Shown here in pieces: positions 1-53,513 of a DNA stretch of 53,513 nucleotides. A model generated the notes under the pieces. It was given only the letters and a program-made list of their open reading frames with translations, searched no databases and was not told the DNA's origin. The number at the start of each line of letters is the position of its first letter. Position 1 is the stretch's first letter. The position numbers were made by a program, and so were the translations under genes. The DNA comes from Olsenella sp. An290 (GTDB lineage Bacteria > Actinomycetota > Coriobacteriia > Coriobacteriales > Atopobiaceae): assembly GCF_002159535.1 (NCBI RefSeq), contig NZ_NFIU01000013.1:1-53513 (forward strand), written 5' to 3'.

Positions 1-1928
1 CCGCCGGAGAAGCCGCCGCCCCCGCCGCCTCCGGAGCTGAACTCGGAGCCCGCCGCCTCGGCGACCGAGACGCTGTGCGCGGTGTCAAGGTGGCCGGAGA
101 GCGCCGCGACCGGCGCGCGCATCCCGTGACCGCCCCAGTAGAGCCAGGCGTAGGTCGGCATCACGTAGGGGTCCTCGAGCACCTCCGGCAGGGCCAAGCG
201 CAGCTGCTCGACGACCTTGTCGGACACGCCGAGCACCACGGACATGACAAGGAGGCGCCTCCAGAGCACCACGTCGCCCGGGACCGCCTCCTCAAGGCGC
301 GTGAACTCGCGCAGCCAGCGCTCGAGCGCCTCGAGCCGGGCACGGATCTCGACGGCGTCCCGGTTGAGGTCCTTGAGCGAGCCCCGGACCACGCCCGCCA
401 CCGCCGCGGCGCCAAGAAGCGCCAGGAAGAGCGCGATGGGCAGCCAGAACGGCGCGCCAAACGAGAAGAGCGCGAACAGCGCGACGAAGGCCGCCGCAAC
501 GCACGCGAACGCAAGGCCCGCGAGAAGCCCCCTCCCGCGCACGCGCTCGCCCTTGCCCGAGAAGCGCGTGAGGTAGGCCCCCTCGACGAGGCCCTTCCAG
601 GAGTCGAGCGCTTCGGAGTAGCGCTTGGGGTGCTCCTTGGCACACTCCTCGATCTGCGAGAAGAGCAGCTCGGAGGCCATCTCGCGACCGCCCTTGCCCG
701 CCACTTTCTTGAAGAGGAACGAGAGCGCCTTCTCGTCGACCCTGCGGGCGGCCTTCTCCACCCGGTCCCGAGCCTCGGTCGAGGGGGGAGCCTCGGAGAG
801 CAGGGTGAGGCGATAGTCCTCCTCGTCCTTCTCGCCCAGAAGGCGCTTGTGCGTGGTCGTCACCCGGTCAAGCCGCACGTGGCCCTCCTCCGTGAGGCGC
901 ATGAGGGTCGCCGTGAGCTCCTTGCTCTCGACGGAGCCGCCGTTATAGAGCGCCCCGAGCACGGCGGGGTGGTCGGCCGAGGGGACGTCCCGAAAGTATG
1001 TGTCCTGGAACTGCGGGGCGAAGTCGCGGCGGTAGCGGCGCCGGCAGGCAATCGCTGTCGCCACGGTGGCCACGGCGAGCGCGACGCCCGCGACAACGGA
1101 CCCAAAGTACACCGCGCGCGCCGCGGCGCGCCGAGCGTTGGCGTCGTCTGCCCAGGCCGCCTCCTCTGAGAGGATCTGGGGCAGCGCCTCGCCCGCGGTC
1201 TCCGGCAGGCCCTGGAGCCAGGCGGCCGGGAAGGTCACGCGCATCTCGGCGAACTCCTCGGTCCCCACGCCGGGCACCTCGTAGACGACGTCGTTGCCGT
1301 CAAAGCGCACCGCGGCGTCGAGCGGCCCGTGGCCCCAGGCGCGGACGGTCTCGCCCGCCCTGACGGACTCCCCTGCCGGCACGGGCAGGTGCAGCCTGCA
1401 GGTGACGTTCCGGGACTCCACGTCCCAGCCGTCCGAGACGAACTTCCAGTAGAGCTCGCCGGTGTCCTGCCAGCGGGTCGCGATGCCCGTCGCGTCATAG
1501 GCAATGGTGAAGGAGGCCGACTCGTCCTCGTGCGCGGAGTAGAGCTTGACCCTGAGCACGTCTCCCTGGGGCTGAAGCTCGTAGGTACCGTCAAGCCCGG
1601 CGTCGGACTCCTCGAAGCGCGCGAGGGACTCCCCCGCGCCCTGGCCCGCGTAGCGGACGTCAACCGACACGTCCGCGCCGTTCGAGGCGTTTTTGCCCGT
1701 GGGGATCTCCCAGTACACGCCGTTGAAGCTCCCGTCAAAGTCGAAGGTGCGGGTCTCCACCACGTGCAGCACCCCGTCCGGAGAGAGCGTCACGTCCATG
1801 TCGACGCGCGAGATCTCATAGTCGCGCGCGAGCGCGGGCGCCGGCAGGGCAAGAAGGACCACGAGCATGACAAGCGGGGCGAGCAGCGCGGCGAGCGGGG
1901 CGCGACCGCGCGTCGAACGGGTAAGCAT
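1..1928 (-). CDS. DUF2207 family membrane protein (3' end cut by window edge)
   Basis: About 642 codons are visible, read leftward and running off the left edge without a stop. The ATG at 1928 follows GGAGG with a short spacer. Residues 1-35 form a signal peptide ending ALAR. The exported domain that follows has the DUF2207 pattern (YEISRVDMDVTLSPDG, then GVYWEIPTGKN). A membrane segment lies near residues 280-300, a cytoplasmic domain follows, and two more hydrophobic segments come later. The last visible residues are a Gly/Ser-rich tail (SSGGGGGGGFSG), typical of the C-terminus of this family, so little is missing. Function is unknown; the family is a predicted surface-facing membrane protein. 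Family assignment is firm from architecture; the role is not known. Confidence 0.85.
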   Translation of the reverse strand, partial: MLTRSTRGRAPLAALLAPLVMLVVLLALPAPALARDYEISRVDMDVTLSPDGVLHVVETRTFDFDGSFNGVYWEIPTGKNASNGADVSVDVRYAGQGAGESLARFEESDAGLDGTYELQPQGDVLRVKLYSAHEDESASFTIAYDATGIATRWQDTGELYWKFVSDGWDVESRNVTCRLHLPVPAGESVRAGETVRAWGHGPLDAAVRFDGNDVVYEVPGVGTEEFAEMRVTFPAAWLQGLPETAGEALPQILSEEAAWADDANARRAAARAVYFGSVVAGVALAVATVATAIACRRRYRRDFAPQFQDTYFRDVPSADHPAVLGALYNGGSVESKELTATLMRLTEEGHVRLDRVTTTHKRLLGEKDEEDYRLTLLSEAPPSTEARDRVEKAARRVDEKALSFLFKKVAGKGGREMASELLFSQIEECAKEHPKRYSEALDSWKGLVEGAYLTRFSGKGERVRGRGLLAGLAFACVAAAFVALFALFSFGAPFWLPIALFLALLGAAAVAGVVRGSLKDLNRDAVEIRARLEALERWLREFTRLEEAVPGDVVLWRRLLVMSVVLGVSDKVVEQLRLALPEVLEDPYVMPTYAWLYWGGHGMRAPVAALSGHLDTAHSVSVAEAAGSEFSSGGGGGGGFSG

Positions 1929-2002
1929 GGCGACCTCCGTGCCTCGGGTTGGTTCGTCTCCCCAGCGTACCATGCGCGAAATGGGAGGCAGCCCCTTTTT
2001 GC

Positions 2003-2029
2003 GTGCAAAGGGGACAGGCACCTTTGCAC
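2003..2029. repeat. 27-bp REP-like palindrome, copy A
   Basis: Arms GTGCAAAGG and CCTTTGCAC flank a GGACAGGCA core. It lies in the 280-bp gap between the divergent DUF2207 and NifU-like genes. The arms match those of the 27-bp palindrome at 42726-42752, where the core is GGACTGTCC. Palindromes with a GGGGACAG core are scattered through many gut bacterial genomes; linking them to REP-associated transposases is inference, and no such gene is in this window. Confidence 0.7.
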
Positions 2030-2208
2030 ACCTCGCGCGACGCAAGGGCGCGAGTTTGGGGGTTTCTCGTCCCGAGAAGGCCCCGGGTGCCGTAAACTGT
2101 GAGAAGGGCTGCCTCTTTGGGCGCCCTGGCTCTGACCGGCCTGAGGGGGCCGGCAACGGTCGCGTCGGTGCAGGGTGCGCCGGCAAGGAGTTAGGAGAGG
2201 AGCACTAC

Positions 2209-2943
2209 ATGCAGTATTCCGCAGAAGTCGAGAATATGTGCCCCGTTGCCAAGGGCGCATATCACGGCCCCGCGCCCATCCCCGAGGAGGGCAAGTGGGT
2301 CCAGGCCAAGGAGATCAAGGACATCTCCGGCCTCACGCACGGTGTGGGCTGGTGCGCGCCCCAGCAGGGTGCCTGCAAGCTCACCCTTAACGTCAAGGAG
2401 GGCGTCATCGAGGAGTGCCTCGTCGAGACCCTCGGCTGCTCCGGCATGACCCACTCTGCCGCCATGGCCTCCGAGATCCTCCCGGGCAAGACCATCCTCG
2501 AGGCCCTGAACACCGACCTCGTCTGCGACGCCATCAACGTGGCCATGCGCGAGCTCTTCCTCCAGATCGTCTACGGCCGCTCCCAGACCGCCTTCTCCGA
2601 GGATGGCCTGCCCGTGGGCGCCTCCCTCGACGACCTCGGCAAGGGCCTGCGCACGCAGGTCGGCACCATGTTCGGCACCAAGGCCAAGGGCGCCCGCTAC
2701 CTCGAGCTCGCCCAGGGCTACGTCACCCGCATGGCGCTCAACGACAAGAACGAGATCATCGCCTTCGAGTTCCTGAACCTCGGCAAGTTCACCGAGGCCC
2801 TCAAGGCCGGCAAGACCCCCGAGGACGCCATCGCCGGCGCCATGGGCCACTACGGCCAGTGGGAGAACGCCGCCAAGTACATCGACCCCAGGACGGACGA
2901 GGAGACCCACACGGTCGCCAACGTCTTCCCCGTTCACGAGTAG
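2209..2943 (+). CDS. NifU-like iron-sulfur cluster assembly scaffold protein
   Basis: 244 aa from the ATG at 2209, chosen because GGAGAGG stands 5-8 bases upstream; an open frame continues further upstream but lacks NifU-like sequence. The NifU_N-like fold is suggested by spaced cysteines: C55 in the GWCAPQQGAC stretch, and TLGCSGMTHSAAMASE near residues 80-95, the scaffold region that binds nascent Fe-S clusters. No C-terminal Nfu domain is present. The GGGtGRT gene follows after 18 bp with its own GGAGGG, so the two are an operon. In anaerobic Firmicutes and Actinobacteria these families occur as a pair, so this scaffold probably serves the GGGtGRT protein rather than general SUF assembly. 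That specialisation is inference. Confidence 0.85.
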   Translation: MQYSAEVENMCPVAKGAYHGPAPIPEEGKWVQAKEIKDISGLTHGVGWCAPQQGACKLTLNVKEGVIEECLVETLGCSGMTHSAAMASEILPGKTILEALNTDLVCDAINVAMRELFLQIVYGRSQTAFSEDGLPVGASLDDLGKGLRTQVGTMFGTKAKGARYLELAQGYVTRMALNDKNEIIAFEFLNLGKFTEALKAGKTPEDAIAGAMGHYGQWENAAKYIDPRTDEETHTVANVFPVHE

Positions 2944-2961
2944 AAAGGGAGGGAAAACCAA

Positions 2962-3966
2962 ATGGCAGTTTCGTTTGAGGGCTATGAGCGCCGCATCGAC
3001 AAGATCAACAAGGTGCTCGCTGAGAACGGCATCTCCTCCCTCGAGGAAGCCGAGCAGATCTGCCTCGACAAGGGCGTGAACCCGCGCGAGATCGTCGAGG
3101 GCGTCCAGTCCATCGCGTTCGAGAACGCCAAGTGGGCCTACGTCTGCGGCTGCGCCATCGCCATCAAGAAGGGCGCCAAGAGCGCCTCTGAGGCCGCCTC
3201 CATGATCGGCGAGGGCCTTCAGGCCTTCTGCGTCCCCGGCTCCGTCGCCGAGGACCGCAAGGTCGGCAAGGGCCACGGCGACCTCGGCGCCATGCTCCTC
3301 GGTGACGACACCGAGTGCTTTGCGTTCCTGGCCGGCCACGAGTCCTTCGCGGCCGCCGAGGGCGCCATCGGCATCGCGCTCAACGCCAACAAGGCCCGCA
3401 AGAAGCCGCTGCGCGTCATCCTGAACGGCCTCGGCAAGGACGCCGCCCAGATCATCGCCCGCATCAACGGCTTCACCTACGTGAAGACCCAGTTCGACTA
3501 CTTCACCGGCGAGCTCAACATCGTCGAGAAGATCGCCTACTCCGACGGCCCGCGCGCCGAGGTCAACTGCTACGGCGCCGACGACGTCCGCGAGGGCGTG
3601 GCCATCATGTGGCACGAGAACGTCGACATCTCCATCACCGGCAACTCCACCAACCCGACGCGCTTCCAGCACCCCGTCGCTGGCACCTACTTCAAGGAGC
3701 GCGTGCTCGCCGGCAAGAAGTACTTCTCCGTCGCCTCCGGCGGCGGCACCGGCCGCACCCTGCATCCGGACAACATGGCCGCCGGCCCCGCCTCCTACGG
3801 CATGACGGACACCATGGGCCGCATGCACTCCAGCGCCCAGTTCGCCGGCTCCTCCTCGGTGCCCGCGCACGTCGACATGATGGGCCTCATCGGCATGGGC
3901 AACAACCCCATGGTCGGTGCGACCGTCGCCTGCGCCGTCGCCGTCAACGCCGCGCTCAACGAGTAG
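2962..3966 (+). CDS. GGGtGRT protein (putative Fe-S-linked protein)
   Basis: 334 aa. The family's naming motif is present as SGGGTGRTLHPDNMAAGP near residues 258-275, followed by a Gly/Met-rich C-terminus (MMGLIGMGNNPMVGA). Length and motif are those of the GGGtGRT family, which is restricted to anaerobes and encoded next to a NifU-like scaffold, as here. Cysteines near residues 54-58 (YVCGCA) and C201 are possible cluster ligands, but no classical ferredoxin motif is seen. Biochemical function is not established. Codon use is strongly biased to C-ending codons, which suggests high expression. A strong terminator follows at 3991. Confidence 0.9.
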   Translation: MAVSFEGYERRIDKINKVLAENGISSLEEAEQICLDKGVNPREIVEGVQSIAFENAKWAYVCGCAIAIKKGAKSASEAASMIGEGLQAFCVPGSVAEDRKVGKGHGDLGAMLLGDDTECFAFLAGHESFAAAEGAIGIALNANKARKKPLRVILNGLGKDAAQIIARINGFTYVKTQFDYFTGELNIVEKIAYSDGPRAEVNCYGADDVREGVAIMWHENVDISITGNSTNPTRFQHPVAGTYFKERVLAGKKYFSVASGGGTGRTLHPDNMAAGPASYGMTDTMGRMHSSAQFAGSSSVPAHVDMMGLIGMGNNPMVGATVACAVAVNAALNE

Positions 3967-3990
3967 TTCTTCTCGGCATCGCGACGCCTT

Positions 3991-4021
3991 GGGCCGCCAC
4001 CTCCGGGTGGCGGCCTTTTTG
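3991..4021 (+). terminator. Rho-independent terminator of the scaffold/GGGtGRT operon
   Basis: An 8-bp stem GCCGCCAC / GTGGCGGC with a short loop is followed directly by CTTTTTG. It begins 25 bp after the GGGtGRT stop codon. Confidence 0.9.
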
Positions 4022-4201
4022 CTGTCAGGGGTCCTTGAGCGCGCTGGGGCGTGCCTCGCGCAAGCATCCCGTACGCGCTCGGGAAGAATCGCGGCACCAC
4101 CCCGCCACCTTTGTCGTGATTTCACGTGAGGGAACGTTCTCAGGGCGCGTTGTGCTAAAGTGCCCTCTGGCCATGATTGTCTCGTGCGCAGGAGGATACG
4201 C

Positions 4202-4636
4202 ATGGATGCCACCGATCTTGACCTTGCACGTGCCCTGCTCATCGCCAACAAGGAGGCGACGCTCGTCGCCGTCCGTGGCGACGAGGTCATCACCTGCACC
4301 GAGCGCGGCGTAAAGCCCCTCCTCCGCTGGGTCCGCGAGGGCCGCAGCCTCAGCGGCTTCTCCGTGGCCGACAAGGTCGTGGGCAAGGCGCCCGCGCTGC
4401 TCTACGCCATCCTCGGCCCCGACGCGGTGTTCTCCCCCGTCATGTCCTGGACCGGCCGCGCCGTCCTCGTTGCCTCCGGCATTGCGGTGAGCCATGACGC
4501 GCTCGTGCCCCGCATCCAGAACCGCGCCAAGAGCGACCAGTGCCCCATGGATGCCTCGGTCTCGAACGTCTGGGAGCCCTACGAGGCCGCCGACGTCCTC
4601 ACCGAGCGTGCCCGCCAGATGGCGCTGGGCCTCTAG
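4202..4636 (+). CDS. DUF1893 domain protein
   Basis: 144 aa from the ATG at 4202, preceded by AGGAGG at good spacing; the in-frame ATG at 4160 has no such site. The sequence follows the DUF1893 pattern: ALLIANKEATLVAVRGDEVITC, then a region resembling the family's DKVVGKAPALLY and the conserved Cys/Asp-rich end (QCPMDASV near residues 117-124). This is a small single-domain cytoplasmic protein of the family's usual length with no established function. It is monocistronic, closed by the perfect 14-bp terminator at 4657-4693. Upstream lies a short CGTGA/TCACG dyad (4115-4126) that could be an operator, which is untested. Confidence 0.85.
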   Translation: MDATDLDLARALLIANKEATLVAVRGDEVITCTERGVKPLLRWVREGRSLSGFSVADKVVGKAPALLYAILGPDAVFSPVMSWTGRAVLVASGIAVSHDALVPRIQNRAKSDQCPMDASVSNVWEPYEAADVLTERARQMALGL

Positions 4637-4656
4637 CACTCCCCCTACGTACAGCA

Positions 4657-4693
4657 CGCGGCCGAGAAGAACTGTCTTCTCGGCCGCGTTTTT
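4657..4693 (+). terminator. Rho-independent terminator after the DUF1893 gene
   Basis: A perfect 14-bp stem (CGCGGCCGAGAAGA and its complement) encloses an ACTG loop and runs into TTTTTC. The stem contains one copy of the recurring GAGAAGRAC 9-mer. Confidence 0.93.
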
Positions 4694-4736
4694 CTGGCTC
4701 GATGACGTAGTTGCTGCCTGCGTCGCGCACAGCGCG

Positions 4737-5040
4737 CGTGACTTGCGGTGAGTTTTGCTGGCCGGCTCGCTCAAAGTCACGCTTTCGAGGGCAGAAGTGT
4801 GACATTAAGCGAGTTGCGCTCACTGGCTCGCTCAAAGTCACGGTTCTAGTGCTTGGAACGTGACTTGCGGTGAGTTTTGCCAGCCGACTCACGCAAAGTC
4901 ACGCTTTCGGGTCTGAAAGCGTGACTTGCAGTGAGTTCTTCTCGGCAGCTCATTCAAAGTCATGCTTTGGGCGCTTGAAGCGTGACATGCAGTGAGCTTT
5001 GCCGGCAAACTCGTCGAAAGTCACGCCTCCGCGCGCGGAA
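4737..5040. repeat. Array of 61-bp dyad-symmetric repeat units (array 1)
   Basis: Units begin at 4764, 4825, 4886, 4947 and 5008, exactly 61 bp apart, with a half unit before the first. Each unit reads roughly CTCGCTCAAAGTCACG, about 16 variable bases, then CGTGACTTGCGGTGAG: an inverted repeat able to form a long hairpin. The variable middle also tends to self-pair (CTTTC...GAAAG in the unit at 4886). The array fills most of the 429-bp gap between the 3' ends of the convergent DUF1893 gene and opp operon. No ORF, RNA gene or transposase is seen in it. A second array of the same family is at 16370. Confidence 0.9.
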
Positions 5041-5065
5041 AGCGCCTCGCGCGCCGTCGCTCCCG

Positions 5066-5338
5066 TCAGCCCTGCAAGAACGTCCAGATACCGAGAAGAA
5101 CCGCGATCGCGAGGCCGAGCACCACCACGTATATGCAGCCGATCGCGAGGCCGGCCTTGAGGGCGCCAAGGGCGGCCCAGACGCGCTCCTTCGTGGTGAG
5201 CTCGACCTTGGGCCGGCGACGCTCCTTGGGGCGGCGCTCGGGCAGATGCCCGACGAGCGACGGCCGCTCCACCGCCGACATGTCGGCGATGACGCGGCCG
5301 TCGTCCTCGAAGTCGTCTGTACGGCGCTTCGACGTCAT
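5066..5338 (-). CDS. Small single-pass membrane protein at the end of the opp operon
   Basis: 90 aa, ATG at 5338, six bases after the oppF stop, so it is the last gene of the opp operon. Residues 1-50 are charged and cytoplasm-like, with a basic ERRPKERRRPK stretch; residues 60-86 form one hydrophobic segment (AIGCIYVVVLGLAIAVLLGIWTFL). I do not recognise a family. Its position suggests an accessory or stability role in the peptide transporter, but an unrelated gene carried by the operon cannot be excluded. The repeat array follows its stop codon. Confidence 0.7.
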   Translation of the reverse strand: MTSKRRTDDFEDDGRVIADMSAVERPSLVGHLPERRPKERRRPKVELTTKERVWAALGALKAGLAIGCIYVVVLGLAIAVLLGIWTFLQG

Positions 5339-5344
5339 GCGACC

Positions 5345-6379
5345 CTACTCGTCGTAGAGGTGGCAGGACACGAAGTGGCCCGGCTCCAGCTCGCGCTGCG
5401 TGGGGGCCACCTCGCGGCAGCAGTCCTTGGCAAACGGGCAGCGCGTGTGGAACTTGCAGCCCTTGGGCGGGTTCGCCGGGGACGGGATCGAGCCCTCGAG
5501 CACGATGCGGTTCTGCTTGGCCTTGGGATCCGGGATGGGAATGGCCGAGAAGAGCGCCTTGGTGTAGGGGTGCAGCGGGTTCTTGAAGATGTCCTCGGTG
5601 AAGCCATACTCGACCATGCCGCCAAGGTACATGACGCCCACCGCGTCGGAGATGTGCTCGACGACGGAGAGGTCGTGGCTGATGAAGAGGTACGTGAGCC
5701 CGCGGGCCTCCTGGAGGTCGTGCAGGAGGTTGATGATCTGCGCCTGGACGGACACGTCAAGGGCGGAGACCGGCTCGTCACAGACGATGAACTCGGGGTT
5801 CAGCGCGAGCGCGCGGGCGATGCAGATGCGCTGGCGCTGGCCGCCGGAGAACTCGTGGGGGTAGCGCATCTTGTGGTAGGGCTGCAGGCCGCAGTCCTCC
5901 ATGACCTTGTCGATGTAGTCGTCGAACTGGTCCTTGGGCACCAGTCCGTGCTCGCGGACGGCCTCGCCGATGATCTCGCCGATAGGCAGGCGCGGCGAGA
6001 GGCTCGAGTACGGGTCCTGGAAGATGATCTGCATCTTGGTGCGCAGCGCACGAAGCTGCTTGTGGTCGAGGTCGTAGACCTCCTGGCCGTTGAAGAGCAC
6101 CTGGCCGCCGGTCTTCTCGCCGGCAAGGCGCAGGATGGTGCGACCCGTGGTGGACTTGCCGCAGCCGGACTCGCCGACGAGGCCCATCGTGTGACCACGA
6201 CGGAGCTTGAAGGAGACCCCGTCGACGGCCTTCACGAAGCCCTGCGTGCGGTTGAACATGCCGCCCTTGATGGGAAAGTACTTCTTGAGATCGTTGACCT
6301 CGAGGATGATGTCCTCGGTGCCAGGGGCCGCGGGGGCCTTCGTGGACGTGACGTCCACGGCCGTGTTCGTGGAAGCCAT
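5345..6379 (-). CDS. oppF: Oligopeptide ABC transporter ATP-binding protein OppF
   Basis: 344 aa. Hallmarks of an ABC ATPase are in order: Walker [10 protein letters not shown] (about residues 69-77), Q-loop [10 protein letters not shown], signature FSGGQRQR, Walker [12 protein letters not shown] and switch His in ISHDLSVV. The C-terminal oligopeptide-transporter extension ([12 protein letters not shown]) is followed by a cysteine cluster ([14 protein letters not shown] plus a late Cys), which in some peptide-transporter ATPases binds an Fe-S cluster. The start ATG is one base after the oppD stop, indicating translational coupling. It pairs with OppD to energise uptake through OppBC. Confidence 0.95.
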
Positions 6380-6380
6380 G

Positions 6381-7607
6381 CTACTTGTCCTCCCCCTCGT
6401 TGTCAGTGCCGGCGATGAGCTCGTCGAGAACCGCGGCGGTCTCGGTGGCCGCGGACGCGGACGCGTCGTCGTAGTAGCGGTAGCAGCTCACCTCGTGCGT
6501 GGGAGAGAGCCGCACCATGTGCGGGTACTCGCCGTCGCAGGCCTTGACGCAGAGCTCGCAGCGATCCTTGAAGTAGCAGTAGTTAGGCATGTCCACCGGG
6601 TTGGGAACCTTGCCCGGGATGGAGTAGAGGCGCTTGACCTTCTTGCCCACGACGGGCTTGGAGGCCATGAGGCCAATGGTGTAGGGGTGGGCCGGGTGGT
6701 CGAAGATCTCCTCGGCCGTGCCGCGCTCGACGATTCGGCCCGCGTACATGACCACGACGTAGTCGGCCATCTCGGCCACGACGCCGAGGTCGTGGGTGAC
6801 GAGGATGATCGAGGAGTTGATCTTGTCCTTCAGCGTGCGGAGCAGGTCGAGGATCTGGGCCTGGATCGTCACGTCGAGCGCCGTGGTGGGCTCGTCGGCA
6901 ATGATGATGCGCGGGTTGCACGCCAGGGCGATGGCGATCATGATGCGCTGGCGCATGCCGCCGGAGAGCTCGTGCGGGTACATCCCGTAGATGCCCTCGG
7001 AGTTGGCGATGCCCACGGTCTCGATCATCTCGATCGCACGGGCCTTGATGCGCTCGGCGTCCCAGTCCTTGCCGTCGTGGAGGGCGATGACCTCCTCGAT
7101 CTGCTCGCCGATCTTGAAGACGGGGTTGAGCGACGTCATGGGCTCCTGGTAGATCATGGAGACCTCAGAGCCACGAATCTTCTGCATGGCCTCCTCGGGG
7201 GCCTTGGTCACGTCGATGGCGTGGTCGCCGAGGTTGAGGCGAATCGCGCCACCCGTGACCTGGCCCTGCGGGCGCTGAAGAAGCTGGATGAGCGAGAGGC
7301 AGGTGACCGACTTGCCGCAGCCGGACTCGCCCACCACGCCCACGGTCTTGCCCACGGGAACGTCGTAGGTCACGCCGTCCACGGACTTGACGACGCCCGT
7401 GTCCGTGAAGAAGTAGGTGTGCACGTCGTCAAACTCGACCGCGTTGTTGGGGTCGCGCATCTCGCAGGCGTACTCGGACGGGTCCACGTTCTTGCGCTTG
7501 CGCTTCTTCTCGTAGTCCTGCGTGATCTTGCGGTTCTCCTTGGAGATCCTGCGGGACTCCTTGGCGGAAAGGTAGCCCGCCTCGTCCTTCTTGCTGTTTC
7601 CGAACAT
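6381..7607 (-). CDS. oppD: Oligopeptide ABC transporter ATP-binding protein OppD
   Basis: 408 aa, longer than the usual 330-360 because of a basic N-terminal extension of about 45 residues (KKDEAGYLSAKESRRISKENRK and onward) and a Ser/Ala-rich acidic tail. Walker [12 protein letters not shown]-loop MIYQEPMTSLNP, signature LSGGMRQR, Walker B IIIADEPTTALD and the switch His in LVTHDLGVV are intact. A cysteine set (CYFKDRCELCVKAC, then a later Cys) sits in the C-terminal oligopeptide domain. The ATG at 7607 follows AGAGGAAC. It lies in the order oppA-B-C-D-F read leftward and forms a heterodimer with OppF. Confidence 0.95.
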   Translation of the reverse strand: MFGNSKKDEAGYLSAKESRRISKENRKITQDYEKKRKRKNVDPSEYACEMRDPNNAVEFDDVHTYFFTDTGVVKSVDGVTYDVPVGKTVGVVGESGCGKSVTCLSLIQLLQRPQGQVTGGAIRLNLGDHAIDVTKAPEEAMQKIRGSEVSMIYQEPMTSLNPVFKIGEQIEEVIALHDGKDWDAERIKARAIEMIETVGIANSEGIYGMYPHELSGGMRQRIMIAIALACNPRIIIADEPTTALDVTIQAQILDLLRTLKDKINSSIILVTHDLGVVAEMADYVVVMYAGRIVERGTAEEIFDHPAHPYTIGLMASKPVVGKKVKRLYSIPGKVPNPVDMPNYCYFKDRCELCVKACDGEYPHMVRLSPTHEVSCYRYYDDASASAATETAAVLDELIAGTDNEGEDK

Positions 7608-7626
7608 GTGGCTGTTCCTCTCTGCC

Positions 7627-9180
7627 TTAGCGGTTCATCTTCGGGTCGAAGGCGTCGCGCAGGCCGTCACCCACGAAGTTGAAGCCAAGGACCGCAAGCA
7701 GCAGGCAGATGCCGGCGGGAATCCAGATGAACCAGTAGTTGGTCATGACGTAGGCGTTGTTGACGTCGGAGATGATGTTGCCCCAGGAGGCAAACGGGAA
7801 CTTGACGCCCAGACCGAGGAAGGAGAGCGTGGCCTCGGTGATGATCGTGGAGCCGAGGCTCATGGTGGAGGACACGATCAGCTGCGGCATGACGTTGGGG
7901 ATGAGGTGGCGGATGATGCGGTGCGGGATGGAGATGCCCGAGGCCTCGGTGGCCAGCATGAACTCCTGCTCGCGCAGGGAGAGGATCTGGCCACGGACGA
8001 GACGGGCGATCGAGGGCCACGAGAGGAAGCCAAGGATGAGCATGAGGTAGATCATGCGGATCCAGGGGTCGAGGCGCATGGCGTCCATCGCGGAGCCCAG
8101 GATGATGATGATCGGCATCGAGGGCAGGCAGTAGAAGACGTCGACGATGCGCATGATGAGGTTGTCGACCCAGCCGCCAAAGTAGCCGGAGATGCCGCCC
8201 ATGATGACGCCCAGTCCCGCGGCGATAAACACGACGATGAAGCCAATGATGAGCGACACGCGGCCGCCGTACATGAGGCGCGTGAGCATGTCCATGCCGT
8301 TGCCGTCCGTGCCCAGCCAGTGCTCGGCCGACGGGCTCGCGTAGCGGTCATAGACGCGGTTCAGGGTGGTCTCGGTCACGTTGTAGACGCGGCTGTAGGC
8401 GTCGTAGGAGATCGAGTAGGTGCGCTCGGTCCCCTCGGCGTCGGTGTAGGTGACCTTGTCCTTGTCCTCCTCGACGGCCTCGAGCAGGTCGGTCCTCAGG
8501 TCGTCGGGAATGACGGTGTTGCCGTCGGAGGCCGACAGCACGAAGGGGCTCACGAGGGCAACGGTCTCGCCGGAGGCGTCGATGATGTCGCCAACCTCGT
8601 CGATGGTGAAGGAGGAGCCCTCGGCCTCGAAGCTCGCGGACCCGGTCGCGGCCGCGGTGATGGCGGCAACCTGCATCTCAAAGGAGGGCTGCGCCGCGCC
8701 GCTGACCGCGCTCACCACGTTGGTGGAGGCGTAGGCCACGACCTCCCCGCCCTGGCGGAAGAGATAGGCGTTCTCGCCGACCTGCTCGACCTCATAGCTC
8801 ACGCCGTCGCGCTCGAAGGAGGTCGCGCCGGAGGCGATGGCGCTGTTGGCGCTCGACTGCACGAGCGCGCCGAAGGAGGCGCCGGGGGCCGCGGCGTAAC
8901 GCAGCGACGTGGTCTCGGTGATGCCGGCGTACTTGGTGTCGAGCTGGGTGTCGGTGTAGAAGGACTCGTCCTGCCCATACGGGCTCACGAGGCCGCCGAT
9001 GAAGGAGAACGCGAACATGACGATGAGAATGACAAGGCCCACCACGGCCAGACGGTTGCGGAAGAATCGCTTGGCGATAAGGGCGCCGGGCGAGAGGACC
9101 TTGACTCGACGGTCGTCGTTCAGGGAGTACTCCTGCTCGTCGTTCTTCTCGACGGGCGCGCTGTTCTTGACGTCGCTCAT
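7627..9180 (-). CDS. oppC: Oligopeptide ABC transporter permease OppC with large extracytoplasmic insertion
   Basis: 517 aa against about 300 for a typical OppC. The first membrane segment is near residues 35-60. About 200 residues of soluble, Ala/Ser/Asp-rich sequence follow before the conserved entry motif HWLGTDGNGMD and the remaining five membrane segments. The EAA-type loop that contacts the ATPases (EFMLATEASGISIPHRIIRHLIP) is intact. By topology the insertion should lie outside the membrane, next to the substrate-binding protein. It contains short self-similar stretches (FERDGVSYEVEQVGENAYLF against FEAEGSSFTIDEVGDIIDAS), so it may be two copies of a small beta-domain. The permease assignment is certain; the function of the insertion is unknown. 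Confidence 0.93.
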   Translation of the reverse strand: MSDVKNSAPVEKNDEQEYSLNDDRRVKVLSPGALIAKRFFRNRLAVVGLVILIVMFAFSFIGGLVSPYGQDESFYTDTQLDTKYAGITETTSLRYAAAPGASFGALVQSSANSAIASGATSFERDGVSYEVEQVGENAYLFRQGGEVVAYASTNVVSAVSGAAQPSFEMQVAAITAAATGSASFEAEGSSFTIDEVGDIIDASGETVALVSPFVLSASDGNTVIPDDLRTDLLEAVEEDKDKVTYTDAEGTERTYSISYDAYSRVYNVTETTLNRVYDRYASPSAEHWLGTDGNGMDMLTRLMYGGRVSLIIGFIVVFIAAGLGVIMGGISGYFGGWVDNLIMRIVDVFYCLPSMPIIIILGSAMDAMRLDPWIRMIYLMLILGFLSWPSIARLVRGQILSLREQEFMLATEASGISIPHRIIRHLIPNVMPQLIVSSTMSLGSTIITEATLSFLGLGVKFPFASWGNIISDVNNAYVMTNYWFIWIPAGICLLLAVLGFNFVGDGLRDAFDPKMNR

Positions 9181-9196
9181 GTATGCACCCGCCTTT

Positions 9197-10183
9197 CTAG
9201 GAGATACGGACGCGGGGGTCGACCACCGCGTAGAGGATGTCGGTCAGGAGGTTGGAGAGGAGGGTGATGACGGCGATGAAGGTGAGGAAGAACATCGTGT
9301 AGGGGATGTCGCCCATCGTCATGGCCTGGTAGGACGTGTAGCCGGTGCCCGGGATCATGAAGAGCGTCTCGGTGATGAGGGCGCCCGAGAACAGGCCCGG
9401 CAGAGAGCCGCCGATGATGGTCACGAGCGGGATGAGCGTGTTGCGGAAGGCGTGCTTGTAGATGACCTTGTGCTCGGGGAGGCCCTTGGTGCGCGCCGTG
9501 CGGATGTAGTCGGCGTTCAGGACCTCGAGCATGTTGGTGCGGGTGTAGCGCATGAGCGAGCCGATCTGGATCACCGTCAGGGTGACGACGGGCATGACCA
9601 TGTGCTTGACCATGTCGATTGCCTGACCCACGGCGTCAAGCTGGGCAAAGTCGCGCCCCATGAGGCCGTAGAGGTCGAACCAGCCCAGGTTGACCGAGAA
9701 GATCAGCTTGAGGAGCGTGGCGAAGAAGAACGTGGGCAGCGAGATTCCCGCCAGCGCGCAGGCCGAGATGATGTAGTCGGCCTTGGAGTACTGCTTGGTC
9801 GCGGCGAGGATGCCGAGCGGCACGGCGATCACCGTGGAGAACACGAAGGCGAGGCCGCCCATGGCAAACGAGATGCCGATGGTGTTCTGGAACTCGGTGA
9901 TGACGGGCACGTTGAACTTCCAGGAGTCACCGAAGTTGCCGGTCAGGAAGTCGCCGAGCCAGGTGACAAAGCCCGTGAAGATGTCCTTGTCGAGGCCGTA
10001 GGTGGCGTTGAGCTGCGCGAGCCACTCCTCGTAGGGCTTGGCGCCGGGCGCCTGGGAGAGCTGCATGGCCATGGTCTCGACGTAGGAGGACGGCAGGGAG
10101 CGCATCAGGCAGTAGATGATGAAGGTCACACAGAGCAAGATGATGACCGAGATTCCGATGCGCTTGGCGATGTAGGTTCTCAC
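9197..10183 (-). CDS. oppB: Oligopeptide ABC transporter permease OppB
   Basis: 328 aa with GTG start at 10183, preceded by AGAGGAG. The N-terminal membrane helix (RIGISVIILLCVTFIIYCLM) and six-helix topology are those of the family. The EAA loop is ADYIRTARTKGLPEHKVIYKHAFRNTLIP. The usual phrase near residue 85 appears as GDFLTGNFGDSWKF. The next gene, oppC, starts 17 bases downstream. A 199-bp gap with two hairpins separates oppB from oppA, the usual arrangement when the binding protein needs more copies than the permease. Confidence 0.95.
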   Translation of the reverse strand: MRTYIAKRIGISVIILLCVTFIIYCLMRSLPSSYVETMAMQLSQAPGAKPYEEWLAQLNATYGLDKDIFTGFVTWLGDFLTGNFGDSWKFNVPVITEFQNTIGISFAMGGLAFVFSTVIAVPLGILAATKQYSKADYIISACALAGISLPTFFFATLLKLIFSVNLGWFDLYGLMGRDFAQLDAVGQAIDMVKHMVMPVVTLTVIQIGSLMRYTRTNMLEVLNADYIRTARTKGLPEHKVIYKHAFRNTLIPLVTIIGGSLPGLFSGALITETLFMIPGTGYTSYQAMTMGDIPYTMFFLTFIAVITLLSNLLTDILYAVVDPRVRIS

Positions 10184-10226
10184 GTCGCAAACGCTCCTCT
10201 CACTTGTGCCCGCTTGCGGGCAGGGC

Positions 10227-10356
10227 AGAGACCCCTTTTCTGCGCCGGGAGCGGCGAGTCGTGCTCCCGCCGCGGGAAGGAGGTCTCTCGTTTCCTACAG
10301 AATCAGCGTCGCCCCATAACGCGCCGTAGGGCGCGGCAGCGAGAGCTGCCGCGCCC
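10227..10356 (-). other. Two RNA hairpins between oppA and oppB
   Basis: The hairpin nearer oppA (10329-10356) has a perfect 12-bp stem GGGCGCGGCAGC / GCTGCCGCGCCC closed by GAGA, with no U run after it on the transcribed minus strand. The second (10227-10288) pairs AGAGACC with GGTCTCT around an inner GGGAGC/GCTCCC stem. Lacking a U tract, they are more likely partial terminators or mRNA-end protectors that raise oppA transcript over oppBCDF than full terminators. That role is inferred from the operon layout. Confidence 0.6.
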
Positions 10357-10382
10357 GGAACGGTTCTCTGGGACGAAAAAGC

Positions 10383-12638
10383 CTACTTGAGCTCGAGCTT
10401 CTCGATCTCGTCCTTCCAGCCCCAGTACGGGGTCTGGTCCTTGACGACGGAGTCGATGTTCACGCGCGCGGTGCCGAAGAGCGTGCACTCGGAGCGCTGG
10501 TAGACGGGAAGCTCGACGCCCCAGTCGAGGATGATGTCCATGGCCTCCTTGTAGATCGTCTTGCGGCTCTCGGTGTCGAGCGTCTGACGACCGGCGACGA
10601 TGAGCTCGTCGAGGCTGGGGTCGTTGATCTTGTAGTAGTTCGTGGAGCCCTGGCTGTGATAGAGCTGGTACATGTCGGGATCGGCCGTGGACTGCCAGGC
10701 GGCGCACCACATCTCGGCCTCACCGGACTGGTAGGAGGCGAAGAGGTCGGCGGAGTTGGCGATGTCGTTCACGATGAAGTTCATGCCGATCTCGGCGAAG
10801 GCGTTCTTGGCCTCCTGCAGGATCATGAAGGTGGGGTGGTCGCCCTTGCCACCGCCACCGATGTTGCACTGGTACTCGAGCTTGGCGCCCGCGGGAGCGG
10901 CGGTCAGCACGCCGCCCTCGACGGTGTAGCCCGCGGCCTCGAACCAGGTGAGGGCGCCGGCCTTGGCGGCGGCGAGGCGGTCGTCCTCGCTCATGCCCTC
11001 GGTGTAGAGCGGGTTGCCGGAGGCGTCGGTGGAGTAGCACACCGCGTAGCCCGGGTCGGTCTCGTTGGGCGAGGCCCAGGAGGACGTGGAGATCGGGTAG
11101 TTGAGGACCGAGGCGGTGTCGCCGTAGTAGGACTTCACGCCCGAGTCACGGTAGGCGGCAACAAGGGTGTCGATGGCCTTGCGGAGCGCCTTGGAGGCGT
11201 CGGAGCCCGGCTCGCCGCCCACGTTGACCTTGTCGGCGGAGATGGCCATGTAGCCGTAGCCGCGGTAGTCGTGCAGGAAGGTGGTGATGACGTCGCCGTT
11301 GACCTCACCGTTGCCGTTGATCTCGGAAATCTGGTCCTCGACCTCCATGGAGTAGGACGGGGCGGCAACGTCGAGGGTGCCGGCCTGGACGCCGGTCACG
11401 AGGTCGGCCTCCTGGGACTCCACGTAGTTCAGGTGCGCGACCTTCGGGGCGCCCTTGAAGTAGTCCTCGTTGGCGCTCATGTGAACGGTGCCGGAGGTGA
11501 AGTCGTCAAACTTGAAGGCACCGGAGCCCATGGGCTGGCCGTTGAGGCCGCGGGCCTTGGAGAGGTCGCCCTTCTTGAAGCCGAAGGAGTTGTTCTCGTA
11601 GTCCCAGAGCGACTCGTCGCCGTAGTACTTCATGGAGCACGGGGCAAAGGAGAGCTGGTAGATCATCGTGGCGTCCACGCCGTTGGTGGTGATGGACATG
11701 GAGTAGTCGTCGTTCCTGACGATGCCCGTCACGTTGGCGGCAGCCTCGCCGGTCTCGACGCCCTGGGTGCCCATGGCGTAGACGTCCTCGGGGATGAGCT
11801 CGGAGAGGGCGGTGCCGGCGGTCTCGGCCTCGCACGCGGAGAAGTTCCAGTCATAGGCCGCGCCGATGGCCTCGAAGAAGGTCGTCGCGGTGGCGTCGGC
11901 GGGAAGGTCGGGATAGTTCCAGGCCGCGGCGGCGTCGGCCACGGTCATGTCCTCGGAGCCACCGTTCTCGGGGTCCTTCACGTAGTCGACGATCTCCTGG
12001 GCGAACTTGGTGCCGCCATCGTCGACGGCCGCCCAGAAGGCGTCCTGCTGCTCCTGCGTGAAGTAGGTGAAGTCGGTGTTGTCACGGCCGGCGTTGCCGA
12101 TGAGGGAGGCCAGCGTGGCCATGCCGGAGCGGTACTCGGCGAGACCCTGGATGTCGTTGGAGTAGAGGGTCGCGGAGCCGTCGTAGGTCGGGTCGAAGTA
12201 GGAGTAGAGCGTGAAGATGGCGTCGTCGATGGTGATCGGGGTGCCGTCGTGGAACTTGAGGTCGTCGCGCAGCTTCACGTTGTAGGTGACGGTGCCGTCG
12301 TCGTTCTGGACCATCTCGATGTCGGCGGGGCCTGTGTAGGTGTACTCGGTGCCGTTGTACTCCTTGGTCTCGCCCTCGATGCCGTTGTAGACCGGCTCGG
12401 CCATGCGGTCGGTGATGAGGAGCGCGATGTTGTTGAAGCTCACGACGTCCTGGTCGGCCGCGGACGCGGTGAACAGCGGGCAGAACTTGCCCTCGAGGCC
12501 GTTGGCGGCCACGACGAGGGTGCCGGACTCGCCGCCACCGTTGCTGTTGCCGCCACCGTTGTTGCCGCAGGCAGCAAGGGCCAGCGCACCCATGGTGGCC
12601 GCGGAGAGCCCGAGCATCTTCCTTCTGGTAACGAGCAT
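10383..12638 (-). CDS. oppA: Oligopeptide-binding lipoprotein (SBP_bac_5 family)
   Basis: 751 aa. The N-terminus MLVTRRKMLGLSAATMGALALAACGNN has a twin-arginine-like RRKML followed by a lipobox (LAAC), so it is probably a Tat- or Sec-exported lipoprotein acylated at C24. A Gly/Asn/Ser linker follows, then the family-5 solute-binding domain with FKFDDFTSGTVHM and YNVKLRDDLKFHDGTPITIDD as typical phrases. It is larger than the common 540-600 aa because of acidic insertions in the first half. It heads the opp operon and delivers peptides to OppBC. Substrate range cannot be read from sequence; with an M3 oligopeptidase nearby, a nutritional peptide role is likely. Confidence 0.93.
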   Translation of the reverse strand: MLVTRRKMLGLSAATMGALALAACGNNGGGNSNGGGESGTLVVAANGLEGKFCPLFTASAADQDVVSFNNIALLITDRMAEPVYNGIEGETKEYNGTEYTYTGPADIEMVQNDDGTVTYNVKLRDDLKFHDGTPITIDDAIFTLYSYFDPTYDGSATLYSNDIQGLAEYRSGMATLASLIGNAGRDNTDFTYFTQEQQDAFWAAVDDGGTKFAQEIVDYVKDPENGGSEDMTVADAAAAWNYPDLPADATATTFFEAIGAAYDWNFSACEAETAGTALSELIPEDVYAMGTQGVETGEAAANVTGIVRNDDYSMSITTNGVDATMIYQLSFAPCSMKYYGDESLWDYENNSFGFKKGDLSKARGLNGQPMGSGAFKFDDFTSGTVHMSANEDYFKGAPKVAHLNYVESQEADLVTGVQAGTLDVAAPSYSMEVEDQISEINGNGEVNGDVITTFLHDYRGYGYMAISADKVNVGGEPGSDASKALRKAIDTLVAAYRDSGVKSYYGDTASVLNYPISTSSWASPNETDPGYAVCYSTDASGNPLYTEGMSEDDRLAAAKAGALTWFEAAGYTVEGGVLTAAPAGAKLEYQCNIGGGGKGDHPTFMILQEAKNAFAEIGMNFIVNDIANSADLFASYQSGEAEMWCAAWQSTADPDMYQLYHSQGSTNYYKINDPSLDELIVAGRQTLDTESRKTIYKEAMDIILDWGVELPVYQRSECTLFGTARVNIDSVVKDQTPYWGWKDEIEKLELK

Positions 12639-12958
12639 CTTTCCCTACCTTTCCTCCCGTAAGTGGGGACGATATGCGCCGGGCGCCGCTCCCCAGCGGC
12701 GCCTCGGCGAAGAGCCGAACGTAAAGCGTGCGTAAGTACCTAGTATTCCACACGTTCTTGATGTTACGGTTTGGAAACGCGCAATTGAGGCCCAAGCGGC
12801 GCCCATTCACGCACTGGTTACAAAGCGCCAAGGGAGGCTGTCCCCTCCTGGCGCGCAGGCGCAGGGCCCTGCAGGCCGTACCGCAAGGCCCCGCGCGGGG
12901 CGTGCCGCAGGACTCCAGGGCATCAAGCCCTTGCCGACCGACCCTGCCCCAGCCCGGT
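12639..12958. other. 320-bp gap upstream of oppA: promoter region and REP-like palindrome
   Basis: The left part (about 12715-12800) is unusually AT-rich and should hold the oppA promoter on the minus strand; a possible -10 AATACT is readable there, but no convincing -35. The right part contains the imperfect 30-bp palindrome at 12825-12854. No credible ORF was found in this gap. Confidence 0.5.
12825..12854. repeat. Degenerate REP-like palindrome, copy B
   Basis: GCGCCA at the left and TGGCGC at the right enclose AGGGAGGCTGTCCCCTCC. The CTGTCCCCT core matches copy C at 42726-42752, but the arms are different, so this is a diverged or independent member. Confidence 0.5.
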
Positions 12959-13477
12959 TTAGCAGGGCTCCCAGGCAATGCCGGCCACGGAACGGCGAAG
13001 CGCCAGGAGGGCGACGGCACAGGCGGCCTCGCCGACGAAGAGCGCAAGCTCCACGGGCCCCGGTGCCTCCGACGCGAGCGCCAGCAGGACGATCTCCCCC
13101 GCAAAGGTCACGAGCGCGCAGACCGCGCCCGCCACGCAGCGCCCCGGCAGCGAGCCCGCCGTCTCACCGTGCACGTAGGCGCGCACGCGCTCGCCTGCCG
13201 CGGTGAGGCGCACGAGCGCCCAGACGACCGAGACGAGCAGCATGAGCTGCGCCACATAGGGTAGCAGCACGTACGGGCAGCCGGCAAAGCCGCGCGGGTT
13301 GAGGGCCGCGGGCACCACCGTGGCCACCGCGGCGACGGCAAGCGGCGCCCAGAGCGCGACGAGCACCGCGCGCCGGTCGGTGCCGTCGGCAAGCCGCACG
13401 TGCTCGCCGAGATAGGCGAGCTCGCCCCGCTCGTCGGTCCCGAACTTGGAGAGCCGCTCGCGCCTCTTCTTCCTCAC
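12959..13477 (-). CDS. Four-pass hypothetical membrane protein
   Basis: 172 aa from the GTG at 13477, with GGAGG ten bases upstream in a stretch containing the GAGAAGAAC 9-mer. After a basic N-terminus (RKKRRERLSKFG) there are four hydrophobic segments at roughly residues 36-58, 66-88, 108-133 and 138-160. No family recognised; composition and length resemble small polytopic proteins of unknown function. It is transcribed leftward between the M3 peptidase and the oppA promoter region. Start and existence are supported by hydrophobic periodicity and codon bias rather than by a known motif. Confidence 0.65.
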   Translation of the reverse strand: MRKKRRERLSKFGTDERGELAYLGEHVRLADGTDRRAVLVALWAPLAVAAVATVVPAALNPRGFAGCPYVLLPYVAQLMLLVSVVWALVRLTAAGERVRAYVHGETAGSLPGRCVAGAVCALVTFAGEIVLLALASEAPGPVELALFVGEAACAVALLALRRSVAGIAWEPC

Positions 13478-13574
13478 GTTCTTCTCGCCTCCCCTCGCAC
13501 CGGGCCGCGGCGGAGGGTCGGCCCTGACGCCGCGGCCCGAGGACGTGACGGTCTACCCCGCCGCCCCTGCTGCG

Positions 13575-15290
13575 CTACTCGATGCCGGTAAGGTCGTAGG
13601 ACTCGAGCCAGGCGGTGGCGCGCTCGCAGATGCCCTTGAGGCACCCCTCGTCAAAGGGCGAGGTCATGCCGGCGTGCGCGAGCAGGTCCGTGAAGGCGCG
13701 CGTGCCGCCCTGGCGCGTGTAGGCCATGTAGTGCTCCCAGGCGCCCTTGAAGTCGTCCTGCGACATGGCCCAGAACTCGAGCGAGACCGTCTGCGCGAGG
13801 CAGTAGTCGATGTAGTAGAGCGGGTTCTCGTAGATGTGGGCCTGGCGCTGCCAGCCCTCGCCGTCGGCGTAGAAGGGAATCTCGCCGTCGAGGCACATCC
13901 AGGGCATGTACTCGCCGAGCAGGCGCTTCCAGGTGGCGTGGCGCTCGGCGGGCGTCATCTCGGGGTGCTCGTAGACCTCGTGCTGGAAGTGGTCGACCAT
14001 CGTGCCGTACGGGATGAAGGTGATGGCGCCGGCCAGGTGCGCGTAGCGGTACTTGCGCGCGTCGTCGCCGAAGAACTCCTCGACCCAGGGCCAGGCCATG
14101 AACTCCATGGACATGGAGTGGACCTCGCAGGCCTCCGTCGAGGGCATGGAGAGGCCGATGGGCGTCTTGTCCGTGTTCATGTAGTAGGAGAACGCGTGGC
14201 CGGCCTCGTGCGTGACCACCTCGACGTCGCCCTGCGTGCCGTTGAAGTTGGCAAAGATGAAGGGCACGTCGTAGTCCGGGATCTGCGTCATGTAGCCGCC
14301 GCCGGCCTTGCCCTCGGTGGAGAGCACGTCCATGAGGCCGCGGTCGAGCATCATGTCAAAGAAGGCGCCGGTCTCGGGGCTGAGCGCGCGGTAGAAGGTG
14401 CGACCGGCCTCGAGCACGTCGTCGGCGCCCCCGCGCGGCGCGGGGTTGCCGGAGCGGAAGGAGAGCGCCTCGTCGGCAAAGGAGAGCGGGTAGGCCACGC
14501 CCAGGCGCTCGGCCTGCGCGCGGTAGATCTTGTCGGCCAGCGGCACCACGTAGGTGCGCACGGCCTCGCGGAAGCGCTCCACGTCCTTACGGCCGTAGGA
14601 GAGGCGTCCCATGCGGTCATAGCCGAGCGGCAGGTAGTTCTTATAGCCGAGCTTCTTGCCCATGGCGTCGCGCACGTGGGTGAGCTCGTCGTAGATGCGG
14701 TCGAGGTCCGCCTGGTGCTCCTTGTACCAGGCGCCCTCGGCCTTCCAGGCGGCCAGGCGCTCGGCGTCGTCGGCGGAGCGCTTGAAGGGCGTGAGCTGGG
14801 AGAGCGTGTAGGTGCCGCCCTCGAAGGGAATCTGTGCGGAGGCGATGAGCTTCACGTACTCCTGCGCGAGGGCGTTCTCGCGCTTCATGTCCTCCACAAT
14901 CTCCGGCTTGATGGTACGGCGCTGCTGCTCTGCCTGGGCAAAGAGGAGCTCGCCGTACTTCTCGGCAAGGCGCGCGCGGAAGGGCGTGGAGAGAAGCGCC
15001 GCCTTGAAGGCGTCCTCGGCCTGCTCGAGCTCGGGCATCGCCTCGTCCCAGAAGGCGGACTCGGCATCGTAGAACGCGTCGCGCGTGTCGATGGTGTGAC
15101 GGATGTAGACAAGCTCGTAGGCCGTCTGCGTGTGGCGGTCCAGCTGGTCCTTCTCGAGAAACGCGGTCTCGGCGGCCTCGAAGGTCTCGGCGTCGGCAAG
15201 CCGGGAGGCGAGCTCGGCGTAGCGGGCCTTGACCTCGGCGAGGTCCGGGCGCGCGTAGGGCATGTCCTTGAACGTAACGGGCTCGGTCAT
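13575..15290 (-). CDS. M3 family oligoendopeptidase
   Basis: 571 aa, ATG at 15290 with AAAGGTGA upstream. The zinc metalloprotease motif HEAGH (in EVVTHEAGHAFSYYM, about residues 356-370) is intact, with a downstream Glu-containing helix (MPSTEACEVHSMSMEF) supplying the third ligand, as in the M3/PepF clan. The all-helical N-terminal half and a length near 565-600 match the M3 oligoendopeptidase family. There is no signal peptide, so it acts in the cytoplasm, cleaving short peptides of the kind the neighbouring opp system would import. Functional linkage with Opp is inferred from proximity; the gene has its own transcription unit. Confidence 0.9.
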   Translation of the reverse strand: MTEPVTFKDMPYARPDLAEVKARYAELASRLADAETFEAAETAFLEKDQLDRHTQTAYELVYIRHTIDTRDAFYDAESAFWDEAMPELEQAEDAFKAALLSTPFRARLAEKYGELLFAQAEQQRRTIKPEIVEDMKRENALAQEYVKLIASAQIPFEGGTYTLSQLTPFKRSADDAERLAAWKAEGAWYKEHQADLDRIYDELTHVRDAMGKKLGYKNYLPLGYDRMGRLSYGRKDVERFREAVRTYVVPLADKIYRAQAERLGVAYPLSFADEALSFRSGNPAPRGGADDVLEAGRTFYRALSPETGAFFDMMLDRGLMDVLSTEGKAGGGYMTQIPDYDVPFIFANFNGTQGDVEVVTHEAGHAFSYYMNTDKTPIGLSMPSTEACEVHSMSMEFMAWPWVEEFFGDDARKYRYAHLAGAITFIPYGTMVDHFQHEVYEHPEMTPAERHATWKRLLGEYMPWMCLDGEIPFYADGEGWQRQAHIYENPLYYIDYCLAQTVSLEFWAMSQDDFKGAWEHYMAYTRQGGTRAFTDLLAHAGMTSPFDEGCLKGICERATAWLESYDLTGIE

Positions 15291-15410
15291 AACGTCACCT
15301 TTCCATGGGAGAACCGCAGGGCACCGGCCCGGCCATGGGCCCGGCTCTGGCGCACGTCACGGTTACATCAGCTATGATGCAAGGGATTGTACCCCGTTGG
15401 AGGAGGTTTC

Positions 15411-16295
15411 ATGCCCGGCTACGTTCTCAGCTGCTGCTCGACCGCCGATCTCACGCGCGACTGGCTTGAGAGCCGCGACATCCAGTACCTCTACTTCAAC
15501 TACTACCTCGACGGCGAGCCCTGCAAGGACGACTTTGGCGTCACCAACTCCCCCGCCGAGCTCTACGCCAAGATGCTCGCCGGCTCCGACGCCAAGACCT
15601 CTCAGGTCAGCGTTGGTGACTACGCCGAGCACTTCGAGCGGTTCCTCGCGGCCGGCCAGGACGTGCTGCACGTGACCCTCTCCTCGGGCATCTCCAGCAC
15701 CTACAACTCCGCCTGCGTCGCGCGCGACCAGCTCGCCGAGAAGTACCCGGACCGCCGCGTGGTCGTGGTGGACTCGCTCGCCGCCTCCGCCGGCTACGGC
15801 CTGCTCATGGACAGGCTCGCCGACCTGCGCGACTCCGGAATGGGCCTGGACGAGCTCGCCGCCTGGGCCGAGGCGCACAAGCTCGAGGTCCAGCACTGGT
15901 TCTTCTCGTCCGACCTGACGTTTTTCGTGCGCGGCGGACGCGTCTCCAAGGCGGCCGGCCTCGTGGGCGGCATGCTCAAGATCTGCCCGGTCATGGACGT
16001 GGAGCCCGACGGCTCGCTTGCGGTGAAGGAGAAGATCCGCACCAAGGCCAAGGCCGAGAAGCGCGTGGTCGAGAAGATGGTCGAGCTTGCCGAGGGCGGG
16101 CTGGACTACTCCGGGAAGTGCTTCATCTCCCAGTCCGAGTGCGCCGACGACGCCCGCGAGGTCGCCCGCCAGATTGAGGCGACCTTCCCCAAGCTGGATG
16201 GCCACGTTGAGATCTTCCCCATCGGTGCCACCATCGGCGTCCACACCGGACCCGGCACCGTGGCGACGTTCTTCTGGGGCCACCCCCGCTCCTAG
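15411..16295 (+). CDS. DegV family fatty-acid-binding protein
   Basis: 294 aa from the ATG at 15411, which has GGAGGAGG just upstream; the open frame extends 24 bases further without a ribosome-binding site. The DegV fold is shown by LSSGISSTYNSACVAR (lipid-carboxylate-binding Ser region, about residues 93-108), VVDSLAASAGYG, and the C-terminal IGATIGVHTGPGTVATFFWG. Members bind a fatty acid and, in Gram-positives, serve FakA fatty-acid kinase as FakB subunits. The N-terminus (YVLSCCSTADLT) replaces the usual TDSTAD with CCSTAD. No fakA is nearby, so the partner is elsewhere or absent. Confidence 0.9.
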   Translation: MPGYVLSCCSTADLTRDWLESRDIQYLYFNYYLDGEPCKDDFGVTNSPAELYAKMLAGSDAKTSQVSVGDYAEHFERFLAAGQDVLHVTLSSGISSTYNSACVARDQLAEKYPDRRVVVVDSLAASAGYGLLMDRLADLRDSGMGLDELAAWAEAHKLEVQHWFFSSDLTFFVRGGRVSKAAGLVGGMLKICPVMDVEPDGSLAVKEKIRTKAKAEKRVVEKMVELAEGGLDYSGKCFISQSECADDAREVARQIEATFPKLDGHVEIFPIGATIGVHTGPGTVATFFWGHPRS

Positions 16296-16369
16296 CAGAA
16301 GCTGACAAAGCGGCAGGGTGCTGGTACGGCTTGGAGCCGGCAGCGTGGCGTTGGCAGACCCTGGCCGTT

Positions 16370-16707
16370 AGCTCGCCCGAAGTCACGATGGCGCCTGGAA
16401 GCGTGACTTTGGGCGAGTTTTCTTTGCTGGCTCGCTGATTGTCACGCTTTTGGCGGCGAAGGCGTGACTTCGTGTGAGCTTTCTCGCGTGGCTCGCTGAT
16501 TGTCACGCTCAGACGACAAGAACGTGACTTCGTGTGAGCTTTCGCCGCCAGCTCACTGAATCTCACGCTTTTGGCGACAAGAACGTGACTTTGCGTGAGT
16601 CTCCGCCACAAGCTCGCTCAAAGTCACGCTACGGACGCCAAAAGCGTGAGCTTCAGTGAGTCTTCGCCGTCAGCTCGTCGCTTCTCACGTTTTCGGGCCA
16701 GCCCCTC
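16370..16707. repeat. Array of 59-61-bp dyad-symmetric repeat units (array 2)
   Basis: Units begin at 16370, 16429, 16490, 16550, 16611 and 16672 (steps 59, 61, 60, 61, 61); the last is partial. Each has the same plan as array 1: CTCGCTNAAAGTCACG-like arm, 14-16 variable bases, then a CGTGACTT-GTGAG-like arm. It lies in the 431-bp gap between the convergent degV and murI genes, so both arrays occupy convergent gene ends. Changes in one arm are often not matched in the other (CTCGCTGATTGTCACG against CGTGACTTCGTGTGAG), so pairing is imperfect in some units. Confidence 0.9.
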
Positions 16708-16726
16708 AGCGCGCCGCCCGCCCGGC

Positions 16727-17506
16727 TCATGCCTCCGCGCACTCGAAAAAGCGACGGTACAGCTCCAGCTCGCCCGGCGTGTCAAGACTCGACGCAAACG
16801 TCACGCTTCCGCGCCGCGAGCGCTCCGCGAGCAGCCCCTCGTCCGCGAGGCGCGCGCGAAGCTGCCGGGCCGTCCCCTCGCCGCCGTCAAAGAAGCGCAC
16901 GCCCGGCCCCACCACGCGCGCGATCTGCCGCCTCACAAACGGGTAGTGGGTGCAGCCGAGCACCACCGCGTCGGCCCCGGCCGCGTACGGCCCCACCAGT
17001 TTCTGGAGCATCAACGCAAGGTCCGGCGCGTCCAGGTCCCCGCGCTCGATGCGCGCGGCAAGCCCGGGGCAGGGCACGGGAACGACCTCGCACTCCCCCT
17101 CCCACGTGCGCGCAAGCTCGTGGTACTTGTCAAGCCTGAGCGTGACCTCCGTGGCCATGACAAGGACGCGCCCGTGCGGAAGCGCGAGCGCCGCGGGCTT
17201 GAGCGCCGGCTCGATCCCCACGATCGGCACGTCGCGGTGCTCGGAGCGCAGGGTCGCGGCCGCCGCGGAGGTTGCCGTGTTGCAGGCAATGACGATGGCC
17301 TTGGCGCCCTCTGAGAGAAAGCGCTCGACGATTTCCCGGGAAAGGTCGAGCACCTGGCCTTCGGTCTTCTCGCCATACGGGGCGTTCGCCGAGTCGCCAA
17401 AGAAGCGGAAGTCCTCGTGCGGAAGCTCGTCCACGAGCGCGCGCAGGACGCTGATACCGCCCACTCCGGAGTCAAAGACCCCCACGAAGCCGTCGCTTCC
17501 TGCCAT
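16727..17506 (-). CDS. murI: Glutamate racemase
   Basis: 259 aa from the ATG at 17506 (MAGSDGFVGVFDSGVGG); an in-frame start at 17605 would add a 33-residue tail that is atypical for the family, and AGGGGGCGG precedes 17506. Both catalytic cysteines are present in their motifs, IACNTATSAA and LGCTHYPFV, with the substrate-binding GDSANAPYG. The enzyme interconverts L- and D-glutamate for peptidoglycan precursor synthesis in the cytoplasm. Length matches the family (260-270). The 3' end runs toward repeat array 2; degV is convergent. Confidence 0.93.
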   Translation of the reverse strand: MAGSDGFVGVFDSGVGGISVLRALVDELPHEDFRFFGDSANAPYGEKTEGQVLDLSREIVERFLSEGAKAIVIACNTATSAAAATLRSEHRDVPIVGIEPALKPAALALPHGRVLVMATEVTLRLDKYHELARTWEGECEVVPVPCPGLAARIERGDLDAPDLALMLQKLVGPYAAGADAVVLGCTHYPFVRRQIARVVGPGVRFFDGGEGTARQLRARLADEGLLAERSRRGSVTFASSLDTPGELELYRRFFECAEA

Positions 17507-17647
17507 CGGACCGCCCCCTCTCTGACCCGTTGCTCCCGTTGGCCTCCTCAGAAGAATAGCGCATCCGCACACGGCCCCTCTCGCGGCCAAAACCCTGCCG
17601 CTCATGGTTTTCTATCTTAAAAGGTATATCGACTGACATAGTAATAG

Positions 17648-17658
17648 GGTAGCCTACC
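17648..17658. promoter_or_regulatory. Possible PadR operator: GGTAG-C-CTACC dyad
   Basis: A perfect 11-bp dyad sits 22 bp before the padR start codon inside an AT-rich stretch (17610-17660) that should contain the promoter. PadR regulators usually repress their own operon from such sites. Assignment is by position only. Confidence 0.35.
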
Positions 17659-17679
17659 AACAGGAAAAGGAGGTGGGCC

Positions 17680-18030
17680 ATGGCATCAAGAGACGCAGAG
17701 AGCGACCTCATCCGCGGCAACGTCGACGCGATCGTGCTGCATGTCCTCTCGGCAGGGGACTCCTACGGCTACGAAATCCTCAAGGAGGTCGCCGCGGCAA
17801 GCCGCGGGGACTACGAGATGAAGGAGCCCTCCCTCTACACGAGCCTCAAGCGGCTCGAGGGCCAGGGGCTCGTCACGGGATACTGGGGCAGCGAGTCCCA
17901 GGGCGCGCGGCGCAAGTACTACCACATCACCCAGAGCGGACGCACCGAGCTCGCGGAGGCAACCGAGCGGTGGGTCCGGGCGCGAACCATCATTGACAGG
18001 CTCCTTGACCAGGACGGAGGCGCAAGATGA
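17680..18030 (+). CDS. PadR family transcriptional regulator
   Basis: 116 aa, ATG at 17680 behind AAAGGAGG. The winged-helix signature is complete: IVLHVLSAGDSYGYEILKEV at residues 19-38, then PSLYTSLKRLEGQGLV as recognition helix and wing, and RRKYYHITQSGRTEL. It is a short PadR of the subfamily that pairs with a membrane protein. Its stop overlaps the start of the next gene by four bases (ATGA), so the two are co-translated. The likely role is autorepression of this two-gene operon in response to an envelope or antimicrobial signal, inferred from similar PadR/membrane pairs. Confidence 0.93.
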   Translation: MASRDAESDLIRGNVDAIVLHVLSAGDSYGYEILKEVAAASRGDYEMKEPSLYTSLKRLEGQGLVTGYWGSESQGARRKYYHITQSGRTELAEATERWVRARTIIDRLLDQDGGAR

Positions 18031-19139
18031 GCGGCAGGGACGACATCAGGATGCACGTCGAGCACCTCTTCGAGGGGCGCACCCTCGACGCGGAGACCAT
18101 CGAGCTCAAGGAAGAGATCTACGGCAACCTCGTGGCGCGCTTCGACGACTACGTGGCGCAGGGCATGAGCGCCGAGGAGGCGTATCGCCGCACGTGTGAG
18201 GCCGTGACCAGCATCGATGACGTGCTGGACGGCGAGAAGGACGACGCGGCCGCAACCGCGGTTGACCCCACGGTCGTGGCGCCCGTGGTCGCGCCCGCGG
18301 ATGCCCCGGAGGCCGAGAAGGACGTCCCGCCGGCGCCCGTCGCCGAGCCGCGGGGGAAGCGCTGGCCAACCTGGGCGATCGTGCTTGTGGCGGTTGCGGC
18401 CGTACTGGTCGTGGGCATGATCGTGGTGACGGTGTTCAACCTCCTGAGCACGGACGACGCCCGCAACGCCTACAACAGCTCGACGGACGCGACCGTCCAG
18501 CAGATTGCGGATGACGACGCCCCGACCTACCAGGACGACGCCGATGACGCGACGACGCCCTCGACCGGCAACGGCCGCGGCAACGGGAACGGCACCGGCG
18601 ACGCGCCGCAGGACGGCACGGGCAACGGTCACGGTGCCACTGCCGAGGGCTCGACCGGCCTCATGGCCGAGGTCCTGGCACACTCCTCCGAGGACCTGGC
18701 CGCCTATGCCAACACCGATGCCTCCGACACGGCTCGCCTGCAGGAGATCGTGAGCGGGCTGCCCCTGGGCGCGTACGTGAGCGAGGTCACAACGGACGCC
18801 GGAGCGAAGGGCCTCTCCGTCACCTACTCCTACCAGCAGGACCGCAACCTTCTCGCCCGCAATGACGACCACGTTGACGCGGCGCTGGTCTACGACGTGG
18901 CGGCTCTGATGTGCGCCGCGCCCGACCTCGCCTACGTGAGCGTGAAGGAGGTCGAGCCCGATGACGACGGCGGCACTGACCGCGACCTGTACGTCTTTGA
19001 GCGCGGCATGCTCGAGGGGCTTCTGGGCACCACGCTCGACGGCAGCAAGCTCTCCAGCGGGCCGTGGGAGGAGCTGCGCGCCCAGCTCATGACCGAGCGC
19101 GTCTACGACGAGGCCTGGGACCGCGCGGACCGCGACTAG
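18027..19139 (+). CDS. Single-pass membrane protein with DUF4825-like C-terminal domain, PadR partner
   Basis: 370 aa. The cytoplasmic N-terminus (residues 1-75) is helical and acidic (RDDIRMHVEHLFEGRTLDAE, RFDDYVAQGMSAEEAYRR), resembling the permease-prefix/DUF1700-like domains found beside PadR genes. A Pro/Ala linker follows, then one membrane segment (WAIVLVAVAAVLVVGMIVVTVFNLL, about 115-140), a Gly/Asn/Asp-rich exported linker, and a C-terminal domain (220-340) with LQEIVSGLPLGAYVSEV and GLSVTYSYQQD, resembling DUF4825. It may act as an envelope sensor or anti-regulator working with PadR. Domain resemblance is from memory of the families; function is unproven. Confidence 0.75.
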   Translation: MSGRDDIRMHVEHLFEGRTLDAETIELKEEIYGNLVARFDDYVAQGMSAEEAYRRTCEAVTSIDDVLDGEKDDAAATAVDPTVVAPVVAPADAPEAEKDVPPAPVAEPRGKRWPTWAIVLVAVAAVLVVGMIVVTVFNLLSTDDARNAYNSSTDATVQQIADDDAPTYQDDADDATTPSTGNGRGNGNGTGDAPQDGTGNGHGATAEGSTGLMAEVLAHSSEDLAAYANTDASDTARLQEIVSGLPLGAYVSEVTTDAGAKGLSVTYSYQQDRNLLARNDDHVDAALVYDVAALMCAAPDLAYVSVKEVEPDDDGGTDRDLYVFERGMLEGLLGTTLDGSKLSSGPWEELRAQLMTERVYDEAWDRADRD

Positions 19140-19183
19140 GGCCCGGCGGCCGGGCTGGTACGTGCGGCACACATCTGTCAGAA

Positions 19184-19211
19184 TCTGGGGTCGGAAACAA
19201 CCGACCCCAGA
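19184..19211 (+). other. Hairpin immediately upstream of the FKBP ribosome-binding site
   Basis: A perfect 11-bp stem TCTGGGGTCGG / CCGACCCCAGA with an AAACAA loop ends 12 bases before the FKBP start, just ahead of its GGGAG. There is no U tract, so it is a weak terminator candidate for the PadR operon. It could instead be a 5'-end stabiliser or translational control element for the FKBP mRNA. Confidence 0.6.
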
Positions 19212-19223
19212 GACGGGAGACCC

Positions 19224-19649
19224 ATGAGCAACGAAGGCAAGAAGGTCAAGGTCCACTACGTGGGCACGCTCGACGACGGCACCAAGTTCGACTCCTCGCG
19301 CGACCGCGGCGAGCCGCTGGCCTTCACCTGCATGGCGGGCCAGATGATCGCCGGCTTTGACGCCGCCGTGCGCGAGATGGAGGTGGGCCAGGTCGTCGAC
19401 GTGCGCCTGGAGCCTGCCGAGGCCTACGGCGAGCGCGACGAGCGCCTCGTGCAGACGCTTCCCGTGGCCGCCATGCCCGGAGCCGAGAACCTCTCGGTGG
19501 GCGAGCGCGTGATGCTTGCCTCCCCTACCGGCCAGCCCTTCCCCGCCACGGTGGCCGCGCTCGAGGACGGCAACATCACCTTTGACATGAACCACGAGAT
19601 GGCCGGGAAGGCGCTCAACTTCAACATCGAGCTGCTCGAGGTGGAGTAG
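19224..19649 (+). CDS. FKBP-type peptidyl-prolyl isomerase, SlyD-like
   Basis: 141 aa. The FKBP core is visible as VHYVGTLDDGTKFDSSRDRGEPL, MIAGFDAAVREMEVGQ and the late VAALEDGNITFDMNHEMAGKALNF. Residues 66-125 form the insert-in-flap domain typical of SlyD-type chaperone-isomerases. It lacks the His/Cys-rich metal-binding tail of E. coli SlyD, as is usual in Gram-positives. It assists cytoplasmic protein folding. Transcription runs to the strong bidirectional terminator at 19772-19822, shared with the convergent metY gene. Confidence 0.92.
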   Translation: MSNEGKKVKVHYVGTLDDGTKFDSSRDRGEPLAFTCMAGQMIAGFDAAVREMEVGQVVDVRLEPAEAYGERDERLVQTLPVAAMPGAENLSVGERVMLASPTGQPFPATVAALEDGNITFDMNHEMAGKALNFNIELLEVE

Positions 19650-19736
19650 GCGGCGCCGCACGGAGCCTGCCGCTCGGACGGGCCTGCGGCCCCTGCGTAA
19701 AATGACGCCCAATGCGCGCGGGCCTGCGGGCAGCGG

Positions 19737-19771
19737 CGCGCACTGGACAATAAATTCGTCCGTTCGGACAC
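19737..19771. repeat. Dispersed repeat element, copy 1
   Basis: GCGCACT-GGACAA followed by GTCCG-TT-CGGACACAAA. The same order of blocks (GCGCACT-CGACAA, then GTCCG-CA-CGGACACAAA) recurs at 46552-46589, suggesting a mobile or conserved palindromic element. Here it abuts the metY/FKBP terminator. Confidence 0.6.
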
Positions 19772-19822
19772 AAATCCCGGCGAGTGCGCGCTCGGTAACG
19801 CGCACTCGCCGGGATTTTGCTA
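19772..19822. terminator. Bidirectional terminator between convergent FKBP and metY genes
   Basis: A perfect 19-bp stem (19772-19790 with 19799-19817) encloses an 8-base loop and is followed by TTTTG on the plus strand. On the minus strand the stem is followed by TTTGTG. One of the strongest hairpins in the window. Confidence 0.9.
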
Positions 19823-19899
19823 CAGCCCCCGCGGCGCTACGGCACCCGCGCCGTCACAACGTCCGGGCCGTCACGGCGCCAGACGCGCAGCGCGCGACC

Positions 19900-21183
19900 C
19901 TAGATCGCGGCGAGCGCCTGCTCGATGTCGGCAATCAGGTCCGCGCTGTCCTCCAGGCCGCACGAGAAGCGCACCATGGCGGGCGAAATGCCCGCGGCGG
20001 CCAACTCGTCGTCGGTCATCTGGCGGTGCGTCGTGGACGCCGGGTGCAGGCAGCAGGTGCGGGCGTCCGCCACGTGCGTCTCGATGGCGGCCAGGCGCAG
20101 CGCGCCCATGAACTTCTCGGCCGCCGCGCGACCGCCCGCCAGTTCAAAGGAGACCACACCGGAGCCGCCCTCGGGCAGGTACTTCTGCGTAAGGGCGTAG
20201 TACGGGTCGCCGGGGAGGTGCGGGAAGCGCACCGACGTGACGTGCTCGGAGCCCGAGAGGTACTCCGCCACGGCAAGGCCGTTCCTGAAGTGCTGCGGCA
20301 TGCGCACGTGCAGGCTCTCGAGGCCGAGGTTCAGGTAGAACGCGTTCTGCGGGCTCTGGATGGAGCCGAGGTCGCGCATGAGCTGCGAGGTGGCCTTGGT
20401 GATGAAGGCACCGGCCTGGCCGAACTTCTCGGCATAGACGATGCCGTGGTAGGACTCGTCCGGGGTGGTGAGGCCGGGGAACTTGTCCGCGTGCGCCATC
20501 CAGTCAAAGTTGCCGGAGTCCACGATGGCGCCGCCCACGCCCGCACCGTGACCGTCCATGTACTTGGTGGTGGAGTGCGTCACGATGTCGGCGCCCCACT
20601 CGATCGGGTGGCAGAAGATCGGCGTGGCAAAGGTGTTGTCCACGATGAGCGGCACGCCGTGGTCGTGCGCGGCCTTGGCAAAGAGCTCGATGTCCAGCAC
20701 GTCGAGCGCGGGGTTGGCGATGGTCTCGCCAAAGACGGCGCGCGTGTTGGGGCGGAAGGCCGCCGCAAGCTCCTCCTCCGTCGCCGTGGGCGAGACGAAC
20801 GTGGACTCCACACCCATCTTGGCCATCGTGTGCGCGATGAGGTTGTAGGTGCCGCCGTAGATGGCCGAGCTCGCCACGATGTGGCTGCCCGCCTCGCAGA
20901 TGTTGAAGAGCGCGTAGAAGTTGGCCGCCTGGCCGGAGCTCGTGAGCATGGCCGCCGCGCCGCCCTCGAGGGCGCAGATCTTGGCCGCCACCGCGTCGTT
21001 GGTGGGGTTCTGCAGGCGCGTGTAGAAGTAGCCCGAGGCCTCGAGGTCAAAGAGCTGGCCCATGTGCTCGGAGGTCTCGTACCTGAAGGTGGTGGACTGG
21101 ACGATGGGAATCTGGCGCGGCTCGCCGTCGCCGGGCGTGTAGCCGGCCTGGACGCAGCGGGTCGCGATGCTCTGGTCTGCCAT
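19900..21183 (-). CDS. metY: O-acetylhomoserine sulfhydrylase (MetY-type PLP enzyme)
   Basis: 427 aa, ATG at 21183 with AAAGGAT upstream. Cys/Met-metabolism PLP signature: the lysine that forms the Schiff base is in THSTTKYMDGHGAGVGG (about residues 200-216), and the phosphate-binding SSGQAANFYAL is near 81. Length and the RCVQAGYTPGDGEPRQIPIVQSTTF start are typical of the O-acetylhomoserine sulfhydrylase branch rather than MetB/MetC (about 380-400 aa). It makes homocysteine from O-acetylhomoserine and sulfide, feeding the MetH/MetF enzymes at 47.6-51.7 kb. A -10-like TATTAT lies about 25 bp upstream of the start; I see no SAM or T-box leader. Confidence 0.93.
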   Translation of the reverse strand: MADQSIATRCVQAGYTPGDGEPRQIPIVQSTTFRYETSEHMGQLFDLEASGYFYTRLQNPTNDAVAAKICALEGGAAAMLTSSGQAANFYALFNICEAGSHIVASSAIYGGTYNLIAHTMAKMGVESTFVSPTATEEELAAAFRPNTRAVFGETIANPALDVLDIELFAKAAHDHGVPLIVDNTFATPIFCHPIEWGADIVTHSTTKYMDGHGAGVGGAIVDSGNFDWMAHADKFPGLTTPDESYHGIVYAEKFGQAGAFITKATSQLMRDLGSIQSPQNAFYLNLGLESLHVRMPQHFRNGLAVAEYLSGSEHVTSVRFPHLPGDPYYALTQKYLPEGGSGVVSFELAGGRAAAEKFMGALRLAAIETHVADARTCCLHPASTTHRQMTDDELAAAGISPAMVRFSCGLEDSADLIADIEQALAAI

Positions 21184-21265
21184 GGGGATCCTTTCTGTAG
21201 GGTGCGACCATAATAGCGTGCCCGCACGGCGCCGCCTCTTTCCCCGCCGTCGCGTTGCCCAAGAT

Positions 21266-21338
21266 TAACGCGCAAAATCTGACATTTCACAAACCCAAAC
21301 CTCGGTATATATGAAATGAAAACAGATTTTGCGCGTTA
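21266..21338. repeat. 73-bp nested inverted repeat with 16-bp perfect arms
   Basis: Outer arms TAACGCGCAAAATCTG (21266-21281) and CAGATTTTGCGCGTTA (21323-21338) are exact complements. Inside, CATTTCA and TGAAATG form a second pair. The middle contains GGTATATAT and is far more AT-rich than the surrounding DNA. It lies upstream of metY and downstream of fumC. It resembles a non-autonomous palindromic (MITE-like) element; no target-site duplication is obvious. Confidence 0.75.
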
Positions 21339-21456
21339 TTTGAGACGGGGGCGCGGATGGCGAGAAGGACCCACGGCCTGAGGCGCTGCCGGGGCGCGGC
21401 GCGCGGTGGCGAGAAGAACCACCACCCCGCGCGGCCGCGGCCACCCCGCGCGGCGG

Positions 21457-22869
21457 CTACACCATCTGCTCGGGGTGGAAGACCTCGTCGAAGCGCTCGG
21501 GGGTAAGGAGGCCCAGTCCCACGCAGGCGTCTCGCAGGCTCGTCCCCTCGGCAAAGGCCTTCTTGGCCACGCGAGCGGCGTTGTCGTAGCCGATATAGGG
21601 GTTGAGGCTCGTCACCAGCATGAGCGAGTCGTGCAGGTTGCGACGCATCTTCTCCCGGTTGGCCGTGATGCCGGAGACGCAGCGCTCGTCAAAGGAGAGA
21701 ATCGCGTCCGCGAGCAGGCGCACGCTCTGCAGGTAGTTGTAGGCGATCACCGGCATGAAGACGTTGAGCTCGAAGTTGCCCTGGGAGGCTGCCATGCCGA
21801 TCGCGGCGTCGTTGCCCATGACCTGCACGGCCACCATCGTCACGGCCTCGCACTGGGTGGGGTTGACCTTGCCCGGCATGATGGAGCTGCCCGGCTCGTT
21901 GGCCGGGATGGCGATCTCGCCGAGGCCAAGGCGCGGGCCCGAGGCGAGCCAGCGCACGTCGTTGGCGATCTTCATCAGGTTGGCGGCAAGGCCCTTCACG
22001 GCGCCGTGGGAGAACACGAGCGCGTCCTTGCCCGTGAGCGCGCGGAACTTGTTGGGGTCGGTCTCAAACGGAAGGCCGGTGAGCTCCGCAAGCTCGGCGG
22101 CCACCGCCTCGTCAAAGCCCTCGGGGGCGTTGAGGCCCGTGCCCACCGCGGTGCCGCCGAGGGCCAGCCGATAGAGCCCGGGCATGGCGGCGAGAAGTTC
22201 TTCTCGGGAGGACTCGAGCAGGCCGCGCCACCCGGAGATCTCCTGCGAGAAGGAGATGGGCACCGCGTCCTGCAGGTGGGTCCTGCCGCTCTTGACCACA
22301 CCCTCGTTCTCTGCCTCGAGACGGCGCAGCGTGCCCACGAGCTGGTCGATCGCAGGCAGGAGACGCCCGGTCACGGCAAGCGCCGCGGCCACGTGCATGG
22401 CCGTGGGGAAGGTGTCGTTGGAGGACTGGCTCATGTTCACCGAGTCGTTGGGGTGAAGCGGCCGCGGAAGTGCCACCCCGCGCTCGGCGGCGAGCTGGTT
22501 GCCGCGGTTGGCGAGCACCTCGTTCATGTTCATGTTGGACTGCGTGCCGGAGCCCGTCTGCCACACCACGAGCGGGAAGTCGGCGTCGTGGCTGCCGTCG
22601 AGCACCTCGTCGGCGGCGGCGCAGATGAGCTCGCAGGCCTCGCGCCCGAGCCGCCCAAGCCGGCTGTTCGCCCGGGCCGCAGCCTTCTTGACCAAGGCAA
22701 ACGCACGCACGACCCCCTCGGGCATGCGCTCGGTGCCTATCGGGAAGTTCTCATGGCTGCGCTCGGTCTGAGCACCCCAGAGGGCCCCCTCGGGCACAAG
22801 CATCTCGCCCATCGAGTCGCGCTCCACGCGCATGCCGTCCGGCACCGCGCCAATCGTCTCGTGCGTCAC
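21457..22869 (-). CDS. fumC: Class II fumarate hydratase
   Basis: 470 aa with a GTG start at 22869. The lyase-superfamily signature GSSIMPGKVNPTQCEA (about residues 322-337) carries the mobile catalytic-loop serine. SGRTHLQDAVPISFSQE, with a catalytic His, and GSGTQSNMNMNEVLANRG are also intact. Fumarase rather than aspartase is favoured by these phrases, but the superfamily is close. The start lies three bases past the stop of the SixA-CHAD gene, whose last codons supply the Shine-Dalgarno sequence, so the two are coupled. It converts fumarate and malate in the cytoplasm. Confidence 0.9.
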   Translation of the reverse strand: MTHETIGAVPDGMRVERDSMGEMLVPEGALWGAQTERSHENFPIGTERMPEGVVRAFALVKKAAARANSRLGRLGREACELICAAADEVLDGSHDADFPLVVWQTGSGTQSNMNMNEVLANRGNQLAAERGVALPRPLHPNDSVNMSQSSNDTFPTAMHVAAALAVTGRLLPAIDQLVGTLRRLEAENEGVVKSGRTHLQDAVPISFSQEISGWRGLLESSREELLAAMPGLYRLALGGTAVGTGLNAPEGFDEAVAAELAELTGLPFETDPNKFRALTGKDALVFSHGAVKGLAANLMKIANDVRWLASGPRLGLGEIAIPANEPGSSIMPGKVNPTQCEAVTMVAVQVMGNDAAIGMAASQGNFELNVFMPVIAYNYLQSVRLLADAILSFDERCVSGITANREKMRRNLHDSLMLVTSLNPYIGYDNAARVAKKAFAEGTSLRDACVGLGLLTPERFDEVFHPEQMV

Positions 22870-22872
22870 CTG

Positions 22873-24297
22873 CTACTCCTCCTCGTCGTGCCCGGCGGCC
22901 GGCGCGGGCGCGCCCTCGGCGTCGCGGACGTCGTCTGCCAGTGGGGAGGCCTCGGACGGCGCCGCGGCGTCGCGCGCGGACTCGGACTCGCCCCGCTCCC
23001 CCGCCTCCATGCGCTGGATGCCCGAGGTCAGGGCCGAGACGAGCTCCGCCTGGTCCCGCGCGACCACGCCCAGGTCGGCGCGGACTCCCCGGAAGCGCGG
23101 GCTCTTGGCGTACTCCTCGGCAAGGCGCCGGTTGCTCCAGGCGTCGGAGAGGGCGCCCAGCTCGCGCTGGATCTCGTCCATGTACGCGCTCGTCTGCGCG
23201 CGCTCCTCGCCCAGGACGGCACCCAGGCGCTCAGCCACGTAGTGCATCTCCTTGGCGTCACGGCGCGCGGAGTAGACGGCGTCGCCATCGCGCAGGTCCA
23301 TGCCAAAGAGGTCCTCGTCGAGCTTGGCGAACTCGGCGTCAAAGTGCGCCTGGAAGTCCTCGGGGGCAAGGCCGCGCGCAACGACCTTGGAGCGCCAGGT
23401 CAGGTGGGCAAGGTCGTCCGCGAGCTTGGCGAGCGCCTTCTTGGCGTGGCGCTTGCGCATGAGCGCGAGCAGCGACGCGCACTCGAGCGAGCGCTCCTTG
23501 GCGCAGGCGGTGGGCAGCAGGCTGTTGGTCCCGAGCTCGCCGCTCTCCACGAGATCGGCCGCGCTCTGGGAGAGGATGTCGAGCGCACGGAGGCGCGCGG
23601 AGGCCACCTGAAGCTCCTTGAGCACGTGCTCGGAGCGACGGTTCTGCTTCTTGGTCTGCCAGGGCTCTATGAACTGGAGCAGCGAGCGCACGCGGCGAAT
23701 CTCCACGCGGAAGGCGAGCAGGCGCTCGGGGTCCTCGGGGCGGTCGAGAAACGCGACCGCACGGGAGAGCAGGTCGGAGGCGGCGAAGGCAACCTCACGC
23801 TCCACGACCGCAAGCTCCTCCCACGACGTGGTCTCGGGGCCGGCGACGAACCAGCGGAGCGTGCCGTGCCCGCCCGGCCCCTCGGGCAGGGAGATGGCCG
23901 CGGAGGCACCCTTGCCAAAGCTCGGGCACGAGCCCAGCAGGCGCGCGGCCGCCTGATCGACGAAGGGAGCGTGCCCCACGGCCACGACGCACGAGGCCTG
24001 AGCGGCCTCGAGCTCGGCAAAGAACGCGGGGAGGCTCTGCGCGTAGAGGGACTGGCGGACCTCGATATCCTCGACCCCGAGGGCGTCCGCCACGATCTCG
24101 GCGGTCTCGAGCGCGCGGACGGCCGGGCTGCTCCAAACCTCCGCCTCGGCGTCGTCCCCAAGAAGGGACATCACGCGCGGCATGGCGGCCTGAAGCGAGC
24201 GGGCCCCGGAGGGCGTAAGCCTGCGGTCAAGGTCGGCCCCCGACTCCGAGGTGGCCTCGGGAGCTCCGTGCCTAACGAGTACCAGCGTCTTCACCAT
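22873..24297 (-). CDS. SixA-type histidine phosphatase fused to a CHAD domain
   Basis: 474 aa. Residues 1-150 are a short histidine phosphatase: RHG motif LVRHGAPE with the nucleophile His, SSPAVRALETAE carrying the second Arg, and GHAPFVDQAA with the second catalytic His. Residues about 190-420 are an all-helical CHAD domain (LLAFRVEIRRVRSLLQF, DLAHLTWRSKVVARGL, DAKEMHYVAERLGAVLG), a fold that binds polyphosphate via basic residues. The tail is acidic and low-complexity. SixA enzymes dephosphorylate phospho-His; joining to CHAD suggests action on or near polyphosphate granules. The fusion reads through without frameshift and is followed by fumC. Confidence 0.88.
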   Translation of the reverse strand: MVKTLVLVRHGAPEATSESGADLDRRLTPSGARSLQAAMPRVMSLLGDDAEAEVWSSPAVRALETAEIVADALGVEDIEVRQSLYAQSLPAFFAELEAAQASCVVAVGHAPFVDQAAARLLGSCPSFGKGASAAISLPEGPGGHGTLRWFVAGPETTSWEELAVVEREVAFAASDLLSRAVAFLDRPEDPERLLAFRVEIRRVRSLLQFIEPWQTKKQNRRSEHVLKELQVASARLRALDILSQSAADLVESGELGTNSLLPTACAKERSLECASLLALMRKRHAKKALAKLADDLAHLTWRSKVVARGLAPEDFQAHFDAEFAKLDEDLFGMDLRDGDAVYSARRDAKEMHYVAERLGAVLGEERAQTSAYMDEIQRELGALSDAWSNRRLAEEYAKSPRFRGVRADLGVVARDQAELVSALTSGIQRMEAGERGESESARDAAAPSEASPLADDVRDAEGAPAPAAGHDEEE

Positions 24298-24439
24298 ATG
24301 CCCCCCATCTTCGATGCCCTACCCTAGCAGCATAGCAATTCGCCGTTCGCCGATTCTCCGGGACGGGGGACGGGGGGTGGAGCCCGGCGGCCCGAGAGGG
24401 GGCGGGGCAAGAGGCGCCCGCCCCCGCTCCGCCGAGCCG

Positions 24440-26464
24440 CTACATCAGCTCGCAGACCTGAGACGCAAAGGCCACCGGGTCCTCGGGCAGGATGCCCTCG
24501 ACGAGCAGCGCCTGGTTGTAGAGGAGCCCCGCGTAGAGCTTGACCTTCTCGGCGTCGCCCGCCTCCTGCGCGGCGCGCAGCTTCTCGAAGACCGGGTGCT
24601 TGGCGTTGACCTCGAGCACGCGCGTGGCCTTGGGGGCCTCGCCGGCCTCGGGGCCGGCCGCGAGGACCTTCTCCATCTCAAGGGAGAGCGGCCCCTCGGA
24701 GGTGATCACGGCCGGCGCGCCGTCGGCGGCGAGGCGCGTGGACACCGCGACCTTCTCGACCTTCTCGCCCAGCGCGTCCTTCATGGCGTCGAACAGGCCC
24801 TCGTTTGCCTTGGTGGCCTCCTCGGCCTCCTTCTTCTCCTCGTCGGAGGCGAGGTCAAGGTCGCCGGAGGTCACGTTCTTGAGCTCCACGGTGCGGTCCT
24901 CGACCTCGGGCTCGGCGCCGTCGGCCACGGCCTTCTCGGCCGCCTCGCGCGCGGCATCGTCCTCGTAGGTCTTGGGCAGGCCCTTGGCCGTGAAGTCGCG
25001 CATGGCCTGGAAGCAGAACTCGTCCACGTCCTGCGTGCAGAGGAGCACGTCGTAGCCCTTGGCGAGCACGGCCTCCACCACGGGCATCTTGGCCAGGCGC
25101 TCGCGGTCGTCACCGGCGGCGTAGTAGATCGCCTTCTGGCCCGCGGGCATGGCGGCCACGTACTCCTGGAGCGTGACCATCTTCTGCTCGCGCGCGCTCC
25201 AGAAGAGCAGCAGCCCGGCAAGCTCGTCCTTCTTCATGCCGTAGCTGGAGTAGATGCCGTACTTGAGGCCGCGGCCAAAGTTCTCGAAGAACTTCTCGTA
25301 GGCCTCGCGGTCGTCGTTGCGCATGGCCTCGAGCTCGCCCGTGATCTTCTTCTCGATGCGGCGGGCCATGGCCTGGAGCTGGCGGGTCTGCTGGAGCGTC
25401 TCGCGGGAGATGTTGAGCGAGACGTCGGCGGAGTCCACGACGCCGCGGACGAAGTTGTAGTAGTCCGGCAGGAGGTCGGCGCACTTCTCCATGATGAGGA
25501 CGTTGGAGCTGTAGAGCTCGAGGCCCTTCTCGTAGTCGCGGCTGTAGAGGTCAAAGGGCGCCTGGCCGGGGATGAAGAGCAGGGCGTCGTACTCGAGCGT
25601 GCCCTCGGCGTGCAGGCTGAAGGTGCGCGCGGGGTCCACCCAGTCGTGGAAGGTGGACTTGTAGAACTCCGCATACTCCTCGGACGAGACCTCGGAGCCG
25701 CGCTTCTTCCAGATGGGCGTCATGGAGTTTATGGTCTCGAGCTCGGTGTAGTCCTCCCACTCCGGCTTGTAGTCGTCACCGGCGTCGGCGGGCCGCTCCT
25801 TCTCGCGGCTCTTGGTCACGAGCATCTGGACGGGATAGCGCACGTAGTTGCTGTACTTCTTGATGAGCTCGCGGAGCTTCCACTCAGAGAGGAACTCGTC
25901 GTAGTTGGCCTCCTCGGCGTTCTCCTTGAGGGTGAGAACGATCGTGGTGCCGCAGGAGTCGCGCCAGGCGGGGTCGTCCGCGGGGACGGGCGCGATCTCA
26001 TAGCCCTCGACGCCGTCCGAGGTCCAGCGGAAGCACTCGTCGGAACCCCAGGCGCGCGTGACCACGCTGACCTCGCGCGCGACCATGAAGGCGGAGTAGA
26101 AGCCCACGCCAAAGCGGCCGATGATGTCCACGGCGTCGCCCTGGGCCTCGGCGTTGGCCGCCTTGAACTCCTCGGAGCCGGAGTGGGCGATGGTGCCGAG
26201 GTTCTTCTCGAGCTCCGCCTCGGTCATGCCGATGCCGTTGTCCGAGACGGTGATCGTGCGGGCGTCCTTGTCAAAGGCCACGTTGATGGCGAGGTTGGCC
26301 TGGTCAACCTGCACGGAGCTGTCCGTGAGGCTCTTGAGGTAGAGCTTGTCGATCGCGTCCGAGGCGTTGGAGACGAGCTCGCGGAGGAAGATCTCACGGT
26401 TGGTGTAGATGGAGTTGATCATGAGGTCGAGCAGCTTCTTGCTCTCAGTCTTGAACGTGCGCAT
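24440..26464 (-). CDS. htpG: Hsp90 chaperone HtpG
   Basis: 674 aa, ATG at 26464 with GGGGAG upstream. The ATP-binding GHKL pocket is intact: ELVSNASDAIDKL, DNGIGMTEAELEKNLG, GRFGVGFYSAFMVA. The middle domain (YVRYPVQML, SLNISRETLQQTRQL) and an acidic C-terminal dimerisation domain follow. Length is slightly above typical (620-640) because of a charged insertion near residues 520-560. It is the cytoplasmic ATP-dependent chaperone. The promoter probably lies at 26503-26534, overlapping the stop of the upstream gene. Confidence 0.95.
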   Translation of the reverse strand: MRTFKTESKKLLDLMINSIYTNREIFLRELVSNASDAIDKLYLKSLTDSSVQVDQANLAINVAFDKDARTITVSDNGIGMTEAELEKNLGTIAHSGSEEFKAANAEAQGDAVDIIGRFGVGFYSAFMVAREVSVVTRAWGSDECFRWTSDGVEGYEIAPVPADDPAWRDSCGTTIVLTLKENAEEANYDEFLSEWKLRELIKKYSNYVRYPVQMLVTKSREKERPADAGDDYKPEWEDYTELETINSMTPIWKKRGSEVSSEEYAEFYKSTFHDWVDPARTFSLHAEGTLEYDALLFIPGQAPFDLYSRDYEKGLELYSSNVLIMEKCADLLPDYYNFVRGVVDSADVSLNISRETLQQTRQLQAMARRIEKKITGELEAMRNDDREAYEKFFENFGRGLKYGIYSSYGMKKDELAGLLLFWSAREQKMVTLQEYVAAMPAGQKAIYYAAGDDRERLAKMPVVEAVLAKGYDVLLCTQDVDEFCFQAMRDFTAKGLPKTYEDDAAREAAEKAVADGAEPEVEDRTVELKNVTSGDLDLASDEEKKEAEEATKANEGLFDAMKDALGEKVEKVAVSTRLAADGAPAVITSEGPLSLEMEKVLAAGPEAGEAPKATRVLEVNAKHPVFEKLRAAQEAGDAEKVKLYAGLLYNQALLVEGILPEDPVAFASQVCELM

Positions 26465-26502
26465 GCGACGCTCCCCTTTCCTGAAGCCTTTTTGACGAGA
26501 GC

Positions 26503-26534
26503 TAGTCTACCCTTTTTTAGATAATCTCAGTCAA
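26503..26534 (-). promoter_or_regulatory. Possible htpG promoter
   Basis: On the minus strand TTGACT (26534-26529) precedes TAGACT (26509-26504) with a 19-bp spacer that is very AT-rich for this genome. The spacing is longer than ideal. No CIRCE element is seen. TTGACT overlaps the stop codon of the upstream gene. Confidence 0.4.
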
Positions 26535-27439
26535 GAGCGCTTAGATAATGTGAAGCGACGCGCAGGGGCAGGGCCCGGCGAGAAGGACGAGGCGTCGAGA
26601 AGGACCTCCCCGAGAAAGTCCGCGTCAAAGGGGATCGCGTCCGCAAGGCCGAGCGGCCCCGTCGAGGCGACGACGAGGTAGTTGTCCTCCTCGGCATGGC
26701 GCTCGTCGGTCGCGGGCGCCACCTCGACGTGCGGGAAGACCGTGAGCGCCGTGGCCACGAAGGAGCGCAGGAACCCCACGTCCGCCCCGCCCGAGCGCGA
26801 CACCACGTTCGCCAGGCAGACCCCGCCGGGCGCGAGCGCGCGGCGGACGAGCCGCAGGGCCTCAACGGTGGCGAGGCGGCGCACGGGCTCGGCCCCCACG
26901 AAGGCGTCGAGCACGACGGCGTCAAGCGAGGCGGGCTCGGCGCGCTCGAGCACGGACCGGCCGTCGTCGCAGACGACCGTGAGGTCACCGCCCGCCGCCC
27001 GGGCGCGCGCGACGGCCTCGTCCAGGAAGAACCAGCGCCGCGCCGCGCGGATGACGGCCGGGTCGATCTCTGCCACCTCGGTGCGGACGCCGGGGTGCCC
27101 GGCCGCCACGAGCTTGGGGAAGGCAAACCCGCCGCCGCCCACCACAAGGAGCCGGTGGGCATCCGGTCGCAGGTCAAAGACGCGCGCGAAGGCCCGGTAG
27201 TAGGCAAAGGGCGGCTCCATGCGACGCTCGCCGAGGTAGGTCGCGGACTGGAAGACGCGGCCCGTGCGCATCACGCGGACGCGCTCGCCCGCGTCGTCGC
27301 GCATGGTGTAGACGAGCGCGAGCCCGCAGCGCCCACGCACCAGATGGGGGTCGAGCGCACGGACGCGCAGCGCCACCGCCCCCGCCGCGGCAAGGGCCGC
27401 GCCGGCGAGCGCGCAGCGCGTGACAAGGCCATCCCTCAC
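26531..27439 (-). CDS. Spermidine synthase-like methyltransferase-fold protein with N-terminal membrane segment
   Basis: 302 aa from the GTG at 27439, preferred over the ATGs further up because GGGGGAG lies 4-6 bases before it. Residues 8-28 form a membrane anchor (CALAGAALAAAGAVALRV). The rest is a class I SAM-binding fold: LLVVGGGGFAFPKLVA (motif I), EVAEIDPAVI (acidic end of strand 2), CDDGRSVLER, then LDAVVLDAF. This matches the spermidine-synthase family, but the usual DGXXQ/DE substrate loop is not clear, so it may not make polyamines. Many membrane-anchored relatives have unknown substrates. It is divergent from yaaA with about 60 bp between starts. Confidence 0.7.
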   Translation of the reverse strand: MRDGLVTRCALAGAALAAAGAVALRVRALDPHLVRGRCGLALVYTMRDDAGERVRVMRTGRVFQSATYLGERRMEPPFAYYRAFARVFDLRPDAHRLLVVGGGGFAFPKLVAAGHPGVRTEVAEIDPAVIRAARRWFFLDEAVARARAAGGDLTVVCDDGRSVLERAEPASLDAVVLDAFVGAEPVRRLATVEALRLVRRALAPGGVCLANVVSRSGGADVGFLRSFVATALTVFPHVEVAPATDERHAEEDNYLVVASTGPLGLADAIPFDADFLGEVLLDASSFSPGPAPARRFTLSKRS

Positions 27440-27500
27440 GTCTCCCCCTCTCCTCGCCTCCATGATACCCACCTGCTACGATTGGCCCGAAGGAGGAGGC

Positions 27501-28256
27501 ATGTCACTCAGAGTCATCATCTCGCCCGCCAAGAAGATGCGCACCGTCGACGAGGAGCCCCGGCCCCAGGGCACCCCCGCCCTCCTTGGGCGGACCCGAC
27601 GGCTCATGGAGGCCGTGCGCGCGCTCTCCCGCGAGGAGGCGCAGGCCCTCTGGGGCTGCAGCGACCGCCTTGCGGACCTCAACTACGAGCGCTTCGGGCG
27701 CATGGACCTCGCGCGCGACCTCACGGCCGCCGTCATCTCCTACGAGGGCATCCAGTACCGGCACCTGGCCCCGCAGGTCATGGGCGTAGACGAGCTCGCC
27801 TGGCTCCAGGGCCACCTGCGCATCCTCTCGGGCTTCTACGGGATCCTCCGGCCGCTTGACGGCGTCGTTCCCTATCGCCTTGAGATGCAGGCGCGCCTGG
27901 CGGTGGACGGCGCCCCCGACCTCTACCGCTTCTGGGGGCGCGAGCTCTACGAGAGCCTTGCGGGCGAGGGCTGCTCGCTTGTGGTCAACGCCGCGTCGGT
28001 CGAGTACGCGCGGGCGGTCACGCCCCACGTCCGCCCGGATGGCCCGCAGGTCGTGACCTGCCTCTTCGGGACCGTGCGCGACGGGCGGCTCCGCCAGCAG
28101 GCCACCGAGGCCAAGGCAGCGCGCGGGACCTTCGTGCGCTGGTGCGCGGAGAGGGCCGTCGAGGGCGCCGACGAGCTGCGCGCCTTTGACGAGCGCGGCT
28201 ACCGGCTCGACGAGGGGCGCTCCGACGACAGGACCCTCGTGTTTGTGAGGGGGTAA
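27501..28256 (+). CDS. yaaA: YaaA family (DUF328) peroxide stress protein
   Basis: 251 aa from the ATG at 27501, directly behind AAGGAGGAGG. The family's first phrase MSLRVIISPAKKM is complete, and VISYEGIQYRHL, LRILSGFYGILRPLDGVVPYRLEM and the late AARGTFVRWCAE match YaaA throughout. In E. coli YaaA lowers free iron and limits oxidative DNA damage during peroxide stress, and it binds DNA. Its stop is only four bases before the TerB gene start, with the TerB ribosome-binding site overlapping it. This gene therefore heads the genome-maintenance cluster and is probably co-translated with it. Confidence 0.92.
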   Translation: MSLRVIISPAKKMRTVDEEPRPQGTPALLGRTRRLMEAVRALSREEAQALWGCSDRLADLNYERFGRMDLARDLTAAVISYEGIQYRHLAPQVMGVDELAWLQGHLRILSGFYGILRPLDGVVPYRLEMQARLAVDGAPDLYRFWGRELYESLAGEGCSLVVNAASVEYARAVTPHVRPDGPQVVTCLFGTVRDGRLRQQATEAKAARGTFVRWCAERAVEGADELRAFDERGYRLDEGRSDDRTLVFVRG

Positions 28257-28260
28257 CGAC

Positions 28261-29838
28261 ATGCCCGGCATCGACGACATCATCGAGCAGGTCCTGGCCG
28301 CGGCGCGCGGGCGACTCGAGCGCGGCGTCGAGACCTCCCGGGCCTACGGCGACGAGCCGATCCTCATGCGCGGCTCCCAGCTGGCGAGCTACCAGCCCGA
28401 GCCCATCCGCCAGATGCGCGCCCTTGCGCGACGCCCCGAGGCGCGCTCCTGGACGGACGCCCGCCTCTTTGTGGAGCAGGCGCGCCTCATGAGCGGCTAC
28501 GAGGACGACTTCCCCTCCTCAGAGCCCCTCCTGAGCTACTTCCCCACCTATGCCGCGATGAGCAACCGCCAGCTCAGGAGCTACTTCACCTGGCGCACGC
28601 ACGTGCGGGCGGGACGGGTCGAGAAGACCTCGACGTCGTATGCCTACGTCTATCTCTACGAGCTCATCAACGGGGTCGGCGCGGAGCCCGGCGAGGAGGC
28701 GTTCCGCGCGATCGAGGCCTTCTGGCAGGCCTACCGAAAGTTCGATTCCGGCCTGGACCGCTACGTCCGCGCATGGCTCGTCGACTACGCGGTCTACCAC
28801 GACCTTGACCCCGCGCTCGCCCTCCCCTACGTCGCCGTCGAGCACGACTGGGCGGTCGCCGTCCTCGCCGAGGCCGAGCGCCGCGCGCTCGAGCTGGCTG
28901 CGCCCCGCAGCCGCCGCCAGGGGCCCGGCGACCTCCCCGTGCCCGAGGGCGAGGCCACGAGGCTCTTTGACGCCCTCGAAGAGCTCTCGACGTACCGCCT
29001 CGCGCACGCGCGGCTCTACCGTGAGCGCCCCGAGGAGCTGCGCGACGTCACCTACCTCGTCTTTGGCCGCCTGGCACGCTACTATCGCTCCAATCGCACG
29101 CAGGGGCTCACCGAGAGCCTCTTCGGCGCGCGACGCGAGATGCCGCACCTCATGTTTGCCTCCGCCGTGTTCTACCCTGGCGAGCGCCATCCCGACGCCA
29201 CCTACGACCTTGCCGGGACGCGCCGCTATGCCTGCCGCGGCGGGCTCTGGACCTGCGACGCCCTTCACGACGGGGGCGCCCGCAGCTCAAAGCTCGGTCA
29301 GGTCCTGCGCGCCGTCGACCGGCAGCTGCGCGTGGCGCTCGACTACCCCCATCAGCTCAAGGAGCGAGGCGACCCCAAGTACCTCGTGAGCCTCGTCGAC
29401 CGCGCGATCGGAGACTACCTCTCCTGGCGGCGCGCCCACGCCCCCGTCCGCGTGGAGATCGACCTCTCCAAGCTCGCGGGCATCCGCGCGGGGGCGGCCC
29501 AGACCCGCGAGGCCCTGCTCGTGGACGAGGAGCGTGAGGACGAGAAGGACCTCGCGCCCGCGCCCGCCACATCCGGGGCCGCGAGCGGGCCGGCGCCCGC
29601 GACGGCCCCCGGCCCGTCCGACCCCGCCGCAGGCGTTGGCCTCCTTCCCGAGGAGCGCGCCCTTCTCGCCGCGCTGCTCGACGCCAAGGAGGCTCCCGCC
29701 GGAACCGACCTGCTCGTCGACTCCATCAACGAGCGGCTCTTTGACCTCGTCGGCGACACCGTGCTCGAGTTTGACGACTCTGGCCGACCCACGATCGTCG
29801 AGGACTACGTCGACGAGGTCCGCTCTATCCTGGGTTGA
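28261..29838 (+). CDS. TerB_N / TerB_C domain protein
   Basis: 525 aa. Residues 60-300 match the TerB_N pattern (LRSYFTWRTHVRAGRVEKTSTSYAYVY followed by LYELING, then a helical region). A Pro/Ala-rich linker (residues about 430-460) leads to the TerB_C domain at about 460-525 (LLPEERALLAALL, LVDSINERLFDLVGDTVLEF, VEDYVDEVRSIL). This architecture is not tellurite resistance proper: it is typically encoded with a DUF2791 P-loop ATPase and a superfamily 2 helicase, both present at 31.8 and 36.4 kb. It is likely the adaptor subunit of that module. The link to yaaA (4 bp) is direct from sequence; the complex is inference. Confidence 0.85.
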   Translation: MPGIDDIIEQVLAAARGRLERGVETSRAYGDEPILMRGSQLASYQPEPIRQMRALARRPEARSWTDARLFVEQARLMSGYEDDFPSSEPLLSYFPTYAAMSNRQLRSYFTWRTHVRAGRVEKTSTSYAYVYLYELINGVGAEPGEEAFRAIEAFWQAYRKFDSGLDRYVRAWLVDYAVYHDLDPALALPYVAVEHDWAVAVLAEAERRALELAAPRSRRQGPGDLPVPEGEATRLFDALEELSTYRLAHARLYRERPEELRDVTYLVFGRLARYYRSNRTQGLTESLFGARREMPHLMFASAVFYPGERHPDATYDLAGTRRYACRGGLWTCDALHDGGARSSKLGQVLRAVDRQLRVALDYPHQLKERGDPKYLVSLVDRAIGDYLSWRRAHAPVRVEIDLSKLAGIRAGAAQTREALLVDEEREDEKDLAPAPATSGAASGPAPATAPGPSDPAAGVGLLPEERALLAALLDAKEAPAGTDLLVDSINERLFDLVGDTVLEFDDSGRPTIVEDYVDEVRSILG

Positions 29839-29986
29839 CGCGCCCTGCGCCCCGCGGGCCGTCGCCCCTGCCGTTCCGCCTTTCGTTCCCCGTGAGCGTT
29901 CTTTTGTTCGCGAGACCTTCAATGATCCATTTTGGGGAATGAAAATGTCTTTCTCGCGCACCAACGGGCCGAAGAAGGGAGAGATT

Positions 29987-30805
29987 GTGCCCAGCACAGA
30001 CGTCGTTGGCAAGAGCGGTCTTCCGAAGCTCGCCTCCCGCCTTGTCACTGCCTACTACCAGAAGGACTACGACGCCATCCTCGCGTACCTCACGCCTGAC
30101 TGCCTGTTCATCGGCGCAGGTTCCGACGTCACCTACGGAGCGCGAAGCCTGCCGCACGTCATCGCTGCCAACGCCGCCATGCCCACCTTCCTCGTGCGCG
30201 ACGCCGAGTTTCACCTCGTCGAGACGAGCTCTCCCAACGAGGCCGTCATCGTGGGCTTCTACACGATCTACTCCGACGCCGACCACCGCATGCTCTCCTC
30301 GGAGCGACAGCGCCTCACCGTCAACTGCCGGTGTCAGAACGGCGCCTGGAAGGCCTACCTCGTCCACGCCTCCAACGAGTGGGGCCCGCTCGACGAGGGC
30401 GTTGCCTTTCCGGTGCGCGTGAGCCGCCAGACGTATCGCTACGTTCAGGACATCCTCCGCGCGAGCCGGAGCCGCGCGGACAGCTCCTCCGAGAGCATCA
30501 CCCTGCCCGTCGAGGGCGGCACCGCCTTTGTGAACCCCGCGCAGATCATCTACGCCGAGGCAAGCGCGAAGAAGGCGCTCCTGCACCTCACGGATCGCAC
30601 CATCACGGTGAAGCTCCTGCTCAGCAACGTGATTGACCTGCTTCCCCAGCAGTTCACGCGCGTGCACCGCAGCTACGTGGTGAACCGCAACCACATCGTG
30701 TCGCTCTCGGGCGGGGAGATCGTCATGTCCAACGGCGACCACATCCCCATCCCCAAGCGCAGGAGGCGCGAGATCGAGCTCGAGCTCTCCCGCAGAGCCG
30801 AGTAG
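29987..30805 (+). CDS. NTF2-like/LytTR transcriptional regulator (paralogue 1)
   Basis: 272 aa from the GTG at 29987, which has AAGGGAG five bases upstream; in-frame ATGs at 29939 and 29945 would add 14-16 residues and have only GGGGA. The N-terminal ~130 residues look like an NTF2/SnoaL ligand-binding fold (SRLVTAYYQKDYDAILAYLTPDC, AVIVGFYTIYSD, CRCQNGAWKAYLVHASNEWG). Residues about 165-268 are a LytTR DNA-binding domain (FVNPAQIIYAEASAKKALLHL, FTRVHRSYVVNRNHIVSL). No receiver domain is present, so it is probably controlled by a small ligand. It follows the TerB gene by 148 bp in an AT-rich gap likely to hold its own promoter. The paralogue is 157 bp downstream. Confidence 0.82.
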   Translation: MPSTDVVGKSGLPKLASRLVTAYYQKDYDAILAYLTPDCLFIGAGSDVTYGARSLPHVIAANAAMPTFLVRDAEFHLVETSSPNEAVIVGFYTIYSDADHRMLSSERQRLTVNCRCQNGAWKAYLVHASNEWGPLDEGVAFPVRVSRQTYRYVQDILRASRSRADSSSESITLPVEGGTAFVNPAQIIYAEASAKKALLHLTDRTITVKLLLSNVIDLLPQQFTRVHRSYVVNRNHIVSLSGGEIVMSNGDHIPIPKRRRREIELELSRRAE

Positions 30806-30962
30806 CCGGATGCCCAAGAAGAGCGCGCTCGCCCATTGGGCGCGGACGCGCGACGGCGCGAAGCCTATACTTCCACCTACCGGACAGGGCCCGGGCACGC
30901 ACGGGCCGCGGCGGCTGCGCAGCTGCGCGGCCGCGCACGAGATGGCCGGAAAGGGGTGAGAC

Positions 30963-31705
30963 ATGGATGCCAGCCTGAGCAGACGGCAGCTCGTCGAGCA
31001 GGTCAGAGACCGCATTCTCGCCTGCCTTGCCCAAGACCGCGCGGGCTTTCTCGACCTGATGGACGAGCAGAGCGTCGTGATCCTGGCGGGGTCGCGGGTC
31101 TACCGCGGGAGAAGCTCCGTTGAGAGATACCCCCCCCCAGCCTAAAGGGCGTGAGAGTGAGCGACGCGACCTTTCGCGCCCTTGACATCGACAAGAGGGA
31201 CGAAGCCGTCATCTTGGGCACCTACCTGCTGAGCGGGCCCTGCGCCGACGGGACCGTTCGGCAGCGCGTCACGGCGGGGCTGCGCCTCGTCGACGGGAGC
31301 TGGAAGATCGACCTCGCCCACTTCTCCAACGAGTGGAGCATGTCCGAGACGGCGGGCGAGAAGGCCCCCGAGGGCACGCGCCGCCTCCAGCTGCGCTCGG
31401 AGGACGGCCTGGTCTTCGTTGACCCCGACGACCTCATCTACGCCGAGTCGGCCGGAAAGCGCTGCGTGCTGCACCTCACGGACCGCACCGTGACGGTCAG
31501 CGCCCTTCTGGGCGAGCTGTGCGACCTCCTCCCCGGGCAGTTCGTCCGGGCGGGCCGGTTCTACACGGTGAACGTGGGCTACGTCCAGAGCGTCGGGCGC
31601 GAGGGGATCGCGTTCACCACAGGGGAGACGATCCCGGTGCCGGCCCGTCGCGCACGGGAGATTCAGGCGGAGATCTCGGCCGCCATCACCCGCCACTTCG
31701 GCTGA
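30963..31705 (+). pseudogene. NTF2-like/LytTR regulator (paralogue 2), out of frame at a C9 tract
   Basis: The first part (ATG 30963, behind AAAGGGG) gives 56 residues of NTF2-like sequence ending VYRGRSSVERY, then the C run, then stop at 31145. The rest (to 31705) is open in the other frame: SDATFRALDIDKRDEAVILGTYLL, a complete LytTR domain (FVDPDDLIYAESAGKRCVLHL, FVRAGRFYTVNVGYVQSV). Ten C residues instead of nine would join both into one 247-residue protein aligning with paralogue 1. A -1 ribosomal slip or transcriptional slippage would do the same. Both halves keep good coding bias, which argues for recent or reversible inactivation rather than decay. A homopolymer sequencing error is the main alternative. 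Confidence 0.8.
31130..31138. repeat. C9 homopolymer inside the second NTF2-LytTR gene
   Basis: Nine consecutive C between codon 56 and the premature stop. C/G runs of 8-10 are classic slipped-strand phase-variation sites. The reading frame is OFF at nine and ON at ten (or seven). Confidence 0.9.
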
Positions 31706-31762
31706 CCGAAGAAGGGCGGCCCCATCACCCCGGCTCGGACGGGACCGTTTCCCTTGAGTCCT

Positions 31763-31792
31763 TTGAGTCAATGCGAACATATGTGCTATACT
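31763..31792 (+). promoter_or_regulatory. ATPase promoter with LexA/SOS-box-like sequence
   Basis: TTGAGT (31763-31768), an 18-bp spacer and TATACT (31787-31792) form a good sigma-70-type promoter 33 bp before the GTG start. The spacer carries CGAACATATGTGCT (31774-31787), a 12/14 match to the Gram-positive LexA consensus CGAACRNRYGTTYC. An operator in the spacer would block polymerase, as at known SOS promoters. Confidence 0.65.
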
Positions 31793-31824
31793 TGCGCTCC
31801 CGAGACAACGTGGAGAGGAGCATC

Positions 31825-33123
31825 GTGAGCGAGGCACCCAAGGTTCCCAAGCGCATAGCGGCGGTCATCATCAACTCGCTCAAGGGCGGCGTGGTCCCGC
31901 GCATCGGGCTTCCCTACGTCACCGTGGGGCGCGAGCGCGAGATTCAGGCGCTCCTGCACGACCTCGACCTCGTGGCGGACGGCGGCGCAAGCTTCCGCTT
32001 CCTCGTGGGCCGCTACGGGGCGGGCAAGAGCTTCCTCCTGCAGACCATCCGCACGCACGCCATGGGCAACGGCTTTGTGGTGGCCGACGCCGACCTCTCC
32101 CCCGAGCGCCGCCTCCAGGGCGGGCAGGGACAGGGCCTCGCCACCTACCGTGAGCTCATCCGCAACCTCTCCACCAAGACGCGGCCCGAGGGCGGGGCGC
32201 TCCAGCTCGTGCTCGACCGCTGGGTGGCCGCGCTGCGCGAGCAGCCGGACCCCGAGGCCGCGCTCGCGACGCAGCTGGCGCCCATCCAGGAGCTCGTCTG
32301 CGGCTTTGACTTCACGCGCGTGCTGCGCCTCTACCGCACGGCCACCCTCGAGGGCAACGAGGAGCTCCGTGCCGGCGTGGTCAAGTGGCTGCGCGGCGAG
32401 TTTCGCACCAAGACCGAGGCGCGCGGCGAGCTGGGCGTCAACGCCTGCATAACGGACGACACCTGGTACGAGTACCTCAAGCTCTTTGCGCAGTTCCTCG
32501 TGGGGGCGGGGTATCAGGGCCTCATCGTGCTCGTGGACGAGCTCGTGAACCTCTACAAGATCCCCAACGCCACCTCGCGCCAGTACAACTACGAGAAGAT
32601 TCTCACCATGTACAACGACACGCTCCAGGGCAAGGCGCGCCACCTCGGCATCATCATGGGTGGCACGCCGCAGTCCGTTGAGGACCGCCGTCGGGGCGTC
32701 TTCTCCTACGAGGCCCTCCGCAGTCGCCTCACGCAGGGACGCTTTGCGAGCACCGGCCTCTCCGACATGCTCGCCCCGGTCATTCACCTGGAGCCCCTCA
32801 GCTACGAGGAGCTGCTCGTGCTCATTGAGAAGCTGGCAGACATCCACGCCGGCTACTTCGGCTACGAGCGCACGCTCACCGAGGCGCAGCTCGTGAGCTT
32901 TCTGCAGGTCGAGTTTGGCCGCGTGGGCGCCGACACCCACCTCACTCCGCGCGAGGTCATCCGCGACTTCATCGAGCTGCTCGACATCGTCTGCCAGAAC
33001 CCGGGGGCAGACGTGGACGCGCTGCTCAGGACCGACGCGTTCTCCGGGGCCGTCGCCGCCGCCCCGGCCGTTGCGGCGGGCGAGAAGGACGTGGATCCCG
33101 CCTTCGCCGAGTTCACGATCTAG
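31825..33123 (+). CDS. BREX-type (DUF2791) P-loop ATPase
   Basis: 432 aa from the GTG at 31825 (AGGAG five bases upstream). Walker A is FLVGRYGAGKSFLLQ (about residues 61-75), Walker B LIVLVDELVNL near 235, and a sensor-like IIMGGTPQSVEDRRRGVFSYEALRSRL follows. The pattern IINSLKGGVVPRIGLPYVTVGREREI at the N-terminus is characteristic of the BrxD/DUF2791 ATP-binding family. In BREX these ATPases act in phage defence; outside BREX they occur with TerB_N proteins and a helicase, as here. The last residues form a variable Ala-rich tail. The stop codon overlaps that of the convergent lipoprotein gene on a CTAG. Confidence 0.88.
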   Translation: MSEAPKVPKRIAAVIINSLKGGVVPRIGLPYVTVGREREIQALLHDLDLVADGGASFRFLVGRYGAGKSFLLQTIRTHAMGNGFVVADADLSPERRLQGGQGQGLATYRELIRNLSTKTRPEGGALQLVLDRWVAALREQPDPEAALATQLAPIQELVCGFDFTRVLRLYRTATLEGNEELRAGVVKWLRGEFRTKTEARGELGVNACITDDTWYEYLKLFAQFLVGAGYQGLIVLVDELVNLYKIPNATSRQYNYEKILTMYNDTLQGKARHLGIIMGGTPQSVEDRRRGVFSYEALRSRLTQGRFASTGLSDMLAPVIHLEPLSYEELLVLIEKLADIHAGYFGYERTLTEAQLVSFLQVEFGRVGADTHLTPREVIRDFIELLDIVCQNPGADVDALLRTDAFSGAVAAAPAVAAGEKDVDPAFAEFTI

Positions 33124-34040
33124 GCGCCGCCGTCGTCATCCCATACCTTCTCGACCACGTCACGCTCGCCCACTACATACGCGGAGTAGATGGGTTCATC
33201 CGAGAAAGCCGCACTGACCTCGAGGTACCGAGGCTCGCCGTCCTCTTCGGGCAGCTCGTAGTAGACGACGCCGTCACCCGTCCACGAGACACAGCAGGGC
33301 CGACCAAAGCGCTCCTCGAATTCGTCCAGGGTCTTTCCGCCCTCGTCGAGAAACGCCGCGGCCTCGCCGACGTCGGAGATGGCGTCACCAGCCTCGTAGC
33401 GCAGCGGGTCGTCGTACACGAGGCGCGTCTCCCACTCCAGGGGATAGTCCAACCGAAGGCGCAGGCCCGTCCCCTCGGGCCACTCCGCCCCACTCGCTTC
33501 GTAGAGCATCGCCGAGTACGCGTCCTCCGACCACACGACGATCCTGGAGACGCCCACCTCCGTTTCGTCGAAGTCGTTCTCGCTCACGAGCGTCATGAAG
33601 CACCAGTAGTTCTCGTCGTCGAGGGCAAACGAGAAGCCTGCCGAGAGCTCGACGCGGCGCCTGCCGTGATCGACACTCACGGACTCCTGGGGCATCGTCA
33701 CCGAATGGGAGTCCAGGTATTCGACGTGGCCGGAGCAGCGCGCCACCAGCTCGTCGGCCTGCGCCTCAAGATCATCGGAGCTCGCCCGGGCCTTGGGCGA
33801 GAAGAGCGCGACGACCGCCCCTCCATCTCCCGTCTCGAGAGCACCGAGAAGACCCTCCGCCGCGTCGAGGCAGGCCTGTCCCCGCGGGCTCACGTACTCT
33901 TCGCCGCTCAGCTCGCTGTGAAGCAGGCGCCAGAGCGTGTCGGCCTGCTTCGCGCACCCCGGACAGACGACGAGCAGGCACGCCCCCAGGGCCACGGCAC
34001 AAAGGCGCCCGATGACGTGCGTCGACGCGTTCCTGCGCAC
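33120..34040 (-). CDS. DUF5104-like lipoprotein
   Basis: 306 aa from the GTG at 34040 behind AGGGGG. The signal sequence ends LLVVCPGCAKQ; the Cys at +1 is preceded by Gly but the lipobox is non-canonical (CPGC). The first half has an NTF2-like helix pattern (QACLDAAEGLLGALETGDGGAVVALFSPKAR) as in DUF5104 proteins. The second half is a beta-rich acidic region of unknown fold. It is on the opposite strand between the ATPase and the membrane LytTR gene, so it is cargo rather than part of the core operon. Surface lipid-anchored location is inferred; function unknown. Confidence 0.7.
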   Translation of the reverse strand: MRRNASTHVIGRLCAVALGACLLVVCPGCAKQADTLWRLLHSELSGEEYVSPRGQACLDAAEGLLGALETGDGGAVVALFSPKARASSDDLEAQADELVARCSGHVEYLDSHSVTMPQESVSVDHGRRRVELSAGFSFALDDENYWCFMTLVSENDFDETEVGVSRIVVWSEDAYSAMLYEASGAEWPEGTGLRLRLDYPLEWETRLVYDDPLRYEAGDAISDVGEAAAFLDEGGKTLDEFEERFGRPCCVSWTGDGVVYYELPEEDGEPRYLEVSAAFSDEPIYSAYVVGERDVVEKVWDDDGGA

Positions 34041-34121
34041 GGGGCCCCCTTTTGGTCGGCGCAATCGGGTAGAGTGTCTCTGACGGAAACCGGACCTCCT
34101 GAAAGTATAGATGAGCTTGTC

Positions 34122-34958
34122 ATGACGGCAGTTGTGGTTCGCAACATCGTGGGCTTCCTCGTGCAGGTCGCGCCGGCGGGGTTTGCCGAGCAGAGCGATG
34201 GCTTCATGTACTATCCCCCGCGCCTCGTGGTGCTCGCGCTGACCAACGCGGTCTTCTTCGGCGCGATGGCCGCCATCATGCGATCCGTGAGGAGGTCGCT
34301 TGCCGCGCGCCTTGCCGACTCCACGTGGTGGCACATGACGGCGCTGCTGCTCACGATCGTGGGCACGCTCCTGCTGGGCGCGTGGCTGCCGCCGCTCGAC
34401 TACGCGGGCATCTACTTCACCCTGTGCTTCGTCATCGCCATCGACTGCGTCGCTCTCGTCGGGTGGCTGCTGCGGACGATTCGCGAGGCGAGCGAGCAGG
34501 CCGAGCACCAGGCGACGCTCGAGCGGGCGCTGCGCCACACCGATCGCGCCCGTGACGAGCTTGCGGGTGAGCTCGCCCGCGCCCACGAGCGCGTGGCGGA
34601 GCTGGAGCGCCGGGGCGCCGCCGATCCCGATGAGACGCCGGTCGTGCTCGCCACCCCCGCCCAGGCGGTGAGCTTCCTGCCCGACGAGGTCTCCTACGTC
34701 GACTCGCTCAACCGGGTGCGCGCCATACACTTTGCCGACGGAGAGTCCATTCAGACGAACATGACGCTCGCGCAGATAGCCGAGGCGCTGCCGAAGGGGC
34801 ACTTCGCCTACTGCCACCGCTCCATCGTGGTGAACCTTCGCCATGTGCGCTCAGTGGGCCCGACCAGTCTCGCACTCAATGACGGAACGGAGCTTCCGGT
34901 GAGTCGTCGTCGTCTTGCCGAGCTGTGGGAGACCCTGAGCGGCATCCAAGCCGAGTAG
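34122..34958 (+). CDS. Membrane-bound LytTR transcriptional regulator
   Basis: 278 aa from the ATG at 34122. Three hydrophobic segments (about residues 28-52, 66-90, 98-122) are followed by a coiled-coil-like linker rich in Glu/Arg/Ala (125-170). A C-terminal LytTR domain follows (VSFLPDEVSYVDSLNRVRAIHF, FAYCHRSIVVNLRHVRSV). The start has no clear ribosome-binding site; a four-codon ORF (ATG 34111) ends in a TGA overlapping this ATG, so translation may be coupled to it. Membrane-tethered LytTR proteins often control surface structures or bacteriocins, and the next gene is a surface protein. An upstream-of-surface-gene ACCGTTCGG (34962) resembles a LytTR half-site. Confidence 0.8.
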   Translation: MTAVVVRNIVGFLVQVAPAGFAEQSDGFMYYPPRLVVLALTNAVFFGAMAAIMRSVRRSLAARLADSTWWHMTALLLTIVGTLLLGAWLPPLDYAGIYFTLCFVIAIDCVALVGWLLRTIREASEQAEHQATLERALRHTDRARDELAGELARAHERVAELERRGAADPDETPVVLATPAQAVSFLPDEVSYVDSLNRVRAIHFADGESIQTNMTLAQIAEALPKGHFAYCHRSIVVNLRHVRSVGPTSLALNDGTELPVSRRRLAELWETLSGIQAE

Positions 34959-35053
34959 GCTACCGTTCGGTCGCCAGAACGACCATTGGGTAAAAGGGCT
35001 GCTCATCTCCCACATAATGGCAGGGTTCCCGACACGAGGAAAGGAATCTGCCT

Positions 35054-36316
35054 ATGAACCTGGCAGGCACCCTGTTCGCCCGTCAGGCCCGCTCACCCAG
35101 GGCCCAGCGTCCCGTGCGCAGCGCCGCCGCCTCGGCTCTTCTCGCGGTGACGCTCGTTGTCACGTCGGCGCTCTTCGCCACCCTCTTTGCGATGCCTCAG
35201 CCGGCGCGCGCCGCAGTGCCGGTGAGCTTCAAGGTGACGGGCGGTCAAGAGGACGTCAACTACCGTCTCACCGCCTACAACGAGCTCTATATCATGACGA
35301 CGACGCTCACCATCTCCACGACCGAGCCGATCGGAGCCGACCACATCGTGGTTGACACCGGGGCGACGGACGACCCCGCCCGCCTGACCTTTGACGGCGT
35401 CACCATCATCAGCGGAGACTGTCCCATCAACATTCTTGTCGCCCCCAACCCCGCCACGTCCACCGACTACCCGGTGCTCGTTGGCAGCGAGGATCTCTAT
35501 AAGCCCTCGACGCTCCAGCTCGTGCAGGATGCCGTCACCACCTATGATGGCTCCGCGGTCACCAGCGACGAGGTCGTGGCCCAGGCAAGCCAGGGCGCTC
35601 GGGACGTGACGGGCGAGCTCGTCGTCTCGTACGCCCCCGAGGGGACCGACGACTTTGCCGAGGGGCTTCCCCGAGACGCCGGGACCTACCGCGTGCGCGT
35701 CTCCCTTCCCCAGCGCCTGGTCGAGGGCGTCTGGTACTCCCCGGCAACGGCTGAGACCACGCTCACCGTCCAGGCCGCAACGCCCACGTTCCAGGTGACC
35801 AACCAGAAGCTCGCGGACGATGCCATCCTGTCTGACGTGCGCGCCCCCGAGACGGGCGCCGGCGTCACGCTTTCCGACGGAACCGTCGAGACGGTGACGG
35901 GAACCCTCACCTGACACGCCTCCTCCGACCTCTCGGACGAGCTCGCGGCTGACACCCCGCTCGCCTCCCTTGCCCAGGACGACTTTGTCACGCTGTGGTG
36001 GAGCTTCGAGCCCGACTCCGCGAACTACGCGAGCCCCGTCACGGGAAGCACCGTCATCGTGCTTGAGGAGGCCGTTGAGCCCACGCCCGACCAGCCCTGC
36101 GATGATCCCGCCGAGAAGCCTGGCAGCCAGACGACGCAGCGTCCTGCTGAGGGGTCCGGCCAGCCCTCCCCCTCTGCGCCCATCGCGTCGAACGCGCAGG
36201 CCGTCCCCGAGACCGGGGACCCCGGCGCCGCTCAGGCGCTGCTTGCCGGCTGCGTGGGCATCGCGCTCTCCGGCATGGGGGCGTTCCTGAGAGGACGTTC
36301 TTCCCGCCGCGCCTAA
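35054..36316 (+). pseudogene. Sortase-anchored surface protein with one in-frame TGA
   Basis: The frame is open for 286 codons from the ATG at 35054 (AGGAAAGGA upstream), then meets TGA at 35912-35914, then continues in the same frame for 133 more codons to 36316. The N-terminus is a long signal peptide ending QPARA. The exported part is Thr/Asp-rich. After the TGA come a Pro-rich wall-spanning stretch, VPETGD (an LPXTG-type sortase motif), a membrane helix and RRA. Without readthrough the product would be secreted without an anchor. Context suggests a former TGG (GTLT-W-HASS). TGA followed by C is a leaky context, so partial readthrough is possible; a nonsense mutation is the simpler reading. 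Confidence 0.78.
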
Positions 36317-36341
36317 CCCCTTGTGAGCGCAAGGAGGCCGA

Positions 36342-36374
36342 GCCGCCCGCATCCACGATGCGGGCGGCTTTTTT
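36342..36374 (+). terminator. Rho-independent terminator after the surface-protein gene
   Basis: A perfect 11-bp stem GCCGCCCGCAT / ATGCGGGCGGC with a CCACG loop is followed by TTTTTT. It isolates the surface gene from the helicase promoter that starts 22 bp later. Confidence 0.93.
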
Positions 36375-36395
36375 GGCAAGCGCCGACCCCAACCC

Positions 36396-36424
36396 TTGCA
36401 TTATGAAACATCTGTTCGTATACT
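36396..36424 (+). promoter_or_regulatory. Helicase promoter with LexA/SOS box
   Basis: TTGCAT (36396-36401), a 17-bp spacer and TATACT (36419-36424). The spacer contains GAAACATCTGTTCG (36405-36418); its complement CGAACAGATGTTTC fits the Bacillus LexA consensus CGAACRNRYGTTYC at every position. The downstream bases (TATACTTGGCCTC) also resemble those of the ATPase promoter (TATACTTGCGCTC), which supports joint control. Confidence 0.75.
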
Positions 36425-36447
36425 TGGCCTCGAGGAGAGGGGGAGGC

Positions 36448-38826
36448 ATGGGCGTCTTCGACCGATACGCGCCGTTTGTGCAGGACTTCATCTACGCGCA
36501 CGAGTGGGAGAGCCTGCGCGGGATCCAGGTTGCCGCAGGCGAGGCCATCTTCGACACGGACGACCACGTACTCCTGTGCGCCTCCACGGCGTCGGGCAAG
36601 ACCGAGGCGGCCTTCTTTCCCATCCTCACCGAGTTCTGGGAGGACCCTCCCTCCTCCGTGGGCGCCCTTTACATCGGACCCACCAAGGCGCTCATCAACG
36701 ACCAGTTCTATCGTCTGACCGACCTCTGCGAGGAGGCGGGAATCGCCGTCTGGCACTGGCACGGGGATGTCTCCTCCTCGCACAAGGCCAAGCTCATGAA
36801 GCGCCCCTCAGGCATCCTGCAGATTACGCCGGAGTCCCTCGAGGCCATGCTCATGCGCCGCCACGCTGCCGTCTCGAGGCTCTTCTGCGACCTTCGCTAC
36901 GTGGTCATAGACGAGGTCCACGCGCTCCTGCGCCAGGACCGCGGCGGCCAGTGCCTCTGCCTCATCGAGCGCCTGGCACGACTGGCGGGCGTGCGGCCGC
37001 GGCGCATCGGCCTCTCCGCCACCATTGGGGACCCAAAGGCCGTGGGCGCGTTTCTCGCCGCGGGCACCGGGCGCAACACCGTCATCCCCCGCGTGGAGGA
37101 GCCGCCGCGCACCTGGCGCATCTCGATGGAGCACTTCTACAACACCGACCCGCAGGCCGACGAGTCCGAAAACCAGACAACGAGAAATGTGGTCGAGGCA
37201 GACGTCGTCTCGCTGGAGCCCCAGGAAACCTCGCCAGAGGACCAGGCGCTATCGCCGCGCGCAGCTCTGCAGCCCGAAGGGCAGGGCTGTTTGAGCACGG
37301 CGGTAGTCCCCGGCCCTCCCGAGGCCCCCACGGACCTGGCGCCCGCGAACGCCGACCCGGGCATCGGCTACATCTTCGAGCACACGCGCGGCCGCAAGTG
37401 CCTGATCTTCTCCAACTCCCGCGAGGAGGCGGAGGAGGTCTGCACGACCCTGCGCTCATACTGCGAGTTCAACGGGGAGCCCGACCGCTTCCTCATCCAC
37501 CACGGCAACCTCTCGGCGGCCATCCGCGAGAGCGCCGAGGAGCAGATGCGCGACGACGCCGCGGACGTCAGCATCGTGGCCACCTCAACGCTCGAGCTCG
37601 GCGTGGACGTCGGGCGCCTCGAGCGCGCGTTTCAGATTGACGCCCCGTTCACGGTCTCGAGCTTCCTGCAGCGCATGGGTCGCACCGGCCGGCGCGAGGC
37701 GCCCCCCGAGATGTGGTTCGTCATGCGAGAGGAGCAGGCGGAGGCGCGCACGCTGCTTCCGGAGACCATTCCCTGGAAGCTCCTTCAGGGCATCGCCCTC
37801 ATCCAGCTCTACCGAGAGGAGCGCTGGGTGGAGCCCCCGCGGCTCGATCGGCTGCCCTACAGCCTGCTCTGCCATCAGACGCTCGCCACCCTCGCCTCGG
37901 AGGGGGAGCTCTCCCCCGCCCAGCTCGCAAGCCGCGTCCTTACGCTCACCTACTTCCATCGCGTCACCGCAGATGACTTCCGCGAGCTCCTGCGGCACCT
38001 CATCCGCAACGACTTCGTCGAGCAGACCGAGACGGGCGGCCTCATCGTGGGTCTTGCCGGGGAGCGCGTCACGAGCTCCTACAAGTTCTTCGCCGTGTTC
38101 CAGGAAAACGTCGAGTATGCGGTCCGCTCCGGCTCCGAGGAGATCGGGACGCTCTGCGCGCCGCCGCCGCCCGGGGAGAAGGTCGCCATCGCAGGTCACG
38201 TCTGGATCGTCGACGAGGTGGACCACGAGCGCCACCTGCTCTACGTGACGCAGGTCAAGGGCAAGGTGCCCGCATACTTTGGCGAGGTCGCGGGGGACGT
38301 GAGCACCCGCGTCCTCGAACGCATGCGCCGCGTGCTGGAGGAGCACGCGGCCTACCCCTACCTCATGCCCCACGCCCGCGCGCGCCTTCGGCAGGCGCGC
38401 CACGTGGCCAGGTCCTCCTGCCTCACGGACGGCCCCCTCATCTGCCTGGGAGAAAACAGCAGGGAACAGACCATGTGGTGCCTGCTGCCGTGGCTTGGGA
38501 GCTACGCCTTTCTCGCCCTTGAGCGCCTCATCAAGATCAAGTGCGCCGACGAGCTGGGGATCAAGGCCTTCAGCTCGTCGCGGCCCTATTTCATCACCTT
38601 TGTGATGAGGGCGGACGAGAGGGCGTTCTTCTCGGTGCTGTGTGACGCCGCCGAGCGGCTGGGGGACCCCAACGAGCTCCTCTATCCCGCCGAGATCCCC
38701 TATTTCGAGAAGTACGACGAGCTGGTGCCGGAGAGCCTCATCCGCAAGGGCTTTGCCGAGGGCGTGCTCGACGTCGCAGGCATGAAGGCCCGCGTGGCCG
38801 AGTGGGGACGTCGCGCCCTCCCCTAG
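36448..38826 (+). CDS. DEVH-box superfamily 2 helicase of the TerB/ATPase module
   Basis: 792 aa from the ATG at 36448 (GGGGGAGG upstream). Helicase motifs are in order: I ASTASGKTEAAFFP (about 48-61), Ia GPTKALINDQ, II VVIDEVHALL (about 154), III GLSATIG, IV CLIFSNSREEAEE, V STLELGVDVG, VI QRMGRTGRRE. Between motifs III and IV lies a 70-residue low-complexity Pro/Glu-rich insertion (about 240-310) that looks lineage-specific. The C-terminal 330 residues include a winged-helix-like part (LLRHLIRNDFVEQTETGGL) as in Lhr-type helicases. It has its own SOS-type promoter. Action on DNA during damage or phage attack is inferred from family and partners. Confidence 0.9.
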   Translation: MGVFDRYAPFVQDFIYAHEWESLRGIQVAAGEAIFDTDDHVLLCASTASGKTEAAFFPILTEFWEDPPSSVGALYIGPTKALINDQFYRLTDLCEEAGIAVWHWHGDVSSSHKAKLMKRPSGILQITPESLEAMLMRRHAAVSRLFCDLRYVVIDEVHALLRQDRGGQCLCLIERLARLAGVRPRRIGLSATIGDPKAVGAFLAAGTGRNTVIPRVEEPPRTWRISMEHFYNTDPQADESENQTTRNVVEADVVSLEPQETSPEDQALSPRAALQPEGQGCLSTAVVPGPPEAPTDLAPANADPGIGYIFEHTRGRKCLIFSNSREEAEEVCTTLRSYCEFNGEPDRFLIHHGNLSAAIRESAEEQMRDDAADVSIVATSTLELGVDVGRLERAFQIDAPFTVSSFLQRMGRTGRREAPPEMWFVMREEQAEARTLLPETIPWKLLQGIALIQLYREERWVEPPRLDRLPYSLLCHQTLATLASEGELSPAQLASRVLTLTYFHRVTADDFRELLRHLIRNDFVEQTETGGLIVGLAGERVTSSYKFFAVFQENVEYAVRSGSEEIGTLCAPPPPGEKVAIAGHVWIVDEVDHERHLLYVTQVKGKVPAYFGEVAGDVSTRVLERMRRVLEEHAAYPYLMPHARARLRQARHVARSSCLTDGPLICLGENSREQTMWCLLPWLGSYAFLALERLIKIKCADELGIKAFSSSRPYFITFVMRADERAFFSVLCDAAERLGDPNELLYPAEIPYFEKYDELVPESLIRKGFAEGVLDVAGMKARVAEWGRRALP

Positions 38827-38936
38827 CAGGCGCGCGACGGCTGGCCTCCGGCGCCGGGCAGCGCACATGCCCAGCCGCCCCAGCCGCCCCGGCCGGCCAA
38901 GGACCTAGGGCGTCGCTTGGCGCTCCTATAGAGCGC

Positions 38937-38979
38937 GAGCGCCCTCTGGGCTGCTTTCTCGCATGCCCAAAGGGCGCTC
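38937..38979. repeat. Palindrome between convergent helicase and surface-protein genes
   Basis: Arms GAGCGCCCTCTGGGC (38937-38951) and GCCCAAAGGGCGCTC (38965-38979) pair over 15 positions with one mismatch around a 13-base loop. No U run follows on either strand, so intrinsic termination would be weak. Confidence 0.65.
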
Positions 38980-39022
38980 TCGGCGCACCTGCCGCAGGGG
39001 CGGCTCTTGTCAGACGAAGTCC

Positions 39023-42000
39023 CTAGTCACGCCCGGGTCGCACCTTCGAGGAGGCAACGAGAAGGACGGCGCCCAGAGCTCCGGAGATGACCAGCACGCC
39101 GGCCTGCGTGGCATCACCGGTGCTCGGAATCACGTTCTCGCCCTTCTGCGGCGCAGGCTTGGCGGAGCCAGCGGGTGCCTTGGGGGCATCAGCGCCGTCG
39201 TTCTTATCGCCGTCGCCCTGGCCGGGGGCATCGGTGCCGTCGCCCTCGTCGTCGCCGGGAACGTTGCCGTCATCGTCACCGGGGACGTCGCCGTCGTCGC
39301 CCTCGTCAACCGGAGTCCACTTGGCGTAGAGCGTGATGTCTTCCGTGACGACGTCGTTCTCGAAGTCAAACGCGATCGTGCACGCCGCGTCGGTGAACCA
39401 GCCGCCAAACGTGTAGCCATCGCGGACCGGGTCGCTCGGCCTCTCCACGCGGCCGGTCTCGTCAGCCTTGAGGACCTCGGTCGTCCCGTCGCCAAAATCA
39501 AGAGTGACCTCAGCGGAATCGGGCTCAGGCTCGGGCTCGGGGTCCGGGTCAACGACGGGCTCCGCAACCGTAAACGCAACGGTGTACGTCTTCTCGGTGC
39601 CGTCCTCGGCCGTGACCGTCAGCGTCGCCGTGGCGGCGCCATCAACCAGCTCGACCGGGAGGGCCTCGGTGCTCGCGACGTCGCTCTCCGCGACACCGCT
39701 CAGGACCACCTGGCCCGTCGTGCCCTCGGGAAGCTCGACCTCGTAGCGAGTCTCGTCCGCCGAGAAGCCCTCAAGGGCAACGGCAGTGCCACCGTTCAGC
39801 GCGTAGGAGAGCGAGGCGAGGTTGGCGTTGGAGTCCCTCACCACCTCCTTCTCGTGGAAGACCTTGAAGCAGTCGATGTTGAAGGAGTTGCCTGTGGCGG
39901 AGGGGTTCTTGAGGCCGTTGTTCTCAAGACGGATCGTGTGCTCCCCCTCCTCGTCGAACACCACCGTGAAGGCGCGCTTGTTGAACTGCTGGGCCGAGGT
40001 GTACTGGTCGTCGACGCCGACCTGCTCCCCATCGACGAGAATGTCGATCGTGCCCGCCCCGGGGCCGGTCTTGGTGTAGACGGAGATGGCCTTCCCGGTG
40101 AACGTGTACTCGACGAAGGTGCCCGTCTGGCTGTAGTAGATGTGGGTGCCGCCGTGTCCCTGGGACCCGGTCACGAGGTTGTAGCCGTCGCTCTTCTCGA
40201 CGCGGTCATCCTCGGCCTCCACGTACTCGACGTCATAGTCGTCCTCGCTGGGCTCGTCGTCGCTGCCCTCGCCCGGGCGAAGGTCGGGGTTGCCCTCGTC
40301 GGGCACCACGTCCACGGACTCGCCGTTGTAGATGCCGGCGTTCGCCTTCCCGTCGATGACCGCCGGGTTGCCGTAGAAGTCCTCCTGGACGCCCGCGTCG
40401 GTGAGGACGTCCGTGTTACCCATGCCGATCGCCGGGGAGCCGTGGACGAGCTTCGCCATCTCCATGGCGTCCTCAAGGGACTCGATCCCGTAGAAGGTTC
40501 CCGCGAGGGGCGAGTCGTCAACGGAGACGTTGCCGCTGTTGGCGCCTGCGTTCTGCGGCTCGCTCGGCGAGTGGGTGCCTGCGAACACGTTGTTCTTGAA
40601 GGACGTGTTGGGGCCGAGGTCGTAGGCGTCCGCCTTCGAGGCCATGCCCTCGTTGGGGAGGTAGAAGACGTTGTTCTCAAAGAGGATCTCGTCGCCCTTG
40701 TAGACGGGGTGCACCACGTTGGTGTTGACGAAGGTGTTGTTGTAGACCTTCGCGTTCTGGATCTTGGTGCTGGCGTCCTCGCCCACGCACACGAGGATGG
40801 CCTGGTGGGCGGCATAGCCCGCCGTGTCGTTCACGCTCAGGTTGTAGCGCACGGTGTTGTTTCGGTTGTAGGAGTTGGTCCTCACGTGCAGCATGATGCC
40901 GCCACCCACGTTGTTGTGGGAGTAGTTGTACTGGATGACGCCGTTCTCGGTCATGTCATCGAGGTTGAACGCCATGCCGTCCATGGTGTTCCTGCCGTTG
41001 CACACCTCGTTGTACTGGAAGAGCATGTCGTTCGCGCGGTCGCACCAGATGCCGCAGCCATAGCCCGCGTAGGACTGCTGGAAGGTGTCCACGAGGTTGC
41101 CCTCCACGAGGACGCCCGAGGTGTAGAGCGGCACGATGCCCGCGCGCTGAACGTTTTTGACCTCGTTGTTCCTTATGACAACGTTGGTGTGACGATAGGC
41201 CCTGTCATCGAGCTCGCCGCGGATGTTGGTGGTGGTGATGCCGTTGGAGTGGCAGTTCTCGATCTTGTTCCCCTCGATGAGGACGTCATCGAAGATCGTG
41301 GGCCCCTCGTCGAGGACCGCGCCCGCCGTGGAGGGGCTCGTCGCCTGGCTCAGGTCGCGCTCGGTGTAGCTGACCACGTTGATGCCACCGGTGCGGTGCG
41401 TCGTGCGGGCGCCGTAGAACGTGGTCCCGCCGCCCTGCGGCACCACGTCCCAGATGGAGTCCTGGCCGTTGTAGCCGCGGATGTCAAAGATCTCGCAGTT
41501 CTTGATGTGGATGTGGTGGTAGGTGCCACCGCCCCAGGCCTCCACGCGGATGCCGCTGCGCTCCTTGTCCTGGCCGTCGTCGCTCCAGTTGGTCACGCGG
41601 AGGTTGTTGATCTCCCAGTACTGCTGGTTGCAGAGGTAGACCGCCGAGCCCGCCTCGCCAAACGGGCCGTTGTCGCGGAAGCTGGGCGCATCGGAGCTGC
41701 GGCCGTCGCCGTCAATGAGGGGCTTCTCGCCCTCGCCGTACATGTCAACGACGATCGGGGCGTCCGCGGAGCCGCTGCCCTTGGGGTAGAGCTGACCGCG
41801 GAACTCGGACCCCGCCTTGATCATGATCTTGTCGCCCGGGGCAAACGCGATGCCGTTGACGTCGTCGAGCGAGTCAAAGGCCGCGTCCTCGCTCAGGCCG
41901 TCGCCGTCCGCCGCCGCGGAGGAGTCGAGGTAGTAGGTCGTGTTGCCCGGGGACTGCACCGTGTCGTCGACCGTGGTCTCGTCAAGGCTGATGACCTCGA

Positions 42001-42517
42001 AGTAGTCGAAGTTGAAGTTGCCCCGCTCTCCGGCGAGCGTGGTGAGCACGATCGTGTGCGACTCGTTCGTCTCGCTGAGGTCGGTCGCCTCGAAGAGCTG
42101 CGTCTGGAAGGTCGCGGTCGACGAGTTGATGTACTCGTCGATCTCCCCGAACGACGTCCCGTCAATGGAGACGGAGAGCTTGCCGGCGCCGTTGCCGCAC
42201 TTTGTAAAGAAGCGCACGCCCGTGCCCTCAAACTGCAGCGTCACGGTTGCGCCGATCGCCGAGGTCTTGAGGTGCGCGCCGCCGTTGGAGGCGGGCTCGG
42301 CCTCCCGCACGAACTGCGTTGCCATGCTGGAGCCGATCTCATGGCTCAGCACGGCATCCTCCGCCTGCACGGTCGTGGTCTGCAGCTCCGCGCCGGTCCC
42401 CGCCTCGACGGCGGCGAGCGCCCGACCATGCGGCATTACGCACGCGCCCATCACGGGCGCCGCCGTCAGGGCGATAAGAACGCCCATCAGGACACGAGAC
42501 ACCGTTCTCTTCTTCAT
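39023..42517 (-). CDS. Large sortase-anchored surface protein with carbohydrate-binding-like modules and beta-helix
   Basis: 1164 aa, ATG at 42517. Order: signal peptide (1-36, ending ALA), a jelly-roll CBM-like domain (about 45-180, GAHLKTSAIGATVTLQFEG), a right-handed parallel beta-helix of polysaccharide-active type (about 195-640, with repeated NN/GN turns such as VVIRNNEVKNV, VLVEGNLVDTF), and an acidic linker. A second CBM-like domain (about 760-890) and a cadherin-like beta-sandwich (NANLASLSYALNGG) follow. Then come an InlB-type repeat (GYTFGGWFTDAACTIAF to LYAKWTP), a Pro/Asp/Gly wall segment, IPSTGD as LPXTG-type motif, a membrane helix and basic tail. It probably binds or cleaves host or dietary glycans; catalytic residues cannot be assigned from sequence alone. 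Confidence 0.88.
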   Translation of the reverse strand: MKKRTVSRVLMGVLIALTAAPVMGACVMPHGRALAAVEAGTGAELQTTTVQAEDAVLSHEIGSSMATQFVREAEPASNGGAHLKTSAIGATVTLQFEGTGVRFFTKCGNGAGKLSVSIDGTSFGEIDEYINSSTATFQTQLFEATDLSETNESHTIVLTTLAGERGNFNFDYFEVISLDETTVDDTVQSPGNTTYYLDSSAAADGDGLSEDAAFDSLDDVNGIAFAPGDKIMIKAGSEFRGQLYPKGSGSADAPIVVDMYGEGEKPLIDGDGRSSDAPSFRDNGPFGEAGSAVYLCNQQYWEINNLRVTNWSDDGQDKERSGIRVEAWGGGTYHHIHIKNCEIFDIRGYNGQDSIWDVVPQGGGTTFYGARTTHRTGGINVVSYTERDLSQATSPSTAGAVLDEGPTIFDDVLIEGNKIENCHSNGITTTNIRGELDDRAYRHTNVVIRNNEVKNVQRAGIVPLYTSGVLVEGNLVDTFQQSYAGYGCGIWCDRANDMLFQYNEVCNGRNTMDGMAFNLDDMTENGVIQYNYSHNNVGGGIMLHVRTNSYNRNNTVRYNLSVNDTAGYAAHQAILVCVGEDASTKIQNAKVYNNTFVNTNVVHPVYKGDEILFENNVFYLPNEGMASKADAYDLGPNTSFKNNVFAGTHSPSEPQNAGANSGNVSVDDSPLAGTFYGIESLEDAMEMAKLVHGSPAIGMGNTDVLTDAGVQEDFYGNPAVIDGKANAGIYNGESVDVVPDEGNPDLRPGEGSDDEPSEDDYDVEYVEAEDDRVEKSDGYNLVTGSQGHGGTHIYYSQTGTFVEYTFTGKAISVYTKTGPGAGTIDILVDGEQVGVDDQYTSAQQFNKRAFTVVFDEEGEHTIRLENNGLKNPSATGNSFNIDCFKVFHEKEVVRDSNANLASLSYALNGGTAVALEGFSADETRYEVELPEGTTGQVVLSGVAESDVASTEALPVELVDGAATATLTVTAEDGTEKTYTVAFTVAEPVVDPDPEPEPEPDSAEVTLDFGDGTTEVLKADETGRVERPSDPVRDGYTFGGWFTDAACTIAFDFENDVVTEDITLYAKWTPVDEGDDGDVPGDDDGNVPGDDEGDGTDAPGQGDGDKNDGADAPKAPAGSAKPAPQKGENVIPSTGDATQAGVLVISGALGAVLLVASSKVRPGRD

Positions 42518-42687
42518 CCTCTGAACCTCTGTTCCTCAGACGTGTTTCCACAAGTGAGCGAAAATCGTAGCAACTGGCCGGCGTCTTCTTGGCCGGCTCT
42601 CTGCCATAGGTAGCAAATGAGCCGTAAGCGTGCCTGCGGGCCTGGGGGGAGGTCGACGGGGGCGTGGGGCGGCGCTGAGAGACGGAA

Positions 42688-42722
42688 CGGGCCCGGACCG
42701 TGGGGGTGACGGTCCGGGCCCG
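42688..42722. terminator. Hairpin downstream of the hydrogenase operon
   Basis: A perfect 13-bp stem CGGGCCCGGACCG / CGGTCCGGGCCCG with a 9-base loop sits about 30 bp after the hydrogenase stop. It lacks a U tract on the minus strand, so it may stop polymerase only with help or protect the mRNA end. Confidence 0.6.
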
Positions 42723-42725
42723 GAT

Positions 42726-42752
42726 GTGCAAAGGGGACTGTCCCCTTTGCAC
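42726..42752. repeat. 27-bp REP-like palindrome, copy C
   Basis: GTGCAAAGGGGA-CTG-TCCCCTTTGCAC, perfect over 12-bp arms, ends one base before the hydrogenase stop triplet at 42754-42756. Arms match copy A at 2003-2029. Confidence 0.8.
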
Positions 42753-42753
42753 G

Positions 42754-44466
42754 TTAGGCGTGGTGGTTGGTGTGGAGGAGCTCCTCGGCGCGCTCGGAGT
42801 TGGGCTCGCCCAGGTAGTCCTGGTAGATGGCCTGAATCGCGGGGTTCTCGTAGGAGTTGCGGAGCTTGGCCCTGCGGTCGAGGCCCCAGAGGACGTCGCC
42901 GCGGACGCCCGCCAGCTCCTCGCCGTCGTGGATGGGCTGGCCGCCGCCGCCCGCGCATCCGCCGGGACAGGCCATGACCTCCACGAAGTCGTACTCCACG
43001 GCACCCTCGGCGAGGGCGTCCAGCAGGAAGGCCGTGTTGGCGAGGCCGTGGGCCACCGCCACGCGCACCGGCGTGCCCGCGAGGTCGAACGTGGCCTCCT
43101 TCCAGCCGTCGAGGCCGCGGATCTCAGAGAACGCGTCCGGGCGCGGGGTCTCGCCCGTCACCACGTGGTAGGCGGTGCGCAGCGCCGCCTCCATGACGCC
43201 GCCCGTGGCGCCGAAGATGACGCCCGCGCCGGTGGCGGTGCCGAGCGGCTGGTCGAACTCCTCCTCGGGCAGGGTGGTGGCGTCGATGTGCTCGGCGCGA
43301 ATCATGCGGTCCACCTCGCGCGTGGTGAGCGAGACGTCAACGTCCGGGTCGCCGCAGGCGTCGTTCATGACGGGAATGGCCACCTCGGCCTTCTTGGCCG
43401 TGCAGGGCATGATCTCCACGCAGAAGATCTTGTGCGGGTCGATGTCCTTGAGCTCGGCGAAGTAGCTCTTGGCCACGGCGCCGAACATCTGGCCCGGGGA
43501 CTTGGAGGTGGAGAGCTGGTCCACGAGCTCGGGGCGCACCGCCTTGACGTAGCGCACCCAGCCCGGGCAGCAGGAGGTGAACATCGGGAACGTGTTCTCG
43601 TCGCGGTGCGCGAGCTTGTGCAGGAGCTCGGTACCCTCCTCCATGATGGTGAGGTCGGCCGAGAAGTCCGTGTCAAAGACGTAGTCCACGCCCATCTGGC
43701 GCAGCGCCGCCACGAGCCGTCCGACGGTGGCCTCCTCGCGCGGCAGGCCCAGGCTCTCGCCCCAGGCGGCGCGCACCGCCGGCGCGATCTGCACCACGAC
43801 GACCTTCTCGGGGTCGGCGAGCGCGTCGAAGACCTTCTGCGTGTCGTCGCGCTCGCGCAGCGCCCCCGTCGGGCAGTGCGTGATGCACTGGCCGCAGAGG
43901 GTGCAGTCGGACTCGGCGATCGAGCCGCCGCCGCGGACGTTCACGCTCGTGTGCGTGGCGCGGTTGGCGAGGTCCCACACGCCGAGCCCCTGGATCTTCT
44001 CGCACACCTGGATGCAGCGCAGGCAGTTCACGCACTTGTCGTTGTTGCGGATGAGCGGGAAGGACTTGTCCCACGGGTCGTGCATGAGACGCTTCTCGTA
44101 GGGCAGCTCGGAGATGCCGAGGTCGTTGGCGAGCGTCTGCAGCGTGCAGTTGCCGGAGCGCACGCAGCTCGTGCACTCGGAGTCGTGCGTGGCGAGCAAG
44201 AGCTCCACGTTCATGCGCCGCGCGGCGCGGACCTTGGGGCTGTTGGTGCGCACGACCATGCCCTCGAGCACGGTGTTGTTGCACGCGGCGACAAGCTGGT
44301 CGATGCCCTCGATCTCCACCACGCAGACGCGGCAGGCGCCGATCTCGTTGAGGTCCTTGAGGTAGCAGAGCGTGGGGATCTTGATGCCCACGGTGGCGGC
44401 GGCGTCGAGGATGGACGTGCCCTCGGCCACGCTCACGGCGCGGCCGTCGATGGTGAGGTTTACCAC
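42754..44466 (-). CDS. [FeFe] hydrogenase, group A, monomeric-type catalytic subunit
   Basis: 570 aa, GTG start at 44466 overlapping the stop of the upstream gene. N-terminus: plant-type [2Fe-2S] domain (LCYLKDLNEIGACRVC, VAACNN), then the His/Cys4 cluster region (HDSECTSCVRSGNC), then two [4Fe-4S] motifs (CVNCLRCIQVC, CTLCGQCITHC). The H-cluster domain has all three signatures: FTSCCPGWVRYV, MPCTAKKAEVAIP and EVMACPGGCAGGGGQP. No C-terminal HydB-like extension. It makes or consumes H2 in the cytoplasm. Maturases HydEFG are not in the window. With the NuoF/GltD fusion next door, electrons likely come from NAD(P)H, possibly with ferredoxin in a bifurcating complex (inference). Confidence 0.95.
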   Translation of the reverse strand: MVNLTIDGRAVSVAEGTSILDAAATVGIKIPTLCYLKDLNEIGACRVCVVEIEGIDQLVAACNNTVLEGMVVRTNSPKVRAARRMNVELLLATHDSECTSCVRSGNCTLQTLANDLGISELPYEKRLMHDPWDKSFPLIRNNDKCVNCLRCIQVCEKIQGLGVWDLANRATHTSVNVRGGGSIAESDCTLCGQCITHCPTGALRERDDTQKVFDALADPEKVVVVQIAPAVRAAWGESLGLPREEATVGRLVAALRQMGVDYVFDTDFSADLTIMEEGTELLHKLAHRDENTFPMFTSCCPGWVRYVKAVRPELVDQLSTSKSPGQMFGAVAKSYFAELKDIDPHKIFCVEIMPCTAKKAEVAIPVMNDACGDPDVDVSLTTREVDRMIRAEHIDATTLPEEEFDQPLGTATGAGVIFGATGGVMEAALRTAYHVVTGETPRPDAFSEIRGLDGWKEATFDLAGTPVRVAVAHGLANTAFLLDALAEGAVEYDFVEVMACPGGCAGGGGQPIHDGEELAGVRGDVLWGLDRRAKLRNSYENPAIQAIYQDYLGEPNSERAEELLHTNHHA

Positions 44467-46286
44467 TGCTCGATCCTCCCCCCGCGGAACGCGCCAAAGC
44501 CGAAGTGGTCGCAGCGCAGGCAGCGCGAAGCCTCCTGGTGCGCCTCCTCGTCCGTGAGGCCGTTCTCGACGATGTCGAAGTCATGGATGCGCTCGGCCGC
44601 CTCGCGCTCGCGCATCTCGCAGCGCGCGCAGGAGATCTTGCCCTTGAACTGCACGGGCGGCAGCTCCACGTCGAGCTCGATCTGGTGGTTGTAGCCGAGG
44701 TAGTTGTCGATGTTGCCGGCCGCGACCTTGCCCGCGTTGATCGCGCGGATGACGGTGGCCGGGCCGCTCTGGCAGTCGCCGCCGGAGAAGAGGCCGTCCT
44801 GGCCGGGCACGGCACCGTCGGAGTCCGTGACGATGCGGCCCCACTTGCAGGGCACGCCCCGCTCCTCAAAGGTGGCCGAGTCGATGTCCTGGCCAATGGC
44901 CACGATCACGCGGTCGCACGGAACCACCACGTCGCCGCCCTCGGCCGCCCTCGGCGCGGGGCGCCCGCGCTTGAGGCCGCCGATGATCTGCGGCTCCACC
45001 TTGAGGCCGGCCACGCGCCCGGCCTCGTCCACGACGACCTCCTTGGGCGCGTGCAGGTCCATAACCTCGCAGCCCTCGGCCTCGGCGCCGGCGATCTCCT
45101 CGTCCTGGGCCGTCATGTCGGCCACGCGGCGACGATACGCAATGATGACCTTCTCGGCGCCCAGGCGCACGGAGGTGCGGGCCACGTCCATGGCCACGTT
45201 GCCGCCACCCACCACGGTGACCGTGAGGCCGCGGAAGTCGGGCGGGTTGTTGTCTCCCATGTCGCGCAGGAGCTTGACGGCGGACATGACGCCCTCGGCG
45301 TCCTCGCCCGGAAGGCCGAGCTTCTTGTCCGCGTGCGCGCCGATGGCCAGGTAGACGGCATCATAGTCCGCGCGCAGGCGCTCGAGCTCCTCGCCGTCGA
45401 CCGCATGGTTCTTCTCGACGTCGATGCCGCAGTCCAAGATCCACTGAATCTCGGAGTCGAGCTGCTCGCGCGGCAGGCGGTAGTTGGGGATGCCGTAGCG
45501 GAGCATCCCGCCGAGGTGCGCGCGCTGCTCGAAGATCGTGACCTTGTGGCCCATGAGCGTGAGGTAGTACGCACAGGAGATGCCGGCCGGGCCGCCGCCC
45601 ACCACGGCGACGCGCTTCCTCGTGGGGGCCTTGATGACGGGGCGGTAGTCGCCGGCGTGGTCCACGGCGTAGCGCTTGAGACCGCGGATGTTCATCGGGT
45701 CGTCCACCATGCCGCGGCGGCAGTGCATCTCGCAGGGGTGCTCGCACACGAGGCCGCAGACCAGCGGCAGCGGGTTGTCCTTTCGGATGAGGCGCACCGC
45801 CTCGGTGTAGCGGCCGGCCTCGACGAGCGCTATGTAGCCGGGAATGTCCACGCCGGCCGGGCAGCCGGAGACGCAGGGCACCGTCTGGTGCTGCGAGAAG
45901 CCGCAGGCGTGCTTGGTCACGTGGTGCTCGAAGTCGTCCCGGAAGCCGCGGATGGCCATGAGGGCCACCTCGCCGGCCTCGTAGCCGATCGCGCAGTCGC
46001 TCGAGAGGTAGACCGTGCGCGCGGTGGACTCGATGAGATCGAGCGTCTCCAGCGTGGCGCGGTTGTTGAGGACGTCGTTGAACAGGTGGCGCAGCATGCG
46101 CAGGCCGTTTCTGCACGGCGTGCACTTGCCGCAGCTCTGCGTGGCGCACATGGCCACGTAGGAGGCCGTGAACTCGACGGGGCACGGAGCGAGCGAGCTC
46201 ACCGAGAGGCGCTTCTCGAGCATCTCGTGCATGCTCGACATGATCGCCTGGGACTCGCTCTGCTCCATGACGTGCATTCTTGCCAT
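44460..46286 (-). CDS. NuoF-like Fe-S domain fused to GltD-like NAD(P)H oxidoreductase
   Basis: 608 aa from the ATG at 46286 (AAGGAG eight bases upstream). Residues 1-120 correspond only to the C-terminal [4Fe-4S] part of NuoF (ATQSCGKCTPCRNGLRMLRH); the NuoF FMN/NADH domain is absent. Residues about 130-540 are a GltD/NfnB-type module: Cys-rich CVSGCPAGVDIPGYI, FAD site VVGGGPAGISCAYYL, NAD(P) site VVGGGNVAMDVAR, and GLFSGGDCQSGPATVIRA. A final Cys-rich segment (CARCEMRE, CLRCDHFG) may bind another cluster. It overlaps the hydrogenase start by seven bases, so the two subunits are made together. The role as electron-input subunit is inferred. Confidence 0.9.
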   Translation of the reverse strand: MARMHVMEQSESQAIMSSMHEMLEKRLSVSSLAPCPVEFTASYVAMCATQSCGKCTPCRNGLRMLRHLFNDVLNNRATLETLDLIESTARTVYLSSDCAIGYEAGEVALMAIRGFRDDFEHHVTKHACGFSQHQTVPCVSGCPAGVDIPGYIALVEAGRYTEAVRLIRKDNPLPLVCGLVCEHPCEMHCRRGMVDDPMNIRGLKRYAVDHAGDYRPVIKAPTRKRVAVVGGGPAGISCAYYLTLMGHKVTIFEQRAHLGGMLRYGIPNYRLPREQLDSEIQWILDCGIDVEKNHAVDGEELERLRADYDAVYLAIGAHADKKLGLPGEDAEGVMSAVKLLRDMGDNNPPDFRGLTVTVVGGGNVAMDVARTSVRLGAEKVIIAYRRRVADMTAQDEEIAGAEAEGCEVMDLHAPKEVVVDEAGRVAGLKVEPQIIGGLKRGRPAPRAAEGGDVVVPCDRVIVAIGQDIDSATFEERGVPCKWGRIVTDSDGAVPGQDGLFSGGDCQSGPATVIRAINAGKVAAGNIDNYLGYNHQIELDVELPPVQFKGKISCARCEMREREAAERIHDFDIVENGLTDEEAHQEASRCLRCDHFGFGAFRGGRIEQW

Positions 46287-46514
46287 AGGCCCTCTCCTTG
46301 CACATCCGGAGGTGTACGGGTGCCGGCGCCCCTCAGCGCGGCACATTTGTCTGAGCGTAGGCGCGCCGCCCGCGCGGGCGGCCGGGCATTCGGCGAGCAG
46401 CACCGTTTGGGTTGGCGGACGGCCGCCCGCCCCGTGCCCGCTTGACGCGACTGCTCGGCGCGCTCGCCTGGCGCGACAAGAACCGCGCCGGGTGCGCGGG
46501 GGCGGGGCCGGGGC

Positions 46515-46650
46515 CGCTGCCAGGAACCGCGCCGGGTGCGCGCCGGGCTGCGCGCACTCGACAAAACCCGTGTCCGCACGGACACAAAACGCCCCGGGTG
46601 CGCGCCCGGGGCGCCGGGCGGGCGCGCACCCGGCGCGGTTCCTGGCAGCG
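46515..46650. repeat. Cruciform-like element with 30-bp perfect arms
   Basis: Arms 46515-46544 and 46621-46650 are exact complements over 30 bp. The enclosed 76 bp hold the GCGCACTCGACAA / GTCCGCACGGACACAAA block also seen at 19737-19771, plus a CGCCCCGGG...CCCGGGGCG stem. Extreme GC content and nested symmetry suggest a palindromic repeat element. Confidence 0.8.
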
Positions 46651-46744
46651 CGGCCCGCGGCGGGCCCCGGGCCGGAAGCGCTGCCGCGCGCAACCCGCCC
46701 GCCGGGCGAGAAGGACGCGCCGCGCCCAAGAGTGAGGGGTACAA

Positions 46745-46774
46745 TTGCCAGGAGAGGAAGATTCTCTGCATATA
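46745..46774 (+). promoter_or_regulatory. Possible promoter of the lipoprotein gene
   Basis: TTGCCA (46745-46750), 18 bp, CATATA (46769-46774), about 95 bp before the start codon, in the only AT-rich stretch of this gap. Moderate match only. Confidence 0.4.
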
Positions 46775-46869
46775 TGAAGCGCTGAACTGGCAGTTTTTAG
46801 TAAGAGAACTTAAATAAGTATGTAAGCGGCGCGTCATGGGGACGCACCGCCCGACGGAAGGGAGCGCTC

Positions 46870-47463
46870 ATGAGAGCCACCTTGAGAGATCGTGTCCTGC
46901 ACGGCGTCGTCTGCTCCATCGCCATCCTGCTCGCGGTCTGCGCCGGCGTCGCGCTGGGCGGCTGCTCGAGAGAAAACCCCGAGCAGGAGATCAGGGCCGA
47001 CCTCACGGCGAACTTCGATGAGATCAAGGAACTCGACGAGGCGACCGTCTCCGAGATCTCCTCCGGCATGGACGCCTCCGCGTTCGAGGCCTACGGCATC
47101 GCGCCCGAGGACGTGGTCCGCCTGCTCCTCGACGGGTTTGACTACGAAATCGGCACCGTCAGCGTTGACGAGGACGGCAAGACGGCCACGGCGGAGGTCT
47201 CAGTCACCTGCAAGTCGGCCACCGGGGTCAGCGACGCGGCCGCCCAGGCGGCGACCGAGCTCATGGAGGAGATCATGACGGACCCCTCCGGGGCAGAGCT
47301 GCTCTCCGACGAGGACGCCATGAACGCGCGCATCGGACAGGTCGTGCTGGCCGCCCTCGACGCGCTCGAGATCCGAGAGACCACGGTCGAGGTTCCCTAC
47401 GCAAAGACCGACGGCGTCTGGCAGGTCTCGGACTCCTCGTGGATCGCGGGGATGTTCCAGTAA
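46870..47463 (+). CDS. Small lipoprotein with predicted globular domain
   Basis: 197 aa, ATG at 46870 with GGAAGGGAG upstream. The signal peptide has lipobox LGGC (Cys 32). The mature part is about 165 residues, acidic, starting with a helix (EQEIRADLTANFDEIKELDE) and followed by a beta-rich region (YEIGTVSVDEDGKTATAEVSVTCKS) and a second helix. This pattern resembles DUF4878/DUF5105-type lipoproteins with an NTF2-like fold, but I cannot name a family firmly. It is monocistronic and divergent from the hydrogenase operon. Role unknown. Confidence 0.75.
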   Translation: MRATLRDRVLHGVVCSIAILLAVCAGVALGGCSRENPEQEIRADLTANFDEIKELDEATVSEISSGMDASAFEAYGIAPEDVVRLLLDGFDYEIGTVSVDEDGKTATAEVSVTCKSATGVSDAAAQAATELMEEIMTDPSGAELLSDEDAMNARIGQVVLAALDALEIRETTVEVPYAKTDGVWQVSDSSWIAGMFQ

Positions 47464-47469
47464 GGCCCG

Positions 47470-47549
47470 CGGGGCGCCGGGCCGCAGGCCGCAGGCCGCG
47501 GGGCGCCGGGGGCGCAGCGGGCTGCTGTCCGCCGTCTCCCGGCGCCCCG
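47470..47549. terminator. GC-rich hairpin after the lipoprotein gene
   Basis: CGGGGCGCCGGG occurs at 47470 and 47499 and its complement CCCGGCGCCCCG at 47538-47549, so either upstream copy can pair with the single downstream copy. No U tract follows. The alternative pairing is notable for a plain terminator. Confidence 0.5.
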
Positions 47550-47611
47550 TCGCGTCCCTTGCGAGCCGGCGTCCCCGGGCGCAAAACGTGACCCCTACCC
47601 TGCCTCCTCCG

Positions 47612-50059
47612 TCATGAAACGAGGGTGGAGGCTATGCGGGCGGCGTCCGTGGCGTCCTTGGCGTAGAAGTCCGCCCCCACCATGCGGGCGTACTCGGGCG
47701 TGAGGACCGCGCCGCCCACCATGACCTTGCACCAGGGCGCGCGCTCGTGCAAAAGCTCGATAGTCTCCGCCATCGCGGGGACGGTCGAGGTCATGAGCGC
47801 CGAGAGCCCCGCCAGGGGCGCGTGGCGCTCCTCGACCGCGGCGAGCACGGTCTCCGGCGCCACGTCGCGCCCCAGGTCAACCACGTCAAAGCCATAGTTC
47901 TCGAGCAGCATGCGCACGATGTTCTTCCCGATGTCGTGAATGTCCCCGCGCACGGTGCAGATCACCACGGGACCCTTGCCGGCCGCAGGGGCGCCGTCCC
48001 TCCCGCTGGCCGCGCGAATCACCTCAAAGCCCGCCTTGGCCGCCTCGGCGGAGGCCATGAGCTGCGGCAGGAAGAACGTCCCCGCCTCAAAGCGCCGGCC
48101 CACCTCGTCGAGGGCGGGAATGAGGATCTCGTCGATCGCAAAGAGCGCGTCATGGGCGAGAAGAACCTCGCGCATGGTGTCGGCCATGGGTCCGTCACGC
48201 CCCACGAGCACGAGCTCGCGAGCGCGCTCGACAGGATCGTCCGAGAGGCCCGCGGCGGACGGCGGGAGGTTCTTCTCGCCCGCCGGCGAGGGCGCGCCCG
48301 CGGGGGCGACGTCCGAGCGATCGGCGTAGTGCTCCACGTAGAAGCGCGCCTGCGCGTCCTCCCCCGAGAGCACGCGCCAGGAGTCGACGACGTCCATCAT
48401 GCGGCGGCTCCCGGGGTTGATGATCGCGAGGTCAAGCCCCGCGGAGAAGGCGGCCGCCAGGAAGGTGGCGTTGAGCAGGGGACGGAAGGGCAGGCCAAAG
48501 CTGATGTTGGAGACGCCCAGGACCGTGCGGACGCCGGGGAGCTCCGCCTTGACGGCGGCGATGGCGTCCAGGATCGCGCGCGGCGCGCGCTGGTCGGTCG
48601 AGGCCGCCATGGCGAGGCAGTCGATGACGACGTCGTGGCGCGGGATGCCCGCCGCGTCCGTCGCCGCCACGATCGTGCGCGCGATCTCCACGCGGCCGGC
48701 GGCCGTGTCGGGGATGCCGGTCTCGTCGAGCGTGAGGCCCACGAGCGAGCAGCCGTAGCGCGCGGCGAGGGGCACCACGGCGGCAAGGCTCTCGGCCTTG
48801 CCGTTCACCGAGTTGATGAGGGGCTTGCCGGGGTAGCCGCGCACCGCGGCCTCGATGACCGCGGGGTCGGAGGCGTCGATCTGGAGGGGCAGCGTGGTCA
48901 CGCCCTGGAGCTCCGACACGAGCTGGCACATGACGGCGCGCTCGTCGATCTCGGGGAGGCCGGCGTTGACGTCAAGGATCTGGGCGCCCGCGGCCTCCTG
49001 CGCGATGGCCTCGCCCATCACGAAGTCATGGTTGCCGCTGCGCAGGGCCTCCTTCATGCGACGCTTGCCCGTGGGGTTTATGCGCTCGCCAATGACGCCC
49101 ACCTGGCCGGGCGCGAGGGAGACGAGCCTCTGGGGGCCCGCCACGGCAAAGCGGTCGCGGCGCGGCCGCGGGGCGGGGCGGCGCGCGTCGAGCAGGGCGC
49201 GCTCGGCGGCGATGTGGGCGGGGGTGGTGCCGCAGCAGCCGCCCGTGATGGTGACGCCCGCGTCGAGCATCCCGGCCACCGCCTCGGCGTACGCCCCGGG
49301 GTCCACGTCAAAGACCGTGGCGCCGTCCACCACGTGCGGCAGGCCCGCGTTGGCCTGCACCATGACCGGGCAGCTCGCCCAGGGGAGCATCCGCTCGACG
49401 AGCGGCGCCACCTCGTCGGGGCCGAGCGAGCAGTTGACGCCCACGGCGTCGGCGCCGAGCGAGGAGAGCGTGAGGGCCGCGACCTCCGGCGTGGTGCCCA
49501 GGAACGTGCGGCCGTCCTCCTGGAAGGTCATCGTGACGAGGACGGGCAGGTCGGCGTTCTCGCGGGCGGCCAGGACGGCGGCCTTGGCCTCGGCGAGGTC
49601 GGCCATGGTCTCCACGACGACGAGGTCGGCGCCGGCCGCCGCGGCCGCGCGGACCTGGCGGGCAAAGAGCTCGTAGGCGTCGTCGAAGGCGAGCGGGCCC
49701 ATCGGGGCGAGGAGCTGGCCCGTCGGGCCGATGTCGGCCGCCACGTAGCGCGGGCGGGCGGCGCGGGCGCAGGCCACGGCCGCCGCGAAGACCTCCTCCA
49801 CGGAGGCGGCGTCGCCGAGCTTGTCCGCGTTGGCCCCAAAGGTGTTGGTGGTCACCACGTCCGCCCCGGCGGCCACGTAGGCGGCATGGACCTCCGTCAC
49901 CACCTCAGGGTGCGTGAGGCACAGAAGCTCCGGCAGCTCGCCGGCCGCAAGGCCGCGGGCCTGGAGCTCGGTCCCCATGGCTCCGTCAAAGAGCAGCAGG
50001 GCCTCGCCGGCGAGCGCGGCGCGCAGGAGGTCGGTGTGGGCGTTGGTGGACACGGGCAT
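47612..50059 (-). CDS. metH: Cobalamin-dependent methionine synthase lacking the activation domain
   Basis: 815 aa if the ATG at 50059 is used; the GTG at 50053 is better spaced from AAGGGGG and may be the true start. Domains: homocysteine-binding barrel (about 10-300) with Zn ligands in VGVNCSLGP and ITGGCCGTTP; pterin/methyl-THF domain (about 320-580, VIGERINPTGKRRMKEAL, VNAGLPEIDERAVM); B12-binding cap and Rossmann domain (about 640-815) with DIHDIGKNIVRMLLENYGF, whose His is the lower cobalt ligand. The usual C-terminal AdoMet reactivation domain is absent and is encoded separately next door. It transfers methyl from methyl-THF to homocysteine. The operon is metF - activation domain - metH, read leftward. 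Confidence 0.93.
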   Translation of the reverse strand: MPVSTNAHTDLLRAALAGEALLLFDGAMGTELQARGLAAGELPELLCLTHPEVVTEVHAAYVAAGADVVTTNTFGANADKLGDAASVEEVFAAAVACARAARPRYVAADIGPTGQLLAPMGPLAFDDAYELFARQVRAAAAAGADLVVVETMADLAEAKAAVLAARENADLPVLVTMTFQEDGRTFLGTTPEVAALTLSSLGADAVGVNCSLGPDEVAPLVERMLPWASCPVMVQANAGLPHVVDGATVFDVDPGAYAEAVAGMLDAGVTITGGCCGTTPAHIAAERALLDARRPAPRPRRDRFAVAGPQRLVSLAPGQVGVIGERINPTGKRRMKEALRSGNHDFVMGEAIAQEAAGAQILDVNAGLPEIDERAVMCQLVSELQGVTTLPLQIDASDPAVIEAAVRGYPGKPLINSVNGKAESLAAVVPLAARYGCSLVGLTLDETGIPDTAAGRVEIARTIVAATDAAGIPRHDVVIDCLAMAASTDQRAPRAILDAIAAVKAELPGVRTVLGVSNISFGLPFRPLLNATFLAAAFSAGLDLAIINPGSRRMMDVVDSWRVLSGEDAQARFYVEHYADRSDVAPAGAPSPAGEKNLPPSAAGLSDDPVERARELVLVGRDGPMADTMREVLLAHDALFAIDEILIPALDEVGRRFEAGTFFLPQLMASAEAAKAGFEVIRAASGRDGAPAAGKGPVVICTVRGDIHDIGKNIVRMLLENYGFDVVDLGRDVAPETVLAAVEERHAPLAGLSALMTSTVPAMAETIELLHERAPWCKVMVGGAVLTPEYARMVGADFYAKDATDAARIASTLVS

Positions 50060-50101
50060 CCCCCTTGGTCGAGGTGTCTGACGACGGTCTTTTGTGACAG
50101 A

Positions 50102-50833
50102 TTACCCTGTCGCCCCTGTCAGGTCGCGGCAGGTGGAGCCGGTGGGGCGAATCTTGCAGAAGTCGCGGCTGAGGCACTCGTCGCAGGCCACGTAGGCGCG
50201 CTCGCGCGGCTCCTCGAACAGGCCCACCACGGCGGTGACGCTCTTGGTGGGCGACATGAGCAGCGTGGCCGAGAGGGTGATGCCAAGCGCGCGCTGCGCG
50301 TCGAGCGAGGACAGGAGGACCGGCTGGGTGGCAAGCGGCAGGTCGCCGTAGCCGGGCGAGAAGCGCGAGCCGGTGTAAAGGCCGCGCGCGGCGGCCTCGG
50401 CCACGATGTCCGCCTCGGCGGCGTCGGCCGCGCGCTCCACGAGCGCCGAGCCCGCGGCGTCAAAGACCACCTCGGCCACGCGGTCGGTGAGCGAGAGGCG
50501 CCTGAGCTCAAGGTCGACCCCCATCCCCGCGGTCACGGCGAGCACGCCCACGGCCACGGCCCCGTCAAGGTGCCGCGCGATGGAGCTCCCCTCGAGCGCG
50601 AGGGCCGTGCCCGCGAGCTCGATCACGGGGCGCCCGTCCCTCCTGCCGCGCCGCGCCACGTCAAAGACGCGCGTCACCCCACGGGGGCGCGCCGCCGCCA
50701 GGCAGCGAGCCACGACCTCGTCGATTCGCGCGTCGAGCTCCGGGACGATCTTCTGCCCCGAGTGCCCGAGGTAGCGCAGGACCTCCCCGCGCTCCACCGA
50801 GGCGATCTCGTAGGCCCGAGCGACCCCCGCCAC
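50102..50833 (-). CDS. Stand-alone methionine synthase activation (AdoMet-binding) domain
   Basis: 243 aa with GTG start at 50833, three bases past the metF stop, so coupled. The diagnostic phrase RFSPGYGDLPLA (about residues 166-177) corresponds to the RxxPGYG motif of the MetH reactivation domain. LLMSPTKSVTAVVGL and a C-terminal Cys set (CDECLSRDFCKIRP, TCRD) follow; this Cys cluster is absent from E. coli MetH and could bind an Fe-S centre or zinc. It should rescue cob(II)alamin in the neighbouring MetH by reductive methylation with AdoMet. The split arrangement is known in other anaerobes. Confidence 0.88.
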   Translation of the reverse strand: MAGVARAYEIASVERGEVLRYLGHSGQKIVPELDARIDEVVARCLAAARPRGVTRVFDVARRGRRDGRPVIELAGTALALEGSSIARHLDGAVAVGVLAVTAGMGVDLELRRLSLTDRVAEVVFDAAGSALVERAADAAEADIVAEAAARGLYTGSRFSPGYGDLPLATQPVLLSSLDAQRALGITLSATLLMSPTKSVTAVVGLFEEPRERAYVACDECLSRDFCKIRPTGSTCRDLTGATG

Positions 50834-50836
50834 GCC

Positions 50837-51706
50837 CTAGGCCCCCAGGTAGCCGCAGGCGAGAAGGACCTCGCGGGCGGCATGGGCCACGGAGGGCTTG
50901 TTCATGCTGTAGACGTGCAGGCCGTCCACGCCGTTGGCCGCAAGGTCCGCGAGCTGCTCGCAGGCGTACTCGAGGCCCGCGCGGGCCTGGTCGGCGGGGT
51001 CGTCCCCGGCGAGCACGAGCCGCTTCACGACCTTGGCCGGGATGGACGCGCCACACGTGAAGGCCATGCGCTGGATCTGCTTCACGCTCGTGAAGGGCAT
51101 GATGCCCGCCACGATGGGCAGGCGCACGCGATGGCGCAGGCACTTCTCGCGGAAGCGGTAGAAGTCCTCGTTGTCAAAGAAGAGCTGGGAGACCAGGTAG
51201 TCGGCGCCTGCCTCCTGCTTGAGGTAGAGCGCGCGGTAGCTCTCCTCCTCGTCGGGCGACTCGACGTGGCCCTCCGGGTAGCAGGCCGCGCCGATGCAGA
51301 GCTCCGACCCGCTCGCACGCAGGTACGCGATGAGGTCGGACGCGTGTGCAAAGTCGATCGGATCGCGTCCCGGCGCGCGGTCGCCGCGCAGGGCGAGCAC
51401 GTTCTCCACGCCCGCCTCGGCAAGCGACGCCACGTAGGCGTCCACGTCCGCGCGAGAGGACCCCAGGCAGGTGAGGTGCGCGAGCGCCGTGACGCCGAGG
51501 TCTCGCTCGATGGAGGCCGCAATGGGAACGGTGTTGGCGGAGTTGCCCGACCCGCCCGCAGAGTAGGTGACCGATATCCAGTCGGGTCGGTCGGCTGCCA
51601 TCTCGCTCGCCACCGCGTACGCGCTCTCGAGGGGCATCTCGCCCTTGGGCGGGAAGATCTCGAAGGAGAACGTCTGGCGACGGGCGAGCTTCTCGGTGAT
51701 TCTCAT
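50837..51706 (-). CDS. metF: 5,10-methylenetetrahydrofolate reductase
   Basis: 289 aa from the ATG at 51706 (AAAGGGG upstream); the open frame extends upstream without homology. MTHFR barrel features: FSFEIFPPKGE (catalytic Glu), ISVTYSAGGSGN, VLALRGDRAPGRDP, YLVSQLFFDNEDFYRF and the late VDGLHVYSMNKPSVA. Length is that of the bacterial FAD enzyme. It reduces methylene-THF to methyl-THF, the methyl donor for MetH two genes on. The upstream gap carries a TACAAT -10-like box about 25 bp before the start and repeated GAGTTACGC boxes further out. Confidence 0.95.
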   Translation of the reverse strand: MRITEKLARRQTFSFEIFPPKGEMPLESAYAVASEMAADRPDWISVTYSAGGSGNSANTVPIAASIERDLGVTALAHLTCLGSSRADVDAYVASLAEAGVENVLALRGDRAPGRDPIDFAHASDLIAYLRASGSELCIGAACYPEGHVESPDEEESYRALYLKQEAGADYLVSQLFFDNEDFYRFREKCLRHRVRLPIVAGIMPFTSVKQIQRMAFTCGASIPAKVVKRLVLAGDDPADQARAGLEYACEQLADLAANGVDGLHVYSMNKPSVAHAAREVLLACGYLGA

Positions 51707-51834
51707 GCGGTCCCCTTTCCTCTGCGACCGACCATTGTACGGGCAGGCCGCCCAAACGCCCGGGGACACGGGCGATTTGTCACGGGGCCGCAATCGTTCC
51801 GGCGGCGGGAGCGCGGCGCCCGTCCTTCTCGCCC

Positions 51835-51896
51835 GCCGCCGGCGCAGCACGCGTAGCCTGCGTTTGCCGCCGGCGCAGCACGCGTAGCTTGCGTTT
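51835..51896. repeat. 31-bp tandem duplication
   Basis: Two adjacent 31-bp copies beginning GCCGCCGGCGCAGCACGC differ at one base (CCTG against CTTG). A third truncated GCCGCA start follows at 51897. Confidence 0.85.
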
Positions 51897-51908
51897 GCCG
51901 CACATTCC

Positions 51909-52065
51909 GAGTTACGCGTGCAAAAGATCGAACCACCGGATGCGCAACCTCTGAAAAGGGCGCAATCTGCACGGAAATCCCGGGTTACGCATCCTTCACC
52001 CCATGCGTAACTCGCAATGCGCGCACATCGTGAGTTACGCATGCAAAGTGAGTTACGCATGCAAA
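51909..52065. repeat. Cluster of GAGTTACGCATGCAAA boxes
   Basis: GAGTTACGCGTGCAAA at 51909, GGGTTACGCAT at 51982, inverted ATGCGTAACTC at 52003, and two exact copies of GAGTTACGCATGCAAA at 52032 and 52050, 18 bp apart. Mixed orientation and regular sequence suggest binding sites or a repeat element rather than coding DNA. Confidence 0.75.
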
Positions 52066-52156
52066 GACGTCGGGGGCGCGGGTGATTTTCGCGCGGCCGG
52101 CAGGGAGGCACGGCGCTCGCGAGGTTCTTCTCGCCCGGCTGAGGCGCCGCATGCCC

Positions 52157-52990
52157 CTACGCCATGAAGGAGGGCATGCGCCCGGCCGTCGTGGCCTCGG
52201 CGATGTCCTCGAGCGCACGGGCCACCGAGTCCTCGCACGCGGGGCCGATGCGCCAGCGCGCGGTCGCAAGGACCGAGGGGACCGCGTTGGCCACGGCCAC
52301 CGAATTGGGGTAGTGGCGAAGCAGCGCGAGGTCGTTGTCCGCGTCGCCGAAGCAGCAGACCTCCTCCGGGACGAGCCCAAGGCGCTCCATGAGGAAGTCG
52401 CCGCCATGGTCCTTGCCCACGCCGCGCGGCATGACGTCGATGTGGGGCGTTCCCGGCATGGGCAGCAGGAAGTCGAGGTCGGGGCAGGCCCGGTCGAGCT
52501 CGGCGGCGAGCTCCTCGCAGCGGGCAAAGCTCCCGGCAAGCCGCACGTTGGCCTTGTAGCAGGGCTCCGCGGGGACCTCGGGCACGCTTGCGGAGACGCC
52601 CCAGAAGGTCTCCGGATGGGCGCGCACGAACTCCAGGTCCCGAGCCACGATCGTCTTGTCCTCGCCGATCTCCACCACAAGGCCCGCGGCCGGCTCCCCG
52701 GCGAGCAGGGCCGCCAGCCCGCAGAGCGCCTCGCGGGGAAGCGGGACGCGCTCGACGAGCTCCCCGTCCAGGTACACGAGCTGGCCGTTGCTCGTCACCG
52801 CGGTCGAGCAGGCCGCGGCGTCTCCGTCGAACATCCAGGGGAGGTCGCGGAAGTGGCGCCCGGTGCAGGGCACCACGCGCACGCCCGCACGCTGCGCCCG
52901 CCTGATAGCGGCAAGGGCGCGGGCGGAGACCACGTGGTCCTCGCGCCAGATGAGCGTGGAGTCGAGGTCGGTGAGCACGAGCCTGATCAC
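52157..52990 (-). CDS. Cof-type HAD-IIB family hydrolase
   Basis: 277 aa from the GTG at 52990, which has TTGGAGG four bases upstream; the open frame goes back to 53488 but without coding character. HAD motif I is LVLTDLDSTL (nucleophile and acid/base Asp near residues 8 and 10), motif II the Thr in VVPCTGRH, motif III a Lys in MPRGVGKDHGG, motif IV GDADNDLALL. The large C2 cap between motifs II and III (about 85-200) is typical of IIB phosphatases acting on sugar phosphates or cofactors. Cytoplasmic; substrate unknown. Confidence 0.88.
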   Translation of the reverse strand: MIRLVLTDLDSTLIWREDHVVSARALAAIRRAQRAGVRVVPCTGRHFRDLPWMFDGDAAACSTAVTSNGQLVYLDGELVERVPLPREALCGLAALLAGEPAAGLVVEIGEDKTIVARDLEFVRAHPETFWGVSASVPEVPAEPCYKANVRLAGSFARCEELAAELDRACPDLDFLLPMPGTPHIDVMPRGVGKDHGGDFLMERLGLVPEEVCCFGDADNDLALLRHYPNSVAVANAVPSVLATARWRIGPACEDSVARALEDIAEATTAGRMPSFMA

Positions 52991-53211
52991 AGGTCCTCCA
53001 ACAGGGTCGGGCCGCGCGGGCACGGAGAAGAGCTCCCAACGCCGTGCGCTCGCGCGCGGCCCTGCGCCCTCCGGGGTCGGGGGCCGCCGGGTGGCGCGCT
53101 GGGTGCCGAGCGTTGGGATCCCCGGCGCCACGTCCATTCTAGGCGCAGGCGCGCCGGGCGGGGGCGCGGGACGCCAAAGTCCCGGCCGACGGCGCGCGGG
53201 CGGCCGTGGGC

Positions 53212-53513
53212 TCACCCCCGCCCGCACACGATGGCCAGGGCCGCCAGCGCGATCCCGGGCGCAAGGGGCAGGGAGGGCGGAAACGCCGCGCGCACGTCCG
53301 CCCGACGACAGAGCGCCCCCACCGCAAGCCGCGCCAGCCCAAGGAGCGCCCATCCCGCCACGGAGACCAGGCAGGACGCCATCACGGCGAGAAGCCCCGC
53401 GAGCGGGCCCGTCCAGACCCCCACGGCACTGCGCGATCTTTCCCACGGAGTTCGGCCCTGCCGTCGTGGTGGTTCTTCTCGCCTCCATGGCGGTGAAGCT
53501 CTGGATGGCCGCC
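53212..53513 (-). CDS. C-terminal part of a membrane protein, possibly A24 prepilin peptidase-like (cut by edge)
   Basis: The last 70 codons before the TGA at 53212 encode two hydrophobic segments (WTGPLAGLLAVMASCLVSVAGWALLG; LPLAPGIALAALAIVCG). The order resembles the end of A24 prepilin peptidases, which finish with a PFGPFLALG-like helix. Upstream of 53425 the same frame stays open to the window edge but reads as unlikely basic/Pro-rich sequence, so either a frameshift lies near 53425-53440 or the assignment is wrong. The GTG at 53424 has no ribosome-binding site. Confidence 0.35.
   Translation of the reverse strand, partial: RPSRASPPWRREEPPRRQGRTPWERSRSAVGVWTGPLAGLLAVMASCLVSVAGWALLGLARLAVGALCRRADVRAAFPPSLPLAPGIALAALAIVCGRG

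Follow-up and report, generated by a model that had tools for sequence, protein, structure and literature searches.

A frame-breaking C9 tract in a LytTR regulator gene of Olsenella sp. An290, and C/G runs at the same gene in related genomes

Does a run of nine cytosines inside a regulator gene of Olsenella sp. An290 act as a switch, or does it mark a gene which is being lost? A sequence-only reading of the window, i.e. the whole stretch of 53,513 nucleotides analysed here (bases 1-53513 of contig 5; the draft genome measures 2.15 Mb in 42 contigs and is 97% complete), had proposed that the run turns the regulator ON and OFF. The gene is one of three LytTR genes, for which the labels LYT1, LYT2 and LYT3 were coined in this analysis. 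The interpretation tentatively favoured, with a probability of roughly 0.45, is that LYT2 is an unstable and probably phase-variable regulator with recurrent C/G runs, as comparison with related genomes suggests.

A split regulator gene in the Shango locus

The C9 homopolymer, read directly at positions 31130-31138 of the forward strand with an A on either side, breaks the reading frame of LYT2. The 5' ORF (30963-31145, forward strand, 60 codons), which encodes the N-terminal part of a probable NTF2-like domain, starts at ATG 30963 behind a good Shine-Dalgarno sequence (-12.3 kcal/mol) and stops at TAA 31143-31145, just past the tract. The 3' frame (31124-31705, forward strand), encoding the remaining sensor domain and the LytTR DNA-binding domain, shares 52-64% identity with orthologues. 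The length of the C9 run sets the reading frame, as in slipped-strand phase-variable genes, and C counts of 1 modulo 3 join the two frames into 247 residues, a figure obtained by coordinate arithmetic with no joined sequence built. The sequence-only reading was accurate on these points: the tract splits a regulator gene with exactly these coordinates and frames, and its claim that one added C restores 247 residues agrees with the arithmetic and with the alignment of the 3' part to the intact LYT1 (44% in the LytTR part, 38% in the part preceding it).

The identity of the product as a LytTR regulator was likewise borne out by profile and structure matches, with an NTF2-like sensor being probable. 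The 3' frame matches LytTR (PF04397, 2.9e-11) over profile positions 2-95 of 98, with 43.9 bits against a cut-off of 22.6, and no Pfam match was found in the 60-residue 5' piece. LYT1 (29945-30805, forward strand), an intact paralogous NTF2-like/LytTR regulator, passes the Pfam cut-offs for LytTR (PF04397, 6.7e-17) and, barely, for DUF4440 and SnoaL_3 (PF14534, PF13474), both members of the NTF2-like superfamily. In the four LYT2 orthologues scanned, LytTR was above its cut-off and DUF4440 below. The structure predicted for one orthologue (L078) has a mean pLDDT of 63, with the N-terminal 62 residues mostly under 50; it matches the LytTR structures 3d6w and 4g4k, and NTF2-like proteins weakly, in the low-confidence region. 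The tract site falls in a low-confidence stretch of this model, with the sensor's helices on one side and its beta-sheet on the other; the C9 allele would lose the start of the sensor and keep the LytTR part.

LYT2 lies within the gene set of Shango, whose three members are all present according to three PADLOC models and, in this genome, are spread over 28261-38826 with the three LytTR regulators and other genes interspersed. SngA (28261-29838; TerB_N/TerB_C, PF13208 and PF15615; PDLC03958, 1.4e-74) is followed by LYT1 and LYT2, then by the BrxC/D-like ATPase SngB (31825-33123; PDLC03959, 3.7e-174), LYT3 (34122-34958; PF04397, 4.2e-16) and the helicase SngC (36358-38826; PDLC03960, 6.9e-265), all on the forward strand. 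A putative surface protein (35054-36316), described in the sequence-only reading as sitting next to the regulator, is not its immediate neighbour: sngB, a reverse-strand DUF5104 gene and LYT3 intervene. Across the genus, LYT2 directly precedes sngB in all nine loci, LYT1 precedes LYT2 in six of the nine, and SngA is found upstream in six, contig ends being nearby in L077 and L078 and L079 having none within 8 kb. The sngB gene is near-core, which is unusual for a defence system: it occurs in 29 of the 31 genus genomes and in all 25 high-quality ones. No match to SngA, SngB or SngC was detected near the LYT1-LYT2 pair of L082 (8 kb on each side) or that of L081 (8 kb upstream, about 0.2 kb downstream); the pair can therefore occur outside Shango loci.

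A LexA-like box, CGAACATATGTGCTA, is located at 31774-31788 of the forward strand, before sngB and downstream of LYT2, and its core GAACANNTGTGC was present in all nine loci compared, the window included. The lexA gene itself is preceded, at a distance of about 100 nt, by two looser matches. Searched genome-wide with two mismatches, the box pattern gave 13 matches against 34 for a backward control, i.e. no enrichment, and what support it has comes only from where it lies relative to lexA and from the conserved core in front of sngB, the latter suggesting that sngB is under DNA-damage control. Membership of LYT2 in the SOS (LexA) regulon was considered and found no support: the one box detected near the gene, at 31774, follows it and none was found in the LYT2 promoter, so that the earlier description of the regulator as part of an SOS-controlled module needs amending. 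In L078, repeated GTTCTTCTCG units were observed at 4580-4725, in the stretch that separates LYT2 from the LexA-like box ahead of sngB.

Age of the break, chance and mismatch repair

Orthologues of LYT2 were recovered from nine of the 31 genus genomes, window included, and from two of the 43 genomes of Collinsella, the genus of L082; a search of 140 family genomes (E 1e-30) found no further one, and the records with LYT2 relatives belong to Olsenella, Collinsella or Atopobiaceae. At the position of the tract the other ten orthologues encode a [W/S]P-x-NPPG stretch in which the longest C/G run is 3-5; a run above 5 around the site was found in none of the ten. This count rules out that the C run is conserved at its codon, a point which the sequence-only reading had suggested checking in orthologues. 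The same reading had held that a site without a repeat in all relatives, together with a one-off frameshift, would speak against a switch: the former half is what the relatives display, and the one-off frameshift is the other half. The tract originated in the lineage of the window, within a stretch nearly invariant elsewhere. None of the relatives in the 31 genus genomes exceeds 64% protein identity, and no second strain with the same site was found in IMG/VR or in plasmids.

Both halves of the gene depart from neutrality. Codon models in which the ratio for the window branch was free, shared or neutral were fitted to the two parts of LYT2 and to LYT1, and neutrality was rejected for the 46 codons of the 5' part (-1050.5 vs -1093.1, lnL difference 42.6) as well as for the 176 codons of the 3' part (-3361.9 vs -3393.2, lnL difference 31.2). 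As the window branch is saturated, with lengths ranging from 19 to 105, and each model was optimised from a single start with no more than 60 iterations, use is made of the rejection of neutrality and not of the dN/dS ratios. Matches covering less than 60% of the query and LYT1 matches below 50% identity were dropped from the distances and the codon model, and frames with stops from the latter. With both pieces open and both rejecting neutral evolution on the window lineage, the earlier statement that the halves are otherwise undamaged was upheld, and the break must be recent or intermittent. The LYT2 of the window is, at the same time, the most diverged copy, with a mean distance of 0.53 for the 5' part (0.31-0.43 in the others) and 0.40 for the 3' part (0.25-0.36), whereas the window copies of LYT1 and SngA exceed their relatives in divergence by a small margin only. 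The higher divergence of LYT2 suggests relaxed constraint. The frame was thus kept over much of the gene's past, perhaps with its constraint weakened.

The occurrence of a C9 run is in itself unsurprising from base composition, because shuffled sequences yield it often. Dinucleotide shuffles led to 1.46 expected C9 per window, so that no statistical excess over base composition was found; a Markov simulation gave 0.8 runs of at least nine per window, and codon shuffles of 11.9 kb of coding DNA contained a run of at least nine in 34% of 500 trials. Long runs are, in fact, scarce: the window has seven C/G runs of at least six against 43.6 expected, and one of at least seven, the C9 itself, against 12.2. 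The C9 is an exception in a genome depleted of long runs, with no significant excess. The whole 2.15-Mb genome holds five C/G runs of at least nine, of which the C9 is the only intragenic one, the other four being placed between genes by ORFs read by eye, with neither a gene caller nor a family search. A crude survey of 30 genomes of the genus, with one C9-like tract taken from each, placed 12 tracts in a coding-like stop-to-stop frame, six at a frame edge and 12 in none. Judged by this survey, which is too coarse for further use, intragenic tracts in the genus are not rare. As a separate observation, a C10 in the genome of the window (L006, 2151-2160) lies near the 5' side of a Wzz-type chain-length-like gene, recognised by eye, and is another candidate for tract-controlled surface expression.

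Repair of slippage in these bacteria is probably poor. MutS_I (PF01624) was matched in none of the 31 genus genomes (76-99% complete), the positive control being matched in 11 of 14 well-known genomes, and the genus seems to lack canonical mismatch repair. NucS_C gave no more than a sub-threshold match in the genome of the window, and NucS is reported to leave one- or two-base indels unrepaired in M. smegmatis (PMC11551767). Slippage at the C9 should consequently go largely uncorrected, so that switching and accidental frameshifts are both likely.

C/G runs and frameshifts in related genomes

Runs of at least nine C or G were found in LYT2 or the 400 nt upstream of it in four of 11 loci, at four different positions. 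In the window the C9 is coding; in Olsenella An733 (L076) a G10 ends 4 nt before the likely LYT2 start codon; in L077 a C10 lies at -245 and in L081 a C11 at -125 from the gene. The three species with upstream tracts of at least nine have an open LYT2 frame. Four such runs fell in the 12.7 kb of LYT2 regions of the 11 loci and one in the 173.5 kb of flanks (P 1e-4), and three of four tracts still fell in 8.7% of the DNA after exclusion of the window tract and the window flanks (P 0.0025). The three upstream tracts of the ten other genomes compare with 0.077 expected under a uniform distribution (P 7e-5) and with 0.22 expected if all tracts of each genome were intergenic (P 0.0015); the expected counts derive from whole-genome 9-mer positions, an upper bound on tracts, and from an assumed intergenic share of 12%, and matches below 44% identity were dropped as paralogues. 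Among the 29 genomes with sngB, a run of at least nine within 1.5 kb of this gene occurred in three of nine with LYT2 and in none of the 20 others (P 0.023). As the distance limits, the 400-nt upstream one included, were set after the tracts had been seen, the enrichment P values are post hoc and serve as guides only. The upstream tract also varies in length: in two close Collinsella whose records share 96% identity across 507 columns, one has C11 where the other has C6.

Frameshifts recur as well. They affect five of 22 LytTR genes (LYT1 in one of eight, LYT2 in three of 11, LYT3 in one of three) and none of 34 neighbouring genes (P 0.007), namely six HtpG, six YaaA, six SngA, nine SngB and seven SngC, some of them cut by contig or locus ends; P becomes 0.018 without the window gene, 0.020 without L082 and 0.05 without both. 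In the LYT2 of G025 (L084) a short G run within the LytTR domain carries an additional base. That of L082 lacks one base about 12 codons past the start used by L081, as seen in the alignment and not flagged by the script; an upstream GTG frame there runs into LYT2, which may be translated despite the missing base. LYT1 is frameshifted in An733 (L076) and LYT3 in SW781 (L075). The LYT2 of G026 (L083), with no in-frame start before the first conserved residues, was left out of the frameshift count, and in An733 (L076, 11251-12190) LYT3 seemingly lacks the middle of the LytTR domain through an in-frame deletion. No long homopolymer was found at the breaks outside the window (LYT2 in L084 and L082, LYT1 in L076, LYT3 in L075), and for this reason decay fits them as well as switching does.

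Switching, decay or artefact

LYT2 looks switch-prone, given that in several related species this gene has comparable slippery runs or minor breaks. The part of the ON/OFF proposal which gains from these comparisons is slippage at LYT2, through the recurrence of tracts in other species and the lack of MutS_I matches; the part which suffers is conservation, the tract being found at that codon in the window alone. Much of this evidence is also explained by a dispensable regulator being lost repeatedly, which is the main rival: the accessory gene would be decaying again and again, the break would be a fixed and recent loss, and the C9 would not be a switch. This is a doubtful explanation but a substantial one. 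The breaks outside long homopolymers, the startless LYT2 of L083, the in-frame loss in LYT3 of L076, the sparse presence of the gene in the genus, the faster divergence of the window copy and the absence of the tract at this codon elsewhere are all what decay would leave behind. It sits poorly with a LYT2 that has a single lesion and a window branch for which neutrality is rejected, and with tracts of at least nine upstream of an open LYT2 in three other species.

Long homopolymers are common sites of indel errors, and in a draft genome of 42 contigs the true tract could be of another length, leaving LYT2 open. Such an error is improbable: SngA, SngB and SngC match their profiles nearly end to end and relatives align over the whole length, so that no other break is seen in the locus, and a misread tract would still be a slippery C run of similar length. 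A working gene in two pieces is very unlikely. In that case a LytTR protein, with or without sensor, would arise by ribosome or polymerase slippage or by restart at the in-frame GTG 31157, 7 nt before which a possible restart signal, AAAGGG (31144-31149; whole element 31144-31159, forward strand), overlaps the stop of the 5' ORF with -7.5 kcal/mol; eight orthologues have no ATG, GTG or TTG at this position. Nearby genes contain 221 internal start-like codons, of which 8% score equally well, and restart at this GTG is therefore possible; moreover, a break inside the sensor domain would hardly give two folding pieces, and the relatives display no such split.

Under the favoured interpretation of an unstable, phase-variable regulator, LYT2 would be an accessory regulator of the LytTR type, probably with an NTF2-like sensor, and its output would be repeatedly destabilised by short C/G runs, located inside the gene in the window and, in three relatives, in its leader or next to its start codon. 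The C9 allele of the assembly would be the frame-broken OFF state, yielding a 60-residue fragment and perhaps also a weakly restarted LytTR fragment lacking the first sensor part. With MutS seemingly missing from the genus, single-C gains and losses would go unrepaired, and sub-populations with joined frames (ON) would be expected, provided that slippage takes place in living cells and is reversible. ON cells would alter transcription at LytTR-bound promoters, a regulon whose likeliest members are the linked Shango locus and LYT3, and from which a benefit might be drawn. A broader version, in which several species have convergently placed C/G tracts at different positions (coding, beside the start, leader) of one contingency locus beside the near-core sngB, with a fraction of cells stochastically changing expression of the locus, is rather unlikely.

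Known systems offer partial parallels. In bvgS of Bordetella pertussis, mixed alleles of a poly-C tract (C6/C7) in a sensor kinase gene have been demonstrated (PMC1891110); there, as would be the case here, a one-base change in a C run of a regulatory gene truncates the regulator and alters a regulon, but LYT2 encodes a LytTR protein without kinase, and its C9 is a single assembled allele. In espR of Mycobacterium tuberculosis, a G7 tract 144 bp upstream tunes translation and varies across 26,903 isolates (PMC11898584). Homopolymer indels at this actinobacterial transcription-regulator gene are comparable with the tracts upstream of LYT2 in relatives, whereas the window C9 is intragenic and known from one assembly. 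The anti-phage system Shango (SngABC) is described as consisting of genes for a TerB-like protein, an ATPase and a helicase (PMC10250203), which are found in the same order around LYT2; in contrast to that description, the genes are here separated by LytTR regulators and others, a LexA-like box precedes sngB, and sngB is near-core. A literature search for homopolymeric-tract phase variation in Collinsella found no such work, and among the matches listed by a further search none named Collinsella; articles on Olsenella phase variation included none on such switching as far as titles and the opening of abstracts indicate, and a search combining LytTR and SnoaL found nothing.

If the favoured interpretation is true, these gut bacteria, apparently without MutS, would switch a set of genes in a subset of cells by means of slippery runs. 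This would parallel the known regulators of the pertussis and tuberculosis bacteria, with LYT2 sitting in a locus related to phage defence.
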